A stretch of DNA of 64,000 bases from Glutamicibacter protophormiae (GTDB lineage: Bacteria > Actinomycetota > Actinomycetes > Actinomycetales > Micrococcaceae). The stretch lies in assembly GCF_014647495.1 (NCBI RefSeq), contig NZ_BMPH01000011.1:62001-126000 (forward strand). The letters run 5' to 3'. Each line of letters starts with the position of its first letter. Positions within the stretch are counted from its first letter, which is position 1. The notes under the pieces were generated by a model. The model saw only the letters and a program-made list of their open reading frames with translations, had not been told where the DNA came from and ran no database searches. A program made the position numbers and the translations under genes. This document shows positions 1 through 64,000 of this stretch, piece by piece.

Positions 1-186
1 GAGTCCTCCAGGAAGCCGCCGCTGAAGTAGACAGCGACCAGCGGCAGCGCAATCAGCGCTAGGCAGAACACGACCGATTGCAGCATTTCGAAAACCCCCT
101 GCAGGGCAAGGGGCATCGGCCAGCCGTTGCGCAGGCGCAACATCACGGCCTTCATGGGTTTCTTTTCGCGGCTCATCATCTTCCAT
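1..186 (-). CDS. N-terminus of an unidentified membrane protein (cut by window start)
   Basis: This reading frame begins with ATG on the minus strand and runs off the left edge after 62 residues without a stop. The first ~30 residues are charged and should be cytoplasmic. A hydrophobic stretch around residues 33-55 (FEMLQSVVFCLALIALPLVA) reads as a first transmembrane helix. It lies 74 bases downstream of hpaI on the same strand, so it could be the last gene of that operon, for example a transporter component. Too little is visible to name a family. The main doubt is whether this short frame is truly coding. Confidence 0.45.
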   Translation of the reverse strand, partial: MEDDEPRKETHEGRDVAPAQRLADAPCPAGGFRNAAIGRVLPSADCAAAGRCLLQRRLPGGL

Positions 187-260
187 GGTGCCACCATCGG
201 CGCCGACCGATCATGATCGACGCGCAATGATGGCACCGGAGGTGCTGCAGATCGCCCGGG

Positions 261-1070
261 CTAGTAGCTGTCCGGAGTTTCTCCCGAGGCGTCGGCGCGG
301 TAGCTGGCGGCCAGCGCCTCGGTGGAGCGGGCCAGCAACGCCACATCCGCGCCGACGCCCACATACTGGGCTCCGGCTTCGATGTACTTGCGCGCGGTGG
401 CCGCATCGAAGGCGTTCACGCCCGCGTACTTGCCGGCGGCGCGGGCCGCGGCGATGGACTTCATCACGCCGGCGACCACCTCGGGGTGGTTCTGCTGGCC
501 GATCACGCCCATGGAGGCCGCAAGGTCCGACGGGCCGATGAAGACGCCGTCCAGGCCTTCGGTGGCCACGATCTCCTCGACGTTCTCCACCGCTTCGGCC
601 GATTCGATCTGCACCATGACGGTGATGGTCTCAGCCGCGCGGTTCAGGTAGTCGGGGATGCGGTTCCAGCGGGCCGATCGGGCCAGGGCCGAGCCGACGC
701 CGCGCACGCCCAGCGGCGGGTAGTGGCAGGCGGCGACCGCGTTGGCCGCCTGCTGCGCGTCGTTGACCATCGGGATGATCAGCGACTGCACCCCCAGGTC
801 GAGGAACTGCTTGATGATCACCGGATCGTTCACCGGCGGGCGCACCACGGGAACCACCGGGTAGCCGCGCACCGCCTGCAGCTGGGCCAGGATGCTGCCC
901 AGGTCATTGGGCGAATGCTCGCCGTCGATGAACAGCCAGTCGAAGCCTGCGCCGGCGCAGATCTCGGCCACCAGCGGCGACCCCGAGCAGACCCACACCC
1001 CTGACAGGGCATGGTCGGCGTCCTTGAGCGCGTCCTTCAGCGAGGGATCGGGTTCTACTCGAAATGGCAT
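261..1070 (-). CDS. hpaI: HpcH/HpaI family aldolase (4-hydroxy-2-oxoheptanedioate aldolase)
   Basis: The 269-residue protein has the usual length and layout of the HpcH/HpaI class II aldolases. These cleave 4-hydroxy-2-oxoheptane-1,7-dioate to pyruvate and succinate semialdehyde at the end of the homoprotocatechuate (4-hydroxyphenylacetate) meta-cleavage route. Visible family motifs are FIDGEHSPND near residue 50 (catalytic His), VMVQIESAEAVENVEEI (metal-binding Glu) and FIGPSDLAASMG (metal-binding Asp). The ATG at 1070 was chosen because the Pfam-like domain starts there and GGGAA lies upstream; the frame stays open further upstream but only antisense to hpaH. The start overlaps the end of hpaH by 16 bases, indicating translational coupling. 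Exact substrate is inferred from the hpaH neighbour. Confidence 0.85.
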   Translation of the reverse strand: MPFRVEPDPSLKDALKDADHALSGVWVCSGSPLVAEICAGAGFDWLFIDGEHSPNDLGSILAQLQAVRGYPVVPVVRPPVNDPVIIKQFLDLGVQSLIIPMVNDAQQAANAVAACHYPPLGVRGVGSALARSARWNRIPDYLNRAAETITVMVQIESAEAVENVEEIVATEGLDGVFIGPSDLAASMGVIGQQNHPEVVAGVMKSIAAARAAGKYAGVNAFDAATARKYIEAGAQYVGVGADVALLARSTEALAASYRADASGETPDSY

Positions 1071-1840
1071 GTCACGGTTCCCAGCGGTCCGTAGTCGGCG
1101 AAGACGGTGTCGTTTTCGTAGACCCACATCGGACGGGTGAAGGATCCGGCCAGGATGATCTCGCCGGCGTTGAGCTTGTCGCCGTGGGCGGCGATCTTGT
1201 TGGCCAGCCAGTACACGCCGGCGGCCGGGTGGTTCAGTACGCCGGCGGCGACGCCGGTTTCCTCCACGGTCTGGTTCTTGAACAGGATGCCCGAGACCCA
1301 GCGCAGGTCCACGGCTTCCGGGCGCACCGGGTTGCCGCCGATGACCATGGCGCCCATCGCCGCGTTGTCGGAGATGGTGTCCACGATGGTGCGGCCTTCC
1401 ATCTCGATGCGCGAATCGAGGATCTCCAGGGCGGGGATGACGCATTCGGTGGCTTCCAGCACGTCGAAGATGTTCGCGTTCGGACCCTGGATGTCCTTCT
1501 TGAGCTTGAACGCCAGTTCCATTTCGATGCGCGGATGCGTGTACTGGTCCCACTTCACGGTGCACCCGGAGTCAAGGACCATGTCGTCGAAGATGATGCC
1601 GTAGTCCGGTTCGGTGATGCCGGTGGCCATCTGCATGGCGCGGGAGGTCAGCCCGATCTTCCGGCCGGCCAGCACGCGGCCGTTGGCCTCGGAGCGCTGG
1701 CGCCACAGGTTCTGCACCCGGTAGGAGTCCTCAACCGTCATGTCCGGGTAGCGCGCAGTCAGGCGGGGCACCGGGGTACGCGTGACTCCGGCTTGGACCA
1801 GTTCATCGGCGATTGCCGTGATTGTTTCCTCGGATAGCAT
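1055..1840 (-). CDS. hpaH: 2-oxo-hept-4-ene-1,7-dioate hydratase
   Basis: The 261-residue protein belongs to the fumarylacetoacetase-like hydratase family typified by HpaH and MhpD. HpaH adds water to 2-oxohept-4-ene-1,7-dioate, giving the substrate of the following aldolase HpaI. Recognisable segments are GRKIGLTSRAMQMATGI near residues 58-75, DYGIIFDDMV, the metal-ligand region PRIEMELAFKLKKDI near residues 103-117, and NHPAAGVYWLANKIA near residue 205. It is the first visible gene of a minus-strand operon with hpaI. The other genes of the pathway (hpaBC, hpaD, hpaE, hpaF) are not in the window. A catechol-pathway hydratase is the alternative, but HpaI next door favours HpaH. Confidence 0.85.
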   Translation of the reverse strand: MLSEETITAIADELVQAGVTRTPVPRLTARYPDMTVEDSYRVQNLWRQRSEANGRVLAGRKIGLTSRAMQMATGITEPDYGIIFDDMVLDSGCTVKWDQYTHPRIEMELAFKLKKDIQGPNANIFDVLEATECVIPALEILDSRIEMEGRTIVDTISDNAAMGAMVIGGNPVRPEAVDLRWVSGILFKNQTVEETGVAAGVLNHPAAGVYWLANKIAAHGDKLNAGEIILAGSFTRPMWVYENDTVFADYGPLGTVTCHFE

Positions 1841-2082
1841 CGACTGCTACACCTTTCACTGGTAGTTCAAAGCTGTGCGGGCGCCGCAGAACGCCGTCGC
1901 GTCGCGGCTCGGCCCACAGTCTTTGATGGTATCGAGGTTCAGCAGGCATGGCACATCGTACTAACATTTTTTCCCTGCCCTCGACGAACCCGGATGCTCC
2001 GCCGGCGGGCAGGGAAATTCCCGCCGGCCGTCCGGGCTCCCGGCTCGCGAACCGGCGGGAGCTGCCGGCTCGCGGGGCGTGC
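1841..2082. other. Non-coding region with GC-rich hairpins
   Basis: This 242-base gap holds the upstream region of hpaH and the downstream region of the flavin reductase gene. Directly visible are an 8-bp stem (2002-2009 with 2020-2027), a longer-range pair with CCCTGCCC near 1974-1981 and GGGCAGGG near 2007-2014, and a direct repeat of CGGCTCGCG near 2041 and 2068. The hairpins probably terminate the reductase transcript. I see no convincing coding frame and no clear -10/-35 pair for hpaH. Confidence 0.5.
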
Positions 2083-2769
2083 CTAATTGGCCCCGGCGCG
2101 GACGTTGGCCAGCAGCGCCTCGAAGGGCAGGGAGGTCATCTCGTCGTTGGGGTCGGCGGTCTCGCTGACCGAAGGAGCGATGGACCGGGTATCGCCCAGG
2201 CCGGTATCGGGCCCCAGCTCGCCTTCGGCCGCAGCCAGGGCTGCGGCCACCTCGCGGGCCACACGCTGCGCCCGGTCGGACAGGGTGCCGGAAATGCCGT
2301 GGCCGCCGAAGTCCTCCGAGGCGGCGAAGACCGTGGTGGGCATGATCTGCGCACGCAGGTAGGCGAAGATCGGCCGCATGGCGTAGTCGATGGCCAGCTG
2401 GTGCCGCTGGGTGCCTGCGGTGGCCGCGAGCACCACCGGCTTCCCGCTGAGCGATTTGGGGTCCAGGATGTCCAGGAAGGACTTGAACAGACCCGAGACC
2501 GATGCGGTGAAGACCGGGGTCACGGCCACCAGCACGTCGGCGCCGACCACCGCGTCAATAACCCGCTGCAGGGACGGCGCGGCGAACCCGCTGAGCATGT
2601 TGTTGGTGATGTCGCTGGCATGCTCGCGCAGCTCGACAGTGGTCAGATCGGCCTGCACGCCGGCGAGCGCCAGCTGCCCGGCGATGGATTCGCCCAGCTG
2701 GCGCCCCAGCAGCGAGGAACTCGACGGGCTTCCCAGCCCACCACTGATCACCACAACGGACTTGCTCAT
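2083..2769 (-). CDS. NAD(P)H-dependent FMN reductase family protein
   Basis: The 228-residue protein starts with the flavodoxin-like signature VVVISGGLGSPSSSSLLG (residues 5-22), in which the serine-rich loop holds the FMN phosphate. It continues with VTPVFTASVSGLFKSFLD, as in MsuE/CE1759-type FMN reductases. Such enzymes supply reduced flavin to monooxygenases or reduce quinones. The ATG at 2769 is preceded by GGGAAAGG at good spacing; an in-frame ATG 12 codons upstream is less likely. It stands alone between hpaH (same strand) and the divergent kynA, so the partner enzyme is unknown. The C-terminal ~40 residues are acidic and poorly conserved. Confidence 0.85.
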   Translation of the reverse strand: MSKSVVVISGGLGSPSSSSLLGRQLGESIAGQLALAGVQADLTTVELREHASDITNNMLSGFAAPSLQRVIDAVVGADVLVAVTPVFTASVSGLFKSFLDILDPKSLSGKPVVLAATAGTQRHQLAIDYAMRPIFAYLRAQIMPTTVFAASEDFGGHGISGTLSDRAQRVAREVAAALAAAEGELGPDTGLGDTRSIAPSVSETADPNDEMTSLPFEALLANVRAGAN

Positions 2770-2923
2770 GCCCACGCCTTTCCCAAGATTTAGATGCGTA
2801 CGCATGTAATAACCCCTGGCACCGGGATTCTATTCCCAGGGCCGGCGAGCCTTGCCAGCGGCCCGCACCAGCCTACAATTTCACTATTGTGACGAGCGGA
2901 ACGATATTGATACGCTTGGCTTC

Positions 2924-3787
2924 ATGAGCAAAGACCAGCATGGAACGAATCAGCGCGACATCGAGTCAGGGGTCCGCACCGACTTCCACAACACGATGTC
3001 CTACGGCAGCTACCTCGACCTGGAGCGCATCCTCTCCGCACAGCATCCGGTCAGCGTGCCGGAGCACCACGACGAAATGCTGTTCATCATCCAGCACCAG
3101 ACCTCCGAACTGTGGCTCAAGCTCATGCTCCACGAGCTCGTCGAGGCGCGCCGCCTGCTGGGCACGGACGACATCGGCAAGGCCCTGAAGTGCCTGGCCC
3201 GCGTCAAGCACATCCAGAAGACGCTGACCGAGCAGTGGTCCGTGCTGGCAACACTCACCCCGCGCGAATACGCGCAGTTTCGCGGCTTCCTCGGTTCTTC
3301 CTCGGGCTTCCAGTCCTTCCAGTACCGTGCGGTGGAGTTCATCCTCGGCAACAAGCATGCCGGAATGCTCAAGGTTCATGAGGCGGACCCCAAGGCGCAC
3401 GAGCTGCTCAGCAACCTGCTGAACGAGCCGACCCTCTACGACGTGTTCCTGGCCGCATTGGCCCGCCACGGCTACGACATCCCGGCAGAGGTCCTCGAAC
3501 GCGACGTCACCAAGCCGTGGACGTTCCAGGAATCGCTGATCCCGGTCTACAAGGACATCTACGAATCCGAGGACACCCTGTGGAGCCTGTACCAGGCCTG
3601 CGAGGATCTGGTGGACGTCGAGGACAATTTCCAGGCCTGGCGCTTCCGCCATTTGCGCGTGGTGCAGCGCACCATCGGATTCAAGCGCGGCACCGGCGGC
3701 TCATCCGGCGTCGACTTCCTCAAGCGGGCCCTGGACCTGACGTTCTTCCCCGAACTGTTCGCGGTGCGCACCGAAATTGGCAGCTAG
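2924..3787 (+). CDS. kynA: Tryptophan 2,3-dioxygenase
   Basis: The 287-residue protein is a full-length bacterial tryptophan 2,3-dioxygenase, the haem enzyme that opens the indole ring of tryptophan to N-formylkynurenine. Diagnostic blocks are HHDEMLFIIQHQTSELWLKL near residues 50-69, FRGFLGSSSGFQSFQYR near residues 117-133 (substrate pocket) and the C-terminal RTIGFKRGTGGSSGVDFLK, with the haem-ligand His in the preceding FRHLRVV segment. The ATG at 2924 was preferred because family members begin about here; an upstream ATG at 2852 adds a non-conserved tail. No kynB or kynU lies nearby. Its 3' end overlaps the PaaX-like regulator gene by 11 bases, so the two are co-transcribed. Confidence 0.93.
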   Translation: MSKDQHGTNQRDIESGVRTDFHNTMSYGSYLDLERILSAQHPVSVPEHHDEMLFIIQHQTSELWLKLMLHELVEARRLLGTDDIGKALKCLARVKHIQKTLTEQWSVLATLTPREYAQFRGFLGSSSGFQSFQYRAVEFILGNKHAGMLKVHEADPKAHELLSNLLNEPTLYDVFLAALARHGYDIPAEVLERDVTKPWTFQESLIPVYKDIYESEDTLWSLYQACEDLVDVEDNFQAWRFRHLRVVQRTIGFKRGTGGSSGVDFLKRALDLTFFPELFAVRTEIGS

Positions 3788-4616
3788 CACGCAGCTCGTC
3801 GCCTTTACCCTGGATGACTTCGAGGCGCGCACCGGCAGCGCCGCCTCCATCATCCGGACCATCGCGGGCTTGTACCTCCGCCATGAGCACGCTCCGGTAG
3901 CCCGCACCAGGATCCTCGCCCTGGCCACGGCCGCCGGCGTCTCGGCCCCGACCGCGCAGACGGCGATCTCGCGACTGGCTGACCGCGGCGTGCTGGAGGC
4001 CGCCGGGGCTTCCAGCCTGCAGGTCACCGCCGAGGCGCAGGCGATGTTCGCCCGCGGCGACCGGCGGATCTTCACACCCCGCCAGATGGCGGACCAGGAG
4101 CTGTGGTGCCTGGTGGCCTACTCGCTGCCGGAGACCATGAGGCCGCTGCGGCACCAGGTGCGCAAGCATTTCCTCCAGCTCGGCGGCGGCCTGGTTTCCG
4201 CCGGGCTGTGGATCTTCCCCGCCTACCTGCGTGAGGAAGTGCTCCAGGTCCTCGGTGCGCTGGAAGTCCGGTCCTATGCCACCGTCTTTACCACGCAGAC
4301 CCCGGACTTCCCGGAGGGCGCCGCGCAGGCGGCCCGGCAATGGTGGGATCTGGGCCGGCTGGAATCCCTGCACTCAACGTTCCTGGCAAGCACCGCCGCG
4401 TTGGACGCCGCGCCCGAGTCGCCGGCAGCAGCCTATCGCGGCTACGTGGCCCTGGTCGACGCCTGGCGGGCGCTGCCCTACCTCGACCCGGGCTTGCCGG
4501 ATTCCATGCTGCCCGGCACCTGGCCCGGCCGGCTGAGCCGCGAACGCTTCCTCGCCCTCTCACGCACCTACGAACCCGCGGCACGGCAATTCGCCAGGGA
4601 TCTGCTCGGCGGCTAG
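3777..4616 (+). CDS. PaaX-family transcriptional regulator
   Basis: The 279-residue protein has the architecture of PaaX, a winged-helix repressor that senses aryl-CoA esters such as phenylacetyl-CoA. It has an N-terminal helix-turn-helix (residues ~20-75, including AAGVSAPTAQTAISRLADRG), a middle domain (WCLVAYSLPE) and a C-terminal domain with FPAYLRE. Translation begins at a TTG inside the end of kynA with no obvious ribosome site, implying coupling to kynA. The gene ends by overlapping the convergent CoA-transferase stop by 4 bases. PaaX proteins usually control phenylacetate genes; co-location with kynA suggests a regulator of aromatic amino-acid breakdown, but the ligand is unknown. Confidence 0.85.
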   Translation: MAASTQLVAFTLDDFEARTGSAASIIRTIAGLYLRHEHAPVARTRILALATAAGVSAPTAQTAISRLADRGVLEAAGASSLQVTAEAQAMFARGDRRIFTPRQMADQELWCLVAYSLPETMRPLRHQVRKHFLQLGGGLVSAGLWIFPAYLREEVLQVLGALEVRSYATVFTTQTPDFPEGAAQAARQWWDLGRLESLHSTFLASTAALDAAPESPAAAYRGYVALVDAWRALPYLDPGLPDSMLPGTWPGRLSRERFLALSRTYEPAARQFARDLLGG

Positions 4617-5986
4617 GTCCACACCGGCTCGTCCGCGCCGTAGCGCGTCGGCGAATGCGGGTAGTCCAGCTGCACCCCGTTGAGCTCGAAGGGCGGCAGC
4701 GCATAGTCGAGCATCCCGTAGCCGCTGGTGCAGCGGGAGACCCGCGGGATACCCAGCGCCAGCTCCGGGGCGCTCGGCCCGCCGAATTCAAACAGGGCCT
4801 GGGCGGTCCTGGCCAGCGAAATCCGCACGGTTCCGGTCGAATGCAGCTCTCGACGTGCACGGAGCAGGGCGATCACCGCGGCCGCGATGCCGTAACCCGC
4901 GGCATAATCCAGCCCCTGGACCGGCAGCGTCCCGGGATTCCCCTCCGGGTACCGGTACGCGTCCGCAATGCCGGTGGCCGCCTGGACGATGCTGTCGAAC
5001 CCGCGGCGCGAGGCCCACGGCCCGGCGAATCCCCAGGCGCACAGCTGGGCGATGACCAGCTGCGGGTAGCACTCGCGCAGAAGCTCGGCGGACAGGCCCA
5101 GCGCATCCAAGGCCCCGGGACGGTACCCGAGGATCACCACGTCGGCCTGCGCGAGCGGCCCGTGGGCCGCGGCGAGGCCCCGTACCGCGGCGAGATCCAG
5201 TATCGTGCTGCGTTTCCCGAAGCCGGTGTCGATGTGCTGGTCGTGAAGTTCCGCATGCCGCGGTCCGTCGACGCGCAGCACCTGGGCGCCCAGCGCGGCC
5301 AGCGTCCGCGAGGCGGTGGGGCCGGCGATGACCCGGGTGAAGTCCAGGATTTTCAGCCCCGCCAGGGGCAGCTTGGCCTCCGGCCGGAACTGCCAAGCGC
5401 CCGCCTCGCGGATTCCATGCAGCTCGAACTGCGCCCAGGGCCCTGCAGCGGCCGCTTGCCCTTCAGGCGACTGCAGCCATTGCCGCCGGCTGCGCACCGC
5501 TGCGGCGACGCCCCCGGCGGACACGATGCGTTCCTGGGCTTCGAGGGATCCCGCCTGCGCCAGCAGGCCGGGCAGCTGTTCGGGGGTGCGCGCCCTCATC
5601 GCATCCAGCAGCGCGCGCTCGTGGTGCGGATAGTTTGCGTGGGTCCGAATCCACCCGTCGGCGGTCAGGAAGAATCCGGACAGCGGCGCAAAGGCCTGCA
5701 CCTTGTGTCCGGCAACCCGCAGGTGCCGGAAGGATTCGAAGCCGGCCGCCAATTGGGCCGGCGTGCTGCGCAGCCGGCATCGTCCGGCGGTCAGTTCGGC
5801 AACGGCTTGGCCGACCAGTCCCGCGCTGTGGCGCGCCAGCCCTTCCACGTCCAGGGCGCCGCCCCACCAGGTGCCGGAATCGCAGTACTTCGGTGCGTGT
5901 CTTTCAAGCAGCCCGGATTCATGGAATCCCGCGCCCAGGATGTCCCATTGCGCCTCCGGCGGCCAGTCGACGGAATCGCTGTTCAT
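4613..5986 (-). CDS. CaiB/BaiF (class III) CoA-transferase-like protein with unusual N-terminal half
   Basis: The 457-residue protein carries the typical CoA-transferase III opening only from about residue 205 (LAGLKILDFTRVIAGPTASR), followed by ALGAQVLRVDGP, GKRSTILDLA and LDYAAGYGIAAAVIALLRAR, where the Asp matches the catalytic position of the family. Residues ~40-200 precede this and resemble the segment that normally follows it (FFLTADGWIRTHANYPHHE, then RSRRQWLQSPEG). The protein thus looks permuted, or like a fusion with a displaced C-terminal half. Family members transfer CoA between carboxylic acids. It stands alone on the minus strand facing the PaaX gene. Donor and acceptor are unknown. 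Confidence 0.8.
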   Translation of the reverse strand: MNSDSVDWPPEAQWDILGAGFHESGLLERHAPKYCDSGTWWGGALDVEGLARHSAGLVGQAVAELTAGRCRLRSTPAQLAAGFESFRHLRVAGHKVQAFAPLSGFFLTADGWIRTHANYPHHERALLDAMRARTPEQLPGLLAQAGSLEAQERIVSAGGVAAAVRSRRQWLQSPEGQAAAAGPWAQFELHGIREAGAWQFRPEAKLPLAGLKILDFTRVIAGPTASRTLAALGAQVLRVDGPRHAELHDQHIDTGFGKRSTILDLAAVRGLAAAHGPLAQADVVILGYRPGALDALGLSAELLRECYPQLVIAQLCAWGFAGPWASRRGFDSIVQAATGIADAYRYPEGNPGTLPVQGLDYAAGYGIAAAVIALLRARRELHSTGTVRISLARTAQALFEFGGPSAPELALGIPRVSRCTSGYGMLDYALPPFELNGVQLDYPHSPTRYGADEPVWT

Positions 5987-6009
5987 GGCGCCACCCTACG
6001 CCACTTTTA

Positions 6010-6027
6010 TACCTCTATATATAGGTA
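6010..6027 (-). promoter_or_regulatory. Palindromic operator candidate upstream of the CoA-transferase gene
   Basis: The 18-base stretch TACCTCTATATATAGGTA is an almost perfect inverted repeat with an AT-rich centre, 24-41 bases upstream of the CoA-transferase start at 5986. It overlaps where a -10 element (TATATA) would lie. A GntR-type or other dimeric repressor site is plausible; the protein is not identified. Confidence 0.5.
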
Positions 6028-6069
6028 CAAAACGGGTATGCCTCCGCAAGGGATGCAGAGGGGTTAAAC

Positions 6070-6112
6070 CACGAGTCCCACGATCGGCCGCAGGCCAATC
6101 GTGGGACTCGTG
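6070..6112 (-). terminator. Strong hairpin downstream of the Rpf-like gene
   Basis: A perfect 15-bp stem (6070-6084 with 6098-6112), plus an inner GGCC/GGCC pair, lies 16 bases after the stop codon of the minus-strand Rpf-like gene. On that strand it is followed by a short GTTTAA tract, so it probably ends that transcript. Confidence 0.8.
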
Positions 6113-6127
6113 AAACGTTCTGCGAAA

Positions 6128-6880
6128 TTACTTCGTTGGAACGTTCAGGGTCTGCCCGACCATGATCAGGTCCGGGTTGCTCAGCTGGTCGTTGTTCAGC
6201 ACGAACAGTCCGCGCCAGTCCTTGATATCCAGCTTCTTGGCAATCTTTGCCAGGGTGTCGCCGGACTTCACGGTGTAGTTCTTGCCCGAGTCGGTGACAT
6301 TGATGTTGAAGCTCACCGGAGCAGGAGCTGCCGCTACGCGCTTGCCCGACGTTGCCGGTGCCACCGACTTGGTCGACTTGACCGACTTGTACGACTGGGT
6401 CGGAGCTGCGCTGCGCGAAGCCGTGCGCTCGTAGTTGTTCGAGGTCGACTTGTACGACTTGGCCTTCTGCGAGCTCTGGGTGCTCGACTTCTTGGCGGTC
6501 GCGGTCGACTGCTTGGAGGCGGTGCCCTTAGGCGAGCCGTTGATGCCCAGCTTCGCGGTACATGCCGGCCATGCGCCCCAGCCCTGGCCCTGCTGGACCT
6601 TAGTGGCCACGCGGATCTGCTCGGCCTTCGATGCGTTGTGGGCCGAGCCCTTGCCGCCGTAGGCCTTCCAGGTCGACGGCGAGAACTGCAGGCCGCCGGA
6701 GTAGCCGTTGCCGGTGTTGATGTTCCAGTTGCCGCCGGACTCGCACTGGGCCAGTTTGTCCCAGGTGCTTGCCGCTGAGGCAGGTGCGGTCGTAGCAACC
6801 ATGGCGCCGCCAGCTACTGCGAAAGCCGCGATGGTGGCTCCGCCGCGGCGGATGATCTTCTTGGTCTTCTGCTGGATCAT
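6128..6880 (-). CDS. Secreted resuscitation-promoting-factor-like transglycosylase with LysM domain
   Basis: The 250-residue precursor has a signal peptide (positive residues 5-12, hydrophobic 14-30, cleavage probably after ASA at residue 36). The Rpf/transglycosylase-like domain follows at once (residues ~37-115): WDKLAQCESGGNW with catalytic Glu47, then YSGGLQFSPSTWKAYGG. A ~90-residue Ser/Thr/Lys-rich linker leads to a C-terminal LysM domain (YTVKSGDTLAKIAKKLDI to IMVGQTLNVP) that anchors it to peptidoglycan. Such proteins cleave peptidoglycan and stimulate growth of dormant actinobacteria. The ATG at 6880 has GGAGA just upstream. The gene is monocistronic, with a terminator after it and a possible long untranslated leader before it. 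Confidence 0.92.
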   Translation of the reverse strand: MIQQKTKKIIRRGGATIAAFAVAGGAMVATTAPASAASTWDKLAQCESGGNWNINTGNGYSGGLQFSPSTWKAYGGKGSAHNASKAEQIRVATKVQQGQGWGAWPACTAKLGINGSPKGTASKQSTATAKKSSTQSSQKAKSYKSTSNNYERTASRSAAPTQSYKSVKSTKSVAPATSGKRVAAAPAPVSFNINVTDSGKNYTVKSGDTLAKIAKKLDIKDWRGLFVLNNDQLSNPDLIMVGQTLNVPTK

Positions 6881-7469
6881 GATTCTCCAGTGCTCTTCCC
6901 ACACTCAGGTCGTCCAAGACCATCCTTGTGCACCGCTCAGCGTCGCATTTCGACATTGATTAAGCACTGCCCTGACGAGCGGTTCGGAAGTTCCGGCAGT
7001 ACCTGTTTCCCCATAACACCGCGAGTGTTATCGAAACGTTATGAAAGACGATAGCGCACCTCCCCGGGCCCTTGGCAACTCAGTGAATTCTCAGAGAGAA
7101 CATAACGTCATGTCAACGCCGGAAAAAAACTTTAAGAAAACTTCCCTGTGCAGCCGGAAAACGGGCCCCGAGGAGCACAGACCGTTATGGTTTCGAAATG
7201 GATTCCCAACCTGCAGATGTGATATGGAACCATTCATTTCGACTGAGCTATTCCTTCCAAGAAGCGAAGGGAGCCGGGTGTCTTCTGCACACGATATGTC
7301 GGATCCACAGTGCACCACGAATCCAGCCGGCGGCTCGTGCCCTTCTCCATCCCATCTGACGATAGTTCTGCGGTCAGACGCGGTTTTAGCACGAACGGAA
7401 TCGATCTTCTGTAGTCTGAAGCCTAAGATGCAAAGCCCGGAGCCCGGCATTGGGCAGCAGAGGAAGCTC
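6881..7469. other. 589-base divergent intergenic region between the Rpf-like gene and yihY
   Basis: The region holds the putative Rpf leader (6881-7080), a perfect 7-bp inverted repeat ATAACAC-CGCGA-GTGTTAT at 7013-7031, and AT-richer sequence with ATAACGTCATG around 7101-7111. On the plus strand a frame open from 7041 leads into yihY, but its predicted residues are Cys- and Pro-rich and unlike a protein. I see no supported gene here. The inverted repeat is either an operator or an RNA stem in the leader. Confidence 0.5.
7087..7116 (-). promoter_or_regulatory. Candidate promoter of the Rpf-like gene
   Basis: On the minus strand TTGACA (7116-7111) and GAGAAT (7092-7087) are separated by 18 bases, a good sigma-70-type promoter. 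Initiation here would give a leader of about 200 bases before the Rpf-like start at 6880. This is inferred from sequence only. Confidence 0.45.
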
Positions 7470-8648
7470 ATGCCCATGATGAAAAAGCCTGCGAAGGACA
7501 AGCTGCGGGAAGCCTACCGCTGCTATCCGAGGGCAGTGCGCGAGTTCTTCAGGAACGATGGCCTTGACGGCGGCGCTTCCCTCTCCTTCTACATGGTGCT
7601 CGCCATGTTCCCCGGACTGCTGGCGCTGATCTCCCTGCTGACGCTGACGGGGACCAGCGAAAGCGGCACCGAGTGGATGCTGGAAGTGCTGCGCCTTGCA
7701 TTGGCCCCCAACGGCGAAACGCTGAGCGGTGAATCAAAACAGCTGTTGGAGACCGCAGAACAATTGCTCGACACCCTGGCAGAGCACGCCGCCGGAACAA
7801 CGCTGGCGATCATCGCCGGTTCCCTCGGTGCCTTGTGGAGTACCTCCGCCTATGTCGGGGCTTTTGGCCGGTCGATGAACCGGTTGTACGGGGCAGTGGA
7901 AGGACGGCCGCAGTGGAAACGCCGTCCGCAGATGTTCCTGATCACCCTGCTGATCATGATCCTGGCGGTCATCACCATGGTTTTGCTGGTTGCCTCGGGC
8001 TCCGTCGCTCAAGCGCTGGGGAACGTCTTCGGGCTGGGCGACAGCTTCGTCACCATCTTCAACCTGGCCAAGCCTCCGGCGCTGCTGGTGGTTTTCCTGC
8101 TGGTGCTAGCGCTGCTGTACTACTACACCCCTAATGTAAAGCGTCCGCGGTTCCAGTGGTTCTCGCCGGGCACCATCACAGCGATGATCATCCTCGGACT
8201 TTCCATGGCCGGCTTCAGCATCTACCTGAGCAATTTCGCCAATTACTCGGCCACCTACGGCGCCATCGGCGGCGTGATCGTACTGATCATCGCCTGCTGG
8301 GTCAGCAATATCGCCTTGATCCTCGGCGCCCTGGTCGACATCGAGTTCATCCGGCTCCGGCAGCTGCGCACGGGAATGCCATCGGCAGAAGAGGTCCAGC
8401 TGCCGCTGCGCGACTCAACGCTGGTGGCCAAAAAATCCCTGTCCAACTACCGCGATCTGGTCCAGGCCCAGGAAATCCGCATCCAGCACGGCGGTGATCC
8501 GCTGCAGGACATGGGAGTGGACCCGGAAGGAAAAACCAAGCGCAAGGCCAAGCTCGCACCCATCGTCCTGGTCGCCGCAGCAGCCTGGGCCGCCTCCCGG
8601 TGGGCAACCAAGAAATCACTGCAGAACCAAGGCCTCAGAAAAGACTGA
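7470..8648 (+). CDS. YihY/BrkB-family inner membrane protein
   Basis: The 392-residue protein matches the YihY/virulence factor BrkB family by its opening block (FRNDGLDGGASLSFYMVLAMFPGLLALISLL, described here in two parts: FRNDGLDGGASLS and FYMVLAMFPGLL) and six hydrophobic helices. These lie at roughly residues 34-52, 108-128, 150-175, 195-215, 230-250 and 262-285. NYSATYGAIGGVIVL and LGALVDIEFIR are typical of the end of the family domain. A charged C-terminal tail of ~110 residues follows, with a last short hydrophobic stretch. The molecular function of the family is unsettled. The ATG at 7470 has AGGA six bases upstream. The 3' end overlaps the convergent M50 protease gene by 14 bases. 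Confidence 0.87.
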   Translation: MPMMKKPAKDKLREAYRCYPRAVREFFRNDGLDGGASLSFYMVLAMFPGLLALISLLTLTGTSESGTEWMLEVLRLALAPNGETLSGESKQLLETAEQLLDTLAEHAAGTTLAIIAGSLGALWSTSAYVGAFGRSMNRLYGAVEGRPQWKRRPQMFLITLLIMILAVITMVLLVASGSVAQALGNVFGLGDSFVTIFNLAKPPALLVVFLLVLALLYYYTPNVKRPRFQWFSPGTITAMIILGLSMAGFSIYLSNFANYSATYGAIGGVIVLIIACWVSNIALILGALVDIEFIRLRQLRTGMPSAEEVQLPLRDSTLVAKKSLSNYRDLVQAQEIRIQHGGDPLQDMGVDPEGKTKRKAKLAPIVLVAAAAWAASRWATKKSLQNQGLRKD

Positions 8649-9354
8649 CTAGGCTGTTCACCGCCCACAGGAGCGCCGCCGCCCCCAAGACCAGCATCAC
8701 CGCAAGCCATAGGGTGGCGAAGGTGCCTGTCGCCTGGGCAATCAGGTAGGCATCTGACTGCCCCAGATCACGCCGCCTCCAGGTGTGCACCCCGAGGACC
8801 TTGATGAAGTCCTTCACTCCTGCCAGCAGCAGGAACCCGGCCACCAGCAGGGACAGATAAACATAGGTGCCTGCCGGGGCGAAGAACACCACGGCCAGCG
8901 CCACCGCCGAGGTGATCAGGCAAACCACCACCGCCGGCCAATTCCGCGCGAAGAACAGGGCCAGCAGGAAGAACAGCGCATAAACACCCAAGGCGCGGCC
9001 GGCATAGCCCCCGGAAATCGCCCACAGCATCACGGCAGAAACCCACAACGGCGCCGGATAACCGAAGAGGCCCGAGAAAATCACCGAGAATTTTCCCCGG
9101 CCCCGGCTGACCACCTCGCCGGAATGGTCCCATCCCAGTCGCAGCCCCATGACGAATCGCCCGGTGAGCATCGCGGCGACGATGTGCCCCATCTCGTGGA
9201 CGAGCGTCGAATACAGCCCGGTGATCCGCCAGATGCGTCGCGGAAAGACCAGCAGCCCCGCCACGGCGGCCAAGGCAAGCCACTGCCACCCCAGCAGGTC
9301 GACCGCAACCGGTTCGGCCAGGCGAGCCCATGCTTCGCCGATGTTCAGGTTCAT
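8635..9354 (-). CDS. M50-family metallopeptidase (membrane zinc protease)
   Basis: The 239-residue protein is mostly hydrophobic and carries LVHEMGHIVAAMLTGR at residues ~51-66. HExxH (His53, Glu54, His57) is the zinc and catalytic motif. Predicted membrane segments include residues ~24-38, 90-130, 135-185 and 215-236. It resembles the short M50B-like proteases widespread in actinobacteria, some of which act in site-2-type intramembrane proteolysis, but no substrate or PDZ domain is visible. The ATG at 9354 was chosen because an N-terminal extension from the next upstream ATG (9483) is Arg-rich and unlikely; the ribosome site is weak. It is convergent with and overlaps yihY. Confidence 0.8.
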   Translation of the reverse strand: MNLNIGEAWARLAEPVAVDLLGWQWLALAAVAGLLVFPRRIWRITGLYSTLVHEMGHIVAAMLTGRFVMGLRLGWDHSGEVVSRGRGKFSVIFSGLFGYPAPLWVSAVMLWAISGGYAGRALGVYALFFLLALFFARNWPAVVVCLITSAVALAVVFFAPAGTYVYLSLLVAGFLLLAGVKDFIKVLGVHTWRRRDLGQSDAYLIAQATGTFATLWLAVMLVLGAAALLWAVNSLVSLF

Positions 9355-9530
9355 TTGCTGCTCTTCCGCTCGGGCTGCACGAGCCCTGGCCCGTGTTCGC
9401 CTCCATTCTTCCAAGCCCCTGCCGGCGAGCCGCGCAGCACGACACGTGCCCGTCCAAGTTCTATGAAAAGTCACAGCTGCCAACCATAAGATTGGTGCAG
9501 CAAGTGAATATTTATAACTGGAGGTTCATC

Positions 9531-9845
9531 GTGTCCCGTTTGGCATCAACTGCACTGGCAGTCACCGGTTTGGCTGGCGGCTACGCCACTGGTCGCGCGA
9601 CCAAGAAGCGGCCGCTGGCGGCAGTGGTCCTGGGTGCCGCAGGCGTGGGCGCATTCCTGGTCTGGAAGAAGGATGCAGGAACCGCCAGGGCCGTCACCCT
9701 GCTCTCGGCCTACCTCGGGGGCTTCGGTGCGTCCCACCCGCTGGCCAAGAAGATGGGCGCATGGCCTGCGGTCAACGCGGTCACCGCAGGCGTCGGCGTG
9801 CTCTCACTGCTCCTCGGCGGCAAGAAGAAGGCCGCTGACCAGTAA
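9531..9845 (+). CDS. Small hydrophobic protein of unknown function
   Basis: The 104-residue protein starts at a GTG preceded by a very good GGAGG at 7-base spacing. It has three hydrophobic stretches (residues ~5-20, 29-47 and 82-98), interrupted by basic patches (ATKKRP, VWKKD, KKM), and ends in GGKKKAADQ. This suggests a small integral membrane protein with two or three helices. It is not recognised. It sits between the divergent M50 protease gene and the large nuclease/helicase gene 80 bases downstream on the same strand, with which it may be co-transcribed. Confidence 0.7.
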   Translation: MSRLASTALAVTGLAGGYATGRATKKRPLAAVVLGAAGVGAFLVWKKDAGTARAVTLLSAYLGGFGASHPLAKKMGAWPAVNAVTAGVGVLSLLLGGKKKAADQ

Positions 9846-9924
9846 GAACCGCAATAATCCTTTTGTCGGGGCCGGGTGCTACGTTGACTAGATACATATC
9901 CAGTCGGCGAAAGGCACCGGCCCC

Positions 9925-12900
9925 GTGTTCTTTTTGAACAACAAATTCGTATTCTCGGCCAGCGACCTGTCGATCGCCGTCGATTGCCAGTACCAGTCGC
10001 TCTTCGTGCTGGACGTCGCGCTCAAGCGCCGCGAGAAGCCGGAGGCTGTCACCGACGAGATGCTGCACCGCACCGCCCTGCTCGGTGACGAGCATGAGCA
10101 TCGGGTCCTGGAGCAGCTGGTGCGGACCTACGGCGAATACGATCCGCAGACCGGCACCGGGGTCAAGCAGTTCACCGACCGGCCGCAGAAGACCGAGGAA
10201 TCCCTGCGCCAGGCCCACGAACAGACGATGGCCGTGCTGCGCAGCGGCGCCGACGTGATTTTCCAGGCAACCTTCTTCGACGGGTCCTTCGTGGGCTTTG
10301 CCGACTTCCTGGTCCGCCAGGACGACGGGTCCTGGGCGGTCTGGGATACGAAGCTGGCCCGCCATGCCCGCGTGAGCGCCCTGCTCCAGGTCGCGGCCTA
10401 CGCGGACCAGATGATCGCCGAAGGCATCGAGGTCAACCGCCATACGACCCTGGTGCTGGGCGACGGCACCCATTCAACCCATCGCATCGACGAGATCCTG
10501 CCGGTCTTCCGCGCGCAGCGCGAGCGCTTCCTGGCCAACGTGCACTCGCATACCGCTTCCGACGCACCGGTGGCCTGGGATTCTGACCGGCTGCGCCTGT
10601 GCGGACGGTGCGCCCTGTGCGCCGAGCAGGTTGAACAGACCCGGGACGTCCTGCTGGTTGCAGGGATGTCCATGGCGCAGCGCGAAAAGCTCCGCCGCCA
10701 GGGCATTGTCACCATCGACCAGCTCGCCGCGCTGGAACCGGAGTGGAATACCGCGCTGGGACGCGCAGTGGAACAGGCAAGGATGCAGGTCGGCCTCGAC
10801 CCCTTGGCGCAGTCCATCCAGGGCGTCTCCTACCGGGTGAAGTCCTCGCAGACCATCACCAAGCTTCCCAACCCGGACCAGGGCGACATCTTCTTCGACT
10901 TCGAGGGCGACCCGCTCTACCAGGAGCCGCTGGATGGCTCCTGGGGCCTGGAGTACCTGTTCGGCGTGATCGAGAACGACATCGGAGAACCGGTGTTCCG
11001 CCCCTTCTGGGCCCATAGCCGGGCCGGCGAGCGCCAGGCCTTCCTGGAATTCATCGAGTACGTCGAGGCACGCCGCCGCCGCTTCCCGAACATGAAGATC
11101 TACCACTACGCGGCCTATGAGAAGAGCGCCCTGCGCAAGCTCTCCCAGGTGCATATCGCCGGGGAAGACGAAGTGGACCAGTGGCTGCGCGAGAACCTGC
11201 TGATCGACCTGTACGACACCGTGCGCAATTCGCTGGTCGTTTCCACCCGCTCCTACTCGATCAAGAAGCTCGAGCCGCTGTACATGGGCGAGCACCTGCG
11301 TTCGGGGGACGTCACCGATGCCGGCGCCTCCGTGGTCGCCTACGCCCAGTACATGGAGGCCCGCGATGCCGGAGACGACGCGAAGGCGCGGCACGTCCTG
11401 GAGTCGATCGCGGACTACAACGAGTACGACTGCCTGTCGACCCTGCGCCTGCGGGACTGGCTGCTGTCCGTCGGCGATTTCCAGCCGCACACGCTGCTTC
11501 CGGAATCCGCAGTCCCAGAAGCCGTCGAGGAGTACGAGCCCTCCCCCGAGGAGCTCCGCCTGCAGGACTACCTGGCGGCGCTGCCCGAGGGGGAAGCGCT
11601 CAGCGCCGACGACCGCGCCATTGCGATGGTCGCCGCCGCGACCGGCTACAACCGGCGCGAGAAGAAGCAGTACTGGTGGGACCACTTCGACCGGCTCAGC
11701 AAGCCCATGGACCAGTGGTCGGACGTGCGCGGGGTCTTCATGGTGGATTCGGCGCAGGTGCTCGAAGACTGGCACAAGCCCACACCGCGCGCACGGACCG
11801 TGACGCGTATTTCCAGACTGCACGGCACCCTGGCCGAAGGTTCGCTGCTCTCCCCCGGCTCCGGGGTGTTCGCCATGTTCGCAGCTCCCCTGCCCGAGGG
11901 CATGGAGGTCGACGCCGAGGCGCTGCGCGGCGGCGCGTTCAATGCAACGGTGGTGGAGGTCGGCGACGGCTGGATCACCATCGCCGAGAAGACCAGCGGC
12001 AAGGTCCCCGAATACGGGGCCTTCCCGGTCGCGCTCACCCCTGACAAACCCATAGCCACCAAGAGCATCGACGAGTCCCTGGCGCACATCGCCATCCAGG
12101 TGGGAGCCACTGTGCCGGTGCTGCCGCAGCAGCCGGGCATCGACATCCTGCGTCGCATCCCGCCGCGCCTGAAGACCCTGGAGGCGCCGGTCCAGCCGGT
12201 CGTGGTGGACGGCAGCGCACAGGTATACCAGGCGGTGGCGCAGACGCTGCGCGACCTGGACAACTCCTATTTGGCGGTGCAGGGACCTCCGGGCACGGGC
12301 AAGACCTTTGTCGCCTCCCATGTGATCCGCGAACTGGTGGAAGCCGGCTGGAAGGTCGGCGTCGTGGCGCAGTCCCATGCGGTGGTGGAGAACGTGCTGC
12401 ACAAGGCCATCGCCGCCGGCGTGGACCCGGAGGCCGTGGCCAAGGAGGTCAAGTACAAGGACCCGGTGCCATGGCACGGCACCACCAAGGAGGACCTGTC
12501 CAGCGTGCTGTCGGGTTCGGGCGGCGCGCTGATCGGCGGCACCGCCTGGACCATGACCGGTTCCAAGGTGCCCGCGGGCAGCCTGGACCTGCTGGTCATC
12601 GACGAAGCCGGGCAGTTTTCGCTGGCCAACACCCTGGCGGTGTCCAGGGCGGCCCGCAACCTGCTGCTGCTCGGGGATCCGCAGCAGCTGCCGCAGGTGA
12701 CCCAGGGGTCGCATCCGCAGCCGGTGGACGAGTCGGCGCTCGGCTGGCTGTCCAACGGCCGGCCGGTGCTGCCCGGGGAGCTGGGCTACTTCCTGGCCGC
12801 CTCGTGGCGCATGCACCCGGCCCTGTGCGCCAAGGTGTCCGCGTTGAGCTACGACCACCAGCTGTTCTCGGCGCAGGCCGCCGGGCAGCGCAGCCTGGCC

Positions 12901-13383
12901 GGCAGCGCCGCCGGGGTGGAAACCCGGCTGGTGGAGCACCGCGGCAACACGGTCAGCAGCGCGGAGGAAGCCGGGGAAATCGTCCGGCTGGTGCGCGAAC
13001 ATCTGGGATCGGAGTGGACCCCGGCGCAGGATGCCGGCGCCCGCAGGCTGGCCGCCGAAGACATCCTGGTGGTCGCGGCCTACAACGCGCAGGTCAACAT
13101 GGTGCGCGAGGTCCTGGAATCCGAGGGGCTCGCAGAGGTGCGGGTCGGCACCGTGGACAAGTTCCAGGGGCAGGAAGCCCCGGTGGTGCTGGTGACCTTG
13201 GCCTGTTCCAGCGCGGATGACGCGGCCCGCGGCATCGACTTCCTGCTCAACCGCAACCGCATCAACGTGGCTATTTCCCGGGGACAGTGGAAGGCGGTCA
13301 TCGTGCGCAGCGACCGGCTGACCGACTACCTGCCGTCCAGCCCGGCCGCCCTGTCCCAGCTGGGCGCCTTCATGGGGCTGTAG
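9925..13383 (+). CDS. TM0106-type RecB-like nuclease fused to a superfamily 1 helicase
   Basis: The 1152-residue protein starts at GTG. The N-terminal ~290 residues look like a RecB/Cas4-type nuclease: GFADFLVRQDDGSWAVWDTK near residues 120-140 has the spaced acidic residues and the Lys of the PD-(D/E)XK core. CGRCALCAEQ near residue 226 gives Cys residues that could hold an iron-sulfur cluster. Next comes a predicted RNase-H-like region (IFFDFEGDPLYQEP near residue 322). The C-terminal helicase has Walker A GPPGTGKT (~786), LVIDEAGQ (~889), GDPQQLPQV and VDKFQGQEAPVV, as in Dna2/Upf1-like enzymes. A role in DNA end processing or repair is likely; defence is possible. A double hairpin follows. 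Confidence 0.88.
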   Translation: MFFLNNKFVFSASDLSIAVDCQYQSLFVLDVALKRREKPEAVTDEMLHRTALLGDEHEHRVLEQLVRTYGEYDPQTGTGVKQFTDRPQKTEESLRQAHEQTMAVLRSGADVIFQATFFDGSFVGFADFLVRQDDGSWAVWDTKLARHARVSALLQVAAYADQMIAEGIEVNRHTTLVLGDGTHSTHRIDEILPVFRAQRERFLANVHSHTASDAPVAWDSDRLRLCGRCALCAEQVEQTRDVLLVAGMSMAQREKLRRQGIVTIDQLAALEPEWNTALGRAVEQARMQVGLDPLAQSIQGVSYRVKSSQTITKLPNPDQGDIFFDFEGDPLYQEPLDGSWGLEYLFGVIENDIGEPVFRPFWAHSRAGERQAFLEFIEYVEARRRRFPNMKIYHYAAYEKSALRKLSQVHIAGEDEVDQWLRENLLIDLYDTVRNSLVVSTRSYSIKKLEPLYMGEHLRSGDVTDAGASVVAYAQYMEARDAGDDAKARHVLESIADYNEYDCLSTLRLRDWLLSVGDFQPHTLLPESAVPEAVEEYEPSPEELRLQDYLAALPEGEALSADDRAIAMVAAATGYNRREKKQYWWDHFDRLSKPMDQWSDVRGVFMVDSAQVLEDWHKPTPRARTVTRISRLHGTLAEGSLLSPGSGVFAMFAAPLPEGMEVDAEALRGGAFNATVVEVGDGWITIAEKTSGKVPEYGAFPVALTPDKPIATKSIDESLAHIAIQVGATVPVLPQQPGIDILRRIPPRLKTLEAPVQPVVVDGSAQVYQAVAQTLRDLDNSYLAVQGPPGTGKTFVASHVIRELVEAGWKVGVVAQSHAVVENVLHKAIAAGVDPEAVAKEVKYKDPVPWHGTTKEDLSSVLSGSGGALIGGTAWTMTGSKVPAGSLDLLVIDEAGQFSLANTLAVSRAARNLLLLGDPQQLPQVTQGSHPQPVDESALGWLSNGRPVLPGELGYFLAASWRMHPALCAKVSALSYDHQLFSAQAAGQRSLAGSAAGVETRLVEHRGNTVSSAEEAGEIVRLVREHLGSEWTPAQDAGARRLAAEDILVVAAYNAQVNMVREVLESEGLAEVRVGTVDKFQGQEAPVVLVTLACSSADDAARGIDFLLNRNRINVAISRGQWKAVIVRSDRLTDYLPSSPAALSQLGAFMGL

Positions 13384-13436
13384 CCGGGCGGAATCCTCCG
13401 CCCGGCCGATCCGGTGCGCGCTCAGCGCGCCGGATC
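13383..13436. terminator. Two adjacent hairpins between convergent genes
   Basis: The first stem (13383-13392 with 13397-13406) begins in the stop codon of the nuclease/helicase gene. The second (13408-13419 with 13425-13436, one G-T pair) contains the stop codon of the convergent lipoprotein gene. Together they should end both transcripts. Neither has a clear T-tract. Confidence 0.6.
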
Positions 13437-14693
13437 GATGACCTTCTGGACGTCGAAGAACTCGGAGAGCACCGGCCGGTCCCCGCGCAGCTCCTTGGCG
13501 AACTGCAGCCCGTCGATGTTGATGCGCATCTGGCGCTGGTAGTCGTCGGTCTGCTGCATCCATGCGCGGATGGTGCCGTCCACGCCGTAGAAGTACTTGA
13601 ATCCCTGGTCCTTGAGGTATTCGTAGCGGCTTCCGGAGTACTTGGCGGTGCGGGCGATGTCCGAGCCGAACGGGTAGATCAGGTGCTCGGTCTTGCCCAC
13701 GATCGGCTCGACTTCTTCCTTCCACAGCTTCATGTCGCGCTTGAAGCGCGCCATGTCCACGGTGCCGGTGGAGATGTGGCCCCAGGAGTGCGAGGCGAAG
13801 ACCCAGCCTTCGTCCTTCATGGCGTCCGCGACCGCGGTCGCGGCCTTCCGGTCCTTTTCCAGGTTCTTGTTATCCGGGTACTGGCTGGCCGAGGTGCGGT
13901 AGCCGAACTCGCCGTTGTACCCGGTCATGGCCACGATGCCGCGGGCGTCGCGGTAGGAGAAGTCGGGGTGCTCCTCGATGAAGTCGTCGAGCATGGTGGT
14001 CACGTCGTAGGCGCCCACATGCGTGGCGCCCTTGGCATCGGTGTACTCGTTGCGGACCTTGCCGTCGTCGTCCACCAGCAGCTTGCTCGCAAAGCCGTCG
14101 CCGTCCATGTACTCGTAGTAGCTCAGGTCGTCCACCGACAGCACCAGCGGCTGCTTGCCCTTGGGAAGCATGATCTTGCGATAGGCCATGTTCCCCTTCT
14201 TGTCCGGGGCGGCGAAGTCCGCCGGGTTCACCAGCACGAAGTCCCTGGCGTAGAGCTCCTTGATGATCGCGGTGAACTCCTTTTGGGTCACCATGTAGTC
14301 CTTGTAGCCCTGGGCTTCCCCGTCCCCGTCGAAAGCGCGGTCCGTGTCGATGACCAGCGAGTGGAAGAACAGGTGCGGGATCGCATCCGGCCTCTCCCAG
14401 GCGACGGTCTGGGACTTTTCCTCTTCCAGCCCCGGGACCAGCTTCTGCAGCTCTTCGCTGGAATCCTTGGAGGCCAGCTTGATGGCGGCGGAGTAGTCGT
14501 AGCCGTCGGCCAGCCGATTGACCTCCGCCTTCGCCTCGGCCACGCGGGCCTGCTCCTGGGCCGCCTGGGCCGAGGCATCCGGGGTGGCGGAGGGTCCGTT
14601 CCCCGCGTCCTGCGGGTTGGGTTGCTCACTACTGCATCCGGCGAGCGCCGCCACCAGGATCCCCGCCGCCAGCAATCGTGCGAACTTCATCAT
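13422..14693 (-). CDS. Lipoprotein with polysaccharide-deacetylase-like fold
   Basis: The 423-residue precursor has a lipoprotein signal (MMKFARLLAAGILVAALAGC, lipobox LAGC, modified Cys20), so it should be attached to the outer face of the membrane. After a flexible Ala/Pro/Asp-rich stretch, the region from residue ~110 resembles NodB-type deacetylases: LFFHSLVID, PLVLSVDDLSYYEY (the catalytic Asp region), GIVAMTGYNGEFGYR, FASHSWGHIS (zinc-binding His residues) and HLIYPFGSD. Members remove acetyl groups from cell-wall or secreted polysaccharides; the substrate is unknown. The ATG at 14693 has GGAGG six bases upstream. It lies between the nuclease/helicase and the divergent jet operon. Confidence 0.8.
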   Translation of the reverse strand: MMKFARLLAAGILVAALAGCSSEQPNPQDAGNGPSATPDASAQAAQEQARVAEAKAEVNRLADGYDYSAAIKLASKDSSEELQKLVPGLEEEKSQTVAWERPDAIPHLFFHSLVIDTDRAFDGDGEAQGYKDYMVTQKEFTAIIKELYARDFVLVNPADFAAPDKKGNMAYRKIMLPKGKQPLVLSVDDLSYYEYMDGDGFASKLLVDDDGKVRNEYTDAKGATHVGAYDVTTMLDDFIEEHPDFSYRDARGIVAMTGYNGEFGYRTSASQYPDNKNLEKDRKAATAVADAMKDEGWVFASHSWGHISTGTVDMARFKRDMKLWKEEVEPIVGKTEHLIYPFGSDIARTAKYSGSRYEYLKDQGFKYFYGVDGTIRAWMQQTDDYQRQMRINIDGLQFAKELRGDRPVLSEFFDVQKVIDPAR

Positions 14694-14851
14694 TTTCGAC
14701 CTCCATGCCCGAAACGCGCCGAAAACCAGCAGATACGGCGTTGTCATCGTCTGCTTCCGACACTACACAGGCCGTCCGCCCAAGAACACCGAATGCCGGT
14801 TCATTACTCCAATCGATACAGAACTGGAATCCGCCGCGCAGGAAGCGCACA

Positions 14852-14879
14852 CTTGGCGCGCAGTCCGATGCCCTAGAAT
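14852..14879 (+). promoter_or_regulatory. Candidate promoter of the jetABC-like operon
   Basis: TAGAAT (14874-14879) is a good -10 element with CTTGGC (14852-14857) 16 bases upstream as a moderate -35. The start codon of jetA follows 35 bases after the -10. No operator-like repeat is obvious, and no regulator gene is attached to the operon. Confidence 0.45.
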
Positions 14880-14914
14880 TAGGAGGTTAGGCGTCGAGAA
14901 GATCAAGGAAATTC

Positions 14915-16375
14915 ATGCAGCCCTCGCACCGCGCGAATAGCCTGTGGATTCAGTCCCAGCAGTTCAGAAGCTCGGCGGCGTACCGGCTCTTAACGGCCCA
15001 GCCCTGGGCGGTCGCCTTCATCCGCGCGGAGTTCACCGCCGACCGCCCGCGCATCGCCCTGGAACTTTTCCACGCCTCGCTGGATTCCTTCCTGAAAACC
15101 GCCCGCCGCGGCGACGAGCAGATCCCGCAGTCCTACAGTGCCCAGGATTTCGCCGAAACATGGGTCAAGCAGGGACTGCTGGCCCGGCCGCTGATCGACG
15201 GACGCTTCGTCTACGAGCCCAGCGCCCAGACCCTGCGCACCCTGCGTTTCCTGGCGGATTTCTCCACCGACGACTCGCACCTGAACTCCTCGCGCCTGAA
15301 TACCCTGCTGTCCTCGCTGGAGTCCCTGGCCCACGAGACCGACCCGGATCCCGAGGCCCGCATCCGCGCGCTGGAATCCCAGATCGCCCTGCGCCAGGCG
15401 CAGATCGACCAGCTGCGCGCCGGCACCGATCCGGCGGTGCTTTCGCGCACCACCGCGCTCTCCGCGGCGCGCTCCGTGCTGGATCTGGCCGCGAGCCTCC
15501 CGGCGGACTTCCGCCGCATGCGCGACGGCGTGCAGGAGATGCTGCATTCGCTGCGCGAGGGAATCCTCGATGCCTCCACCGCCAAGGGCGTAGCGGTGGG
15601 CCAGGTGCTGGAAGCCGACCGGCAGCTGCGCTCGACCGCCGAGGGCGAGACCTTCCGCGGCTTCACCGAGTTCCTGAACTCCCCCGATGCCCAGCAGCGT
15701 TTCCGTGCGGCGCTGGCCGAGGTGCTGGAGCGCGACTTCGTGGACGACCTGGACACCCCCGAACGCCAGATCCTCACCAACCTGCTGCGCGAGCTGCGCC
15801 GCCAGGCCGCCGAGGTGCACACCTCCTACGGCAAGCTCTCCGAATCCCTGCACGCCTTCGTGCAGTCCGAGGCCTACAAGCAGGCCGAGCTGCTGCGCCG
15901 GGCAGTGCGCGAGGCGGAGGCTGCGATCAGCAAGTCCGCGGCCCTGAAGCCGCGCAGCGGGCTGGCCCCGCTGGAACTGTTCGCCCCGCAGTTCGTCACC
16001 CTGCACGGGCTGGGCATCTACGACCCGTCCGAGCACGTGGCCCCGCCGCCGCTGGCCCACGCGCCGGAGTTCAGCGCCGAGGACATCGTGCGCACCCCCA
16101 GCACGCCGGAGGCGGACATGCCCGCGCTGCGCTGCGCCATCGCGCAACGGCTGCGCCGCGCCCCGGACGCCCCGGTGCCGCTGGATGAGATGTTCGCCGC
16201 GCTGCCGGCCGAGCACCAGCACTTGAACACCATCCGCGCGCTGATCGAAATCGGGCGCACCAACGGCGAAACCCTGCACGAGGGCGAACTTCTGTGCATT
16301 GAATTCGCCCAGCTCGACGGTTCCCCGCGCACCGCCTACCTGCCCGCCCTGAGCTTCACGAAGGAGCCGCTATGA
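14915..16375 (+). CDS. jetA: JetA-like subunit (DUF3375) of a Wadjet/MksBEF condensin-like system
   Basis: The 486-residue protein is a DUF3375 protein, the kleisin-like JetA/MksF subunit. The N-terminal part (residues ~15-110, LTAQPWAVAFIRAEFTADRP to VKQGLLARPLIDG) has the winged-helix character of the family. The middle (~130-330) is largely helical and heptad-rich, with SLESLAHETDPDPEARIRAL and REAEAAISKSAAL. The C-terminal region (~380-480) looks like a second winged helix that contacts the ATPase head. The ATG at 14915 has AAGGA six bases upstream. Its stop overlaps the jetB start in an ATGA quadruplet, so the subunits are made together. In Wadjet, JetABC extrudes DNA loops and JetD cuts small circular DNA. 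Confidence 0.9.
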   Translation: MQPSHRANSLWIQSQQFRSSAAYRLLTAQPWAVAFIRAEFTADRPRIALELFHASLDSFLKTARRGDEQIPQSYSAQDFAETWVKQGLLARPLIDGRFVYEPSAQTLRTLRFLADFSTDDSHLNSSRLNTLLSSLESLAHETDPDPEARIRALESQIALRQAQIDQLRAGTDPAVLSRTTALSAARSVLDLAASLPADFRRMRDGVQEMLHSLREGILDASTAKGVAVGQVLEADRQLRSTAEGETFRGFTEFLNSPDAQQRFRAALAEVLERDFVDDLDTPERQILTNLLRELRRQAAEVHTSYGKLSESLHAFVQSEAYKQAELLRRAVREAEAAISKSAALKPRSGLAPLELFAPQFVTLHGLGIYDPSEHVAPPPLAHAPEFSAEDIVRTPSTPEADMPALRCAIAQRLRRAPDAPVPLDEMFAALPAEHQHLNTIRALIEIGRTNGETLHEGELLCIEFAQLDGSPRTAYLPALSFTKEPL

Positions 16376-17064
16376 CCTACACCGACTCATATGCCGCACC
16401 GATCACCGATCCCCTGTTCGACGGGGACGCCGGCAGCTTCCCGCTCCCGCTGCGCCAGCTGCTGGTGCGGCTGCTGCGCGGCCCGTACCTGGACGGCTCC
16501 ATGGACGCCGCGGCCTGGCAGCTGCTGCTGGATTCGCAGGACACGCTCACCGCGTACTTCTCGGAAATCTTCTTGGCCCTGAGCCTGGACATGGACCGCA
16601 AGATCGCCATGCTGGCCCCGGTGGACATCGAGCAGGCGCACACCGCGCCGATCGCCCCGCGCCGCCCGCTCAAGCGCGACGAGACCCTGCTGGCGCTGCG
16701 CCTGCGCCTGTTGCTGGAGCAGCAGTCCGGCACCGGGGCCGACGCGGTGATATCCCGCGCCGGCATGCACGAGATCCTGGCCGAGCACCGCGCCGCCGCC
16801 GACCGCGACGACAAGCGCTTCGCCGAGTCCTGCGACGCGGCCATCGCCCGACTGGGCTCGCTGAGGCTGCTGACCAATACCGAGCTGGCCGACGAATTCC
16901 GCATTTCCCCGGCGCTGGCCATGGCCCTGCCGCTGTCCTCCATCCAGGACATCCCGCGCTACATCGCGGCCATCGACGCCAATGAGAGCGTGCTGAACCT
17001 CTCCGGGGCGGAGCCCGACGAGGCCGACGCATCCGAACAGACCGACGCACTGGTGCAGGAGTAG
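16372..17064 (+). CDS. jetB: JetB-like subunit (DUF4194)
   Basis: The 230-residue protein is a DUF4194 protein, the KITE-type JetB/MksE subunit that binds JetA and the neck of JetC. It is helical with paired winged-helix features: RQLLVRLLRGPYLDGSMDAA near residues 27-46, then LALRLRLLLEQQSG near residues 108-121 and AIARLGSLRLLTN near residues 160-172. The acidic C-terminal tail (DEADASEQTDALVQE) is probably disordered. The start codon overlaps the jetA stop (ATGA), and only three bases separate its stop from jetC. The size and position between DUF3375 and SMC-like genes are those of Wadjet type I operons. Confidence 0.9.
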   Translation: MTYTDSYAAPITDPLFDGDAGSFPLPLRQLLVRLLRGPYLDGSMDAAAWQLLLDSQDTLTAYFSEIFLALSLDMDRKIAMLAPVDIEQAHTAPIAPRRPLKRDETLLALRLRLLLEQQSGTGADAVISRAGMHEILAEHRAAADRDDKRFAESCDAAIARLGSLRLLTNTELADEFRISPALAMALPLSSIQDIPRYIAAIDANESVLNLSGAEPDEADASEQTDALVQE

Positions 17065-17067
17065 CCG

Positions 17068-20000
17068 ATGAGCATTGAAATGACGCTGCCGCTGGGCGGC
17101 GAGATCAACCCCGGCCAGCACCGGCTCTCGCGTGTCCAGCTGGTGAACTGGGGAACCTTCCACGGGCTGCACGACCTGGCGGTGGACCGCGCCGGAACGC
17201 TGGTCACCGGCCACCCCGGCGTGGGCAAGTCCACGCTCTTCGACGCCATGGGCCACGTGTTCTTCGCCAGCCCGCGGCTGAACGAGTCCGCCAACGACGC
17301 GGCCACCCGAGAGGACCGCCGCACCACCTATTCCTACATGCGCGGACGCAAGTTCAAGACCAGCGCCGGCACCGTGTTCCAGCGCCCCGGGGCCACCTGG
17401 AGCGCCGTGCTGCTCAGCTACCAGGACGGCATGGGCAACACCGTCAGCGCCGGCGCGGTCTTCGACCTGCCGGATGCCGGGCTGGAAGGCCAGGTGTCCA
17501 AGCACTACCTCTTGTGCGAGGGCGGACTGGACATCGCGCAGCTGGAGAACCACGGCCCGCGCCGCTTCACTGTCTCCTCGCTGTCCAAGACGCTGGCCCC
17601 GACCGAAGCCTTCGACACCCACAAGGCGTTCATCGACCGGCTGCGCCGCCGTCTGGGCGTGGAAAGCGACAAGGCCTTCGCCCTGCTGCGCACCCTGCAG
17701 AACGGCAAGGGCCTGGCCAAGGGGGTGAACCAGTTCTTCCGCCACGAAGTGCTGGAGGAACCGGCCACGCTCAAGGCCGCCGCCGCCGCGGTGGAGGACT
17801 TCGCCCACCTGCGCGGCATCTACCGGCAGCTGGACACCGCCCGCGCCCAGCGCGACGTGCTGGCCGCCGTGCCGGAGCAGGACCGCGCCTACCGATCGCT
17901 GGCCGGGCAGATCGATGGCACCCGCCAGCTGCTGGAGACCGAGCTGGCGCAGCTCGAAACGCAGGTGCGCCAGCTGGTGCTGCGCAACGACCTGGCGGCG
18001 CACCGCGCCGAGCATGCGGAACTCACGGCCAAGCAGGCCGCGCTGGGCGAACGCAAGGCCAAGCTCGATGACCAGCTGCAGTCGCTGGAGGCCGCGCATG
18101 ATGCGGCCGGATCTGCCTCGTTGATGCTGCTGGAGCGCGAGGCGGACTCCGCCCGCAAGGCGCTGAGCGAGAAGGAACGCGTGCTGCGCGCCCTGCAGGA
18201 GCAGGCCGACCAGGCCGGGCTGGCCTTCGAATTCAGCGCCACCGGGCTGGACGAGCTGCGCGCCAATGCAGCCCGCACCCTGCAGCAGCTGGACTCCATC
18301 ACCAAGGACGCGCAGACCGTGGAATACGAGGCCATGGCCTCGCTGGTCAACCTGCGCAAGCGCGCCGACACCCTGGCCGAGCAGATCCGCTCCTACCAGC
18401 GCCGCAGCACCAACATCGACGACCGCTCGGTCGCGGCCCGGCGCGCCATCGCCTCGGCCTGCTCGCTGCGCGAGGAGCAGCTGCCCTTCGCCGGCGAGCT
18501 GATGGACGTCTCCGCCGACTGCGCCATGTGGCGCCTGGCCGCGGAAAAGGCGCTGCATTCGGTGGCCCGCACGATCCTGGTGCCCGGCGAGTTCCTGGCC
18601 CAGGTCACCCACGCCATCGACAAGCTCGACGGGCTGGGCCGGGTGCGTTGGGCGGACATCTCGCTGGCCCCGCGCGAGGCGGAAGCCGGACCGGCGGACC
18701 TGGTCACCAAGCTGGACTTCGCCCCGGGCGAGGCTGGCGCCTGGCTGCGCGCCAAGATCACCGCTGACTACCCGCTGGCCTGCGTGGAGAACGACGCGGC
18801 CATGCACATCCACCCCAAGGCCATTACCCCGTCCGGCACCATCAAGACCGGCACCGGCATCTTCGAGCGCGACACCCGCACCCTGCCGGCGTCCGAGTAC
18901 CTGCTGGGCTTCACCAACGAAGCGAAGATCTCCGAGCTGCAGTCCAAGGCCGCGCGCCTTGAGATCAAGGTGCAGGACGCCAAGAACGCCGCGGATGACC
19001 GCAGCGCGGCCAAAACCAAGGTGCTGGCCAAGGCGCAGCTGCTCGGTGCGCTGATCAACGACGAACGCAGCTTCGCGCAGCTGGATGCCGCCCCCGCGCT
19101 GGAAGCCCTGCGCCGCAGCGAGCAGAAGCTGGGCGACGCGCTGGCGCTTTCCGGCGATTCCTCCCGGGTCCGCACGCAGATCGAGGCCGCCAAGGCCGAG
19201 GCCGAGCAGCTGGTCGGGGACCTGGCGCTGGTCCGCTCCCGCGTCGGCGAACTGGGCCTGCAGATCGAGCGAGCCGAGAAGGTCATGGCTTCCGGCCCGG
19301 CGGACGACGGCGACTGGCTGGAGCGGGTCCCGGCGGCGCTGCGCGGCCATGAGCTGCTCGGCGGGTTGCTGGAAACCGTTAGCACCGGCAACTGCCCCGC
19401 CTCCGAGGAGATTTCCAACGCCTTTGCCGAGGTCAAGCTGCAGCTGGCGAGCCAGCTGAGCGAGCTGACCGCGCGGCGCCAGGAACTCGGCGGCGCGCTG
19501 AGCGAGACCTTCCGCCGTTTCGCCCGCGAATTCGGCGGCTCCCATGCCCAGACCCACGGCACCTCCCCCGAGGCCGCGGAGCACTATGCCCGGCTGCACC
19601 AGCAGATCGTCGCCGACGGCCTGCCGCACCACGAGGCGCAGTTCCGCGAATACTTCGCCAACCGCTCCTACGAGCGCTTCAGCGACCTGCTGCAGCTGCT
19701 CGACGAGGAACGCCGGATGATTTCCGAGCGCATCAAGCCGCTGAACCAGATCCTGGGCGAGGTCGCCTTCGAGCACGGCTCGCTGCTGCGTCTGGAGGTG
19801 GAAAGCTCCATCCCGGTTGAGGCCGCCGCCTTCCGCAAGGACCTGAAGAACGCCCTGCAGGACGCCTACACCACCAAGGACGAGGGCACGCTGGCCAGCT
19901 CCTACCAGGCGCTGGAGGCACTGGTCTCGGCGCTGAGCGAGCCAGGCCTGTCGGCCTGGCGTTCCACGGTGCTGGACGTGCGCCAGCACGTTCTCATCAG

Positions 20001-20391
20001 CTGCAATGAGCACAAGCCGAACGGCGAGGTGGAGACCGGGCTGGAGCCGGGCACCCTCTCCGGCGGCGAGGGGCAGCGCTTCACCTCGTTCATCATGGGC
20101 GCCGCGCTGGCCTACCAGCTGGGGTTCGCCACCGCCGGGTTCACGTCCTTCGGCACGGTGATGATCGACGAGGCGTTCATCCAGGCCAACTCCGAATATG
20201 CCGCGGCGGGCATCCGCGCGCTGCAGGAGTTCGGTTTCCATCTGGTGCTGGCGGCCCCGGAGGACAAGATCGATTTGAGCCGCCATCTGGGCTCCATCAC
20301 CGACATCATCAAGCACCCGGGATCCAGCGTCTCGGGCTTCGTCACCACCGGCCGTTCCCCGGCCATGGCCACCACCATCACGCTGCGCTAG
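17068..20391 (+). CDS. jetC: JetC-like SMC ATPase (MksB/SbcC-like)
   Basis: The 1107-residue protein is the SMC-like ATPase of the system. Walker A (GHPGVGKST, residues ~48-56) is followed by long coiled coils (~280-460 and ~610-760) flanking a central hinge-like region around residues 480-600. The C-terminal half-head carries the ABC signature LSGGEGQ (~998-1004), and Walker B with catalytic Glu lies in TVMIDEAF (~1030-1037). The final [20 protein letters not shown] is typical of JetC/MksB. ATP-driven DNA loop extrusion is the known family activity. All ATPase motifs are intact, so the protein should be active. A perfect 14-bp hairpin follows the stop, and no jetD gene comes after it. Confidence 0.92.
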
Positions 20392-20410
20392 CTGCGCGGC
20401 GCCATGCATG

Positions 20411-20456
20411 GCCCGCAGGACGCTGAGCCACGCATCCGGCGGAGCGTCCTGCGGGC
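20411..20456 (+). terminator. Perfect hairpin ending the jetABC-like operon
   Basis: A 14-bp perfect stem (20411-20424 with 20443-20456) begins 19 bases after the jetC stop and is followed by TCTT. It closes the operon immediately after jetC and lies before the convergent DUF6176-like gene, leaving no room for a fourth subunit. Confidence 0.8.
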
Positions 20457-20477
20457 TCTTGCCTGCCTTCGGCGCGG

Positions 20478-20822
20478 CTACTGCATCTGTTCCAGGATGC
20501 GCTGCGGGATCATGCTCACCCGCGTGGCCAGCGTCTGCGGGGTGAACTCGGGATCGATGCATTCGTCCCAGTACTCCAGGTGCTTGCGGTCGATCCAGTG
20601 CACCGAGTCGCGGACCTCGGTGCCGCCGCGGCCCTGGATGCTGTACCAGTACAGGTATTGCGCCCCGTCCAGCGTCTCGCTGAAAATCGTCTCGACGTAC
20701 ATCCGCTCCCCCTCCAGGGTTTCCAGAACCGCTGGCATATTGGAGTTCAGGAACTGCAGCCATTGGTCGACTCGTTCGGTTTTGCCTGGTTTCACGCGAA
20801 AACGCATCAGCTCGATGTTCAT
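20478..20822 (-). CDS. Small DUF6176-like protein
   Basis: The 114-residue soluble protein begins MNIELMRFRVKPGKTERVDQ and contains LEGERMYVETIFSE, YLYWYSIQGRGG and HWIDRKHLEYWDECID. The pattern (beta strand, helix, strand, Trp/Tyr-rich) resembles ferredoxin-like dimeric alpha/beta-barrel proteins grouped as DUF6176. Function is unknown. It is transcribed towards jetC from its own region near 20823-20900 and is separated from jetC by the operon terminator, so it is not a Wadjet subunit. Its size and fold do not resemble JetD. Confidence 0.75.
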   Translation of the reverse strand: MNIELMRFRVKPGKTERVDQWLQFLNSNMPAVLETLEGERMYVETIFSETLDGAQYLYWYSIQGRGGTEVRDSVHWIDRKHLEYWDECIDPEFTPQTLATRVSMIPQRILEQMQ

Positions 20823-20845
20823 AGAACCAACGGTATGCGAGCAAC

Positions 20846-20882
20846 GCCCGGGTCCGATGACGTGAAATCATCGAACCCGGGC
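20846..20882 (-). terminator. Hairpin downstream of the FtsX-type ABC operon
   Basis: GCCCGGGT (20846-20853) pairs with ACCCGGGC (20875-20882), and CGATGA (20855-20860) with TCATCG (20868-20873), separated by one mismatch. The stem lies 29 bases beyond the permease stop on the minus strand. It lacks a T-tract. Confidence 0.6.
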
Positions 20883-20910
20883 GTCTGCCTTCCTGTCGCG
20901 AAGCGCCGGG

Positions 20911-23418
20911 CTACTCGGTAGCCAGCCCCTGGACCGGGGAGAGCTTCGCGGCACGGCGTCCCGGGGTCACCGAGGCCAGCAGCGCGGCCACGATGCTGAC
21001 CACCAGCACCAGGGCCAGCTGCAGCCACGGGATCTCGTAGGACATCTCGCCGATCGCGGAGAGCGTGGCGTGGGCGCCAAGCAGTCCGTAGACCACGCCG
21101 AGCACCAGTCCCAGCAGGGCCGCCACGCCGCCGATCAGCACGGCTTCCTGGGCCAGCATGGCCCGCAGCTGCTTCTTCTTCAGGCCCAGGGCCCGCAGCA
21201 GCGAGTTCTCGCGGGTGCGTTCGAGCACCGAGAGGCTGAGCGTGTTGGCCACGCCGATCAGCGCGATCAGCACCGCCACGGCCAGCAAGGCTGACACGAT
21301 GGCCAGCAGCACGTCGATCACCTGGGAGAACATGGCGTTCTCCACCACACCCCCGCTGACCATGTAGGACTCGACGTTGGCCACGTCGGCGATCTGCTCC
21401 ACCAGTGCGGTGATTTCGGAGTTGGACAGGTCCGGGGCGACCTTGATCAGCACGCCGGCGTATTCGTCCGCCGCGTCCCCGGTCTTCAACGATTCCAAGG
21501 TGTCCTTGGTGACCAGGTCCTGGAACAGCGAGGCGGAGGACACCTTGACGTCCAGTTCCCTGCCGCCGACAGTCAGCTTCTTGGGCTGTTCTTCTCCACC
21601 GGTGTTGAAGCGGATGATCTGCCCGTCTTCGGGCACGATGTTCTGGTCCAGCACAACCTTGGAGAAGGTCTGCGGGTCGACACCCATCAGCGAGAACCCG
21701 CCTTCGTTGTCCCCACCCTTGGTTTCCACGGATCCTGCAAGGAAGGTCGAAGTTTCCTCGATGCCGTCCAGCGAGCCCAGCTCCCGGGCGAGGTCCTGGG
21801 TCTTGGCCTCGTTGACCGCGCGTTCATACAGGGAGACGGTCAGGTCCACCGGATACTCGCCGGCAATGGAGTTGTTCAGGCTGGCCTTGGCGGTCTGGCC
21901 GCCGACCATGATCATGGAGACCAGGGTGACGCCGATCAGCAGGGCCGTGGCGGTGGCGGTGGTGCGGCCAGGGTTGCGCACCGCGTTCAAGGCGGCGAGC
22001 TTGCCGGCCACCGAACGTCCGGCCACCAGCTTGCCGATGCCGAAGACGCTGGCCGGGACGAACAGCGAGGCGAGCATCAGGATGCCCGGGAAGGAGAGCA
22101 GCCCGCCGCCGAAGGCGATAGGCAGCGAGCCGGCGATGGCGCCCCAGGCCAGCAGGCCTCCGCCGGCCAGGGTCAGCAGGATGCCGAAGACGATGCGCAG
22201 CTTGCCGGCGCGGTTCTTCACGCTGGCGGCGTCGAACGGGCGCAGCGCCGCCAGCGGGGCGAGCTTCATGGCGCGCCGGGCCGGCAGGCTGGCGGCGATG
22301 ACGGTCATCAGGATGCCGACCACCACCGGAACCACCAGTCCCGTGGTATTCAGCGCCAGCGTCGCGTAGGACATGCTCGGCACCATGACGTGCACCAGCT
22401 GGATCAGGCCGGCCATCAGTGCGACGGCCAGCGCCACCCCGAGCAGCGACGCGACCACGCCGATCACCAGGGCTTCGATCAGCACGGAGCTGCGGATCTG
22501 CTGGCGCTTGGCGCCCAGGGTGCGCAGCAGCGCCAGCTCGCGGGTGCGCTGGGCGATCACCACGTTGAACGTGTTGACCACAACCAGTCCCGTGACCACC
22601 AGGGCGACCAGGGCGAAGACCAGCAGCACGATGGTCAGCTGGTCGGTGCCGTCGGTCAGCATGGCGACATCATTGATGACCTTTTCATCCGCGGTCATCA
22701 CCGACACGTCGATCATCCGGTGCTCGGCGAGGTAGGCGGCCAGCGCCTGCTGCGCGGCGGGCACCGAGTCCCTGGCATCGATCACGATGTTCTGGAACTG
22801 GGCCGATTCCCCGGCGGATTTTTCCCACGCCGATTCCTGCATGCCCACCAGCGCATAACCTGACAGCATCGGGTCCGTGCTGGTGCGCTGGATGCCCACC
22901 ACCTTGACGTCCCGCGTCGCGGAGTCCGCTCCGGTCAGCCCGACGGTGTCCCCCACCGAGACCAGCATCTTCTGGGCATGCTCGTCGTCGAGGATGATTT
23001 CGTTGGAGTTCAGCGGGGCGCGGCCTTCCAGCAGTTCCATGCCGCCCAGGTTCTGCTCGGCTGATACCGGCTGCAGCATTACGCCGTAGCCGTCGTCCGC
23101 GGTGCGCAGCTCGCCGGAGACGAAGGCCGTGCCGTAGGCGGTGGAGATCTGGGGAAGCTCGCGGATCTGCTGGACCTGCTTCAGGCCCAGTTCCGTGTAT
23201 TTGAAGTCAGGGTCGTCCGGGGCCAGCTCCCAGTCCTGGAAGGCGACCAGGTCCGCGTTCTTGTAGGTGTCGCCCAGCGAGTTCTTCAAGGTGGCGCGGG
23301 TCGAGGTGTTCACGGCCAGGGTGGCCGCGAGGAAGGCGGTGCCGATGGCGACCGCGAGGATCACGGCGATATAGCGCCGTGCATAGGTCTTGATGTTGGC
23401 GAGGGCTACGTGCAGCAT
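20911..23418 (-). CDS. ABC transporter permease with two FtsX domains
   Basis: The 835-residue protein has the duplicated FtsX layout of actinobacterial MacB-like permeases. It has an N-terminal helix (residues ~15-37), a large extracellular domain (~40-250), helices at ~265-290, 315-345 and 360-385, a central pair (~415-470), a second extracellular domain (~500-690) and three C-terminal helices (~705-830). Repeated motifs after each extracellular domain (QRTRELALLRTLGAKRQQIR and ERTRENSLLRALGLKKKQLR) mark the two FtsX modules. Such permeases couple ATP hydrolysis to export of lipids or peptides, or to mechanical signalling. Three bases separate it from the upstream ATPase gene. Substrate is unknown. 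Confidence 0.9.
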   Translation of the reverse strand: MLHVALANIKTYARRYIAVILAVAIGTAFLAATLAVNTSTRATLKNSLGDTYKNADLVAFQDWELAPDDPDFKYTELGLKQVQQIRELPQISTAYGTAFVSGELRTADDGYGVMLQPVSAEQNLGGMELLEGRAPLNSNEIILDDEHAQKMLVSVGDTVGLTGADSATRDVKVVGIQRTSTDPMLSGYALVGMQESAWEKSAGESAQFQNIVIDARDSVPAAQQALAAYLAEHRMIDVSVMTADEKVINDVAMLTDGTDQLTIVLLVFALVALVVTGLVVVNTFNVVIAQRTRELALLRTLGAKRQQIRSSVLIEALVIGVVASLLGVALAVALMAGLIQLVHVMVPSMSYATLALNTTGLVVPVVVGILMTVIAASLPARRAMKLAPLAALRPFDAASVKNRAGKLRIVFGILLTLAGGGLLAWGAIAGSLPIAFGGGLLSFPGILMLASLFVPASVFGIGKLVAGRSVAGKLAALNAVRNPGRTTATATALLIGVTLVSMIMVGGQTAKASLNNSIAGEYPVDLTVSLYERAVNEAKTQDLARELGSLDGIEETSTFLAGSVETKGGDNEGGFSLMGVDPQTFSKVVLDQNIVPEDGQIIRFNTGGEEQPKKLTVGGRELDVKVSSASLFQDLVTKDTLESLKTGDAADEYAGVLIKVAPDLSNSEITALVEQIADVANVESYMVSGGVVENAMFSQVIDVLLAIVSALLAVAVLIALIGVANTLSLSVLERTRENSLLRALGLKKKQLRAMLAQEAVLIGGVAALLGLVLGVVYGLLGAHATLSAIGEMSYEIPWLQLALVLVVSIVAALLASVTPGRRAAKLSPVQGLATE

Positions 23419-23421
23419 GGA

Positions 23422-24171
23422 CTACTCCGCCAGCGAGGCCAGGGCCTCGGTCACGGTGGCGACGGTCGGGTTTTCCAGCTGGCCCACGATGCTGCCGTCC
23501 TTCATCAGCAGCACGGTGTCCGCGTAGGAGGCGGCGGCCGGGTCGTGGGTGACCATGATGATGGTCTGCCCCATTTCGCGGGTCGAGGTGCGCATCAGCG
23601 AGAGCACCTCGGCGCCGGTGCGGGAGTCCAGGTTTCCGGTGGGCTCGTCGCCGAACACGACCTCGGGACGGGTGAGCAGTGCGCGCGCCACGGCGACGCG
23701 CTGCTGCTGTCCGCCGGAGAGCTCGTGCGGCTTGTGGCTCAGACGGTCGCGCAGGCCCAGCGCGTCGATGACGGTGTTGAACCATTCGCGGTCGTGGCTC
23801 TTGCCGGCCAGCGACAGCGGCAGCAGGATGTTGTCCTTGGCGTTGATGGTCGGGACCAGGTTGAAGGACTGGAACACGAAGCCGATCTGTTCGCGGCGCA
23901 TCATGGTCAGTTCGTCGTCGTTCAGGGTCATCAGGTCGCGGCCGCCGATGATGATCTCCCCGGCGTCCGCGGTGTCCAGCCCGGCCAGGCAGTGCATCAG
24001 GGTGGACTTGCCGGAACCCGAGGGGCCCATGATGGCGGTGAAACGGGAACGGGCAAAGGCGACGTCTACTGTCCGCAGCGCTTCCACGCGGGTGCTGTCG
24101 TGTCCGTAGCTCTTGGTCAGACCTCGGGCTGAGACCGCGTATTCGGTAAGGGGCAGAGTTTCAGATGTCAT
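23422..24171 (-). CDS. ABC transporter ATP-binding protein (LolD/MacB type)
   Basis: The 249-residue ATPase has Walker A GPSGSGKST (residues ~49-57), Q-loop QIGFVFQSFNLVPT (~95-108), signature ELSGGQQQRVAVARALL (~150-166), Walker B VVFGDEPTGNLDS (~170-182) and the switch His in VTHDPAA. These are the sequence hallmarks of the MacB/LolD family that drives FtsX-type permeases. It is the first gene of a two-gene operon with the permease three bases downstream. Its upstream region (24172-24230) contains a TATAAA-like element near 24182 on the plus strand and otherwise little. What the system moves cannot be told from sequence. Confidence 0.93.
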   Translation of the reverse strand: MTSETLPLTEYAVSARGLTKSYGHDSTRVEALRTVDVAFARSRFTAIMGPSGSGKSTLMHCLAGLDTADAGEIIIGGRDLMTLNDDELTMMRREQIGFVFQSFNLVPTINAKDNILLPLSLAGKSHDREWFNTVIDALGLRDRLSHKPHELSGGQQQRVAVARALLTRPEVVFGDEPTGNLDSRTGAEVLSLMRTSTREMGQTIIMVTHDPAAASYADTVLLMKDGSIVGQLENPTVATVTEALASLAE

Positions 24172-24230
24172 GTTCCAAGACTATAAAACCCCAAGAGAAA
24201 CCCGTATCGGCCGACAGGCCGGTCTTGCCG

Positions 24231-24264
24231 GGCCGCGGCTCATACCTGAGTATGAGCCGCGGCC
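24231..24264 (-). terminator. Perfect 15-bp hairpin after the CDF exporter gene
   Basis: GGCCGCGGCTCATAC (24231-24245) pairs perfectly with 24250-24264 around a CTGA loop. It lies 36 bases past the stop of the minus-strand CDF gene and before the ABC operon start, insulating the two units. Confidence 0.75.
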
Positions 24265-24299
24265 GCCACCGCTGGTCCCGCGGTGGCGCATCGGGCCGT

Positions 24300-25226
24300 T
24301 CAGCAGTCCGGGTGGTGCTCGGTGCGCTGGTGCGATTCCGGCTCGATCTGGAAGGTCGAGTGCTCGATGCTGACCTCGAAATGCGCGGCCACGCACTGCT
24401 GCAGATTGCGCAGCAGTCCCCCGGCCGCATCCGCGTCAAACATCTCGTCCTTGACCACCACGTGCGCGGTGAGCACCGGAAGGTTGGAGGCGATCTGGCT
24501 GGCGTGCAGGTCGTGCACCGCCAACACGCCCGCTTGCCCCTCCAGGTGGGTGCGCACGGCGTTCAGGTCCAAGCCGCGCGGGGTGGATTCCAGCAGGATG
24601 TGGGTGGTTTCCTTCAGCAGGGCGACGGCGCGGGGCACGATCAGCGCGCTGATGAGCAGGGCCGCCACGGAGTCGGCGCGCATCCAGCCGGTCAGCGCGA
24701 TGACCACGGCGGCCACGATGACGGCAACGGAGCCCAGGGCGTCGTTGACGACTTCCAGGAAGGCCGCGCGCATGTTCAAGTTGTGGCCGCGTCCCCCGGC
24801 GATGATCAGCATCGAGGCGATGTTCCCGGCCAGGCCGATGATGCCGAAGACCAGCAGGCCGGTGGGCTGGACCTCGGGCGGGTCGAAGAGCCGCTGGATG
24901 GCGTCCACCGCCGCGTAGATGCCCACGGCCAGCAGCAGGGCAGACTGCAGGGTGGCGGAGAGCACCTCGGCGCGGCGGAAGCCCCAGGTCCGTTTCGTGG
25001 TGGGCTTGCGCAGGATCAGGTTCGCCGCCGTCAGGGCCATCAGCAGGCCAGCGGTGTCGGTGAGCATGTGCGCGGCGTCCACCAGCAGCGCCAGCGAATT
25101 GGTAGTGATCGCCCCGATGACCTCGGCGACCAGGATGCTGGCGGTGATTCCCAGCGCCCAGGCCAGTCGGGTCCGGTTGGTCTCCGAATGGTCGTGCGAA
25201 TGCCCGTGCGAATGGTCGTGGCCCAT
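24300..25226 (-). CDS. Cation diffusion facilitator (CzcD-type Zn/Co/Cd exporter)
   Basis: The 308-residue protein starts with a His-rich metal-binding tail (GHDHSHGHSHDHSE). Six membrane helices follow, including LVDAAHMLTDTAG (helix II, metal site with His and Asp) and LEVVNDALGSVAVIVAAVV (helix V with the matching Asp residues). The C-terminal cytoplasmic domain (~210-300) ends in a His-containing stretch (IEPESHQRTEHHPDC). The family exports zinc, cobalt or cadmium in exchange for protons. The ArsR/SmtB repressor gene lies only four bases upstream on the same strand, so the pair forms a metal-responsive operon read from the palindromic operator at 25590-25615. Confidence 0.93.
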   Translation of the reverse strand: MGHDHSHGHSHDHSETNRTRLAWALGITASILVAEVIGAITTNSLALLVDAAHMLTDTAGLLMALTAANLILRKPTTKRTWGFRRAEVLSATLQSALLLAVGIYAAVDAIQRLFDPPEVQPTGLLVFGIIGLAGNIASMLIIAGGRGHNLNMRAAFLEVVNDALGSVAVIVAAVVIALTGWMRADSVAALLISALIVPRAVALLKETTHILLESTPRGLDLNAVRTHLEGQAGVLAVHDLHASQIASNLPVLTAHVVVKDEMFDADAAGGLLRNLQQCVAAHFEVSIEHSTFQIEPESHQRTEHHPDC

Positions 25227-25230
25227 GCTG

Positions 25231-25602
25231 CTACGCCTCGCCGTCCGCGATCGGATGGCCTTCATGCCATCGGTGGTTCTGGTTGGCCGGCCGGCCCAGG
25301 CGCAGGGCCTGGTCCTGCACGGCGGCCAGGTCCTGGGCATGGTTCAGGGAGTACAGGCTCGCGCGGCCCTGGCTGCGGACGCTGACCAGGTCGCTGTCCT
25401 TCAGGCAGGACAGATGCGCGCTGACGGTGCTCTGGGCCAGGCCCAGATGCTCGGTGAGGTCCTTGACCTTGTGCTCGCCGGTCTTCAGGTGTTCCAGGAT
25501 CAGCAGCCGCGTGGGGTCGGCCAAGGCATGGAACAGTGCCGCGAGCTGCAGGCGCTGCTGGGCCTCTTCCGTTGCATCGATCCGTGACTCTATTATCGCC
25601 AT
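25231..25602 (-). CDS. ArsR/SmtB-family metal-sensing repressor
   Basis: The 123-residue winged-helix protein has the ArsR core ALFHALADPTRLLILEHL (residues ~20-37), recognition helix GLAQSTVSAHLSCLKDSDLV (~53-72) and wing SVRSQGRASLYSL. The C-terminus HRWHEGHPIADGEA contains His and acidic residues that could bind metal, as in zinc sensors of this family; there is no ArsR-type Cys pair. The ATG at 25602 lies inside a 26-bp near-palindrome. A TATCAT -10 element seven bases before the ATG suggests a leaderless transcript, so repression would act directly on the start region. It is the first gene of the operon with the CDF exporter. Confidence 0.9.
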   Translation of the reverse strand: MAIIESRIDATEEAQQRLQLAALFHALADPTRLLILEHLKTGEHKVKDLTEHLGLAQSTVSAHLSCLKDSDLVSVRSQGRASLYSLNHAQDLAAVQDQALRLGRPANQNHRWHEGHPIADGEA

Positions 25603-25615
25603 ATGGCGATGATAG
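25590..25615 (-). promoter_or_regulatory. 26-bp near-palindromic operator covering the ArsR start codon
   Basis: The core ATCGCCATATGGCGAT (25595-25610) is a perfect 16-bp palindrome, extended by CTAT/ATAG arms to 26 bases with one mismatched pair. It includes the ATG of the arsR-like gene at 25602-25600, and TATCAT on the minus strand (25614-25609) is the likely -10. It is very probably the autoregulatory site of the repressor. Confidence 0.75.
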
Positions 25616-25682
25616 CATTTCCGGTCGCCGCACAACAGGGTCGCTTAATCCTGGCGTCATCCGCCAATGGCAAGATGGAGGA

Positions 25683-26279
25683 ATGAGCAACGACCTGATC
25701 ATTGGCGATGACGGGCTGGCCCGGCCGCTGTGGGCTTCGAGCAACGAGATGCTGCGCCGGTACTACGACACCGAATGGGGCATGCCGATCACCGACGAGA
25801 CCGGGCTCTTCGAGCGGCTGAGCCTGGAGTGCTTCCAGTCGGGCTTATCCTGGGCGATCATCCTGTCCAAGCGCGAGGCGTTCCGCGACGCCTTCGCGCA
25901 GTTCGACCCGGAAAAGGTCGCCTTGTTTTCCGAAACGGATTTCGAGCGGCTCATCGAGGATCCCCGTATCGTGCGCAACCGCTTGAAGATCCGCGCCACG
26001 ATCGCCAACGCGCAGGCGACCCTTGCCCTGCGCGACGAGGGCGGGCTGGCGCAGCTCATCTGGTCGCACCAGCCGGGGCAAACCCCCAGACCGCGCACCA
26101 TGTCGGAGATTCCCACGCAGAGCGAAGAGTCCAAGCAGCTGGCCAAGGAATTGAAGAAGCGCGGCTTCAAGTTCGTGGGGCCGACCACCATGTTCGCCCT
26201 CATGGAGGCCGTGGGGATGGTCGATACCCACTTGCTCGGATCCCATCGCCGTGGCAGCTCCGGGATCTGGCCCCAGTAG
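25683..26279 (+). CDS. tag: DNA-3-methyladenine glycosylase I
   Basis: The 198-residue protein is of normal Tag length. The enzyme removes 3-methyladenine from alkylated DNA by base excision. Family motifs are YYDTEWGMPITDETGLFERL near residues 27-46, LECFQSGLSWAIILSKREAF near residues 48-67 (helix-hairpin-helix with the catalytic-site Glu and Trp) and FKFVGPTTMFALMEAVGMVDTH (described in part: GFKFVGPTTMF) near residue 162. The zinc-binding His/Cys set typical of E. coli Tag is only partly visible. The ATG at 25683 has GGAGG in front. It is divergent from the arsR-CDF operon and ends before a classic intrinsic terminator. Confidence 0.93.
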   Translation: MSNDLIIGDDGLARPLWASSNEMLRRYYDTEWGMPITDETGLFERLSLECFQSGLSWAIILSKREAFRDAFAQFDPEKVALFSETDFERLIEDPRIVRNRLKIRATIANAQATLALRDEGGLAQLIWSHQPGQTPRPRTMSEIPTQSEESKQLAKELKKRGFKFVGPTTMFALMEAVGMVDTHLLGSHRRGSSGIWPQ

Positions 26280-26347
26280 GCTTTCCTCCGCCGAGGAGGC
26301 CGGGCCGATCAGACCGGGCGCCGCGCGGCGTCGGCCGCAACGGCATA

Positions 26348-26393
26348 AAAATGAGACCTGCCAGGGTGTGCGATCCCGGCAGGTCTCATTTTT
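26348..26393 (+). terminator. Intrinsic terminator downstream of tag
   Basis: AATGAGACCTGCC (ending at 26362) pairs with GGCAGGTCTCATT (from 26378), followed by a run of T to 26393. The A-tract before the stem mirrors the T-tract, so it may act in both directions. Confidence 0.9.
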
Positions 26394-26637
26394 CTGCGAC
26401 TCGGCTGACTGAGCAGGTCAACCGCTTCCCTATTCCCCTTATTTCAAGCCGGCCAAGCCGACCACCAGAGCAGGATGAGCATTTCCTGGCTCGCGGTGAA
26501 CTAGCCGATTCGCATCGGTCAAGTTTGCAGCTTCTCCCGACCACACACGGGAGAAGCTCTGGAATAAGCATAACCCGACGGCAGGTAATAACGTCAACCC
26601 TTAGATGCTAATTTAATAAAAATTAACTTAGGTAGCT
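26394..26637. other. Non-coding, relatively AT-rich spacer
   Basis: Between the tag terminator and the end of the convergent siderophore-reductase gene there are 244 bases with no supported gene. The stretch CTAATTTAATAAAAATTAAC at about 26609-26629 is notably AT-rich for this genome and includes an imperfect inverted repeat. CGGGAGAAGCT repeats the GGGAGAAG theme around 26535-26560 as a small hairpin (CTTCTCCCG with CGGGAGAAG). The latter probably acts as a transcript end. Confidence 0.45.
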
Positions 26638-27510
26638 CTAACTTCTTTGCAGCGGGGCTTCCTCGAAGATCTGGCCGACCGGGCTGCGCTTCTCGGCTTG
26701 GAAGTCGTCTTCCGCGCGGCCGAAAGCCCAGTAGGCGGAGAGCGACATGTCGCGGCGGTCCACACCGCGCTCATTGTAGAAGTAGCCGCGCAGCTTCTTG
26801 GTCACTTCGCGCTCCCCATGGGAGAAGACCTGCACCCTGCCTTCGGGCCACGGGTAGCCGCGCACCACGGACTCCAGCTTGGTGTTCTCGGGCGTGAAGG
26901 CTCCGTTGCGGTGGACCCAGCGGATCTCCACACCGGCCGGAGCCTTGAGCTCCATCTCGTCCTCGGCGGCGGAAACCTCGATGATCGCAACGCCGCGCAT
27001 GTGCTCTGACATGGATTCCAGCGCGGCGGCGATGGCCGGGATGGCGGTCTCGTCGCCGACCAGGAAGTGGAAGTCGAATTCTTCCTTCGGGTAGTACAGT
27101 CCGCCGGGTCCGGAGAAGCAGACGGTGTCGCCGATCTGGGCATCGCGGGCCCATGGGCCGGCCAGCCCCTCATCTCCGTGGACCACAAAATCCACCTGGA
27201 TGGTCCCCTCCTCCGCGTCGCTGTTGCGCACGGTGTAGGTGCGCCGCACCGGAAGGTCCTGCATTTCCAGCTTCCCGCGCAGCTCCTCCATGTCATAGGG
27301 AGGAGTCAGGCCGAGCTCCGGCTTGGCGAACAGGAACTTGATGTAGCGGTCGGTCACCGGCTTGTCGACGAAGGTCTCGAAGCCCGGACCGCCGAGGGTC
27401 AGGCGTACCAGGTGCGGAGCAATCTGCTCGCGCTGCATGACCTGCAGTACGGTCTGCGGACGGGCTGCGCGCCCGCCACCCTGTGGGCGTTCGGCTTGGG
27501 GATTGGCCAC
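26638..27510 (-). CDS. Siderophore-interacting protein (ferric-siderophore reductase, ViuB-like)
   Basis: The 290-residue protein belongs to the FAD-dependent siderophore-interacting family that releases iron from imported ferric siderophores in the cytoplasm. The FAD-binding block is RRTYTVRNSDAEEGTIQVDF (residues ~88-107) with VHGDEGLAGPWARDAQIGD. The NAD(P)H-domain motif is FHFLVGDETAIPAIAAALES (~147-166), and the C-terminus contains SAYWAFGRAEDD. It begins at GTG with AGGAAG seven bases upstream. A DtxR/IdeR-like box lies 26-44 bases upstream, consistent with iron repression. No siderophore transporter is adjacent. Confidence 0.92.
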   Translation of the reverse strand: MANPQAERPQGGGRAARPQTVLQVMQREQIAPHLVRLTLGGPGFETFVDKPVTDRYIKFLFAKPELGLTPPYDMEELRGKLEMQDLPVRRTYTVRNSDAEEGTIQVDFVVHGDEGLAGPWARDAQIGDTVCFSGPGGLYYPKEEFDFHFLVGDETAIPAIAAALESMSEHMRGVAIIEVSAAEDEMELKAPAGVEIRWVHRNGAFTPENTKLESVVRGYPWPEGRVQVFSHGEREVTKKLRGYFYNERGVDRRDMSLSAYWAFGRAEDDFQAEKRSPVGQIFEEAPLQRS

Positions 27511-27535
27511 GGTAGCACTTCCTATCTGAATAAGA

Positions 27536-27554
27536 CTAGATAACTCAATCCTAA
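27536..27554 (-). promoter_or_regulatory. DtxR/IdeR-like iron box candidate
   Basis: Read on the minus strand the 19-mer TTAGGATTGAGTTATCTAG matches the known iron-box consensus TTAGGTTAGGCTAACCTAA at 12 positions, including the outer TTAGG and CTA arms. It sits just upstream of the siderophore-reductase gene. The match is partial, so this is a candidate only. Confidence 0.45.
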
Positions 27555-27573
27555 TTCACCCAAGCCGGGCTCA

Positions 27574-28041
27574 CTACTTTGCGAAGGTCGGCGCCCCTTC
27601 GAATACCGCCAGCCCCCGGCGCTCGGCGTCGCTCAAGCGTTGGACACGGCCGACCGCCGGATCGAAATAGGCCAGGGTGGTGGCGGCCTTGACGCAGAGA
27701 TGGTCCTCGACGGGATCGCGGAATTCATAGCAGATCTCGAAGCTGGCCGGCTTGATGTTGGCGACCCACAAATCCACGTTCACCGGGACGTTGCGGTATT
27801 CCAGCGGCCGCGCATACCGCACCCGGTGCTCGACCACCAGGATCTGCACCCCCGCGGGCACCGCGGAGAAGATGTCGGCCTTCGGTTCCATGCCCGGCGC
27901 CCCGGTACCTCCCGGCACGCCGAACCCGGCGATGCGCGCCTCTTCCATGAGCCTGATCAGGTTCACGTTGTTCACGTGCCCATAGGCATCCATGTCGCCC
28001 CAGCGCATGGGAACCTGTACCCGCAACGGTGCACCGCTCAT
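27574..28041 (-). CDS. 4HBT-family acyl-CoA thioesterase
   Basis: The 155-residue protein is a hot-dog-fold thioesterase. RWGDMDAYGHVNNVNLIRLMEEAR (core RWGDMDAYGHVNN at residues ~13-25) is the 4-hydroxybenzoyl-CoA thioesterase signature with the catalytic Asp, and ANIKPASFEICYEF with AATTLAYFD are the following strands. It hydrolyses an acyl-CoA; the acyl group is unknown. Its start codon overlaps the stop of the upstream App1-like gene (ATGA), so the two proteins are made together, suggesting a lipid-related role. It ends 64 bases before the siderophore-reductase start. Confidence 0.88.
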   Translation of the reverse strand: MSGAPLRVQVPMRWGDMDAYGHVNNVNLIRLMEEARIAGFGVPGGTGAPGMEPKADIFSAVPAGVQILVVEHRVRYARPLEYRNVPVNVDLWVANIKPASFEICYEFRDPVEDHLCVKAATTLAYFDPAVGRVQRLSDAERRGLAVFEGAPTFAK

Positions 28042-29123
28042 GATTCATCCTCCTGGAATTCGGTATCAACATCGACCAGCCCCAGCCGGGCCAGCCCCTG
28101 GAGGATCCGTGCGCCGTCGGGCTCGTAGACCCAGGGGATCCCCGGAGTGCTCCGCCACAGCTCCTGGGAGCGGCCGCCGGCCAGCACCGCTTCGGACGGG
28201 GTGAGCTGGCGGATCACAATGGCCCGTACATGCTCCGGATAGCGGCGGGCGAACTCGGCGTAGATCGCCGGGTCGTGCTGGCCGTCATCCCCGATCAGCA
28301 CCCAGGCGATATGGGGGAATTCCTCGGCCAGCCGGCGCAGCTGGTCGACCTTGTGCTGCTGGCCGCTGCGGAACCAGGCCCGGTCGGTCGGTCCCCAGTC
28401 GGTCAGCAGCAGCGGTCCGCGCGGGTAGAGGTTGCGCGACATGAAGCGCTGCAGCGTCTGCGCGACGTTCCACGCGCCGGTGGACAGGTAGATGGTGGGG
28501 CTGTGCGGATGCTGTTTGAGGATGTGCTGCATCATCACCGCCATGCCCGGGGTTGCCACGCGCGCGTGTTCGGAGAGCACAAAGGAGTTCCAGGCGGCCA
28601 GCAGCGGGCGTGGCAGCGCGGTGACCACCACGGTGTCGTCCACGTCGCTGATCACGCCGAAGCGCTGGTCCTCGCTGATGACCAGGATTTTCGCGCTTGC
28701 GTCATCGCCGTCGTGGGCGCGCAGCGCGACCTCGTGCCATCCGGGGTCCAAATCCACCGCGAGTTTCGCGTCGATGACCCCGCCGCGGTCCGCCTGCACT
28801 TCGAAGCGCCGGCCGGCCACCTCGATGGCGACCTTGCCGCCCGGCAGGATCGGGGACATGAAATTCCGGAAACCGCGGATGCCGTCGGCGATGACCTGCG
28901 CCTGGTGGTGGCCGTCTTCGAAGGCGCCGGGCTTGGCGAGCACAACCCGCGCGAGCACGCGGATCCAGCCGCCGGCGCTGCTGGCGTAGCCGTAACCGAG
29001 GTAGGGCAGGATGACCGGCCCCAAGCCCTTGCGCTCCGCGTTGCGGACCCTCCAGCGGTGGTAGCCGTCCTCGAACCGGGAGGCGACATGGCGCGCAACT
29101 CCGTCGCTTGCAACGTGACTCAT
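28038..29123 (-). CDS. App1-family (DUF2183) phosphatidate-phosphatase-like protein
   Basis: The 361-residue protein has a beta-rich N-terminal region (residues ~30-150, including GWIRVLARVVLAKPGAFE) and a C-terminal HAD-like DUF2183 domain. The nucleophile motif is GVISDVDDTVVVTALP (~160-175), with STGAWNVAQTLQRFM (~224-238) and the acidic motif WVLIGDDGQHDPAIYAEFA (~281-299). Yeast App1 is a Mg-dependent phosphatidate phosphatase, and bacterial members are presumed to dephosphorylate phospholipid intermediates. It is the first gene of a two-gene operon with the thioesterase. No signal peptide is seen. Confidence 0.88.
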   Translation of the reverse strand: MSHVASDGVARHVASRFEDGYHRWRVRNAERKGLGPVILPYLGYGYASSAGGWIRVLARVVLAKPGAFEDGHHQAQVIADGIRGFRNFMSPILPGGKVAIEVAGRRFEVQADRGGVIDAKLAVDLDPGWHEVALRAHDGDDASAKILVISEDQRFGVISDVDDTVVVTALPRPLLAAWNSFVLSEHARVATPGMAVMMQHILKQHPHSPTIYLSTGAWNVAQTLQRFMSRNLYPRGPLLLTDWGPTDRAWFRSGQQHKVDQLRRLAEEFPHIAWVLIGDDGQHDPAIYAEFARRYPEHVRAIVIRQLTPSEAVLAGGRSQELWRSTPGIPWVYEPDGARILQGLARLGLVDVDTEFQEDES

Positions 29124-29190
29124 GCTCCAAGTCTTTCATGGCTTCGGTCGGCTGCCCTGACCAATCACAATGTGTCGCAGACCTTGCAGT

Positions 29191-29209
29191 TTTCTACTTT
29201 ACGTAGAAA
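29191..29209 (+). promoter_or_regulatory. Inverted repeat next to the ribosome site of the split-barrel gene
   Basis: TTTCTAC-TTTAC-GTAGAAA is a perfect 7-bp inverted repeat 10-28 bases upstream of the start at 29219, and its right arm overlaps the likely ribosome-binding GAAAG. It could be an operator or an RNA hairpin controlling translation. Confidence 0.5.
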
Positions 29210-29218
29210 GATCAGAGT

Positions 29219-29653
29219 ATGAAATACGACCACGACAACAACCATCCGGTCCTCGTCCTGAACGAGGAGCAGTCCTGGGAACTTCTGGCTCATACCTCGC
29301 ACGGTCGCGTTGCCACCTCCGTCGCAGGTGATGTCGATATCGTCCCGGTCAACTACGGGGTTCACAAGGGCAAGCTCTTCCTGCGCACCGCGCCGGGCAA
29401 CAAGCTCGCTTCCATGACCATCAACGACAAGATCGCTTTCGAAGCCGACGGAATCCTCGCCGACGAGGCATGGTCAGTCGTGGTGCACGGCACCGCCGAG
29501 GTGCTCGAGCACGAGGCCGACATCCAGGAAGCCCGCGAAAGCGGCGTGAGCCCCTGGGTCCCGACGCAGAAGGACTTCTGGATCCGCATCCACGTCCGCT
29601 CGATCTCCGGTCGCCATTTCCAGCTCGGCGAGCAGCCCGAGGTCGGCCAGTAG
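29219..29653 (+). CDS. Pyridoxamine 5'-phosphate oxidase-related split-barrel protein
   Basis: The 144-residue protein has the split-barrel layout of small flavin- or F420-binding proteins related to pyridoxamine phosphate oxidase: HTSHGRVATSVAGDVDIVPVNYGVHKGKLFLRTAPG (residues ~25-60; key elements GRVATS, PVNY, LFLRT), then KIAFEADG and WSVVVHGTAEVLEHEAD. The C-terminal VRSISGRHFQLG is typical. Proteins of this type are often induced by stress or hypoxia in actinobacteria and may bind flavin or haem. The ATG at 29219 follows GAAAG. It is monocistronic, between the divergent App1 operon and a terminator shared with the convergent hbd operon. Confidence 0.85.
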   Translation: MKYDHDNNHPVLVLNEEQSWELLAHTSHGRVATSVAGDVDIVPVNYGVHKGKLFLRTAPGNKLASMTINDKIAFEADGILADEAWSVVVHGTAEVLEHEADIQEARESGVSPWVPTQKDFWIRIHVRSISGRHFQLGEQPEVGQ

Positions 29654-29677
29654 GCTCCAGAAGTCGTTTAAGGCGCG

Positions 29678-29709
29678 GGACCCGCAGCACCGGTTGGCGC
29701 TGCGGGTCC
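29678..29709. terminator. Shared hairpin terminator between convergent genes
   Basis: GGACCCGCAGC (29678-29688) pairs perfectly with 29699-29709. It lies 24 bases after the split-barrel stop and 26 bases beyond the hbd stop, so it can end both transcripts. Confidence 0.7.
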
Positions 29710-29735
29710 TGTGTCTGCCCGAAACGGCGGACGGC

Positions 29736-30596
29736 TCAGCCGTTGTACGGGTAGAAGCCCTCGCCGCTCTTGCGGCCCAGCTTGCCGGCCTGGACCTTCT
29801 CCACGATCAAGGCGTGGGGCTTGTCCTCCTGGCGCCCGGTCTCGTCGAACGTGGCCTTGGCGATGAAGTCCACCACGTCCAGGCCCACCAGGTCCATCAG
29901 CTCGAATGGGCCCATCGGGTGGCCCAGCGCGGTGCGGGCGGTGGTGTCGATATCCTCGATGCTCGCCACTCCGGCCGCCGCCAGGTCCAGCGCCTCGCGG
30001 TTGATGGCGCCCATCATGCGATTGGCGATGAAGCCCGGGATCTCCTTGTTCACCAGCACCGGCTGCTTGGCCAGGCGTTTGGCGACCTCGGTGACCGCCT
30101 GCACGGTGGCGTCGCTGGTCTGCTCGTTGCGCACGACCTCCACGCACTTCATGACCAGGGCAGGATTGAAGAAGTGCATGTTGCACACCAGTTCCGGGCG
30201 TCCGCTGGCCGCGGCGATGCGCGAGGACGGCAGGGTCGAGGAGTTGGTCGCCAGGATGGCGTGGGCCGGTGCGGCCTGGCCTAGCTGGGCGAAAATCTGC
30301 TCCTTGATGTCCAAGCGCTCCACCGCGGCTTCGATGACCAGATCCGCCTGCGCGGCGGAGCTGGCGAGGTCGGTCGACTGGGTCAGCAGGCCCAGCGCCC
30401 GATCGGCCTCATCCTGGCTCAGCTTGCCCTTGGCCACGCGGGAGGCGGCCCAGCCCTCCAGCTCCGTGCGGGCGGCGGCCAGTGCCTGCGCGGAAATGTC
30501 CTGCAGGATGGTCGCGTAGCCTCCCAGCGCACAACTCATGGCGATTTGCCGTCCCATGGTCCCTGCGCCAATTACCAGAATGCGTTCGATCGTCAT
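29736..30596 (-). CDS. hbd: 3-hydroxyacyl-CoA (3-hydroxybutyryl-CoA) dehydrogenase
   Basis: The 286-residue protein has the usual length of single-domain 3-hydroxybutyryl-CoA dehydrogenases. The NAD-binding Rossmann start is ILVIGAGTMGRQIAMSCALGG (IGAGTMG at residues ~8-14). Next are FAQLGQAAPAHAILATNSST and MHFFNPALVMKCVEVV, which contains the catalytic His, followed by NKEIPGFIANRMMGAINREA and the C-terminal GEGFYPYNG. It converts 3-hydroxybutyryl-CoA to acetoacetyl-CoA. It is the last gene of the minus-strand operon gcdH-aldehyde dehydrogenase-hbd (37-base gap), so it probably completes glutaryl-CoA oxidation after crotonase, which is not in the window. A role in phenylacetate breakdown (PaaH) is an alternative. 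Confidence 0.9.
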   Translation of the reverse strand: MTIERILVIGAGTMGRQIAMSCALGGYATILQDISAQALAAARTELEGWAASRVAKGKLSQDEADRALGLLTQSTDLASSAAQADLVIEAAVERLDIKEQIFAQLGQAAPAHAILATNSSTLPSSRIAAASGRPELVCNMHFFNPALVMKCVEVVRNEQTSDATVQAVTEVAKRLAKQPVLVNKEIPGFIANRMMGAINREALDLAAAGVASIEDIDTTARTALGHPMGPFELMDLVGLDVVDFIAKATFDETGRQEDKPHALIVEKVQAGKLGRKSGEGFYPYNG

Positions 30597-30633
30597 TGAT
30601 TCCTCTATTCTCTGCTCGGGTATTGCTGCTTCA

Positions 30634-32100
30634 CTAGCCGCGCAGGTACACCGTCGTGGTGTGCGTGTAGAACTCGCGCGCGGCGGCGCCCTGTTCCTTG
30701 GGACCGTAGCCTGAGGCCTTGGCACCGCCGAACGGAACGTGCGGGTCGGCACCCGCTGATTCCGAATTTACATGCAAAATCCCCACATCGAGAGTCTGTT
30801 GCGCGGCCAGCGCCACCGACAGGTCGCGGGTGAACAGCGCCATGCTCAGGCCGAACTCCGAGTCCTCGGCGGCTTCGAAGGCCTCCTCGGTCCCGTTCAC
30901 GCGCACCACGGACAGCACCGGGGCGAAGAATTCCTCGCGCCAAGCGGTGTTCGCGCGCCCGGCCTGTCCGGCAGGCAGTTCCAGGATGGTCGGCGCCATG
31001 AAGCTTCCGCCGTTCGGCGCCTTCCCGGCGTAGGCTACGGTGGCGCCTTCGGCGATCGCCTTGTCCACCCCGGCGCGCACCGAGACCGCGGCCTTGGTGT
31101 CCACCAGCGGCCCCATGTGCACCGAAGGATCCAGCGGATCGCCGGTCACCCAGGAATCAAGGCGGCCGGAGAGCTTGGCCAGGAACTCGTCGGCGATCGA
31201 CTCGTCCAGGATCAGCCGGCTGGTGGCGGTGCACTTCTGGCCCGTGGAGCGGAAGGCGCCGAACAGCACCTGCTCGCTGGCCAGGTCCAGGTCCGCGTCC
31301 GCCAGCACCACGGAGGCGTTCTTGCCGCCCATTTCCGCCTGCACCGGGATGCCGCGGGACGCGCCGGCGGCGCACAGCCGCCGGCCCACCCCGGTGGATC
31401 CCGTGAAGCTCAGTCCGTCCAGGTGCTCGTGCTCCATGATCGCGTCGCCCAGCGAGCCCGGCCCGATGACCAGGTTCAGCACGCCGGCCGGCAGGCCGGC
31501 ATGGGCCAGGGCCTCCACCAGGCGCACCGCCAGCAGCGGCACCAGGCTGGCCGGCTTGAAGACCACGGTGTTGCCGAAGACCAGCGCCGGGGCGATCTTC
31601 CAGGCCGGGATGGCGATCGGGAAATTGAACGGCGTGATCACGCCGATGACGCCCAGCGGCTTATGGGTGACCATGATCTGCTCCCCGGCACGCGGGGACT
31701 GGTAGACGGTGCCGGCGGCGCGCTCGGCCTCGCCGGCGTAGTAGGTGAGGATCTGCGCGGCGCGCAGCACCTCACCCACGCCTTCGGCCCTGGTTTTGCC
31801 TTCCTCGGCGGAGAGCTGCTCGCCGAAACCGGCGGAGTTCTCCTGCAGGTAGGCGGCGGCCTTGACGAGGATCGCCCCGCGGGCGGCCATCGGCGTGGCC
31901 GCCCAGGACTTGCGCGCCGCCTCGGCGGCCTGGAACGCCTGGTCGATCTGGTCCGCGCTGGCGGCATTGCCGGAGGCCAGGACGCGGGTGGAGTCCGAGG
32001 CGCTCTGCGTGGTGATGGTGCCGCCCTCGCCCTGCACCCAGACACCGTTGATGTACTGGTCGAGCTGGGCGAGCAGGTGTGCGGAGGTCGATAGGGTCAT
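30634..32100 (-). CDS. NAD(P)-dependent aldehyde dehydrogenase
   Basis: The 488-residue protein is a full-length ALDH. Visible are the cofactor region GVIGVITPFNFPIAIPAWKI (residues ~152-171), SFTGSTGVGRRLC, the general-base Glu in VQAEMGGKNASVV (~256-268), the catalytic Cys in GQKCTATSRLI (~288-298) and the C-terminal PFGGAKASGYGPKEQG. The VQAEMGGKN and GQKCTATSR blocks resemble alpha-ketoglutarate semialdehyde/benzaldehyde-type dehydrogenases. Between gcdH and hbd, oxidation of glutarate semialdehyde is the simplest inference, since it would feed glutarate to the nearby CoA-transferase. Succinate semialdehyde or 4-guanidinobutyraldehyde from the neighbouring arginine-type route are alternatives. 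Confidence 0.9.
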   Translation of the reverse strand: MTLSTSAHLLAQLDQYINGVWVQGEGGTITTQSASDSTRVLASGNAASADQIDQAFQAAEAARKSWAATPMAARGAILVKAAAYLQENSAGFGEQLSAEEGKTRAEGVGEVLRAAQILTYYAGEAERAAGTVYQSPRAGEQIMVTHKPLGVIGVITPFNFPIAIPAWKIAPALVFGNTVVFKPASLVPLLAVRLVEALAHAGLPAGVLNLVIGPGSLGDAIMEHEHLDGLSFTGSTGVGRRLCAAGASRGIPVQAEMGGKNASVVLADADLDLASEQVLFGAFRSTGQKCTATSRLILDESIADEFLAKLSGRLDSWVTGDPLDPSVHMGPLVDTKAAVSVRAGVDKAIAEGATVAYAGKAPNGGSFMAPTILELPAGQAGRANTAWREEFFAPVLSVVRVNGTEEAFEAAEDSEFGLSMALFTRDLSVALAAQQTLDVGILHVNSESAGADPHVPFGGAKASGYGPKEQGAAAREFYTHTTTVYLRG

Positions 32101-32134
32101 CGAAGTATGCCTTCTCTCGTGCGGTTCGTCCGGT

Positions 32135-33313
32135 TTAGCGGAAGGCCGGGACGCCGGTCAGCTTGTTGCCCAGGATCAGGGTGTGGACTTCGTCGGTGCC
32201 CTCGTAGGTGCGCACGGATTCCAGGTTGTTGGCGTGACGCAGCGGCGAGTAGTCCAGGGTGATGCCGTTGCCGCCCAGGATGGTGCGCGCCTCGCGGCAG
32301 ATCTCGATGGCCTCGCGGCAGTTGTTCAGCTTGCCCACGGAGATCTGGTGCAGGTCCAGGGTGCCGGCGTCCTTCTGACGCCCGATGTGCAGCGCCAGCA
32401 GGAAGCCCTTGTTGATTTCCAGGGCCATGTCCACCAGCTTCTGCTGGGTCAGCTGGTAGCCGGCCAGCGGCTTGTCGAACTGCAGCCGCTCCTGCGAGTA
32501 CTTCAGCGCCACCTCGAAGGCATCGCGGGCGGCGCCCATGGAGCCCCAGATGATGCCGTAACGGGCTTCATTCAGGCAGGAGAACGGGCCCTTCAGGCCC
32601 TTGACCTCAGGCAGCACGGCCGAGCCGGGAAGGCGCACGTCGACCAGCTCGATTTCGCACTGGATCGAGGCGCGCATGGACAGCTTCGGCTCGATCGGGG
32701 TGGCCTTGTAGCCCGGGGTGCTGGTCGGGACCACGAAACCGCGGATGCCCTCGTCGGTCTGCGCCCAGATGACGGCGACCTTGGCGACGTTGGCCAGGCC
32801 GATCCAGCGCTTGGAGCCGTTGAGCACCCAGTCGTCGCCGTCGCGGCGGGCGAAGGTCTTCATGCTGGACGGGTCGGATCCTGCGGTCGGTTCGGTCAAC
32901 CCGAAGCAGCCGATGGCCTCGCCGGCGGCCATCTGCGGCAGCCATTCCTGCTTCTGCTCCTCGGAGCCGTGCTTGTATATGGCGCTCATGGCCAGCGAAC
33001 CCTGCACCGAGACGAAGGTGCGCAAGCCCGAGTCGCCGGCTTCCAGCTCTGCGCCGGCCAAGCCGTACTCCACGGCGGAGCGTCCGGCGCAGCCGTAGCC
33101 GTCCAGGTGCATGCCCAGCAGGCCGAGCTTGGCCATTTCCGGCACGATCTCCAGCGGGAAGACCGCGTCCTCGTACCAGCGGGCGATGTTCGGCTTGATG
33201 TTCTCATTGACGAAGCCGCGAACCGAGTCGCGCAGGGCGAGCTCTTCGCTGGTCAGCAGCGCATCGAAGTTGATCAGGTCTGCCGGGTCCAAAACGCGTT
33301 CTGCCAGTGCCAT
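32135..33313 (-). CDS. gcdH: Glutaryl-CoA dehydrogenase
   Basis: The 392-residue acyl-CoA dehydrogenase reads as GcdH. This FAD enzyme oxidises and decarboxylates glutaryl-CoA to crotonyl-CoA. Supporting blocks are CFGLTEPTAGSDPSSM (residues ~136-151), WVLNGSKRWIGLANVA, SCLNEARYGIIWGSMGAARD (~245-264), the Arg-containing QLFDKPLAGYQLTQ-like segment, and RTYEGTDEVHTLILG (~370-384), whose Glu is the catalytic base. RYGI.WG and YEGT are characteristic of glutaryl-CoA dehydrogenases. The ATG at 33313 has AAGGAG upstream. It heads the operon with the aldehyde dehydrogenase and hbd, and is divergent from a PucR regulator. Confidence 0.93.
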   Translation of the reverse strand: MALAERVLDPADLINFDALLTSEELALRDSVRGFVNENIKPNIARWYEDAVFPLEIVPEMAKLGLLGMHLDGYGCAGRSAVEYGLAGAELEAGDSGLRTFVSVQGSLAMSAIYKHGSEEQKQEWLPQMAAGEAIGCFGLTEPTAGSDPSSMKTFARRDGDDWVLNGSKRWIGLANVAKVAVIWAQTDEGIRGFVVPTSTPGYKATPIEPKLSMRASIQCEIELVDVRLPGSAVLPEVKGLKGPFSCLNEARYGIIWGSMGAARDAFEVALKYSQERLQFDKPLAGYQLTQQKLVDMALEINKGFLLALHIGRQKDAGTLDLHQISVGKLNNCREAIEICREARTILGGNGITLDYSPLRHANNLESVRTYEGTDEVHTLILGNKLTGVPAFR

Positions 33314-33443
33314 GGTGGTCTCCTTGAAGAGGTGTTGAAACGTGGGATTCGGTGCGCCACGGTCCCGTTAGACGGGACTTCGTCACACGCTGTTGAACTG
33401 CTTACCTAAGAAATTACGGAACTTTTGTGATTCGCGCCTTAGA

Positions 33444-33478
33444 CATTCTGTACAAGAGACTGCGTTTCATCGGATACT
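33444..33478 (+). promoter_or_regulatory. Candidate leaderless promoter and PucR-type motif of the first pucR gene
   Basis: GATACT (33473-33478) lies exactly six bases before the ATG at 33485, so transcription would start at the start codon. CATTCTGTACAAG (33444-33456) covers the -35 area and, read on the other strand, is CTTGTACAGAATG. This matches CTTGTGAAGAATG at 36285-36297, upstream of the CoA-transferase gene, at 11 of 13 positions. It may be the binding site of this PucR protein. Confidence 0.5.
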
Positions 33479-33484
33479 TTTTCT

Positions 33485-35029
33485 ATGATCACCCTTCTTC
33501 AGCTCGGCACTGCCCTGGCGACGGACCTGGAACCGGGTCCTTCGGGCCACTACAGCGCCATCCCGATTGCCGGCGTCCACGTCTCCGAGCTGGAGGATCC
33601 GACCCCGTATCTTTCCGGCGGCGAGCTGCTGCTGACCACCGGCATGATTTTCGCCCGCGGCCAGGTCGACCCGGCCGCTTACATCCAGCGGCTGCAGGAG
33701 AAATCCATCAAGGTTCTCGGAATCGGCCTGGGGCCTTCGCTGACCGCGATCCCGCCGGCCCTGGCCGCGGCCTGCGCGGAGGCAAACCTGGAGGTGGTGG
33801 TGATTCCAGACCAGGTGCCTTTCCAGAACATCTCGCGCGCCTACTGGAATCTGGCCATGCGCAGCAGCAACGCGGATTTGATGGATTCGCTCGGCACCCA
33901 GACGGCCATGGCCCGCGCGGCCATGCGCCCGGACGCGGTTCCCGCGGTGGTGCGCGGGCTGGCGCAGTCGCTGGGCGGCTGGGCGGCCTATGTGCCGCGC
34001 TTCGGCGAGGGAGAAACGGTCTGGCCGCCGTCCGCGGAGCAGTTCATGCCCAAGGTGCGCAGGGAAACCCACCGCATCGACAAGCTCGAAGCGCCCAGCA
34101 CTGCGACCTTCGAAATCCTGAACCAGCCGGTAGTGCTCTATCCGGTCCTGGTCAATGCGCAGGTCTACGGGGTGCTCGCGCTCGGTCCGGGCCGGCGGTT
34201 GACCCCGGCGGACCGGCAGGTCATCACGACGGTCTGCGTGCTGCTGGCCATGCGCTCGCGCCAGCGCGAGCAACAGGCCGAATCCACTGCGGTGCTGGGC
34301 AGCGCGGTGGCCAAGCTCGCGGTGCGCGGCCAGTTGGAGGCGGCCAGGATGCTGGCCGAGGATTCAGGGCTGCCCGATGTCCCCTCGACGCTCAGGCTGC
34401 TGGCGCTGCGCGCGCAGGGCAGCATCCCGGTGTCTTTCGCCGCCGAGTCGGTCCGGGGGCTGCTGGGTCCGGAGCCCTACGACCTGGGACCGGCGCTGAA
34501 GGCCACGCCCTTCGTGTTCGAGCACGAGAACTCGCTGATCGCCCTGCTTGACGCGGCACTGGTGGCCCCGCTGACCGAGCGTCCCTTCGACGACCTGGAG
34601 GGCACCGAGTTCCAGGTGCTGGGCTTCTCCCCCGAGCACCCGGCCCGGGAACCGGAAACGGCGGCGGTGCTCTCCGCGGAAATCCAGGGCACGCAGATCC
34701 CGGCGATCTTCCAGGCGCTGCGCGCCGCCATTGCGCGGGCGCCGAAGGGCATGCTGACGCATCTGGGCTCCAGCGACGAGTCCAAGGCGTCCAACTGGGT
34801 CAAGGCGCTGCACGAGTACGCCAGGGCGGATCTCGTGGCCACGGTCACCAGCTACCTGCGCCACCGCGGCACCTGGGAGGAAGCGGCCCGGGAATTGGGG
34901 CTGCACCGCAACACGCTGCGCTACCGCATGCAGCTGGTGAATTCGCTGATCGGCGTGGATGTTGACGACCCGGACGTTTCAGCGCACCTGTGGCTTGCCC
35001 TGCGGCACGCCGAAACGCACGGATTCTAG
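33485..35029 (+). CDS. PucR-family transcriptional regulator (glutarate cluster)
   Basis: The 514-residue protein has the N-terminal PucR sensor domain (residues ~1-125, with GVHVSELEDPTPYLSGGELLLTTGM in two parts: HVSELEDPTPYL and GGELLLTTGM), a GAF-like centre (~170-265) and a C-terminal helix-turn-helix (GTWEEAARELGLHRNTLRYR, ~463-482, then VDVDDPDVSAHLWLALR). PucR proteins activate catabolic genes in response to substrate. It is divergent from gcdH and converges with the CoA-transferase gene nine bases away, so control of glutarate use is a good inference. It is clearly paralogous to the regulator at 45319-46830. Confidence 0.92.
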   Translation: MITLLQLGTALATDLEPGPSGHYSAIPIAGVHVSELEDPTPYLSGGELLLTTGMIFARGQVDPAAYIQRLQEKSIKVLGIGLGPSLTAIPPALAAACAEANLEVVVIPDQVPFQNISRAYWNLAMRSSNADLMDSLGTQTAMARAAMRPDAVPAVVRGLAQSLGGWAAYVPRFGEGETVWPPSAEQFMPKVRRETHRIDKLEAPSTATFEILNQPVVLYPVLVNAQVYGVLALGPGRRLTPADRQVITTVCVLLAMRSRQREQQAESTAVLGSAVAKLAVRGQLEAARMLAEDSGLPDVPSTLRLLALRAQGSIPVSFAAESVRGLLGPEPYDLGPALKATPFVFEHENSLIALLDAALVAPLTERPFDDLEGTEFQVLGFSPEHPAREPETAAVLSAEIQGTQIPAIFQALRAAIARAPKGMLTHLGSSDESKASNWVKALHEYARADLVATVTSYLRHRGTWEEAARELGLHRNTLRYRMQLVNSLIGVDVDDPDVSAHLWLALRHAETHGF

Positions 35030-35038
35030 GAACAGGTC

Positions 35039-36202
35039 CTAGACGGCGGCGGCGGCCCCCAGCCATCCGCGCACCACGTCATTGTGCTCGCCGAGCTTCG
35101 GCGGGGCCTGGCGCGGGGTATCCAGCGCAGGGGTCCAGGTCGCCGGATGCCGCACCTGTTCGCCAACTGCGGTGCCCTGCTCGTCCAGCACCTCGATGGT
35201 GGGCTCCAGGCCTAGCGAGGCGGCGTAGTCCAGGCCTTCGGCGATGTTTGCGACCTTGCCGGCGGGCACGCCGACCTCGGTCAGGCGGCGCTGCCAGTTG
35301 GCGCCGGTGTCGGCGCGCAGCGCCTGCTCCAGCAGCGGGATGAGCTCCTCGCGGTGCGCCACGCGCTGGGTGTTGGTGGAAAACTTCGGGTCGCCGCTCA
35401 GCTCGGGAACCCCCAGCTCGGCGCACAGCTTGACGAACTGGCCGTCGTTGCCGCAGGCCACGGCCACCGAGCCGTCCTGGCAGTCCAGCAGCTGGTACGG
35501 AACGATGGACGGGTGGGCGTTGCCCATGCGCCCGGCGATCTTGCCGGCGCCCAGGTATGCCTGGCCCTGGTTGGCCAGCGCGCCCTGCAGGCTGGAGAGC
35601 AGGTTCACCTCGATGTGGGCGCCGCGTCCGGTCTTCTGCCGGTTCTGCAGCGCGGCCAGGATCGCGATGGTGGCGTCCTTGGCGGTGAGCACGTCCACCA
35701 GCGCCACGCCGGCCTTCATCGGGTCCGCGTCCGGTTCGCCGGTGATGGACATCAGCCCGCCCAGGGCCTGCACGATGAAGTCGTACCCGGGGATCTTGGA
35801 TCCGCCCGCCGACCCGAAGCCGGTGATCGAGGCGTAGATCAGCGAAGGGTTCAGCTCTGAAAGCTCCGCATAGCCCAGACCCATCTTGTCCATGCCGCCG
35901 GTGATGAAGTTCTCCACCAGCACGTCCGCCTTGGAGACCAGCTCGCGGGCGACCTCGCGGTCCTGCTCGTTGCGCAGGTCCAGTGCGATGGACTGCTTGT
36001 TGCGGTTGACCGACTCGAAGTAGGTGGCGCCGGTCGCGGAGAAGGGAGGACCCCAGCTGCGGGTGTCGTCCCCGGATTCGGGGCGTTCGACCTTGATGAC
36101 CCGCGCGCCCAGGTCGGCGAGCGTCATGGTGCTCAGTGGTCCGGCGAGAACCCGGGAAAAGTCTGCGACGACGATTCCGTCCAATGGTCGAAGTCCGGTC
36201 AT
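35039..36202 (-). CDS. CaiB/BaiF class III CoA-transferase (probable glutarate CoA-transferase)
   Basis: The 387-residue protein has canonical class III layout: LDGIVVADFSRVLAGPLSTMT at the N-terminus (residues ~6-26), ARVIKVERPESGDDTRSWGPP (~33-53), FESVNRNKQSIALDL, then the catalytic-Asp region KAGVALVDVLTAKDATIAIL (~168-187, Asp in ALVD) and the C-terminal RHPATWTP. The AGPLSTM and WGPPF blocks resemble human SUGCT and bacterial succinyl-CoA:glutarate CoA-transferases. It sits beside gcdH and shares an upstream motif with the PucR gene, so activation of glutarate to glutaryl-CoA is likely but inferred. The ATG at 36202 follows GGGGAG. Confidence 0.88.
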   Translation of the reverse strand: MTGLRPLDGIVVADFSRVLAGPLSTMTLADLGARVIKVERPESGDDTRSWGPPFSATGATYFESVNRNKQSIALDLRNEQDREVARELVSKADVLVENFITGGMDKMGLGYAELSELNPSLIYASITGFGSAGGSKIPGYDFIVQALGGLMSITGEPDADPMKAGVALVDVLTAKDATIAILAALQNRQKTGRGAHIEVNLLSSLQGALANQGQAYLGAGKIAGRMGNAHPSIVPYQLLDCQDGSVAVACGNDGQFVKLCAELGVPELSGDPKFSTNTQRVAHREELIPLLEQALRADTGANWQRRLTEVGVPAGKVANIAEGLDYAASLGLEPTIEVLDEQGTAVGEQVRHPATWTPALDTPRQAPPKLGEHNDVVRGWLGAAAAV

Positions 36203-36284
36203 GATGCTCCCCTGCTCGTTGATTTCGTCCTTCTCTACCCTAGGTGTGCGCACCGTCACGGGCTTAGGCCGTTCTGCCCAAGTT

Positions 36285-36297
36285 CTTGTGAAGAATG
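36285..36297 (-). promoter_or_regulatory. Shared 13-bp motif upstream of the CoA-transferase gene
   Basis: CTTGTGAAGAATG lies 83-95 bases upstream of the CoA-transferase start and matches 11 of 13 bases of the motif in the gcdH/pucR intergenic region. It contains the perfect inverted repeat TTCTT-GTG-AAGAA (36283-36295). It is a candidate regulator site. Confidence 0.45.
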
Positions 36298-36342
36298 CAC
36301 AAAAAATCGGTGCTTTGCCGCCGCACGGCCTGCGGACACCTG

Positions 36343-37524
36343 CTACGGGGCGGCAGCTTCGGCGCGCAGGGCGTCGTGAATCAGCTGGGAGCTGCCCTCG
36401 TGCCCGAAGCTGAAGGAACCGGTGGCATCCATCCGGCCCAGCACTTCGGTTCCGGCCGGCGTTGATTCAAGCCGCCAGTCGGTTTCCTTGTCCATGTTGA
36501 ACAGGTTGACGAACAACGCGCCGTCCGCGTGCGCCTGGAGCATCATGGTTTCCACCCAGCCGGCCTGGGTGATCCAGTCCTCGGCCTCGGCGTAGAACGG
36601 CGGGCTCTGCGGCCAGTGGAAGACCCAGGAGCCCCAGGCCTCGGCGCACTCGCCCGAGCCGGTGAAGAATGATTCGCCGCGCGAAGCCGAGGCGACTTCC
36701 GCGATGCCCCATGGCTTGCCGCCGGCCAGCTCCTTGAGCTGCGCCACCGGTGCGCCGAAGACGTCGTCATAGGACTGCCAGTTGCAATTGACGGCGGGGT
36801 CGTTGGCGTCGGCCCAGTTGAAACCATCCAACGCCAGCACATCCACGTAGTCCGCGCCCGGGTAGACCGAGGCGAAGTCGACCGGCGTCCCGTCGGGGGT
36901 CGAGCCCGCTACCAACGGGTTCCAGACCATGGCCGCATCCGGCGCCCAGCGTTGTTTGAGCTCGTACACGTGCCGGAACATCCGGACGTAGTCGGCGGCG
37001 GTATTCCCGCCGTTCACCCCGACCGACCAGGGTCGGATGGCGTCGTTCATCTCCGGTGCGAAACGCACCAGGACCGGCTGGTCCGCCGCATGCTCCTGGG
37101 CCTGCCGCAGCCAGGAGACCAGATAGGTGTCGTGGTGTCCGTCGGCGATGGCCGCCGGGCGGTAGTCCGGCTGGTCCACGCTGCGGTTCTCCCAGTCGTA
37201 GGGTTCCCAGGCGATCAGCAGGGCCGCGTCACGCCGCGCGGCTTCGGCCGCATAATCCGCCGGGAATCCGGGGTGGTTGGCGAAGTCCACGTACGTGGAC
37301 AGCATCCCGTTCGAAGCCCCGAGCTCGGCTTCGTCCCCGGGCACGTCCCCGAGCTGCGCGGCGGCCCACCCGACGACCGTCCGGCAGCTGCCGGGGTCCG
37401 CGCGCCCGCTGCATCCCTGCGGCGGTTCGGCGGCCTGCGCCGGCGGAAGGGCGGCCAGGGACAGCGCCGCCGCCAGCGCGGCGGCGCCGATCCGGCGGAA
37501 ACCTGGAAAGGCTGGTTGGGGCAC
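36343..37524 (-). CDS. Secreted GH26-like glycoside hydrolase
   Basis: The 393-residue precursor begins at GTG with AAGGA upstream and has a signal peptide (FRRIGAAALAAALSLAALPP, cleavage near AQA-AEPP at residue ~32). The catalytic domain resembles beta-mannanase-type GH26 enzymes. LVRFAPEMNDAIRPWSVGVNG (key FAPEMND, residue ~155) would carry the acid/base Glu, and KPWGIAEVASASRG (~270) the nucleophile Glu; YVRMFRHVYELKQRWAPDAAM and DYVDVLALDGFNW are also typical. It would hydrolyse a beta-linked polysaccharide outside the cell. Four or more Cys residues suggest disulfides. It is not functionally linked to its neighbours, and no sugar transporter is near. Confidence 0.82.
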   Translation of the reverse strand: MPQPAFPGFRRIGAAALAAALSLAALPPAQAAEPPQGCSGRADPGSCRTVVGWAAAQLGDVPGDEAELGASNGMLSTYVDFANHPGFPADYAAEAARRDAALLIAWEPYDWENRSVDQPDYRPAAIADGHHDTYLVSWLRQAQEHAADQPVLVRFAPEMNDAIRPWSVGVNGGNTAADYVRMFRHVYELKQRWAPDAAMVWNPLVAGSTPDGTPVDFASVYPGADYVDVLALDGFNWADANDPAVNCNWQSYDDVFGAPVAQLKELAGGKPWGIAEVASASRGESFFTGSGECAEAWGSWVFHWPQSPPFYAEAEDWITQAGWVETMMLQAHADGALFVNLFNMDKETDWRLESTPAGTEVLGRMDATGSFSFGHEGSSQLIHDALRAEAAAP

Positions 37525-37609
37525 GGCAGTTCCTTCTCCCGGGCGGCCCCACCCGCTCCGGAAGGGGTGCCGCGACTGGCGCCGGCACAGGACCGTCCCG
37601 GCGCGGATC

Positions 37610-39169
37610 CTAGATCGTCTTGCGCAACGGCACTTCCTTGATGCACAGGATGCAGATGAAGGCGACGGCGGCGACCGCGGCCGAGACCAGGAACACCAGC
37701 CCCGTGGCTTCGCCGTAGGCCGATTCGACCACCCCGCGCACCGCCGGCGGCATGCCCGACAGGTTCAGCGAGCCGCCGGCACCGCCCTTCGAGGTGTTCA
37801 CGCCCAGCCGCTCCAGCCCCTCCGACACCAGGGTGGCGACCTGGGCGGCGAGCATGGCGCCGAGGAAGGCGACACCGGCGGAACCGCCCACCGAACGGAA
37901 GAATGCCACCGAGGAGCTGGCAGCGCCGATGTCGGTGACCTTCACGGTGTTCTGCACCGCGAGCACCAGGTTCTGCAGCATGAAGCCCATGCCCACGCCG
38001 TTCAGGAACATGCCGATGGCCAGGATCCAGTACTCGGTGTCGTGGTGCATGAAACCCAGCAGCCCCAACCCGGCGACGTTCAGCAGCGAACCGATGACCA
38101 GGTAGACCTTCCACCGCCCGTAGCGGGTGATCATCTGGCCGGAGAACACCGAGCCGAAGTAGTTTCCCGCGATCATCGGCAGCGTCATCAGCCCGGCTTG
38201 GGTGGGGGTGGCTTCCCGGGCGATCTGGAAGTACTGCCCGATGAATGCGCCGCTGCCGAACATGCCCACGCCGATCGAGACGGAGGCGAGGATCGCCAAC
38301 GAGGTGGTGCGGGTGGCGATGATCTTCAGCGGAATGATCGGTTCCACGACGCGGGATTCAACCAGCAGCAGCGCCGCGGTCAGCACCGCGACCGCGCCGA
38401 GCATGGTGTAGGTCTGCCAGGAGTTGAAGGCGAAGTACTCGTCCTTGCCCACATAGGACACCCAGATCAGCAGCGTCGAGACCGCCACGGTCAGCAGCAG
38501 CGCGCCGCCCCAGTCGATGCGCACCGTGCGTTTCTGGTGGTTCAGGTGGAGGGTTTTCTGGATCAGGATCAGGGACAGCACGCTGATCGGAATGCCGAAG
38601 AAGAAGCACCAGCGCCAGCCCAGCGGCGAGTCGACGATGAACCCGCCCAGCAGCGGCCCGGTCGCAGTGGACACCGCCATGACGGCGCCGAAGTACCCGG
38701 AGTAGCGCCCGCGTTCGCGCGGGGCGATGACCGTGCCGATCACCGCCATGCCCATGGCGGTCAGCCCGCCCATGCCGATCCCCTGGACCACGCGGGCGGC
38801 CAGCAGCACCGGAATGGACCACGCCATCCCGGCCAGGAACGACCCGAGAATGAAAATCAGGATGCCGACCTGCAGCAATTTCTTCTTGTTGAACAGATCC
38901 GCCATCTTGCCCCAGATCGGGGTGGTGGCCGCGTTGGCCAGCAAGGTGGTGGACAGCACCCAGTTGAAGTCGGTCTGCGACCCGCCGAGCTTGTCCATGA
39001 TGGTGGGCAGCGCGATGGCGACGATGGTGGCGGCGAGCATCGCCGCGAAGAACGAGGCCAGCACGCCGGCGATGGAGCGCAGCACCTCGCGCTGCGTCAT
39101 CTGCGGGGTGTCGGCGGCCGTCTCAGTCAGGTCGGTCGGCGTCGCGGCGCCCTGGGGCGGATTAGTCAT
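37610..39169 (-). CDS. DHA2-family (EmrB/QacA-type) multidrug efflux MFS transporter
   Basis: The 519-residue protein has about 14 membrane helices. Family motifs are FFAAMLAATIVAIALPTIM (residues ~40-58, where DxTIVNVALP-like motif D1 has Ala for the usual Asp), WGKMADLFNKKKLLQVG (motif A, ~86-102), GRYSGYFGAVMAVSTATGPLLGG (motif C-like ATGPLLGG) and SSSVAFFRSVGGSAGVAF. The acidic residue expected in helix 1 of proton-coupled members is not obvious. It exports hydrophobic compounds. The gene overlaps the upstream marR-like gene by eight bases on the same strand, forming a classic regulator-pump pair. Confidence 0.92.
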   Translation of the reverse strand: MTNPPQGAATPTDLTETAADTPQMTQREVLRSIAGVLASFFAAMLAATIVAIALPTIMDKLGGSQTDFNWVLSTTLLANAATTPIWGKMADLFNKKKLLQVGILIFILGSFLAGMAWSIPVLLAARVVQGIGMGGLTAMGMAVIGTVIAPRERGRYSGYFGAVMAVSTATGPLLGGFIVDSPLGWRWCFFFGIPISVLSLILIQKTLHLNHQKRTVRIDWGGALLLTVAVSTLLIWVSYVGKDEYFAFNSWQTYTMLGAVAVLTAALLLVESRVVEPIIPLKIIATRTTSLAILASVSIGVGMFGSGAFIGQYFQIAREATPTQAGLMTLPMIAGNYFGSVFSGQMITRYGRWKVYLVIGSLLNVAGLGLLGFMHHDTEYWILAIGMFLNGVGMGFMLQNLVLAVQNTVKVTDIGAASSSVAFFRSVGGSAGVAFLGAMLAAQVATLVSEGLERLGVNTSKGGAGGSLNLSGMPPAVRGVVESAYGEATGLVFLVSAAVAAVAFICILCIKEVPLRKTI

Positions 39170-39668
39170 CGGGGTCGGTTCGTGGCTCTTCGGCCTGCAG
39201 CTCGCGATGCTCGTGGATGCCCTGGATCATCGAGTTGTTCAGTTCGCCCAGCGCGTCGGCGACCAGGGCCAACCGGTCGACGTCCCAGTCGGGCAGCAGC
39301 GGCCGCAGGCGTTCGATGCGCAGCTGCGCCCTGGCTTCGAGCCGGTCGCTGCCGGCCTCGGTGACCCACAGGACCTGGCGGCGGGCATCGAGGTCGCTGG
39401 GCCGCTTGTCCACCAGTCCTGCCTGCTCCAGTTCGGCCAGATGCCGGCTCATCGCCGCGGTGCCGATGCCCAGGTGGCTGGCCAGGTCGGCCGCGTGCGT
39501 CGGCTGGCGCATGTCCAGGGTCTTGAGCACGTGGTGCGAGGCGTTGGAGACCTCGGGATCGGTCTGGTCCAGGTGCGAGAAGGAGCGCAGCAGCCGCGAG
39601 GTTCGGGCCAGCTCGTCCAGCAGGCGTCCCAGCAGCTCGGTTGAAGCCTCATTCACTGGCCACTGCAC
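39162..39668 (-). CDS. MarR-family transcriptional regulator
   Basis: The protein is about 164-168 residues. GTG at 39668 and GTG at 39656 are both possible starts; the first has GGCAGG upstream at somewhat long spacing. The winged-helix core is THAADLASHLGIGTAAMSRHLAELEQAGLVDKR (recognition helix IGTAAMSRHLAELEQ) with the wing PSDLDARRQVLWVTEAG. It probably represses itself and the downstream DHA2 pump, whose start it overlaps. A perfect 7-3-7 inverted repeat over the -10 box (39700-39716) is the likely operator. The inducer is unknown. Confidence 0.87.
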   Translation of the reverse strand: MQWPVNEASTELLGRLLDELARTSRLLRSFSHLDQTDPEVSNASHHVLKTLDMRQPTHAADLASHLGIGTAAMSRHLAELEQAGLVDKRPSDLDARRQVLWVTEAGSDRLEARAQLRIERLRPLLPDWDVDRLALVADALGELNNSMIQGIHEHRELQAEEPRTDPDD

Positions 39669-39699
39669 AATATATCGCCTGCCTATCTTTAGGGTTCCA

Positions 39700-39733
39700 C
39701 TCAACTGTAAGTTGAGATAGTTGCCTAGGTCAA
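39700..39733 (-). promoter_or_regulatory. Promoter with MarR-type operator
   Basis: On the minus strand TTGACC (39733-39728) and TACAGT (39709-39704) are spaced by 18 bases. CTCAACT-GTA-AGTTGAG (39700-39716) is a perfect inverted repeat that covers this -10 element. This is the expected arrangement for MarR self-repression. Confidence 0.7.
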
Positions 39734-39768
39734 CGTTTTGCGGGTCTCACTCCCGATAGGCTGGAGTC

Positions 39769-40638
39769 GTGATTGATCTTTCCGAAGCGCATCTGGAATC
39801 CACCGCCGCGACCCTGCGAAGCGCCGCCTTGGCTGCCGGACGGCAGGCAGCCGACCTGCTGCGCGGAGCCTTCCGCGGCGGCGTGCGGGCGGAGGAAAAA
39901 ACCAACACCCACGACCTGGTCACCACGATCGACCGGCAGAGCCAGGAGCTGATCACCCGCTCGCTGCGCGCCGCGGTTCCCGGTTCCTGGGTACTGGGCG
40001 AGGAACAGGTCGAGGCGGAGGCGGGCTCCGCCGCCCCGGGCACCGTGCAGTGGATCGTGGATCCGATCGACGGCACCAGCAATTTCGTGCACGGCATCGC
40101 CTTCTTCTGCGTTTCCATCGCCGCCGCCATCGACGACCGGCTGGTCGCCGCGGCCGTCATCGACCCGGTCTCCGGCGACGAATTCAGCGCCGATTTGGCC
40201 CATGCCTACCTCAATGGGCACATCCTCAGCCCGACCGCGCGCCCGGAGCAGGCCCGCGCGAACCTGATGACCGACTACCCCGGCGCCGAATCGCTGGTGG
40301 CCGACGGCCCGCTGGCCCTCGAACTGCTGGGCGGGTGGATCCATGATTTCGCGACGGTGCGGCGCAAGGTGTCCGCCGCGCTGGCGCTGGCGCACGTGGC
40401 GGCCGGCTGGTGCGATGCGACCATCGGGTTCGACACCAAGGTATGGGATGTGGCCGCCGGGGCGCATCTGGTGCGCATGGCCGGCGGCAGCTACACGGGG
40501 CTCGGCTATGGAACGCAGTTCGCCGCCGACCACCTGTGCCCTGGATTCATCGCCCAGGGACCGGGGGCCGACTACCCTTCGCTGTCGCAGGCGGCGCAGC
40601 GGATGCACGCGCGGCGCAGCGCCCGGTCCGCAATATAA
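39769..40638 (+). CDS. Inositol monophosphatase-family protein
   Basis: The 289-residue protein has the metal- and phosphate-binding motifs of the IMPase family: the loop THDLVTTIDRQSQ (residues ~45-57), the Glu of VLGEEQVE (~75-82), WIVDPIDGTSNFVHG (~96-110, with the Mg-binding Asp residues) and KVWDVAAGAHLVRMAGG (~223-239). Members dephosphorylate myo-inositol phosphate, histidinol phosphate, PAP or fructose-1,6-bisphosphate, and sequence alone does not decide. The GTG start at 39769 has GGAG four bases upstream. It is divergent from marR and followed by a small membrane-protein gene 67 bases downstream. Confidence 0.9.
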   Translation: MIDLSEAHLESTAATLRSAALAAGRQAADLLRGAFRGGVRAEEKTNTHDLVTTIDRQSQELITRSLRAAVPGSWVLGEEQVEAEAGSAAPGTVQWIVDPIDGTSNFVHGIAFFCVSIAAAIDDRLVAAAVIDPVSGDEFSADLAHAYLNGHILSPTARPEQARANLMTDYPGAESLVADGPLALELLGGWIHDFATVRRKVSAALALAHVAAGWCDATIGFDTKVWDVAAGAHLVRMAGGSYTGLGYGTQFAADHLCPGFIAQGPGADYPSLSQAAQRMHARRSARSAI

Positions 40639-40705
40639 TCTGACAATTCCAAAGATCTTGGGCCAAACCCTCGGAATTCGAGATTCCCGGTCGTAGGATA
40701 CGAGT

Positions 40706-40924
40706 ATGGAACCACTATTCCACCGGAACGCACACTCCGCCGTGCGTCATCACGGAGGCGGAGGGGTGATCCTGGGAGGGATCGGAGTGATGATTCTCTT
40801 CGGTACTTTCGCAGTGATGTTGGCAACCCAGACTCAAACGCAGGACTGGGTGCCACTGCTCATAGGCGTCAGCTTGGGCTTCTCAACGATGATGTTCGGC
40901 ATCGTCTACCATTTCACGCACTGA
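40706..40924 (+). CDS. Small two-helix membrane protein, unknown function
   Basis: The 72-residue protein has AGGA before its ATG. Residues ~20-42 (GVILGGIGVMILFGTFAVML) and ~48-68 (WVPLLIGVSLGFSTMMFGIV) are two clear membrane helices; the N-terminus holds a HHGGGG patch and the C-terminus is His-rich (YHFTH). It is not recognised. It is preceded by the IMPase gene and ends at a very strong bidirectional hairpin. Confidence 0.7.
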   Translation: MEPLFHRNAHSAVRHHGGGGVILGGIGVMILFGTFAVMLATQTQTQDWVPLLIGVSLGFSTMMFGIVYHFTH

Positions 40925-40952
40925 GCATCAATACCAGAACACCAGCAACAAC

Positions 40953-40996
40953 GCAGCCAGGGGGCGGCACCCGCACAGGTGCCGCCCCCTGGCTGC
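40953..40996. terminator. Very strong bidirectional hairpin
   Basis: A perfect 19-bp stem (40953-40971 with 40978-40996) with loop CGCACA lies between the convergent small membrane-protein gene and the ThDP decarboxylase gene, whose stop is at 41006. It should end both transcripts although it has no T-tract. Confidence 0.75.
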
Positions 40997-41005
40997 GCCG
41001 GCGAC

Positions 41006-42682
41006 CTAGAAGTGGGTCGGGGCGAACATCTTCAGCAGCGTCTTGACCACCACGACGTTCGGGCCCTGCGCCGCGAAGGATTCGCGCAGCGCCTGCCCGA
41101 CGTCCTGCGGCTGCACCTCGCGGGCGGGGACACCGAAGGAGCGGGCCAGCGCGACAAAGTCCGGACGGGCCAGCTCCGTGGCGGTGGCCTTGCCGAAGGC
41201 CCCTTCCATGTATTCGCGCAGGATGCCGTAGCCGCCGTCATCCACGATCAGCCAGGTCACCGGGGCCTCGTGCTGCTTGGCGGTGGCCAGCTCCGCGATG
41301 GAGTACATGGCCGAGCCGTCGCCGCTGACCGCCAGCACCCGCTCGCCCAGGCCGATGGCCCCGCCGATGGCCGCCGGGAAACCGAAACCCAGCCCGCCGG
41401 CGCCCTGCGCCGAGTGGAACTGGCCCTCGCGGGAGTCCCAGCAGCTCCAGCCCCAGTAGGCGGAAATCGTCATGTCCCAGAAGGTCTGCATGGCCGCCGG
41501 GACCGCCTCGCGGATGTCCGCCATGAAGCGGCGTTCCAGGCCCAGGTCCTGGGCGTCGAGCCGCGCTGCGACCTTGCCCAGGGTCTCGGCCACCACCTCT
41601 TGCGGGCCGCGCCCGTGCCAGTCGGCGCGGGCGGTGAAGCCTTCCCGGTGCAGCTGCGCGTTCAGGAAATCCAGCGCCGCCCCGGCATCCGCGCGGATGC
41701 CCAGGGCCGGGGTGTTGGATTCCAGCACCCGCGGTTCCGCGTCGATCTGGATCAGCCGGCCGCGCGGGGCCAGGGTGAAGTAGTTGCTGGACACCTCGCC
41801 CAGCGAGGAGCCGATAACCACCAGCACGTCAGCGTCTTCAAGGACCTCGGAAACATAGCGGTCTTCCACCCAGGACTGCAGCGAGAGCTCGTGCTCCCAG
41901 GGGAAGGCGCCGTTGCCGCCGGGGGTGCACAGCACCGGGGCTTGCAGCGTCCGGGCCGCGTCCAGCAGCTGGGCCTGCGCCTTGGCGCGGCGCACGCCGC
42001 CGCCGGCCACGATCACCGGCCGCTTGGCCTCGGACAGCCAGCGCACGGCTTCGCGGATCAGCTCCACGCGCGGCGGGTGGTCATAGGCCTCGGCCAGGGC
42101 GTCCTGCACCGGCGGCACCATGACCGGGGCCAGCAGCACGTCCTGCGGAACTTCGACCCACACCGGGCCCATGGGCACGGTCACGGCCCGGGCCCAGGCG
42201 TCCTGGATGGCCGAGGGGATGCCTGAGGCGTGGTGGACGGTCTGCTGGAATTTGGTGACATTCGCGGCGGAGGCCTTTTGGTCGTCGAGCTGGTGCAGCA
42301 TGCCCTTGCGGCGCGCGCCCAGTCCGTCCAGCGGGATCTGGCTGGCGATCACGACCATCGGCACGCCGGTGGCATAGGCCTCCTGCAGCCCGGCCAGGGA
42401 AGTCAGCGCTCCGGGACCGGTGGACAGGAAGAGCACCCCGACTTCATCGGTGGCCCGCGAGTAGCCGTCGGCCGCAAAGGCGGAGTTGTTCTCCACCCGC
42501 GAGGAGATGAACTGCAGCGTGGAGCGGGACAGCGCGTCGAACAGGCCCAGGGCGTGCTGCCCGGGGATGCCGAAGACGGTTTTGGCGCCCAGCGCGGTGA
42601 GGGTCTCGATGACCAGGTCGCCGCCGTTGCGCTGCGCGGCGCGCTTCACGGTGTCCTGCGCCGCGTCCTGCATGCCGGTCAT
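41006..42682 (-). CDS. ThDP-dependent decarboxylase, probable 5-guanidino-2-oxopentanoate decarboxylase
   Basis: The 558-residue protein is an acetolactate-synthase-like ThDP enzyme. The N-terminal pyrimidine-binding domain has the activating Glu in [18 protein letters not shown] (residues ~61-78), a central domain spans ~200-330, and the diphosphate-binding domain has [17 protein letters not shown] ending in VDDGGYG (~445-475). Its start overlaps the end of the agmatinase/guanidinobutyrase gene (ATGA). AruI of Pseudomonas is a ThDP enzyme of almost this length that decarboxylates 2-ketoarginine to 4-guanidinobutyraldehyde, upstream of guanidinobutyrase. That fits this pair well. A true acetolactate synthase is unlikely, since no small subunit or ilv gene is near. 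Confidence 0.82.
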
Positions 42683-43668
42683 CGGGCATTCACCCCTTCA
42701 CGGCTGCGGAAGTCGCTGATCAGGGAAATCAGGTCGTAGGTGACGTGGCTCGCGGCCACGCCGGTCATCTCCGCGTGGTCGTAGGCCGGGGAGACCTCCA
42801 CGATGTCCGCGCCGACGATGTTCAGCCCGCGCAGCCCGCGCAGGATTTCCAGCAGTTCGCGGCTGGTGATGCCGCCGGCTTCCGGGGTGCCGGTGCCCGG
42901 GGCGTGGGCCGGATCCAGCACGTCGATGTCCACCGAGATGTACAGCGGGCGGTTGCCGATGCGCACGCGCAGCTTGTCCACGATCTCGCGCACGCCCTGG
43001 TAGTAGACATCCGAGCTGGTCACGATGCCGAAGCCGAAGCGCTTGTCGTCCTCCAAGTCCTTCTTGCCGTACAGCGGGCCGCGGGTGCCGACGTGGCAGA
43101 TGGCCTCGGTATCGAGGATGCCTTCCTCCACCGCGCGGCGGAAGGGGGTTCCGTGGGTGTATTCGGCGCCGAAGTAGGTATCCCAGGTATCCAGGTGCGC
43201 GTCGAAGTGCAGCATCGCCACCGGGGCGCCGGCGCGCCGGGCGGCCGCGCGCAGCAGCGGCAGCGCGATGGTGTGGTCGCCGCCCAGGGTCACCAGGGTG
43301 GCGCCGTCGGCGGTCAACTCCAGGGCCTCGTGCTCGATGGTCTCGATGGCCTCGTGGATGTTGAACGGGTTCACCGCCATGTCCCCCGCGTCGGCGACCT
43401 GGCTCTGCGCGAACGGCGAGGAGTCGGTGGCCGGGTTGTAGGGGCGGATCAGGCGCGAGGATTCGCGCACGTGGTTGGCGCCGAAGCGGGCGCCGGGACG
43501 GTAGGACACCCCGGTGTCGAAGGGCACGCCGACGATCTTGATATCGGCCTGCTGCACCTGGTCCAGGCGGGGCAGGCGGGCGTAGGTGCCGAAGCCTGCA
43601 TAACGCGGAATCTGGGCCGCGTTGATGGGGCCCAGGTTGCCGTTCTCTTCAATCCTGATTTCCTTCAT
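42679..43668 (-). CDS. speB: Agmatinase-family ureohydrolase, probable guanidinobutyrase
   Basis: The 329-residue protein is a Mn-dependent ureohydrolase: [17 protein letters not shown] (residues ~140-156), [13 protein letters not shown] (~165-177), [14 protein letters not shown] (~183-196), [20 protein letters not shown] (~250-269) and [12 protein letters not shown]. These contain all expected metal-binding His and Asp residues. It releases urea from agmatine or, in this context, more probably from 4-guanidinobutyrate to give GABA, since gabT and an AruI-like gene flank it. AAGGATG precedes the ATG at 43668, and a 6-2-6 inverted repeat lies 52-65 bases upstream. It is the first gene of a two-gene operon. 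Confidence 0.88.
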
Positions 43669-43719
43669 GGGAGCATCCTTCCGACAACCCGGACCAGTCC
43701 GCAACTAGTTGTCTAATAC

Positions 43720-43733
43720 GAAACTTCAGTTTC
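43720..43733 (-). promoter_or_regulatory. Inverted repeat upstream of the ureohydrolase operon
   Basis: GAAACT-TC-AGTTTC is a perfect 6-2-6 inverted repeat, with the palindrome AACTAGTT at 43703-43710 next to it. The sequence around it is AT-rich and contains the promoter. It is a candidate operator; the regulator is not identified. Confidence 0.45.
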
Positions 43734-43822
43734 CTATTATGCTATTTTGCGATCTGCGCCACGTCAAGGTGCGGGCCGCCGCGGAGCCGGGAATTCCCGA
43801 AGCCGCCCGGCGCAAAACAAAG

Positions 43823-43864
43823 GGACCGGTTCCGCCGCCCCGATCGGGGCGGCGGAACCGGTCC
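43823..43864 (-). terminator. 42-bp perfect palindrome ending gabT
   Basis: The whole stretch 43823-43864 equals its own reverse complement, centred on CGATCG. On the minus strand it is followed by TTTGTTTTG, making a convincing intrinsic terminator for gabT, whose stop is at 43882. Confidence 0.85.
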
Positions 43865-43881
43865 GCAACAGCGGCAGGCGG

Positions 43882-45237
43882 TTAGCCGGCCAGCTCGATG
43901 ATGTTCTGCGCGAGCACCTCAAGCCCGTCGCGCAGCAGCGCCTCGCCGATGACCAGCGGAGGCAGCAGGCGCAGCACATTCCCATGGGTGCCGCAGGTCA
44001 GGGTCAGCACGCCCCGGGCGTGGCAGGCCTTGGAAACGGCGGCGGCGAGCTCCGGGCGCGGAGCCAGGGTGACGCGGTCCGCGAACTCCACGGCCAGCAT
44101 GGCGCCGCGGCCGCGGACCTGGGCCACCACATCGGTGGATTCCAGCAGCGGTTCCAGCACCTCGCGGGCCACTCGCTCGATCAGCCGGGCGTTCTCCAGC
44201 AAGCTGCCGTCCTCGAACTGCTCGAAGACCGCCAGCGCCGCCTCGCAGGCCAGCGGGTTGCCCGCGTAGGTGCCGCCCAGGCCGCCTGCATGCGGGGCGT
44301 TGAGCAGCTCGGTGCGCCCGGTGACCGCGGACAGCGGCACGCCATTGGCCAGCGCCTTGGCGGTGAGGATCAAATCGCCGGCAACCCCTTCGTGCTCCGA
44401 GGCGAACAGCGTGCCGGTGCGGCCCATGCCCGCCTGGATCTCGTCGATGACCAGCACGATGCCGTACTTGTCGGCCAGCTGGCGCAGGCCCGGGATGAAG
44501 CCGGCCATCGGGACGATGAAGCCGCCCTCGCCCTGGATCGGTTCGATCACCATGGCGGCGAAGCTGGCCGGGTCGTGCTCCACGAGCGTGGCCTCGACGG
44601 AAGCCAGCGCGGCCTCGACGCCGCCGTCGACGGCGGGACGCAGCGGGTTGGCCGACGCGGCGCGGATGACATGCTCCGGCATCGGGCCGAAGTTCAGCTT
44701 GTAGGGGTTGACCTTGGCGGTCATGCCCATGGTCAGCAGCGAGCGGCCGTGGTAGGCCTCGTCGAAGACCAGCACGTTGGCGCGGCCGGTGGCGGCGCGG
44801 GCGATCTTGACCGCGTTCTCCACGGCTTCGGCGCCGGTGGAGAACAGCGCGGTGCGCTTGTCGAAGTCGCCCGGGGTGTTGCGGTTCAGCCAGTCGCAGA
44901 CCTGGGTGAAGGATTCGTATTCGGTGACCATGAAGCAGGTGTGGGTGAAGGCTTCCAGCTGCTTGGCCACGCGCTGCGCCACGCGGCGGTTGGAAGCGCC
45001 CAGCGAGGTCACGGCGATGCCGGAGGCGAAGTCGATCAGGCGGTTGCCGTCGACGTCCTCGATGATGCCGCCGTCGGCACGGGAGACGAAGACCGGCAGG
45101 GTGATGCCCAGGCCGCTGCTCACCTGCTGCACACGTTCTTCGTGGAGCTGGATGGAGCGCGGCCCCGGGATGGCGGTAGCCAGGTGGCGGGTCTGGGTCA
45201 GCGTTTCGGCGTCGCGCGCCGCAAGAGTTTCGGTCAT
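43882..45237 (-). CDS. gabT: 4-aminobutyrate transaminase
   Basis: The 451-residue class III aminotransferase has LPVFVSRADGGIIEDVDGNR (residues ~58-77), FSTGAEAVENAVKIARAATG (~134-153, cofactor phosphate), EAYHGRSLLTMGMTAK, VIDEIQAGMGRTGTLFASEH (~270-289, Asp contacting the PLP ring) and the PLP-binding Lys in ILTAKALANGVPLSAVTG (~300). These match GABA transaminases. It converts GABA plus 2-oxoglutarate to succinate semialdehyde plus glutamate. A GGAAG sits unusually close to the ATG at 45237. It is divergent from a PucR regulator and lies next to the guanidinobutyrase operon, so it completes the route from guanidinobutyrate. 5-Aminovalerate could be a second substrate feeding glutarate. 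Confidence 0.92.
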   Translation of the reverse strand: MTETLAARDAETLTQTRHLATAIPGPRSIQLHEERVQQVSSGLGITLPVFVSRADGGIIEDVDGNRLIDFASGIAVTSLGASNRRVAQRVAKQLEAFTHTCFMVTEYESFTQVCDWLNRNTPGDFDKRTALFSTGAEAVENAVKIARAATGRANVLVFDEAYHGRSLLTMGMTAKVNPYKLNFGPMPEHVIRAASANPLRPAVDGGVEAALASVEATLVEHDPASFAAMVIEPIQGEGGFIVPMAGFIPGLRQLADKYGIVLVIDEIQAGMGRTGTLFASEHEGVAGDLILTAKALANGVPLSAVTGRTELLNAPHAGGLGGTYAGNPLACEAALAVFEQFEDGSLLENARLIERVAREVLEPLLESTDVVAQVRGRGAMLAVEFADRVTLAPRPELAAAVSKACHARGVLTLTCGTHGNVLRLLPPLVIGEALLRDGLEVLAQNIIELAG

Positions 45238-45283
45238 GCTTCCAACGATAGAAATCCATGTGACACGCGTCATTAGTTCTTAC

Positions 45284-45312
45284 GTCCAAAGAGCAGTTAA
45301 AGATTGGATAAT
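45284..45312 (+). promoter_or_regulatory. Candidate leaderless promoter of the second pucR gene
   Basis: GATAAT (45307-45312) lies exactly six bases before the ATG at 45319, the same geometry as GATACT before the other pucR gene. GTCCAAAGAG (45284-45293) occupies the position of GTACAAGAG in the other promoter. A leaderless, self-regulated transcript is inferred. Confidence 0.5.
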
Positions 45313-45318
45313 TTACCC

Positions 45319-46830
45319 ATGATCACTCTGTTGCAGTTGGGGGCTGAGCTTGGCGACGAGTTCTTCCCCGCCGATTCGCCCACTTTCAGCGCCTCACCGG
45401 TCACCGGTGTGCACATTTCCGAGCTGGAGGATCCCACCACCTATCTTGAGGGCGGCGAACTGCTGCTGACCACCGGCATGCCCTTCGGCCATTCGGCCAC
45501 CGCTTCGCTGGCCTACATGCAGCGGCTGCGGGACAAGGAAGTCCGGGCGCTGGGCCTGGGGCTCGGCCCGTGGCTGGATGAGGTTCCACAGCATGTGATC
45601 GATGCCTGCCGGCAGACCGGGGTGGAACTGGGCATCGTCCCGGACGGGGCGCCCTTCCAAAACGTGTCGCGGGCCTATTGGCGGCTGTCGGCCAGGGACG
45701 ACACGGTGAACCTGATGAGCTCGCTGGGCACCCAGACCGCGCTGGCGCGGGCGGCGATCCGCTCCGATGCCATCAACGCGGTGGTGCGCGGGCTGGCGCA
45801 GGCGCTGGGCGGCTGGGCCGCTTTCCTCCCGGACGACCCGCAGCCGGCCACGGTCTACCCGGCCTCCGCCCAGGGTTTCGTGCCGATGCTGCGCCAGGAG
45901 TCGCTGCGCTTCCCGCGCACCGGCATGCCCTCGGCGTCCACCTTCGGGATCAACGGCCAGGCCGTGGTGCTGTACCCGATCTTGGCCGGGACCCGGATCC
46001 ACGGATTCCTCGGCGTCGGCTCCGGGCGCACGCTGACCAAGGCCGACCGGCAGATCATCATGACGGTGTGCATGCTGCTGTCGCTGCGCGCCCGCCAGCG
46101 CGAGCTGATGGTCAGCACGAATGCGGCCCTGGGCGGAGCCACCGCCAAGCTGTTGCTGCACGGGCAGCCGGAATCCGCCCGGCTGGTCGCGGAGGAAGCC
46201 GGAATGGACGAGCTTCCCTCCCGCGTCAGGGTTTTGGCGCTGTCCCTGGATGACGAGACCGAGGTCCGCACCGTGATCCAGGCGCTGGGCGCGCTGCCAG
46301 CAGGCGCCGCGTTGCCGCCGGTGGCCGAGGCGGCCGCACGCTGCCAGCTGCGCTTCGCGGACGACGGGGTGCTCTACCTGCTGCTGGACGAGGCGCAGCT
46401 GGGCAAGACCTCCGCCGCCGCTCCGGGGCAGGACCCGGAGCCCAGCGCCGGGGACACCGCCCGGAACCTGCGCGCGGTGCTCTCGGCCCCGCTCACGCTG
46501 GCCGAGCTGCCGGCCAACCTTCCGGCGCTGCGCCAGAACCTGTCCGGGGCACCGGCCGGGGAGCTGTCCGATGCGGGGGCGGACTTCGATGCCAGCGCGC
46601 AGACCTGGGTGGAGGCGCTGGCAGCGTACACCCGGGCCGATCTGCTTTCGGCCGTCACCCAGTACCTGCGGCATCGCGGGCATTGGGAAGATGCCTCGCG
46701 GGCGCTGGGCATCCACCGCAATTCGCTGCGCCACCGCATCACCGTGGCCGGGGACCTGCTGGGCATCGATCTGGACGACCCGGACGTCTCGGCCTCGCTC
46801 TGGCTTGCCCTGCGCCGCAACCAGGGATAG
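45319..46830 (+). CDS. PucR-family transcriptional regulator (GABA cluster)
   Basis: The 503-residue protein is paralogous to the regulator at 33485-35029. It shares the start MITLLQLG, the sensor motif HISELEDPTTYLEGGELLL (residues ~31-49), SLGTQTALARAA and VVRGLAQALGGWAAF, and the C-terminal helix-turn-helix GHWEDASRALGIHRNSLRHR (~452-471) followed by DLDDPDVSASLWLALRR. It is divergent from gabT with 81 bases between the start codons, so activation of GABA and guanidinobutyrate use is the likely role. The middle region is the most diverged, as expected if the ligand differs. A strong hairpin follows its stop. Confidence 0.92.
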   Translation: MITLLQLGAELGDEFFPADSPTFSASPVTGVHISELEDPTTYLEGGELLLTTGMPFGHSATASLAYMQRLRDKEVRALGLGLGPWLDEVPQHVIDACRQTGVELGIVPDGAPFQNVSRAYWRLSARDDTVNLMSSLGTQTALARAAIRSDAINAVVRGLAQALGGWAAFLPDDPQPATVYPASAQGFVPMLRQESLRFPRTGMPSASTFGINGQAVVLYPILAGTRIHGFLGVGSGRTLTKADRQIIMTVCMLLSLRARQRELMVSTNAALGGATAKLLLHGQPESARLVAEEAGMDELPSRVRVLALSLDDETEVRTVIQALGALPAGAALPPVAEAAARCQLRFADDGVLYLLLDEAQLGKTSAAAPGQDPEPSAGDTARNLRAVLSAPLTLAELPANLPALRQNLSGAPAGELSDAGADFDASAQTWVEALAAYTRADLLSAVTQYLRHRGHWEDASRALGIHRNSLRHRITVAGDLLGIDLDDPDVSASLWLALRRNQG

Positions 46831-46853
46831 GCCGGCCGCCGGGCCCCGGGACG

Positions 46854-46889
46854 CAGGCAAGCCCCGACCTTGCGGTCGGGGCTTGCCTG
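46854..46889. terminator. 16-bp hairpin between pucR and the APC permease gene
   Basis: CAGGCAAGCCCCGACC (46854-46869) pairs perfectly with 46874-46889 around TTGC and is followed by TTGGTTT on the plus strand. The permease stop at 46897 is only eight bases away, so it serves both convergent genes. Confidence 0.85.
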
Positions 46890-46896
46890 TTGGTTT

Positions 46897-48426
46897 CTAG
46901 CGTTTCGCGTTGGTCGCCTGCCGGCGGCGGCCCCGGCGGGAGGTCACGGCCACGTCGTCGGGCCCGACGGCACCCAGCTTGGATTGCTGGCGGATGCTGA
47001 TCAGGTGCAGCAGCTCTTCCTCTGCATGCTCACCGGGCTGGACCCCGCGGGGCACCCGGAACAGGAAGAACATTCCCAGCAGCCACCAGGCTCCGAACAG
47101 CGCCCACGGCTGCCAGGTGATCGCCGCCGGCATGCCCGGCAGGTACAGGGAGATCAGGCCGGCGCAGAAGAGCACCGACAGGACGCCGATGACCTGGCCG
47201 AAGTTGCCCTTGCCGCCGATGCGCAGCGGGCGCGGCATCTGCGGTTCGCGGCGGCGCAGGATCAGGAAGGCTACGCCGACCAGCAGGTAGGCCATCACGA
47301 TGGACGGCGAGCCGGAGTCGACCAGCCAGCCCAGCATCGCGGTGCCGAAGAACGGCGCCAGGATCGACAGCCCGCCGATGAACAGCAGCGCATGATGCGG
47401 GGTGCGGTACTTCGGATGCAGCTGGGCGAACCAGCGCGGCAGCATCCCGGACTGGGCCATCGCGTACATCAGCCGCGAGGCGCCCATCAGCAGCGAGTTC
47501 CAGGAGGTCAGGATGCCCGCGATGCCGCCGGCGATCAGGATCTTGGCCATGACCTCGGAGTTGAACAGCGCGCCCATGGCGTCGGCGGTGGCCAGATCGG
47601 AACCGGCGAGCGCGGCCGGGCCCAGGCCGGAGGAGGTTGCCAGCACCACCATGACGTACCAGGCGGTGGCGATCAGCACGGAGATGATCACGTACTTGCC
47701 GATCTTGCGCGGCGGGATGTCGCATTCCTCGGCGGACTGCGGGATGACGTCGAAGCCGACGAACATGAACGGAACAACGATCATGACGCCGAAGAATCCG
47801 GCCAGCCCGTTCTCGAAGAACGGTTCCATGTTGCGGGTTTCGCCGCCGGCGAAGGACCCGGTGAGCAGCATTGCGCCGATGATGAACAGGAAGATCACCA
47901 CGAAGGTCTGCACCACGCCGGCGGTCTTGATGCCGCGGATATTGATCCAGGTGATCACCACGGCACCCAGCACGCCCACCAAGGCCCAGGTCAGGTAGAC
48001 CTCGGAGCCGGCGATGTCCCAGAGCTTGATCTGCGAGAGGTTGGGGAAGATGTACTGCACCGATTTGGGCAGCGCGACCGCCTCGAAGGCGACGATGGTG
48101 ATGTAGCCGCCGACGATGGCCCAGGATCCGGCGAAGGACCAGCGGGCTCCCATGGCGCGCAGCAGGTAGTTGTGCTCGCCGCCGGCCTTGGGCATTGCCG
48201 CCACGAGCTCGGCGTAGGTCAGGCCGACCACGGCCATGATGCCGCCGCCGACCAGCATGGCCAGCGAGGCGCCGATCGGGCCGGCGGTGGTGATCCAGTC
48301 ACCGGTGAGCACTACCCAGCCGAAGCCGATCATGGCTCCAACGCCGATGGCCAATGCATCCCACTTGCCGAGAACCTTTTTGAGTCCCTGCTCAGTGCCT
48401 TGTTGGTTCGCCGCTGCTCGCGTCAT
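46897..48426 (-). CDS. APC-superfamily amino-acid permease
   Basis: The 509-residue protein has about 12 membrane helices and the APC signature AIGVGAMIGFGWVVLTGDWI (residues ~26-45, the unwound helix 1 substrate site). AELVAAMPKAGGEHNYLLRA (~71-90) and FMFVGFDVIPQSAEECDIPP (~226-245) are also typical of the family. The C-terminal tail (~465-509) is cytoplasmic and Arg-rich. It imports an amino acid or related amine; with GABA, guanidinobutyrate and glutarate genes alongside, GABA, arginine or a related compound is likely. The ATG at 48426 has AAAGGGG upstream. Confidence 0.9.
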   Translation of the reverse strand: MTRAAANQQGTEQGLKKVLGKWDALAIGVGAMIGFGWVVLTGDWITTAGPIGASLAMLVGGGIMAVVGLTYAELVAAMPKAGGEHNYLLRAMGARWSFAGSWAIVGGYITIVAFEAVALPKSVQYIFPNLSQIKLWDIAGSEVYLTWALVGVLGAVVITWINIRGIKTAGVVQTFVVIFLFIIGAMLLTGSFAGGETRNMEPFFENGLAGFFGVMIVVPFMFVGFDVIPQSAEECDIPPRKIGKYVIISVLIATAWYVMVVLATSSGLGPAALAGSDLATADAMGALFNSEVMAKILIAGGIAGILTSWNSLLMGASRLMYAMAQSGMLPRWFAQLHPKYRTPHHALLFIGGLSILAPFFGTAMLGWLVDSGSPSIVMAYLLVGVAFLILRRREPQMPRPLRIGGKGNFGQVIGVLSVLFCAGLISLYLPGMPAAITWQPWALFGAWWLLGMFFLFRVPRGVQPGEHAEEELLHLISIRQQSKLGAVGPDDVAVTSRRGRRRQATNAKR

Positions 48427-48560
48427 GCCAACCCCTTTCAAGATGATGATGTGGATCACACTACGAAAGAGGTGGGGAGAATTCTTTGGATAAAAGAACC
48501 AAAGTGGAGGTCGAAAGATCTAAAAAGAATCTGGGCGGCTAGCCGGCGACGAACCTCTGA

Positions 48561-48986
48561 TTAGGCCTTTTGCTTGGATCCGGCGCCCTTGACCAGCGCC
48601 CGGTCGACTTCGTGAATTCCCAGGCAGAAACCCACCGAAAGGATGAGCGACTTGATGGTCAGCTCGCTGATGTCGTCGGGAACGTAGACCAGCTGCACCG
48701 GCCCGGCCAAGATGATCAGGACCAGCGCCCAGATGTTGTAGGCCCAGGAGGTCTTTGCTTCCATCATCTGCGGGTGCCGCGCCCGGCGGCGGACCGTGCG
48801 CACGGTCAGCACGATGATGACGACCGCGAGGATGGCGGCGCCGAGGAAAAAGAAGTTGCGCTGGGTCCTCAGCCACGCCAGGGTCGAGCCGACCAGGATG
48901 CCGGCCAAGGCCGAAGCCCACCAGCTGATGGAGCGCAATTCGTGCGGCGTGGTCTCCGAGCTTCCGGTGGATTTACCTGTCGCCAT
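48561..48986 (-). CDS. Small membrane protein with four predicted helices, unknown function
   Basis: The 141-residue protein starts at an ATG with AAGGAG upstream. Hydrophobic helices lie at residues ~19-37 (WWASALAGILVGSTLAWL), ~42-60 (FFFLGAAILAVVIIVLTV), ~80-97 (WAYNIWALVLIILAGPVQ) and ~105-122 (LTIKSLILSVGFCLGIHE). The tail is basic (VKGAGSKQKA). It is not recognised. It is on the same strand as the APC permease, 134 bases upstream of it, so the two may be separately transcribed. Confidence 0.75.
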   Translation of the reverse strand: MATGKSTGSSETTPHELRSISWWASALAGILVGSTLAWLRTQRNFFFLGAAILAVVIIVLTVRTVRRRARHPQMMEAKTSWAYNIWALVLIILAGPVQLVYVPDDISELTIKSLILSVGFCLGIHEVDRALVKGAGSKQKA

Positions 48987-49133
48987 TGCGCTCCTTCCCG
49001 TTTTCACTAGCCCGCCTGCGTTGACAGGCACTATTCCAAGAATACGCGGTGCATTGGCCAGACGTGAACGCGGGCCCTCCTCCCGGCGCGCACCGCCCGG
49101 GCGGCCGCGCCGCGCTCGGGGCGCGGCCGTTGC

Positions 49134-49697
49134 TCAGAGAATCAGGGTCCAGAGCACCACGGCGGGTTCGTCCCCGGGGTTTTCCCAGCTGTGCGGTTCG
49201 CGCCCCGGGAACGTCATGGTGTCCCCCGCGGCGAGCTCGACCCGCTGCTCGGGAAGCACCAGCGTGAACACCCCGGAGGCCACGTGCAGCACTTCGAGTT
49301 CGCAGTCCACCGAATACAGCTCAGCCTCTCCCCTGCCGCGCGGTTCCACCTCGGCGCGGATGACCTGGACGCGCTTTTCGCCGCGCGGGGTGACCAGCTG
49401 CTCGGTGATCCCCGAGCCGCCCAGCGAAATCCTCGGCGCCTCGCCCAGGCGCACCAAGGTGGTGTCGGGGACCTCGAACAGGGTTCCGACCTCGATACCC
49501 AGCACCTCGCAGAGCTTGAGCAGCGTGGAGACCGACGGGCTGGTCAAATCCCGTTCGACGCGGGAAAGAAAACCCTTGGTCAGCCCGGACAGCTCGGCGA
49601 CCTGGTCGATCGTCATGCGCTGCTGCTGGCGGATGCCGCGCAGTCGTGCACCGATGTTGATTGATGAGCCTGAGGGTTCAACGGGCAGAGCTTTCAT
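49134..49697 (-). CDS. XRE-family regulator with cupin domain
   Basis: The 187-residue protein joins an N-terminal XRE helix-turn-helix (IGARLRGIRQQQRMTIDQVAELSGLTKGFLSRVERD; recognition helix TKGFLSRVERDLTSPSVST, residues ~38-56) to a C-terminal cupin barrel (~105-185, with LEVLHVASGVFTLVL, ELAAGDTMTFPGREPHSWEN). SRVERDLTSPSVSTLLKLCEVLG is typical of the PuuR/YdcN-type regulators that sense small metabolites through the cupin. Genes controlled are unknown: both flanking regions lack an obvious partner, and the next gene rightwards is divergent. The ATG at 49697 was chosen because residues upstream look non-coding. Confidence 0.88.
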   Translation of the reverse strand: MKALPVEPSGSSINIGARLRGIRQQQRMTIDQVAELSGLTKGFLSRVERDLTSPSVSTLLKLCEVLGIEVGTLFEVPDTTLVRLGEAPRISLGGSGITEQLVTPRGEKRVQVIRAEVEPRGRGEAELYSVDCELEVLHVASGVFTLVLPEQRVELAAGDTMTFPGREPHSWENPGDEPAVVLWTLIL

Positions 49698-49896
49698 CAG
49701 TGGGGCACCTGAACCTGTTCTCTCGGAGGATGGGCAGCGACCGCGGGCGTGTTCTCCTGCCGGCCGTTGCGCGCCCCAGTTTACCAATACGCAACATCCG
49801 TCCAGCCTGGACGGAAGATTATGACACCTTTCGGGCAGGCTTCCCGTTGGCTGGATCCGGTATCCGCCGGCCGGGGCCCGCGCCTACACTCGATCC

Positions 49897-50496
49897 ATGG
49901 ACTCCACCCCGAACAGCACCGCCGCCCGGCTGCGGGAATACCTGAACGATGCGCGCCAAGCGGTGATCTTCAAAAGCGGGCAGCTCAGCGAGGAACTGGC
50001 CCGCCAGCCCATGACCGGCACCGGCACCCACATCCTGGGGGTCGTGCACCACCTGGCCATCACCGAGTACGGCTATTTCGGGTTGTGCCTCAACCGGCCG
50101 GTAGACGACCCCTACGCGCGGAAGCTGTTGGAGCTCGATGACCCGCAGGCGGATTTCATCCCTCCGGCAGACTTCTCCGCACAGCAGGTCATCGACCTCT
50201 ACCAGCGGGCCATCGAGTTCGCCGACGCAGGATTCGACGAGCTCGAGCTCGCTTCCCCGGCCGAAGTCCCCTGGTGGGTCCGCCACCGGCAGACCACCCT
50301 TGAGCGCCTGATGGTGCACATGATCGCCGAGACCTCGCGCCATGCAGGCCATCTGGACATCGTGCGCGAACTGCTGGACGGGCAGGTCGGGCTGCGCCCC
50401 GAAGCCCCGAACCTGCCGGACTACACGGCCCGGCAATGGCAGGAGCAGCGGGACCGGCTGCAGCAGGCCGCCGACTCGAAGCGCGGCAGCGGCTAG
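49897..50496 (+). CDS. DinB-like (DUF664) four-helix protein
   Basis: The 199-residue protein resembles the DinB/DUF664 group of four-helix-bundle proteins, many of which are thiol-dependent enzymes or stress proteins. Conserved metal-type His residues appear in ILGVVHHLAITEYGYFG (residues ~46-62) and MIAETSRHAGHLDIVRELLDG (~137-157; key ETSRHAGHLD). The spacing of HH, then ExxxHxxH, is that of a family metal site. Function is unknown. It is read from its own upstream region (49698-49896) divergently to the XRE-cupin gene. Confidence 0.85.
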   Translation: MDSTPNSTAARLREYLNDARQAVIFKSGQLSEELARQPMTGTGTHILGVVHHLAITEYGYFGLCLNRPVDDPYARKLLELDDPQADFIPPADFSAQQVIDLYQRAIEFADAGFDELELASPAEVPWWVRHRQTTLERLMVHMIAETSRHAGHLDIVRELLDGQVGLRPEAPNLPDYTARQWQEQRDRLQQAADSKRGSG

Positions 50497-50700
50497 GGCG
50501 TTGCCCGGCGGTCATATTACGGAACGGAACTTCACTGCTTAATCGCGCGAAGGTAGCATCGGCAGTGTTGCTTCACGAGACGCGGCGCCAAGCTCCGACT
50601 GGCCGCGCACCAACCCCAGGTTCATGGGTGGTTCGGATGAAGAAGCGGTCCGGGCATCAACCGATGCACGGGCAAGAGCTCAGCGAGAGTTGTCCCTGCC

Positions 50701-50967
50701 ATGGCATTTTCCGTCCTCCCCATTATCGATCTGCAAACCGGCCAGGTGCAGTTCACGGTGCAGGGCCGCTGGCACACCCGCTATATCGCCGATCCCGCGC
50801 ATCTTGAACGGCTGGTCTCCCGCTCCTCCCGGCGCCCGGTGTTCGATCCCCGGGGTGGGGAGCTGGTGGTGTTCTTGGCGGCCGCCGGACAGCCGGACGG
50901 GCGCAGGTGCGCTTTTAGGCTTGCCAAATTCCCCGGCACCATCGCACTGGCTAGAGTGAGAGGCTGA
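50701..50967 (+). CDS. Small hypothetical protein
   Basis: The 88-residue frame starts MAFSVLPIIDLQTGQVQFTV and contains VQGRWHTRYIADPAHLERLV and GELVVFLAAAGQPDGRRCAF. It looks like a small beta-rich soluble protein with no membrane segment. No family is recognised. A weak GAGAG lies upstream. It is 55 bases from the iron-exporter gene on the same strand. Codon use is normal for the genome, which supports but does not prove that it is real. Confidence 0.5.
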   Translation: MAFSVLPIIDLQTGQVQFTVQGRWHTRYIADPAHLERLVSRSSRRPVFDPRGGELVVFLAAAGQPDGRRCAFRLAKFPGTIALARVRG

Positions 50968-51019
50968 ACAGAACCCCGGGTTTCGTTGAGAAATCCCAAG
51001 CCGTAGGAGAGTCATCCTC

Positions 51020-52126
51020 GTGATGCCGCAACACCCCGCGACGCAGCCCACCCCCGCCCAGATCCGCCGCTGGCGCAAGTACGTTGCGGACGAGGTCGCC
51101 GAAGGCGCGATCTACCGCGCGCTGGCCCGAAGGAAGACCGGACAGGAAAAGCAGATCCTGCTGGGCCTGGCCGCGGCCGAGGAACGCCACGAGGAATACT
51201 GGCGCACCAAGCTCGGCGAGCATGCCCGCCCGGTACGGCCCTCGCTGCGCCGCAGCTTCCTGCGTTTCCTGGCGCTGAGCTTCGGCTCGGTGTTTGTGCT
51301 GGCGCTGGCCCAGCGGGCCGAAAGCAGCACCCCCTACGCGACCGATGCCGATGCCTCCCCGCAGATGGCCGCCGACGAGCAGGTCCATGAGGAAGTCGTC
51401 CGCGCCTTGGCCACCGCCGGCCGCGCGCAGCTGTCGGGCAACTTCCGCGCCGCCGTCTTCGGCGCCAACGACGGCCTGGTTTCCAACCTGGCCCTGGTCA
51501 TGGGCATCGGTGCGACCGGCGTTTCCTCCGGGCTGGTGCTGTTCTCCGGCATTGCCGGCCTGCTGGCCGGCGCGCTGTCCATGGCCGCGGGCGAATACGT
51601 CTCGGTGCGCTCCCAGCGCGAGCTGCTCACCGCCTCGCGCCCCACCCAGGTGACCCTGACCGCCGCTCCGGACCTGGATCTGGACGCCAACGAACTGGTG
51701 CTCATCTACAAGGCCCGCGGCATGACCGACGAGGACGCCGAGCACCGCGCCGCCGAACGCATGGGCCTGTTCACCTGCGACTGCAACCCGTCCTTCTCGC
51801 TGAACCCGGAAGCCCGGGCCGAAGAACTGGAGAACGAGCACGAGGAACTGGGCTCGGCCACCGGCGCCGCGGCGACCTCCTTCTGCCTGTTCGCCTCCGG
51901 CGCGGTCATTCCGATCCTGCCGTACATCTTCGGCATGTCGGGCCTGGCCGCGATCATCACCTCGGTGCTGCTGGTCGGCGCCGCGCTGATGATCACCGGC
52001 GGCATCGTCGGGCTGTTGTCCGGGGCTTCGCCGATGAAGCGCGGCCTGCGCCAGCTGGCCATCGGCTGGGGCGCCGCCGCCGTCACCTACTGCCTGGGCC
52101 TGCTGTTCGGCACCAACGTCGCCTGA
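51020..52126 (+). CDS. Rubrerythrin-VIT fusion (MbfA-like iron/manganese exporter)
   Basis: The 368-residue protein fuses an N-terminal ferritin/rubrerythrin-like domain (residues ~15-140) to a C-terminal VIT1/CCC1 transporter domain (~140-365). The first domain has the diiron motif pair: Glu residues in ADEVAEGAIYRALARR plus AAAEERHEEYW (ExxH), and later DEQVHEEVVRAL. The VIT domain opens with FRAAVFGANDGLVSNLALVMG and continues ALSMAAGEYVSVRSQRE, both family signatures, and has four or five helices. MbfA proteins of rhizobia with this architecture export iron to resist iron and peroxide. The GTG at 51020 (or ATG at 51023) follows AGGAG. Two extra Cys (TCDCN) lie in the cytoplasmic loop. Confidence 0.9.
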   Translation: MMPQHPATQPTPAQIRRWRKYVADEVAEGAIYRALARRKTGQEKQILLGLAAAEERHEEYWRTKLGEHARPVRPSLRRSFLRFLALSFGSVFVLALAQRAESSTPYATDADASPQMAADEQVHEEVVRALATAGRAQLSGNFRAAVFGANDGLVSNLALVMGIGATGVSSGLVLFSGIAGLLAGALSMAAGEYVSVRSQRELLTASRPTQVTLTAAPDLDLDANELVLIYKARGMTDEDAEHRAAERMGLFTCDCNPSFSLNPEARAEELENEHEELGSATGAAATSFCLFASGAVIPILPYIFGMSGLAAIITSVLLVGAALMITGGIVGLLSGASPMKRGLRQLAIGWGAAAVTYCLGLLFGTNVA

Positions 52127-52153
52127 GCCCCGCTGGCCCCGTCAGCCAGTCCC

Positions 52154-52187
52154 GCGGCCGTCGCCTGATCCACCAGGCGGCGGCCGC
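52154..52187. terminator. Hairpin between the iron-exporter and LOG-family genes
   Basis: GCGGCCGTCGCCTG (52154-52167) pairs with 52174-52187 with one G-T pair. It lies between the stops of two convergent genes (52126 and 52196) and should serve both. Confidence 0.65.
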
Positions 52188-52195
52188 TTCCGTTC

Positions 52196-53374
52196 TCAAA
52201 ACCTGGTGCGCCGGCGCAGCGGCTGCATGCCGCCGATGAATTCCACTGCCTCGGCCACCGAATCGACCAGCGCGATCTTGTCCTCCATGGTCTGCTCGGC
52301 GGCCAGCGCCTTGAGCAGCTGCCAGGCCGGCAAGGTGCGGGTCCAGTGCTCGCGGCCGACCAGCACCAGCGGCACCACCCTGGCCCCGGTGGCGTAGTAG
52401 TTCTCGCAGGCGTCCTGGAAGATCTCCTGCACCGTGCCCGCGGATCCAGGCAGCACCACGATCCCGCCGTTGGACTGCTCCAGCAGCAGCGCTTCGCGGG
52501 TCGAATTGGCGAAGAACTTGGCGATGTGCGTGGCGAACAAGTTCGGCGGCTCGTGCCCGAAGAACCAGGTCGGCACCCCCAGCGACGTGCGTTCCGAGGG
52601 GAAGCGGGCCTTGACGGCGAGCGCGGTGCGCGCCCAGCCGGTGCGCCGGCGGATCGCATCCGGCTCGGCGGCCAGCATCTGCAGGGCCGTGGAGACCTCC
52701 GCCGGCCCGTAGTCGGCCAGCCACGCCCCGGCGTTCGCTGCTTCCATGGCTCCCGGTCCCCCGCCGGTGGCTACCGCGTATCCGGCGCGGGTCAGCTGCG
52801 CGCCCAGGTCCAGCGCCTGCGCATACCGTTCGGTGCCGCGGCTCAGTGCATGCCCGCCCATGACCCCGATGATCGGGGTGTCCTTGAAGGCGCCGTCGTA
52901 GACCTCGGCGATCAACGCCTGCCCCACATGGTGGTCGTGCAGCGTTGCAGCCATCGCCTGGTCGTCGGTGAGCGACCGGCGCGGGCCGTGCTGCTGCGAA
53001 TAGGTGTAGATCAACGCGTCGGGCACGTGGTCATAGGTCTGGCTTCGGATTCCCTCGTACAGCTCCTCGGGGGTGTACAGGCCTCGGCCGCTGGTGCGGA
53101 AGGGCAGCTGCTCGCCCGAGTCCATGCACAGGCCGCCGGTGCGCTGCACCAGGGCGCGGCCGGCCTCGCTGAACTGGCAGTCGATGAACAGCGCCTCCGC
53201 CAGGTCCAGCGCCGCGAGCTCCGTATCGCGTTCACGCAGATCCACCCGGTGCACACGCCAGCTGCGGCCGCGGGAGCGCTGGAAGCCCAGCGCTTCGGCC
53301 GCCAACCTGTCAAATTCTGCCAGTGAAGTGATGTTCACGGCTCGCGCCGGAAGATACGGCCAGACTTGGGACAT
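52196..53374 (-). CDS. LOG-family protein (lysine-decarboxylase-like, nucleotide 5'-monophosphate phosphoribohydrolase fold)
   Basis: The 392-residue protein contains the LOG/TIGR00730 Rossmann domain in its C-terminal half: IIGVMGGHALSRG (residues ~160-172), YAVATGGGPGAMEAANAGAWL (~195-215) and GGIVVLPGSAGTVQEIFQDA (~305-324), the last a variant of the usual PGGxGTxxE with Ser for Gly. The N-terminal ~155 residues are an extension not found in short LOG enzymes. LOG proteins release free cytokinin-like bases from nucleotides; in bacteria the role is often unclear. It is alone on its strand, divergent from the SNF2-type gene. Confidence 0.85.
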   Translation of the reverse strand: MSQVWPYLPARAVNITSLAEFDRLAAEALGFQRSRGRSWRVHRVDLRERDTELAALDLAEALFIDCQFSEAGRALVQRTGGLCMDSGEQLPFRTSGRGLYTPEELYEGIRSQTYDHVPDALIYTYSQQHGPRRSLTDDQAMAATLHDHHVGQALIAEVYDGAFKDTPIIGVMGGHALSRGTERYAQALDLGAQLTRAGYAVATGGGPGAMEAANAGAWLADYGPAEVSTALQMLAAEPDAIRRRTGWARTALAVKARFPSERTSLGVPTWFFGHEPPNLFATHIAKFFANSTREALLLEQSNGGIVVLPGSAGTVQEIFQDACENYYATGARVVPLVLVGREHWTRTLPAWQLLKALAAEQTMEDKIALVDSVAEAVEFIGGMQPLRRRTRF

Positions 53375-53461
53375 GGCTCCACGCTACGTGACAGTTAGGG
53401 ATTATTCACAGTAGGGGGCTCTCAACTTTCACGACGGGCCAGAACGTGAAACGATAAGCGG

Positions 53462-56812
<3,351 letters not shown>

Positions 56813-56883
56813 CAGGTTGATTAACTCTTCGTGGTTTAGCAGGCGCTTACCAGCAAGACACGATATATTCAATATGCCACCTC

Positions 56884-57258
56884 ATGTGCGTTACGACACA
56901 CCGGACGCACGAGTCGGGCACCCCCATGGAGGTCTTCTCCAGGGGGCAGCGCAAGATGAAGGCGGTCATAACCGTGTCCCTGATCAAATCGGAGACTCTG
57001 AGTACACCGAAAGATGACTGGATGAACGCTTCGGTGACGACGGAAGCAGATCGTGTGGTGATTGAAACCGAGCAGGAGCGCCTGCTCTTGGAGAACGACC
57101 GGCTTCTGGAAAAAATCCGGAAAGTCCTCGCTTCTCCGCTGGATGAGATCTTCTATAACCCGAAGCATCGGATGCTGTTGATTCCGGGAGCCTTCGCGGT
57201 CATTGGATCCTCGTTCCTGAGGGTGGACACCGAGGCCGCAACCGGCCTGCGGGGCTAG
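56884..57258 (+). CDS. Hypothetical protein with predicted coiled-coil segment
   Basis: The frame encodes up to 124 residues; alternative starts are at 56926, 56956 and 57022, and none has a strong ribosome site. The most protein-like part is residues ~47-124: DRVVIETEQERLLLENDRLL is an amphipathic, leucine-spaced helix, followed by PKHRMLLIPGAFAVIGSSFL. GC content is visibly lower than in flanking genes. An opposite-strand frame also spans here. I do not recognise a family. It lies between the SNF2 gene and the sucCD terminator. Confidence 0.4.
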   Translation: MCVTTHRTHESGTPMEVFSRGQRKMKAVITVSLIKSETLSTPKDDWMNASVTTEADRVVIETEQERLLLENDRLLEKIRKVLASPLDEIFYNPKHRMLLIPGAFAVIGSSFLRVDTEAATGLRG

Positions 57259-57359
57259 GCGCCCCGAGCACTGCAATACCCCGGGCCAGCATCCCAGAGC
57301 CGGCTTGGGGCCGTTTCCCAAATCTTCTGATTCGTAGCCACAACGCCGTGGAGACGAAA

Positions 57360-57404
57360 AATGGCCGCCCGAGCCACGGTAATCCCGTGGCACAGGCGGC
57401 CATT
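57360..57404 (-). terminator. Intrinsic terminator of the sucCD operon
   Basis: An outer stem (57360-57369 with 57395-57404) and an inner stem (57373-57379 with 57385-57391) form a two-part hairpin. On the minus strand it is followed by a TTTTT tract, 38 bases after the sucD stop. Confidence 0.88.
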
Positions 57405-57441
57405 GCGCTCCCACCCGGTCACACCGGGTTTGAAACCTCGT

Positions 57442-58344
<903 letters not shown>

Positions 58345-58360
58345 TGTTCGCTAATCCCTC

Positions 58361-59533
58361 TTACTTCGCTGCGTTGGCGAGCTCGGCGGCCTTGTCGGCG
58401 CCCTCGTCCATGGTTGCTGCCAGGGTCACCAGTGGGTGGTTGGCTTCGGCCAGGATGGCGCGGCCTTCTTCAACGTTGTTGCCGTCCAGGCGGACGACCA
58501 GCGGCTTGTTCGCTGCGTCACCCAGGGTGTTCAGCGCGCCGACGATGCCGTTTGCCACGGCGTCGCATGCGGTGATGCCGCCGAAGACGTTGACGAACAC
58601 GGACTTGACCTGCGGGTCGTTCAGGATGACGTCCAGGCCCGAAGCCATGACCTCAGCCGAGGCGCCGCCGCCGATGTCCAGGAAGTTCGCCGGCTTCACG
58701 CCGCCGTGGTTCTCGCCAGCGTAGGCGACAACGTCCAGGGTCGACATGACCAGGCCTGCACCGTTGCCGATGATGCCCACTTCGCCGTCCAGCTTGACGT
58801 AGTTCAGGCCCGCGGCCTTGGCCTTGGCCTCCAGCGGATCGGCTGCGCCCTTGTCCTCGAGCTCTTCGTGAGCCGGGTGGCGGACCTCGGAAGCGTTGTC
58901 GTCCAGGGAGACCTTGCCGTCCAGTGCGACGATGTCGCCTGCGCCGGTCTTCACCAGCGGGTTGACCTCAACGAGGGTTGCATCCTCTTCCTTGAAGACG
59001 ACCCACAGCTTCTGCAGGGTCTCTTCGACCTTGCCGCGCAGCTCCTCGGCGAAACCGGCGGCTGCGACGATCTCGGCGGCCTTTTCGGCGTCGATGCCGA
59101 CCAGCGGATCAACGGCAACGCGAGCCAGCGCCTCCGGGCGCTCCTCGGCCAGCTGCTCGATCTCCATGCCGCCCTCTACGGAGCACATGGCCAAGTAGTT
59201 GCGGTTTGCACGGTCCAGCAGCACGGAGAAGTAGAATTCCTCGGCGATGTCCGCACCCTGTGCGATCATGACCTTGTTCACGGTGTGGCCCTTGATGTCC
59301 ATACCGAGAATGTTCGATGCGTGCTCGAAAGCCTCGTCTGCGGTCTTGGCAACCTTAACGCCGCCAGCCTTGCCGCGGCCGCCGACCTTGACCTGAGCCT
59401 TAACGACTACGACGCCGCCGATCTTCTCAGCTGCGGCCTTGGCTTCTTCAGGGGTGTAAGCGACGATACCGGCAAGCACGGGAACGCCGTGTGCCTCGAA
59501 TAGATCGCGCGCCTGGTACTCATACAGGTCCAC
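58361..59533 (-). CDS. sucC: Succinyl-CoA synthetase beta subunit
   Basis: The 390-residue protein is a full-length Suc[21 protein letters not shown] at the start, the ATP-grasp region [20 protein letters not shown] (residues ~40-59), [27 protein letters not shown] (key SVEGGMEIE), [20 protein letters not shown] (~195-214, metal ligands) and the C-terminal [19 protein letters not shown] (~315-333). It pairs with SucD downstream. It starts at GTG with GAAGGA nine bases upstream. About 240 bases separate it from the pcrA stop, enough for its own promoter. The gene order pcrA-sucC-sucD agrees with other Micrococcaceae as far as I recall. Confidence 0.97.
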
Positions 59534-59775
59534 GGGTTTGTGTCCTTCGTTCGAAGTTCATGCTGACTCGCGGCACAGTCACGGACCTGCGTCCGTGCCG
59601 TACCCAAAGAGAGCGCACCGCAACCAAATAAGCGCCGAAATGGCGCCATAGGCCGTGCGCATTTCTCAGACTATCCTTAGTTGCTCGATCTGCCCACTTT
59701 TACAAGCTGTAGAGATTCCGCAGGATTCAACGATTGGTTATCACTGTGACCAAGCCAACAGGCTTATTGGATTGA

Positions 59776-62157
59776 CTATTCGACGATTTCGAGGGGAGCG
59801 TAACGAAGCAGGAGCCGTTTCTCGGAGTCCGGAAATTGGACTTTCGCCACGGTTTTATCCCCGGCGCCCTCCAACGCGATGACAGTGCCCAAGCCAAAGC
59901 TCGAATGCTTGACCGACTGCCCGACCTCCGGGATGACGATTTCCTTGTTCTGGACCACGCGCTGCTTTGAAACTGGCGCGGCGTTGTGCCCGCGGGCCGG
60001 GGTGTTCGCCATCGACGAACCCGACCCCCAGTGGCTGCCTCGCGCGTAGCGGCTTGTGGCGAAGTTGACCGCTCCCGACCCGAAGGACAGCCCCGAGCCG
60101 AAGGAGGATCCCTCGCGTTTCCAGTCGATCAGCTGGGCTGGGACCTCTTCCAGGAATTGGCTGGCCGGGTTGTACTGCGCCTGCCCCCAGAGGCTGCGCT
60201 GCTCGGCGCGCGTGAGGTAGAGACGCTCGCGGGCACGGGTCAGCCCGACATAGGCGAGGCGTCGCTCTTCGGCCAGTTCCTTTTCATCGGTCATGGATCG
60301 CTGATGAGGGAAGACGCCGTGCTCCATGCCGGTCAGGAACACCACGGGGAATTCCAGCCCCTTGGCCGTATGCAGGGTCATCAACGTCACCATGCCTTCG
60401 CGCGCCGCCATGGCGGCGCCCTCCTCGTCGCTCGGGGCTTCGGGGATCTGGTCCGCGTCGGCCACCAGCGCGACCCGCTCCAGGAAGCCGGCCAGACCGC
60501 CCTCGGGTTCGTCGTTCACGTAGTCGCGTACCACGGCGACCAATTCTGCGAGGTTCTCGACCCTGGACTCGTCCTGCGGGTCGCTGGAGGACCGAAGGGT
60601 CTCCAAGTACCCGGTCTGTTCCAGCACTGCCTCCAGCGCCTCGGCCGGGCCCGAGCCTTCGGCCACCGTCTGGAGGTCGTCCATGAGCGCCACGAATGCC
60701 GCAGTCATCTTGATGCCGCGGGTACCCAGACCCGGAGCCTCGTCCGAGCGGCGCAGCGCATCCATGAAGGAGATGCGCTCGCGTTCCGCCAACGCGGCGA
60801 CCGCACCCTCTGCACGATCCCCGATGCCGCGCTTGGGTTCATTGAGGATGCGCCGGACATTGATGTCGTCCTCCGGATTCACCAGGGCGCGCAGGTAGGC
60901 CAATGCGTCCTTGATTTCCTTGCGGTCGTAGAACCGGGTCCCACCGACCACCCGGTATTTCAGGTCGACGCGCATCAGCTGCTCTTCGAGCGCGCGCGAC
61001 TGGGCATTGGTGCGATAGAAGATGGCTATGTCGCCGGGACGCACATCTTCGTCGTCATTCAGCCGCAGGATCTCCTCGGCGATCCACCGGGCCTCGTCGG
61101 ACTCCGACTCCCCCACGTAGCCCACGATCTGTTCGCCGTCGCCGCTGGCGGTCCACAGCCGCTTGTCATTGCGGTCCGGGTTGAGCTTGATAACCTCGTT
61201 GGCAGCGGTCAGGATGTTTTGCGTGGAACGGTAGTTCTGCTCCAGCTTGATCGTCGCCGCGTTCGGGTAGTCCTTCTCGAATTCGATGATGTTCCGGATA
61301 TCGGCGCCGCGGAAGGCGTAGATGGACTGGTCGGAGTCGCCGACCACGGTCAGTTCTCCCGGAGGGGTCTTTCCGTCGGGGCCGGTGAGTTCGCGAACCA
61401 GCGAGTACTGGGCGTGGTTCGTATCCTGGTATTCGTCGATCAGCACATGGCGGAACCGGCGGCGGTAGTTGTCCGCCACCGCCGGGAACGCCCGGAACAT
61501 GTACACGACCTGGCCGATCAGGTCGTCGAAGTCCAGCGCATTGGCTGCGCGCAACCGCTGGGTGTACCCACGGTAGACCTCGGAAACGGCCCGGGCGAAC
61601 GGATCATTCGTGTTGATGGTCGCCGAGTAGTCCTCGTCGTCAATCAGTTCGTTCTTGAGCGAGGAGATCTTGTGCGCGATGGCCTTGGGAGTGAAGCGCT
61701 TCGGATCAATGTCCAATCCCTTGGAAACAAGGGTGATCAGGCGCAGCGAGTCTGCCGAGTCGTAGATCGAGAAGTTCGACTTCAAGCCGATGGTGGCGGC
61801 CTCGCGGCGGAGGATGCGCACGCACGACGAGTGGAACGTGGAGATCCACATCTTTTTCGCATGGTCCTCGCCAATGAGCTCGGCGGCACGTTCGCGCATT
61901 TCGGCCGCGGCCTTGTTGGTAAAGGTAATGGCCAGGATTTCGTGCGGCCGGGAGCGCCCCGTGGCCAACAGATACGCGATGCGATGGGTCAAAACGCGGG
62001 TCTTGCCCGAGCCGGCACCGGCGATGATCAGCAGCGGGCCTCCTGCGTAGCGCACGGCCTCTTCCTGCTGCGGGTTCATGCCTACAAGAAGTTCGTCCGC
62101 GGTTGGCAAAGCCTGAGGTGTGGGTTCAGGAGCGAAGTCATCAAAAAGGAAATCCAT
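59776..62157 (-). CDS. pcrA: ATP-dependent DNA helicase PcrA (UvrD/Rep family)
   Basis: The 793-residue superfamily 1A helicase has the Q motif (GMNPQQEEAVRYAGGPLLII), Walker A AGAGSGKT (residues ~46-53), motif Ia ITFTNKAAAEMRERA, motif II VLIDEYQDTNHAQY (~240-253), motif III VGDSDQSIYAFRGAD, motif IV KLEQNYRSTQNIL, motif V VTLMTLHTAKGLEFPVVF and motif VI YVGLTRARERLYLTRA. The C-terminus carries the Tudor-like domain that contacts RNA polymerase (HSSFGLGTVIALEGAGDK, ~745-762). It unwinds DNA 3' to 5' in nucleotide-excision repair and in replication-transcription conflicts. Start ATG at 62157; divergent from the membrane-protein gene. Confidence 0.97.
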   Translation of the reverse strand: MDFLFDDFAPEPTPQALPTADELLVGMNPQQEEAVRYAGGPLLIIAGAGSGKTRVLTHRIAYLLATGRSRPHEILAITFTNKAAAEMRERAAELIGEDHAKKMWISTFHSSCVRILRREAATIGLKSNFSIYDSADSLRLITLVSKGLDIDPKRFTPKAIAHKISSLKNELIDDEDYSATINTNDPFARAVSEVYRGYTQRLRAANALDFDDLIGQVVYMFRAFPAVADNYRRRFRHVLIDEYQDTNHAQYSLVRELTGPDGKTPPGELTVVGDSDQSIYAFRGADIRNIIEFEKDYPNAATIKLEQNYRSTQNILTAANEVIKLNPDRNDKRLWTASGDGEQIVGYVGESESDEARWIAEEILRLNDDEDVRPGDIAIFYRTNAQSRALEEQLMRVDLKYRVVGGTRFYDRKEIKDALAYLRALVNPEDDINVRRILNEPKRGIGDRAEGAVAALAERERISFMDALRRSDEAPGLGTRGIKMTAAFVALMDDLQTVAEGSGPAEALEAVLEQTGYLETLRSSSDPQDESRVENLAELVAVVRDYVNDEPEGGLAGFLERVALVADADQIPEAPSDEEGAAMAAREGMVTLMTLHTAKGLEFPVVFLTGMEHGVFPHQRSMTDEKELAEERRLAYVGLTRARERLYLTRAEQRSLWGQAQYNPASQFLEEVPAQLIDWKREGSSFGSGLSFGSGAVNFATSRYARGSHWGSGSSMANTPARGHNAAPVSKQRVVQNKEIVIPEVGQSVKHSSFGLGTVIALEGAGDKTVAKVQFPDSEKRLLLRYAPLEIVE

Positions 62158-62232
62158 GGTGTAGCCAGTCTACGTGGCGCATTGGACAGTATCGGGATGC
62201 CGGTCGAGCGAACCGGGACACAGCCTACCGGG

Positions 62233-62245
62233 CATAATGGAAGGT
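62233..62245 (+). promoter_or_regulatory. Leaderless-type -10 element of the downstream membrane-protein gene
   Basis: CATAAT (62233-62238) precedes the ATG at 62246 by seven bases. This suggests that the transcript starts at or next to the start codon, and it argues for this ATG over the one at 62237, which lies within the element. Confidence 0.45.
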
Positions 62246-62911
62246 ATGGCAAAGAAGGTCAGGAAGTCCAAGGAATACCGCAAACCCTCCCAGTTCGTCG
62301 AGCAGCAGGGTGAGGTTTTGGACCGGAAGCTGAACAAACATAACGTTCAAAGCACTTCCCACGAGAACAAATCCAATCCCATGCTGCTGATCTCTGCCGG
62401 ATTGGTCATCAGTCTTTTTCTGTTTATCTATCTCCACGGGATGGCGTTGAGCCAGATGTCTGACCTCAGCAACGGATTGTCCATGCCGGACCAGCGGGTC
62501 TTCGGCTACACGGTGGAGGATATTGAAGCGCTGCGCAGCGTCATGGACGAGGATGCCCGAGGACAGCTGAACTATGTTCACAAAACCGCAGGCATACTAT
62601 TCCCCCTGTTCACCGCCGCGATGAGCATGCTGTTATTCATCCGTTGGATTCCGCGCCGCCAGACCCGACTGCTGGCTTGGTGCGCCCCGCTGGGCTTCGC
62701 CGTGGCCGATATAGTGGAGAATTTCGCCATCGATGCCTTGTTCTCCGCCGATGAGGTGACTGCCGGAGCCGTCATGCTCGCGTCGATCCTCACCACTATT
62801 CGGTGGGCGCTGCTGTTCATAACCGCCGGGCTGATCCTGGGGCTCGGCTTGTCCAGGGCCAACCGTTCACTGAGACGTAAAATGGCCGAGATCCGCGACC
62901 AGAGCTCCTGA
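62246..62911 (+). CDS. Membrane protein with four predicted helices, unknown function
   Basis: The 221-residue protein has a basic N-terminus (MAKKVRKSKEYRKPSQ) and hydrophobic helices at residues ~48-66 (LLISAGLVISLFLFIYLHG), ~120-138 (AGILFPLFTAAMSMLLFI), ~148-163 (LLAWCAPLGFAVADIV) and ~180-205 (LASILTTIRWALLFITAG). An acidic/polar extracytoplasmic loop (~67-118) lies between the first two. The C-terminal tail is Arg-rich. It is not recognised. It is divergent from pcrA and followed 64 bases later by the tRNA gene. Confidence 0.78.
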   Translation: MAKKVRKSKEYRKPSQFVEQQGEVLDRKLNKHNVQSTSHENKSNPMLLISAGLVISLFLFIYLHGMALSQMSDLSNGLSMPDQRVFGYTVEDIEALRSVMDEDARGQLNYVHKTAGILFPLFTAAMSMLLFIRWIPRRQTRLLAWCAPLGFAVADIVENFAIDALFSADEVTAGAVMLASILTTIRWALLFITAGLILGLGLSRANRSLRRKMAEIRDQSS

Positions 62912-62975
62912 CGCGGCCGTGTGATTCCCCCGGCAAGTTCCTAGTAGGATAGTCTTGATGGTGTTTTCACGCCCA

Positions 62976-63049
62976 GCCTCTGTAGCTCAGTAGGATAGAG
63001 CGACCCTCTCCTAAAGGGTAGGCCGTCGGTTCGATTCCGGCCAGGGGCA
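62976..63049 (+). tRNA. tRNA-Arg (anticodon CCU)
   Basis: The 74-base sequence folds as a cloverleaf: acceptor stem GCCTCTG/CAGGGGC (62976-62982 with 63042-63048, one U-G pair), D arm GCTC/GAGC, anticodon arm ACCCT/AGGGT with loop CTCCTAA giving anticodon CCU (reads AGG, Arg), and T arm with loop TTCGATT. Discriminator is A (63049). The CCA end is not encoded. A hairpin follows. Confidence 0.95.
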
Positions 63050-63061
63050 CCGAGATATCAA

Positions 63062-63099
63062 GGGCGCTTCCACACGAGGTTCATCGTGCGGAAGCGCCC
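63062..63099 (+). terminator. Hairpin after the tRNA gene
   Basis: GGGCGCTTCC (63062-63071) pairs with 63090-63099, with an inner CACGA/TCGTG stem (63073-63077 with 63084-63088). It begins 13 bases after the tRNA and probably ends its transcript. Confidence 0.75.
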
Positions 63100-63161
63100 A
63101 TACTCGTCTGCTGCGCCAGATCCCTCGCTTCTGGCTCGGCATCGCGCCCGAACACGCAAAA

Positions 63162-63187
63162 GGGTGCGTCCCATATGGAACGCACCC
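63162..63187 (-). terminator. Intrinsic terminator of the ROK-family gene
   Basis: GGGTGCGT (63162-63169) pairs with ACGCACCC (63180-63187), continued through CCATATGG in the loop. On the minus strand it is followed by TTTT. It lies 27 bases after the ROK gene stop. Confidence 0.85.
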
Positions 63188-63213
63188 AATGATGGCGTTG
63201 GGCCGAATAACGG

Positions 63214-64000
63214 CTAACGCAACAGCAAGGCAGTGGCCTTGGGTGACAGCGATGCGTCCATGACGACGCAGGCGCCGCCAACGGCTCCAACGTTGGCACC
63301 CAGCGTGGAAGTGCGGGTGTCGATGTCGTGCACCGTACGCAAGCCGAAACGGCGCTTGACCGCTGCATCGACGTCTTCACCGACGAGCTCGCTGACCTTG
63401 TCCCATTGCGGCCCCCCGAAGACGACCTCGCGCACATCCAGCGCGTTGGCCAACTGGCCGGCGACTTCGGCTGCCATGACCATGCTCTCAGTGACCAGTT
63501 CCTTGGCTACTGCATTGCCTTCGAGCGCCAGTTCGGTGAGGCGGTTCATGCCTTCTGCGCGCTGCTCGGGGCCGAGGACTTCGTAAGCTGGCAGATCCAG
63601 ACCGCGTTCCTTGGCCTTCGCAGCGATGAACTCGTAGGAGGTCCCTGAAGCGAGGCAGTCATCGGCGCCGCACTCTTCGCAGAACACGGACTTGTGCCCC
63701 GTGGAGTAATGCCCGATTTCGCCGGCGTTGTTGCTCGAACCGTGGTGGACATCGCCATCGATGACGATGCCGGCACCGAAGCCGTGACCGCAGTAGACGA
63801 AAACGAAGTCGTCGGTCTTTTCTTCCTTCGACTGCCACAGTTCCCCAACTGCGGAGGCAATCGTGTCTTTCTCGATGATGACCTGCAGGCGCAGAAGCTT
63901 GCGCAGCGGATTAACGAGTTCAACGTCGGCCCAGCCGTCGAGCAGCGGTGGATTAATGACCACGCCTTCTTCGACGTTGACCGGCCCAGGCACGGCAATG
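63214..64000 (-). CDS. ROK-family protein, 5' end outside the window
   Basis: About 262 residues are visible, and the frame continues across the right edge. Motifs of the ROK family are VFVYCGHGFGAGIVIDGDVHHGSSNNAGEIGHY (key GHGFGAGIVIDG and NNAGEIGHY with the catalytic/zinc His), then the Cys-rich zinc motif CEECGADDCLASGTSYE and DVREVVFGGPQWDKVSELV. ROK proteins are either sugar kinases (glucokinase, NagK) or NagC/XylR-type repressors with an N-terminal helix-turn-helix. The N-terminal part that would decide is not in the window. The end VMDASLSPKATALLLR is more common in the repressor type, but this is a weak inference. Confidence 0.85.
   Translation of the reverse strand, partial: IAVPGPVNVEEGVVINPPLLDGWADVELVNPLRKLLRLQVIIEKDTIASAVGELWQSKEEKTDDFVFVYCGHGFGAGIVIDGDVHHGSSNNAGEIGHYSTGHKSVFCEECGADDCLASGTSYEFIAAKAKERGLDLPAYEVLGPEQRAEGMNRLTELALEGNAVAKELVTESMVMAAEVAGQLANALDVREVVFGGPQWDKVSELVGEDVDAAVKRRFGLRTVHDIDTRTSTLGANVGAVGGACVVMDASLSPKATALLLR

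Follow-up and report, generated by a model that had tools for sequence, protein, structure and literature searches.

A syntenic jetABC operon lacking jetD in Glutamicibacter and its possible retention as a nuclease-independent DNA organiser

A 64,000-nucleotide stretch of Glutamicibacter protophormiae DNA (contig NZ_BMPH01000011.1; hereafter the window) carries an intact jetA-jetB-jetC operon that has no jetD and keeps the same place throughout the genus. On balance, we lean toward the view that a former plasmid-defence SMC motor has been retained as a nuclease-independent DNA organiser resembling MksBEF, in a cellular role that is predicted. If this is true, the operon represents a natural system in which an immune motor that senses DNA circles has been parted from its cutter, yet has been kept by the host. 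It would then become directly testable, in a soil genus, whether a defence system (Wadjet) gave rise to chromosome organisers (MksBEF, MukBEF), as has been proposed, and surveys of defence genes should count JetABC matches as plasmid-cutting systems only when JetD is present.

Results

ORF calls and profile searches delineated an open three-gene operon on the + strand and the features that follow it:

14915-16375, + strand: jetA, kleisin (DUF3375), 486 aa; PF11855, 355.8 bits, 5e-106; PADLOC JetA1, 757 bits
16372-17064, + strand: jetB, KITE subunit (DUF4194), 230 aa; PF13835, 117.6 bits, 6e-34
17068-20391, + strand: jetC, SMC-like ATPase, 1107 aa; PF13555 and PF13558; PADLOC JetC1, 1065 bits
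20411-20424 / 20443-20456, no strand assigned: perfect 14-bp hairpin, 19 bases past the jetC stop; z -3.7
20478-20822, convergent with jetC: DUF6176 gene, the next gene past the operon

The first-pass annotation had described three tightly coupled genes for DUF3375, DUF4194 and SMC-like ATPase proteins, followed by a perfect hairpin and a convergent gene. The coordinates, the ATGA overlap of jetA and jetB, the 3-base gap between jetB and jetC, the hairpin and the convergent neighbour were all confirmed, as was the lack of jetD, which was found neither after jetC nor past the hairpin. DUF3375 was the sole Pfam profile matched by JetA, while JetB matched PF21980 (MksE) as well (30.9 bits; cut-off 27), with DUF4194 scoring higher; the jetC product matched the JetC structure 8dk2 in the PDB with an E-value of 1.7e-62. 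An AlphaFold model of JetA (mean pLDDT 65, pTM 0.30) was well predicted at its ends only, and its best Foldseek match was E. coli JetA (8as8_E, E 2.3e-13), with low global TM-scores. Because of this low global confidence, the model may be taken to back the predicted fold and nothing further. No T run accompanies the hairpin after jetC, and a terminator scan returned no terminator-like site; situated between jetC and the DUF6176 gene, the hairpin likely marks the end of the operon. In most of the 18 Glutamicibacter genomes jetC is followed by well-folding stretches of differing sequence; raw folding energies, taken without shuffled sequences, range from -32 to -58 kcal/mol in 17 genomes and amount to -21 in L056.

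The JetC motifs that had been reported as intact were all present:

17209-17235, + strand: JetC Walker A, residues 48-56; G48, G51, G53, K54, S55 and T56 invariant in 42/42 window-type JetC
20056-20079, + strand: JetC ABC signature LSGGEGQR, residues 997-1004
20155-20190, + strand: JetC Walker B region, residues 1030-1041; contains TVMIDEAF and the catalytic DE pair

The pair itself, D1034 and E1035, was found in all 42 window-type JetC and in 41 of 41 others. The residue just after the ABC signature separates the two sets (F in 42/42 window-type JetC, L in 41/41 others), and this L1005F change is accompanied in the clade by P67A, L105Q and loss of an EP pair at 1071-1072. The window-type JetC formed one clade in each of two JetC trees.

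All three genes were open and full length in the 42 fetched clade loci. The genus-wide median pN/pS of jetABC was 0.15-0.22, below that of three of four neighbouring genes; saturation of pS (median about 0.67) makes this estimate rough, and the closest pair gave 0.13-0.15. Purifying selection on the operon is clear. A missing cutting subunit is what a functionless, decaying Wadjet remnant would display, but the broken frames and relaxed selection that mark a degenerate Wadjet are absent, the ATPase residues are invariant, and the selection data contradict this explanation, which we consider highly improbable. The earlier argument that an intact ATPase speaks against decay is borne out in 42 of 42 JetC.

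Comparison of the locus across relatives, which the annotation had recommended, showed an unchanged gene order in all 18 Glutamicibacter genomes examined, each with a window-type jetA and no jetD after jetC, and the same neighbours surrounded the operon in all 17 fetched relatives. Given this synteny, a recent horizontal arrival of the operon is unsupported; its GC content (0.696) is somewhat high relative to the flanks (0.653-0.657). Beyond the genus, the clade is present as a single copy in 115 of 245 family genomes (47%), distributed over 11 genera, and JetD_C was adjacent to none of these 115 loci. Close relatives with jetD beside jetC, which together with recent deletion and decay here had been named as evidence against the annotation, were thus not encountered. 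The JetD-less operon shows no decay and did not arise by recent deletion.

A search of the whole genome with JetD profiles found one jetD, the fourth gene of a second, complete jetABCD operon that lies on another contig (C5) and is divergent from the JetD-less operon (28-29% identity). Within the genus, an intact JetD was detected with PF09983 in 4 of 18 genomes, each time in the second operon, and PF11795 matched in the same four. Any JetD match was absent from 13 of the 17 relatives, and a fourteenth, G016, had fragments only. This accessory jetABCD is sporadic in the genus (4/18), and in G014 its jetC is split over two frames. Among the 115 clade genomes, 77 had no JetD match and 38 had some, fragments counted. 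When 21 JetD queries were used in tblastn (E 1e-3), none matched any of the 42 fetched or 31 named clade loci; all 21 queries matched each of the 21 JetD-bearing loci. That JetD was missed through a weak model is ruled out by the agreement of two independent JetD domain models in the genus and by the all-or-none tblastn outcome.

As to the suggestion that JetD is encoded elsewhere, the single JetD of the genome is part of a separate jetABCD operon; 77 of 115 carriers have no match, so it is not a general partner. A jetD elsewhere that accompanies the operon had also been named as refuting evidence, and this was not found, since the jetD does not track the JetD-less operon. One could still envisage that a single JetD, the one from the second operon, works with both JetABC complexes, given that a complete jetD exists in the source genome and that JetD matches are more frequent in clade genomes (38/115) than in non-clade genomes (24/130; Fisher p 0.012, uncorrected for kinship). 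The divergence of the two operons and the scarcity of JetD among carriers, both in the family and among the genus relatives, make such action in trans very unlikely.

Among 29 window-type loci from 11 genera, no gene family beyond jetABC recurred in more than six genera, and no conserved fourth gene in place of jetD was found; genes were picked here with a rough script, which overlooked jetA at 3 and jetB at 5 of these loci. A further 21 JetD-less loci were compared by eye, and what follows jetC looked different from locus to locus, with Pfam applied to one of these genes (L190). A candidate for another effector lies upstream of the operon:

9925-13383, + strand: RecB-like TM0106-type nuclease / SF1 helicase; TIGR03491, 192 bits (cut-off 97); PF13482 and PF13087

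All 17 fetched genus relatives have this gene upstream of the operon and on its strand, and so do 29 of 55 further loci, at least 10 of which are again Glutamicibacter; the shortest gaps to the operon are 87 bases (L221) and 170 bases (L225, a plasmid record). None is seen within the 1.6-9 kb of upstream sequence available for the other 26 loci, and in the window the gene is separated from the operon by 1.5 kb and one opposite-strand gene. Nucleases/helicases of this family may be common housekeeping genes. For the proposal that another nuclease serves, there is thus an upstream neighbour in several genera, which is not seen nearby in others, and we regard that gene as a candidate alternative effector only.

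We also examined a short N-terminal motif of JetB:

16414-16434, + strand: JetB motif LFDGDAG, pattern [LIM][FYW]xGDxG, in 42/42 window-type JetB

The motif occurs in 15 of 20 other JetD-less JetB and in 8 of 14 JetD-bearing JetB (10 of 14 if D is permitted for G), and is absent from the remaining 6 of the 14. JetB reportedly contacts JetD through an IFDR motif. Equating LFxGDxG with the IFDR motif was dropped, because alignment of the profile to solved JetB begins no earlier than profile position 30-34. A motif found in complexes with JetD as well as in those lacking it argues little either way; if it binds JetD, a different partner may dock there in JetD-less complexes. In one such scheme another nuclease has replaced JetD, and JetABC would still sense small circular DNA and hand it to this different effector, for example the upstream nuclease/helicase, docked through the JetB motif. 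The retention of the motif and the genus-wide position of that gene are consistent with this possibility, but the 26 loci with no such gene in the available upstream stretch and the interrupted arrangement in the window make it quite unlikely.

JetD is also missing in other Actinomycete lineages, and the tree requires six changes. The class-wide share of JetD-less loci from this survey is no census: searching with the window JetC biases the sample toward its own relatives, no more than two candidates per genome were scored, and some listed loci are split or at contig ends.

Discussion

The operon resembles type I Wadjet (JetABCD; MksBEFG in C. glutamicum) in its DUF3375 JetA, DUF4194 JetB and motif-intact SMC ATPase JetC, encoded in the same order, and in the homology of its products to subunits of known structure from E. 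coli and P. aeruginosa, a homology that for JetC extends over nearly the whole length. Unlike type I Wadjet, it has no JetD in the operon, nor in the genome of most carriers; it is a core syntenic set in the genus whereas Wadjet is accessory, and its JetC has clade-specific changes. As a three-gene SMC-kleisin-KITE set with no nuclease, it also has the composition of a nuclease-free condensin. Pseudomonas aeruginosa MksBEF is likewise a Muk-like SMC complex that lacks a nuclease subunit and exists beside Smc-ScpAB, but the kleisin and KITE found here belong to the DUF3375/DUF4194 type I family, and for this reason the loss may be an independent one. The kleisin-KITE-SMC architecture is shared with Smc-ScpAB, whose Smc is encoded separately in the same genomes: JetC scored 41.5 bits against a cut-off of 567 for the Smc model, and all 18 genomes of the genus gave a match to that model (Smc alone of Smc-ScpAB was searched), indicating that JetABC is an extra complex.

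The interpretation given in the annotation is supported in part. Of its three options, a nuclease-free loop extruder is the best supported, because the operon occupies one syntenic place in 18 of 18 genomes, is under purifying selection and has jetD adjacent in 0 of 115 cases; its role is a prediction. JetABC would constitute a full SMC motor of the type I Wadjet family whose JetD partnership, presumably present earlier, was lost in an ancestor within the Micrococcaceae, after which the genes may have been inherited vertically as a core chromosomal set in Glutamicibacter. By homology, the motor has most likely retained DNA binding and an ATP-driven ability to extrude or bridge loops. Core conservation, together with the published precedent of P. 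aeruginosa MksBEF, points to a putative role in chromosome or replicon maintenance beside Smc-ScpAB and not in plasmid cutting. Several observations count against this interpretation, namely the 47% share of the family, the retained JetB motif and the presence of jetC relatives (52% and 37% identity) on two Arthrobacter replicons of 754 kb and 1.35 Mb whose records label them plasmids. Because only 47% of the family sample carries the clade, it is dispensable outside some genera. In addition, the full MksBEFG of C. glutamicum had no effect on chromosome folding, according to an excerpt of PMC7083940.

The same excerpt relates that low-copy plasmids became more abundant in C. glutamicum on loss of MksB (PMC7083940), which, with the intact ATPase motifs of the sensing motor, could favour an anti-plasmid action without cutting, in which JetABC would compact or silence small circular replicons or disturb their segregation. 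However, core syntenic inheritance is unlike that of a defence gene, the full jetABCD being sporadic, and suppression of plasmid transformation in B. subtilis needs all four Wadjet subunits, as stated in an excerpt of PMC10586767. We therefore judge this action unlikely and retain the DNA organiser as the preferred reading. A wider generalisation is offered tentatively: on repeated occasions Actinomycetes may have stripped a plasmid-cutting SMC machine of its nuclease while keeping the motor, so that JetABC without JetD would be a recurrent extra condensin, which in one Micrococcaceae lineage could have become a core Glutamicibacter chromosomal complex, marked by a distinct JetC head signature and by a retained JetB motif now contacting a different partner.

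A possibly comparable arrangement is tabulated for Paenarthrobacter lasiusi S21, of a related genus: in the excerpted part of PMC11719660, where the missing JetD is not discussed, PADLOC Table 6 has a three-gene Wadjet row (JetA, JetB, JetC) beside a full JetA1-D1 and classes it as a defence system.

The window operon and its JetD-bearing counterpart

The first-pass annotation reported a jetA-jetB-jetC operon that is not followed by jetD. Pfam and PADLOC identified all three genes, intact and coupled, at the positions listed here together with an upstream neighbor:

9925-13383, upstream of jetABC and on the same strand: TM0106-type RecB-like nuclease with helicase domains
14915-16375: jetA (DUF3375)
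16372-17064: jetB (DUF4194)
17068-20391: jetC

The perfect hairpin described 19 bases past the jetC stop codon was found as well, the gene that comes next is a convergent DUF6176 gene, and no jetD follows jetC. The hairpin lacks a T run. Well-folding stretches of differing sequence lie 3' of jetC in most members of the genus (fetched loci L052-L058 and L060-L069); the position of the folding stretch is kept in these members, and its sequence is turning over.

The window lies within contig C11 of a 3.83-Mb assembly. When the whole genome was searched for JetD, as had been proposed, JetD_C (PF09983) matched once, on contig C5, where JetD, with both of its domains detected, is encoded by the last of four genes in a second operon:

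L004:8806-15516 (contig C5, same genome): complete, divergent jetABCD

The JetA, JetB and JetC proteins of the two operons are only 28-29% identical, so the operons are not a recent duplicate. A cobW-type gene lies directly 3' of the contig C5 jetD, and a gene for a Fic/DOC-domain protein is located further along.

Distribution of the two operon types in Glutamicibacter and beyond

A window-type DUF3375 gene was detected in all 18 genus genomes (our own and 17 relatives). The gene order is kept in all 17 fetched relatives, with the RecB-like nuclease/helicase gene upstream and on the same strand, followed by polysaccharide deacetylase, jetABC, ABC transporter and cation transporter genes; DUF6176 is present at the locus in nine of the 17. 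The operon lies at 0.17-0.19 of the contig span from base 1 in five assemblies (G004, G009, G014, G015 and G017), which, judging by recF-like hits of the Smc model near 3 kb, are apparently numbered from close to the origin. The Smc model itself matched in 18 of 18 genus genomes (above cut-off in 17), which rules out the window operon as a substitute for Smc. In G004, smc is split into two pieces that lie in different frames (G004:C1:1574430-1577976), reflecting either a real break or a sequencing error.

Intact JetD_C was found in four of the 18 genus genomes (our own, G005, G008 and G014), each time adjoining a second DUF3375 gene, and DUF3322, the other JetD domain, was found in the same four. 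JetD_C was unmatched in 13 of the 17 relatives. The second operons of our genome, G005 and G008 fall on different branches of the JetC tree. Unlike the window operon, full jetABCD occurs only sporadically among the genus genomes and represents more than one type. The accessory Wadjet also looks labile, given that the second jetC of G014 is split over two frames (L071:8121-11499) and that JetD in G016 is present as fragments only (L089:7779-8187).

When the window JetA was used to search 245 family genomes, the listed matches separated cleanly, with 115 carriers at 39% identity or higher and everything else listed at 30% or lower. The carriers cover 11 genus codes and include Paeniglutamicibacter, Zhihengliuella, Zafaria, Arthrobacter and one genome titled Kocuria polaris; each has a single copy of the window-type operon. 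JetD_C, fragments included, was detected in 62 of the 245 genomes. Some JetD match occurs in 38 carriers and none in 77. The suggested comparison of the locus among relatives showed jetD adjoining the window-type operon in 0 of 115 carriers, since the nearest JetD on the same contig is 19 kb away, beside a second JetA (in G008). Contexts vary among 29 window-type loci of 11 genera, in which no gene family apart from jetABC recurred in more than six genera. Relatives of the window jetC were also seen on Arthrobacter replicons recorded as plasmids: one of 754 kb (NZ_CP012477.1, locus L225; 52% identity), which carries jetABC without jetD, and one of 1.35 Mb (NZ_AP024648.1; 37% identity).

At the class level, the window JetC matched 64 of 394 genomes at an E value of 1e-20 or better. 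Only three family members (G026, G077 and our own genome, G000) showed the window type, and the remaining matches were 24-36% identical, the 36% match being a short fragment. JetD_C was unmatched in 33 of the 64 genomes, and JetD was adjacent in 30 and not adjacent in 41 of 71 JetC loci; these figures are not a census, because the sample leans to relatives of the query, at most two candidates were scored per genome, and a few loci are split or lie at contig ends. The fetched class loci reach only about 1.5 kb past jetC.

A JetD-less clade with conserved catalytic motifs

The first JetC tree holds 72 rows. All 31 of the window type are JetD-less and group in a single clade (support 100) set on a long branch, and the JetD label required six changes, at least five of them forced by well supported branches. 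A second tree (44 rows) included two added proteobacterial plasmid JetC sequences, both JetD-bearing; the window type again formed one clade (14 rows, support 100), with six changes, four forced. Each tree comes from a quick search, and the first brings long branches together. The two outgroup rows of the second tree were placed apart, so the root is uncertain, and loss of JetD from JetD-bearing ancestors is the preferred reading rather than a proven one. Close JetC sisters in other Actinomycetes that differ in JetD (JetD-less L086 with JetD-bearing L175; JetD-less L161 and L164 with JetD-bearing L163) point to recent losses there, and the pairs L086 and L175, and L161 and L163, are good material for studying such loss. 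Each of 21 JetD queries matched all 21 JetD-bearing loci, and none matched the JetD-less loci or the 31 named window-type loci.

Across all 42 window-type JetC proteins, the catalytic residues show no variation in Walker A, the signature or Walker B. Median pN/pS values in the genus are 0.15 (jetA), 0.22 (jetB) and 0.17 (jetC); those of four neighboring genes are 0.23, 0.30, 0.40 and 0.13. Judged from these sequence data, the invariant residues and low pN/pS indicate that jetABC function is kept in the window type. JetC of this clade carries changes at otherwise conserved positions. These are P67A, L105Q, L1005F, which lies just past the signature, and a missing EP pair at 1071-1072. The EP pair is retained in JetD-bearing rows and also in other JetD-less rows, so its loss is no simple consequence of JetD loss. 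The N-terminal JetB motif [LIM][FYW]xGDxG is found in 42 of 42 window-type proteins, in 15 of 20 from JetD-less loci of non-window type, where JetB was located by tblastn, and in 8 of 14 JetD-bearing ones (10 of 14 with a looser pattern).

Possible nuclease partners

The nuclease/helicase gene lies upstream and on the same strand in 29 of 55 loci of a wider set from several Micrococcaceae genera, which repeats Glutamicibacter loci and counts some genomes twice. It was not seen within the 1.6-9 kb of upstream sequence available for the other 26, two of which (L081 and L128) have it further off in longer stretches (L215 and L209). Its position beside jetABC may reflect old synteny or a real partnership. 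The gap to jetABC is 87 bases in L221 and 170 bases in the plasmid locus L225, where the gene is annotated as a bifunctional RecB family nuclease/helicase, and a functional link is possible. One JetD-less operon from a different family has a gene for an SbcD-like nuclease, with Metallophos and SbcD_C domains, that overlaps the 3' end of jetC (L190:10071-11246), a possible case of nuclease exchange.

Predicted activity and published systems

Solved-structure homologues were found for JetC (8dk2, E value 1.7e-62), JetA (8dk1 and 8as8) and JetB (8as8). By homology to solved JetABC, the window complex is predicted to work as an ATP-driven loop extruder on DNA. According to PMC10586767, JetABC is viewed as the sensing part of Wadjet, with JetD as its effector, plasmid transformation in B. 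subtilis is suppressed only with all four subunits, and MksBEF of P. aeruginosa, which likely originated by loss of JetD, contributes to chromosome organisation. The MksBEFG complex of C. glutamicum, according to PMC7083940, acts on plasmids and leaves chromosome folding unaffected, which counts against a chromosomal role in Actinobacteria. However, C. glutamicum MksBEFG comes with its nuclease, whose binding partner is the kleisin MksF (PMC10123090). We therefore lean toward nuclease-independent DNA organisation as the role of the window jetABC.

A literature search with JetD-less Wadjet wordings returned only PMC10586767, and in the mostly open-access literature covered on Wadjet, JetABC and MksBEF, no study that analyses a type I clade lacking JetD was found. 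One published table (PMC11719660) gives a "Wadjet" consisting of JetABC alone for Paenarthrobacter, and a survey (PMC10482375) reports Wadjet in 42% of Actinobacteria.
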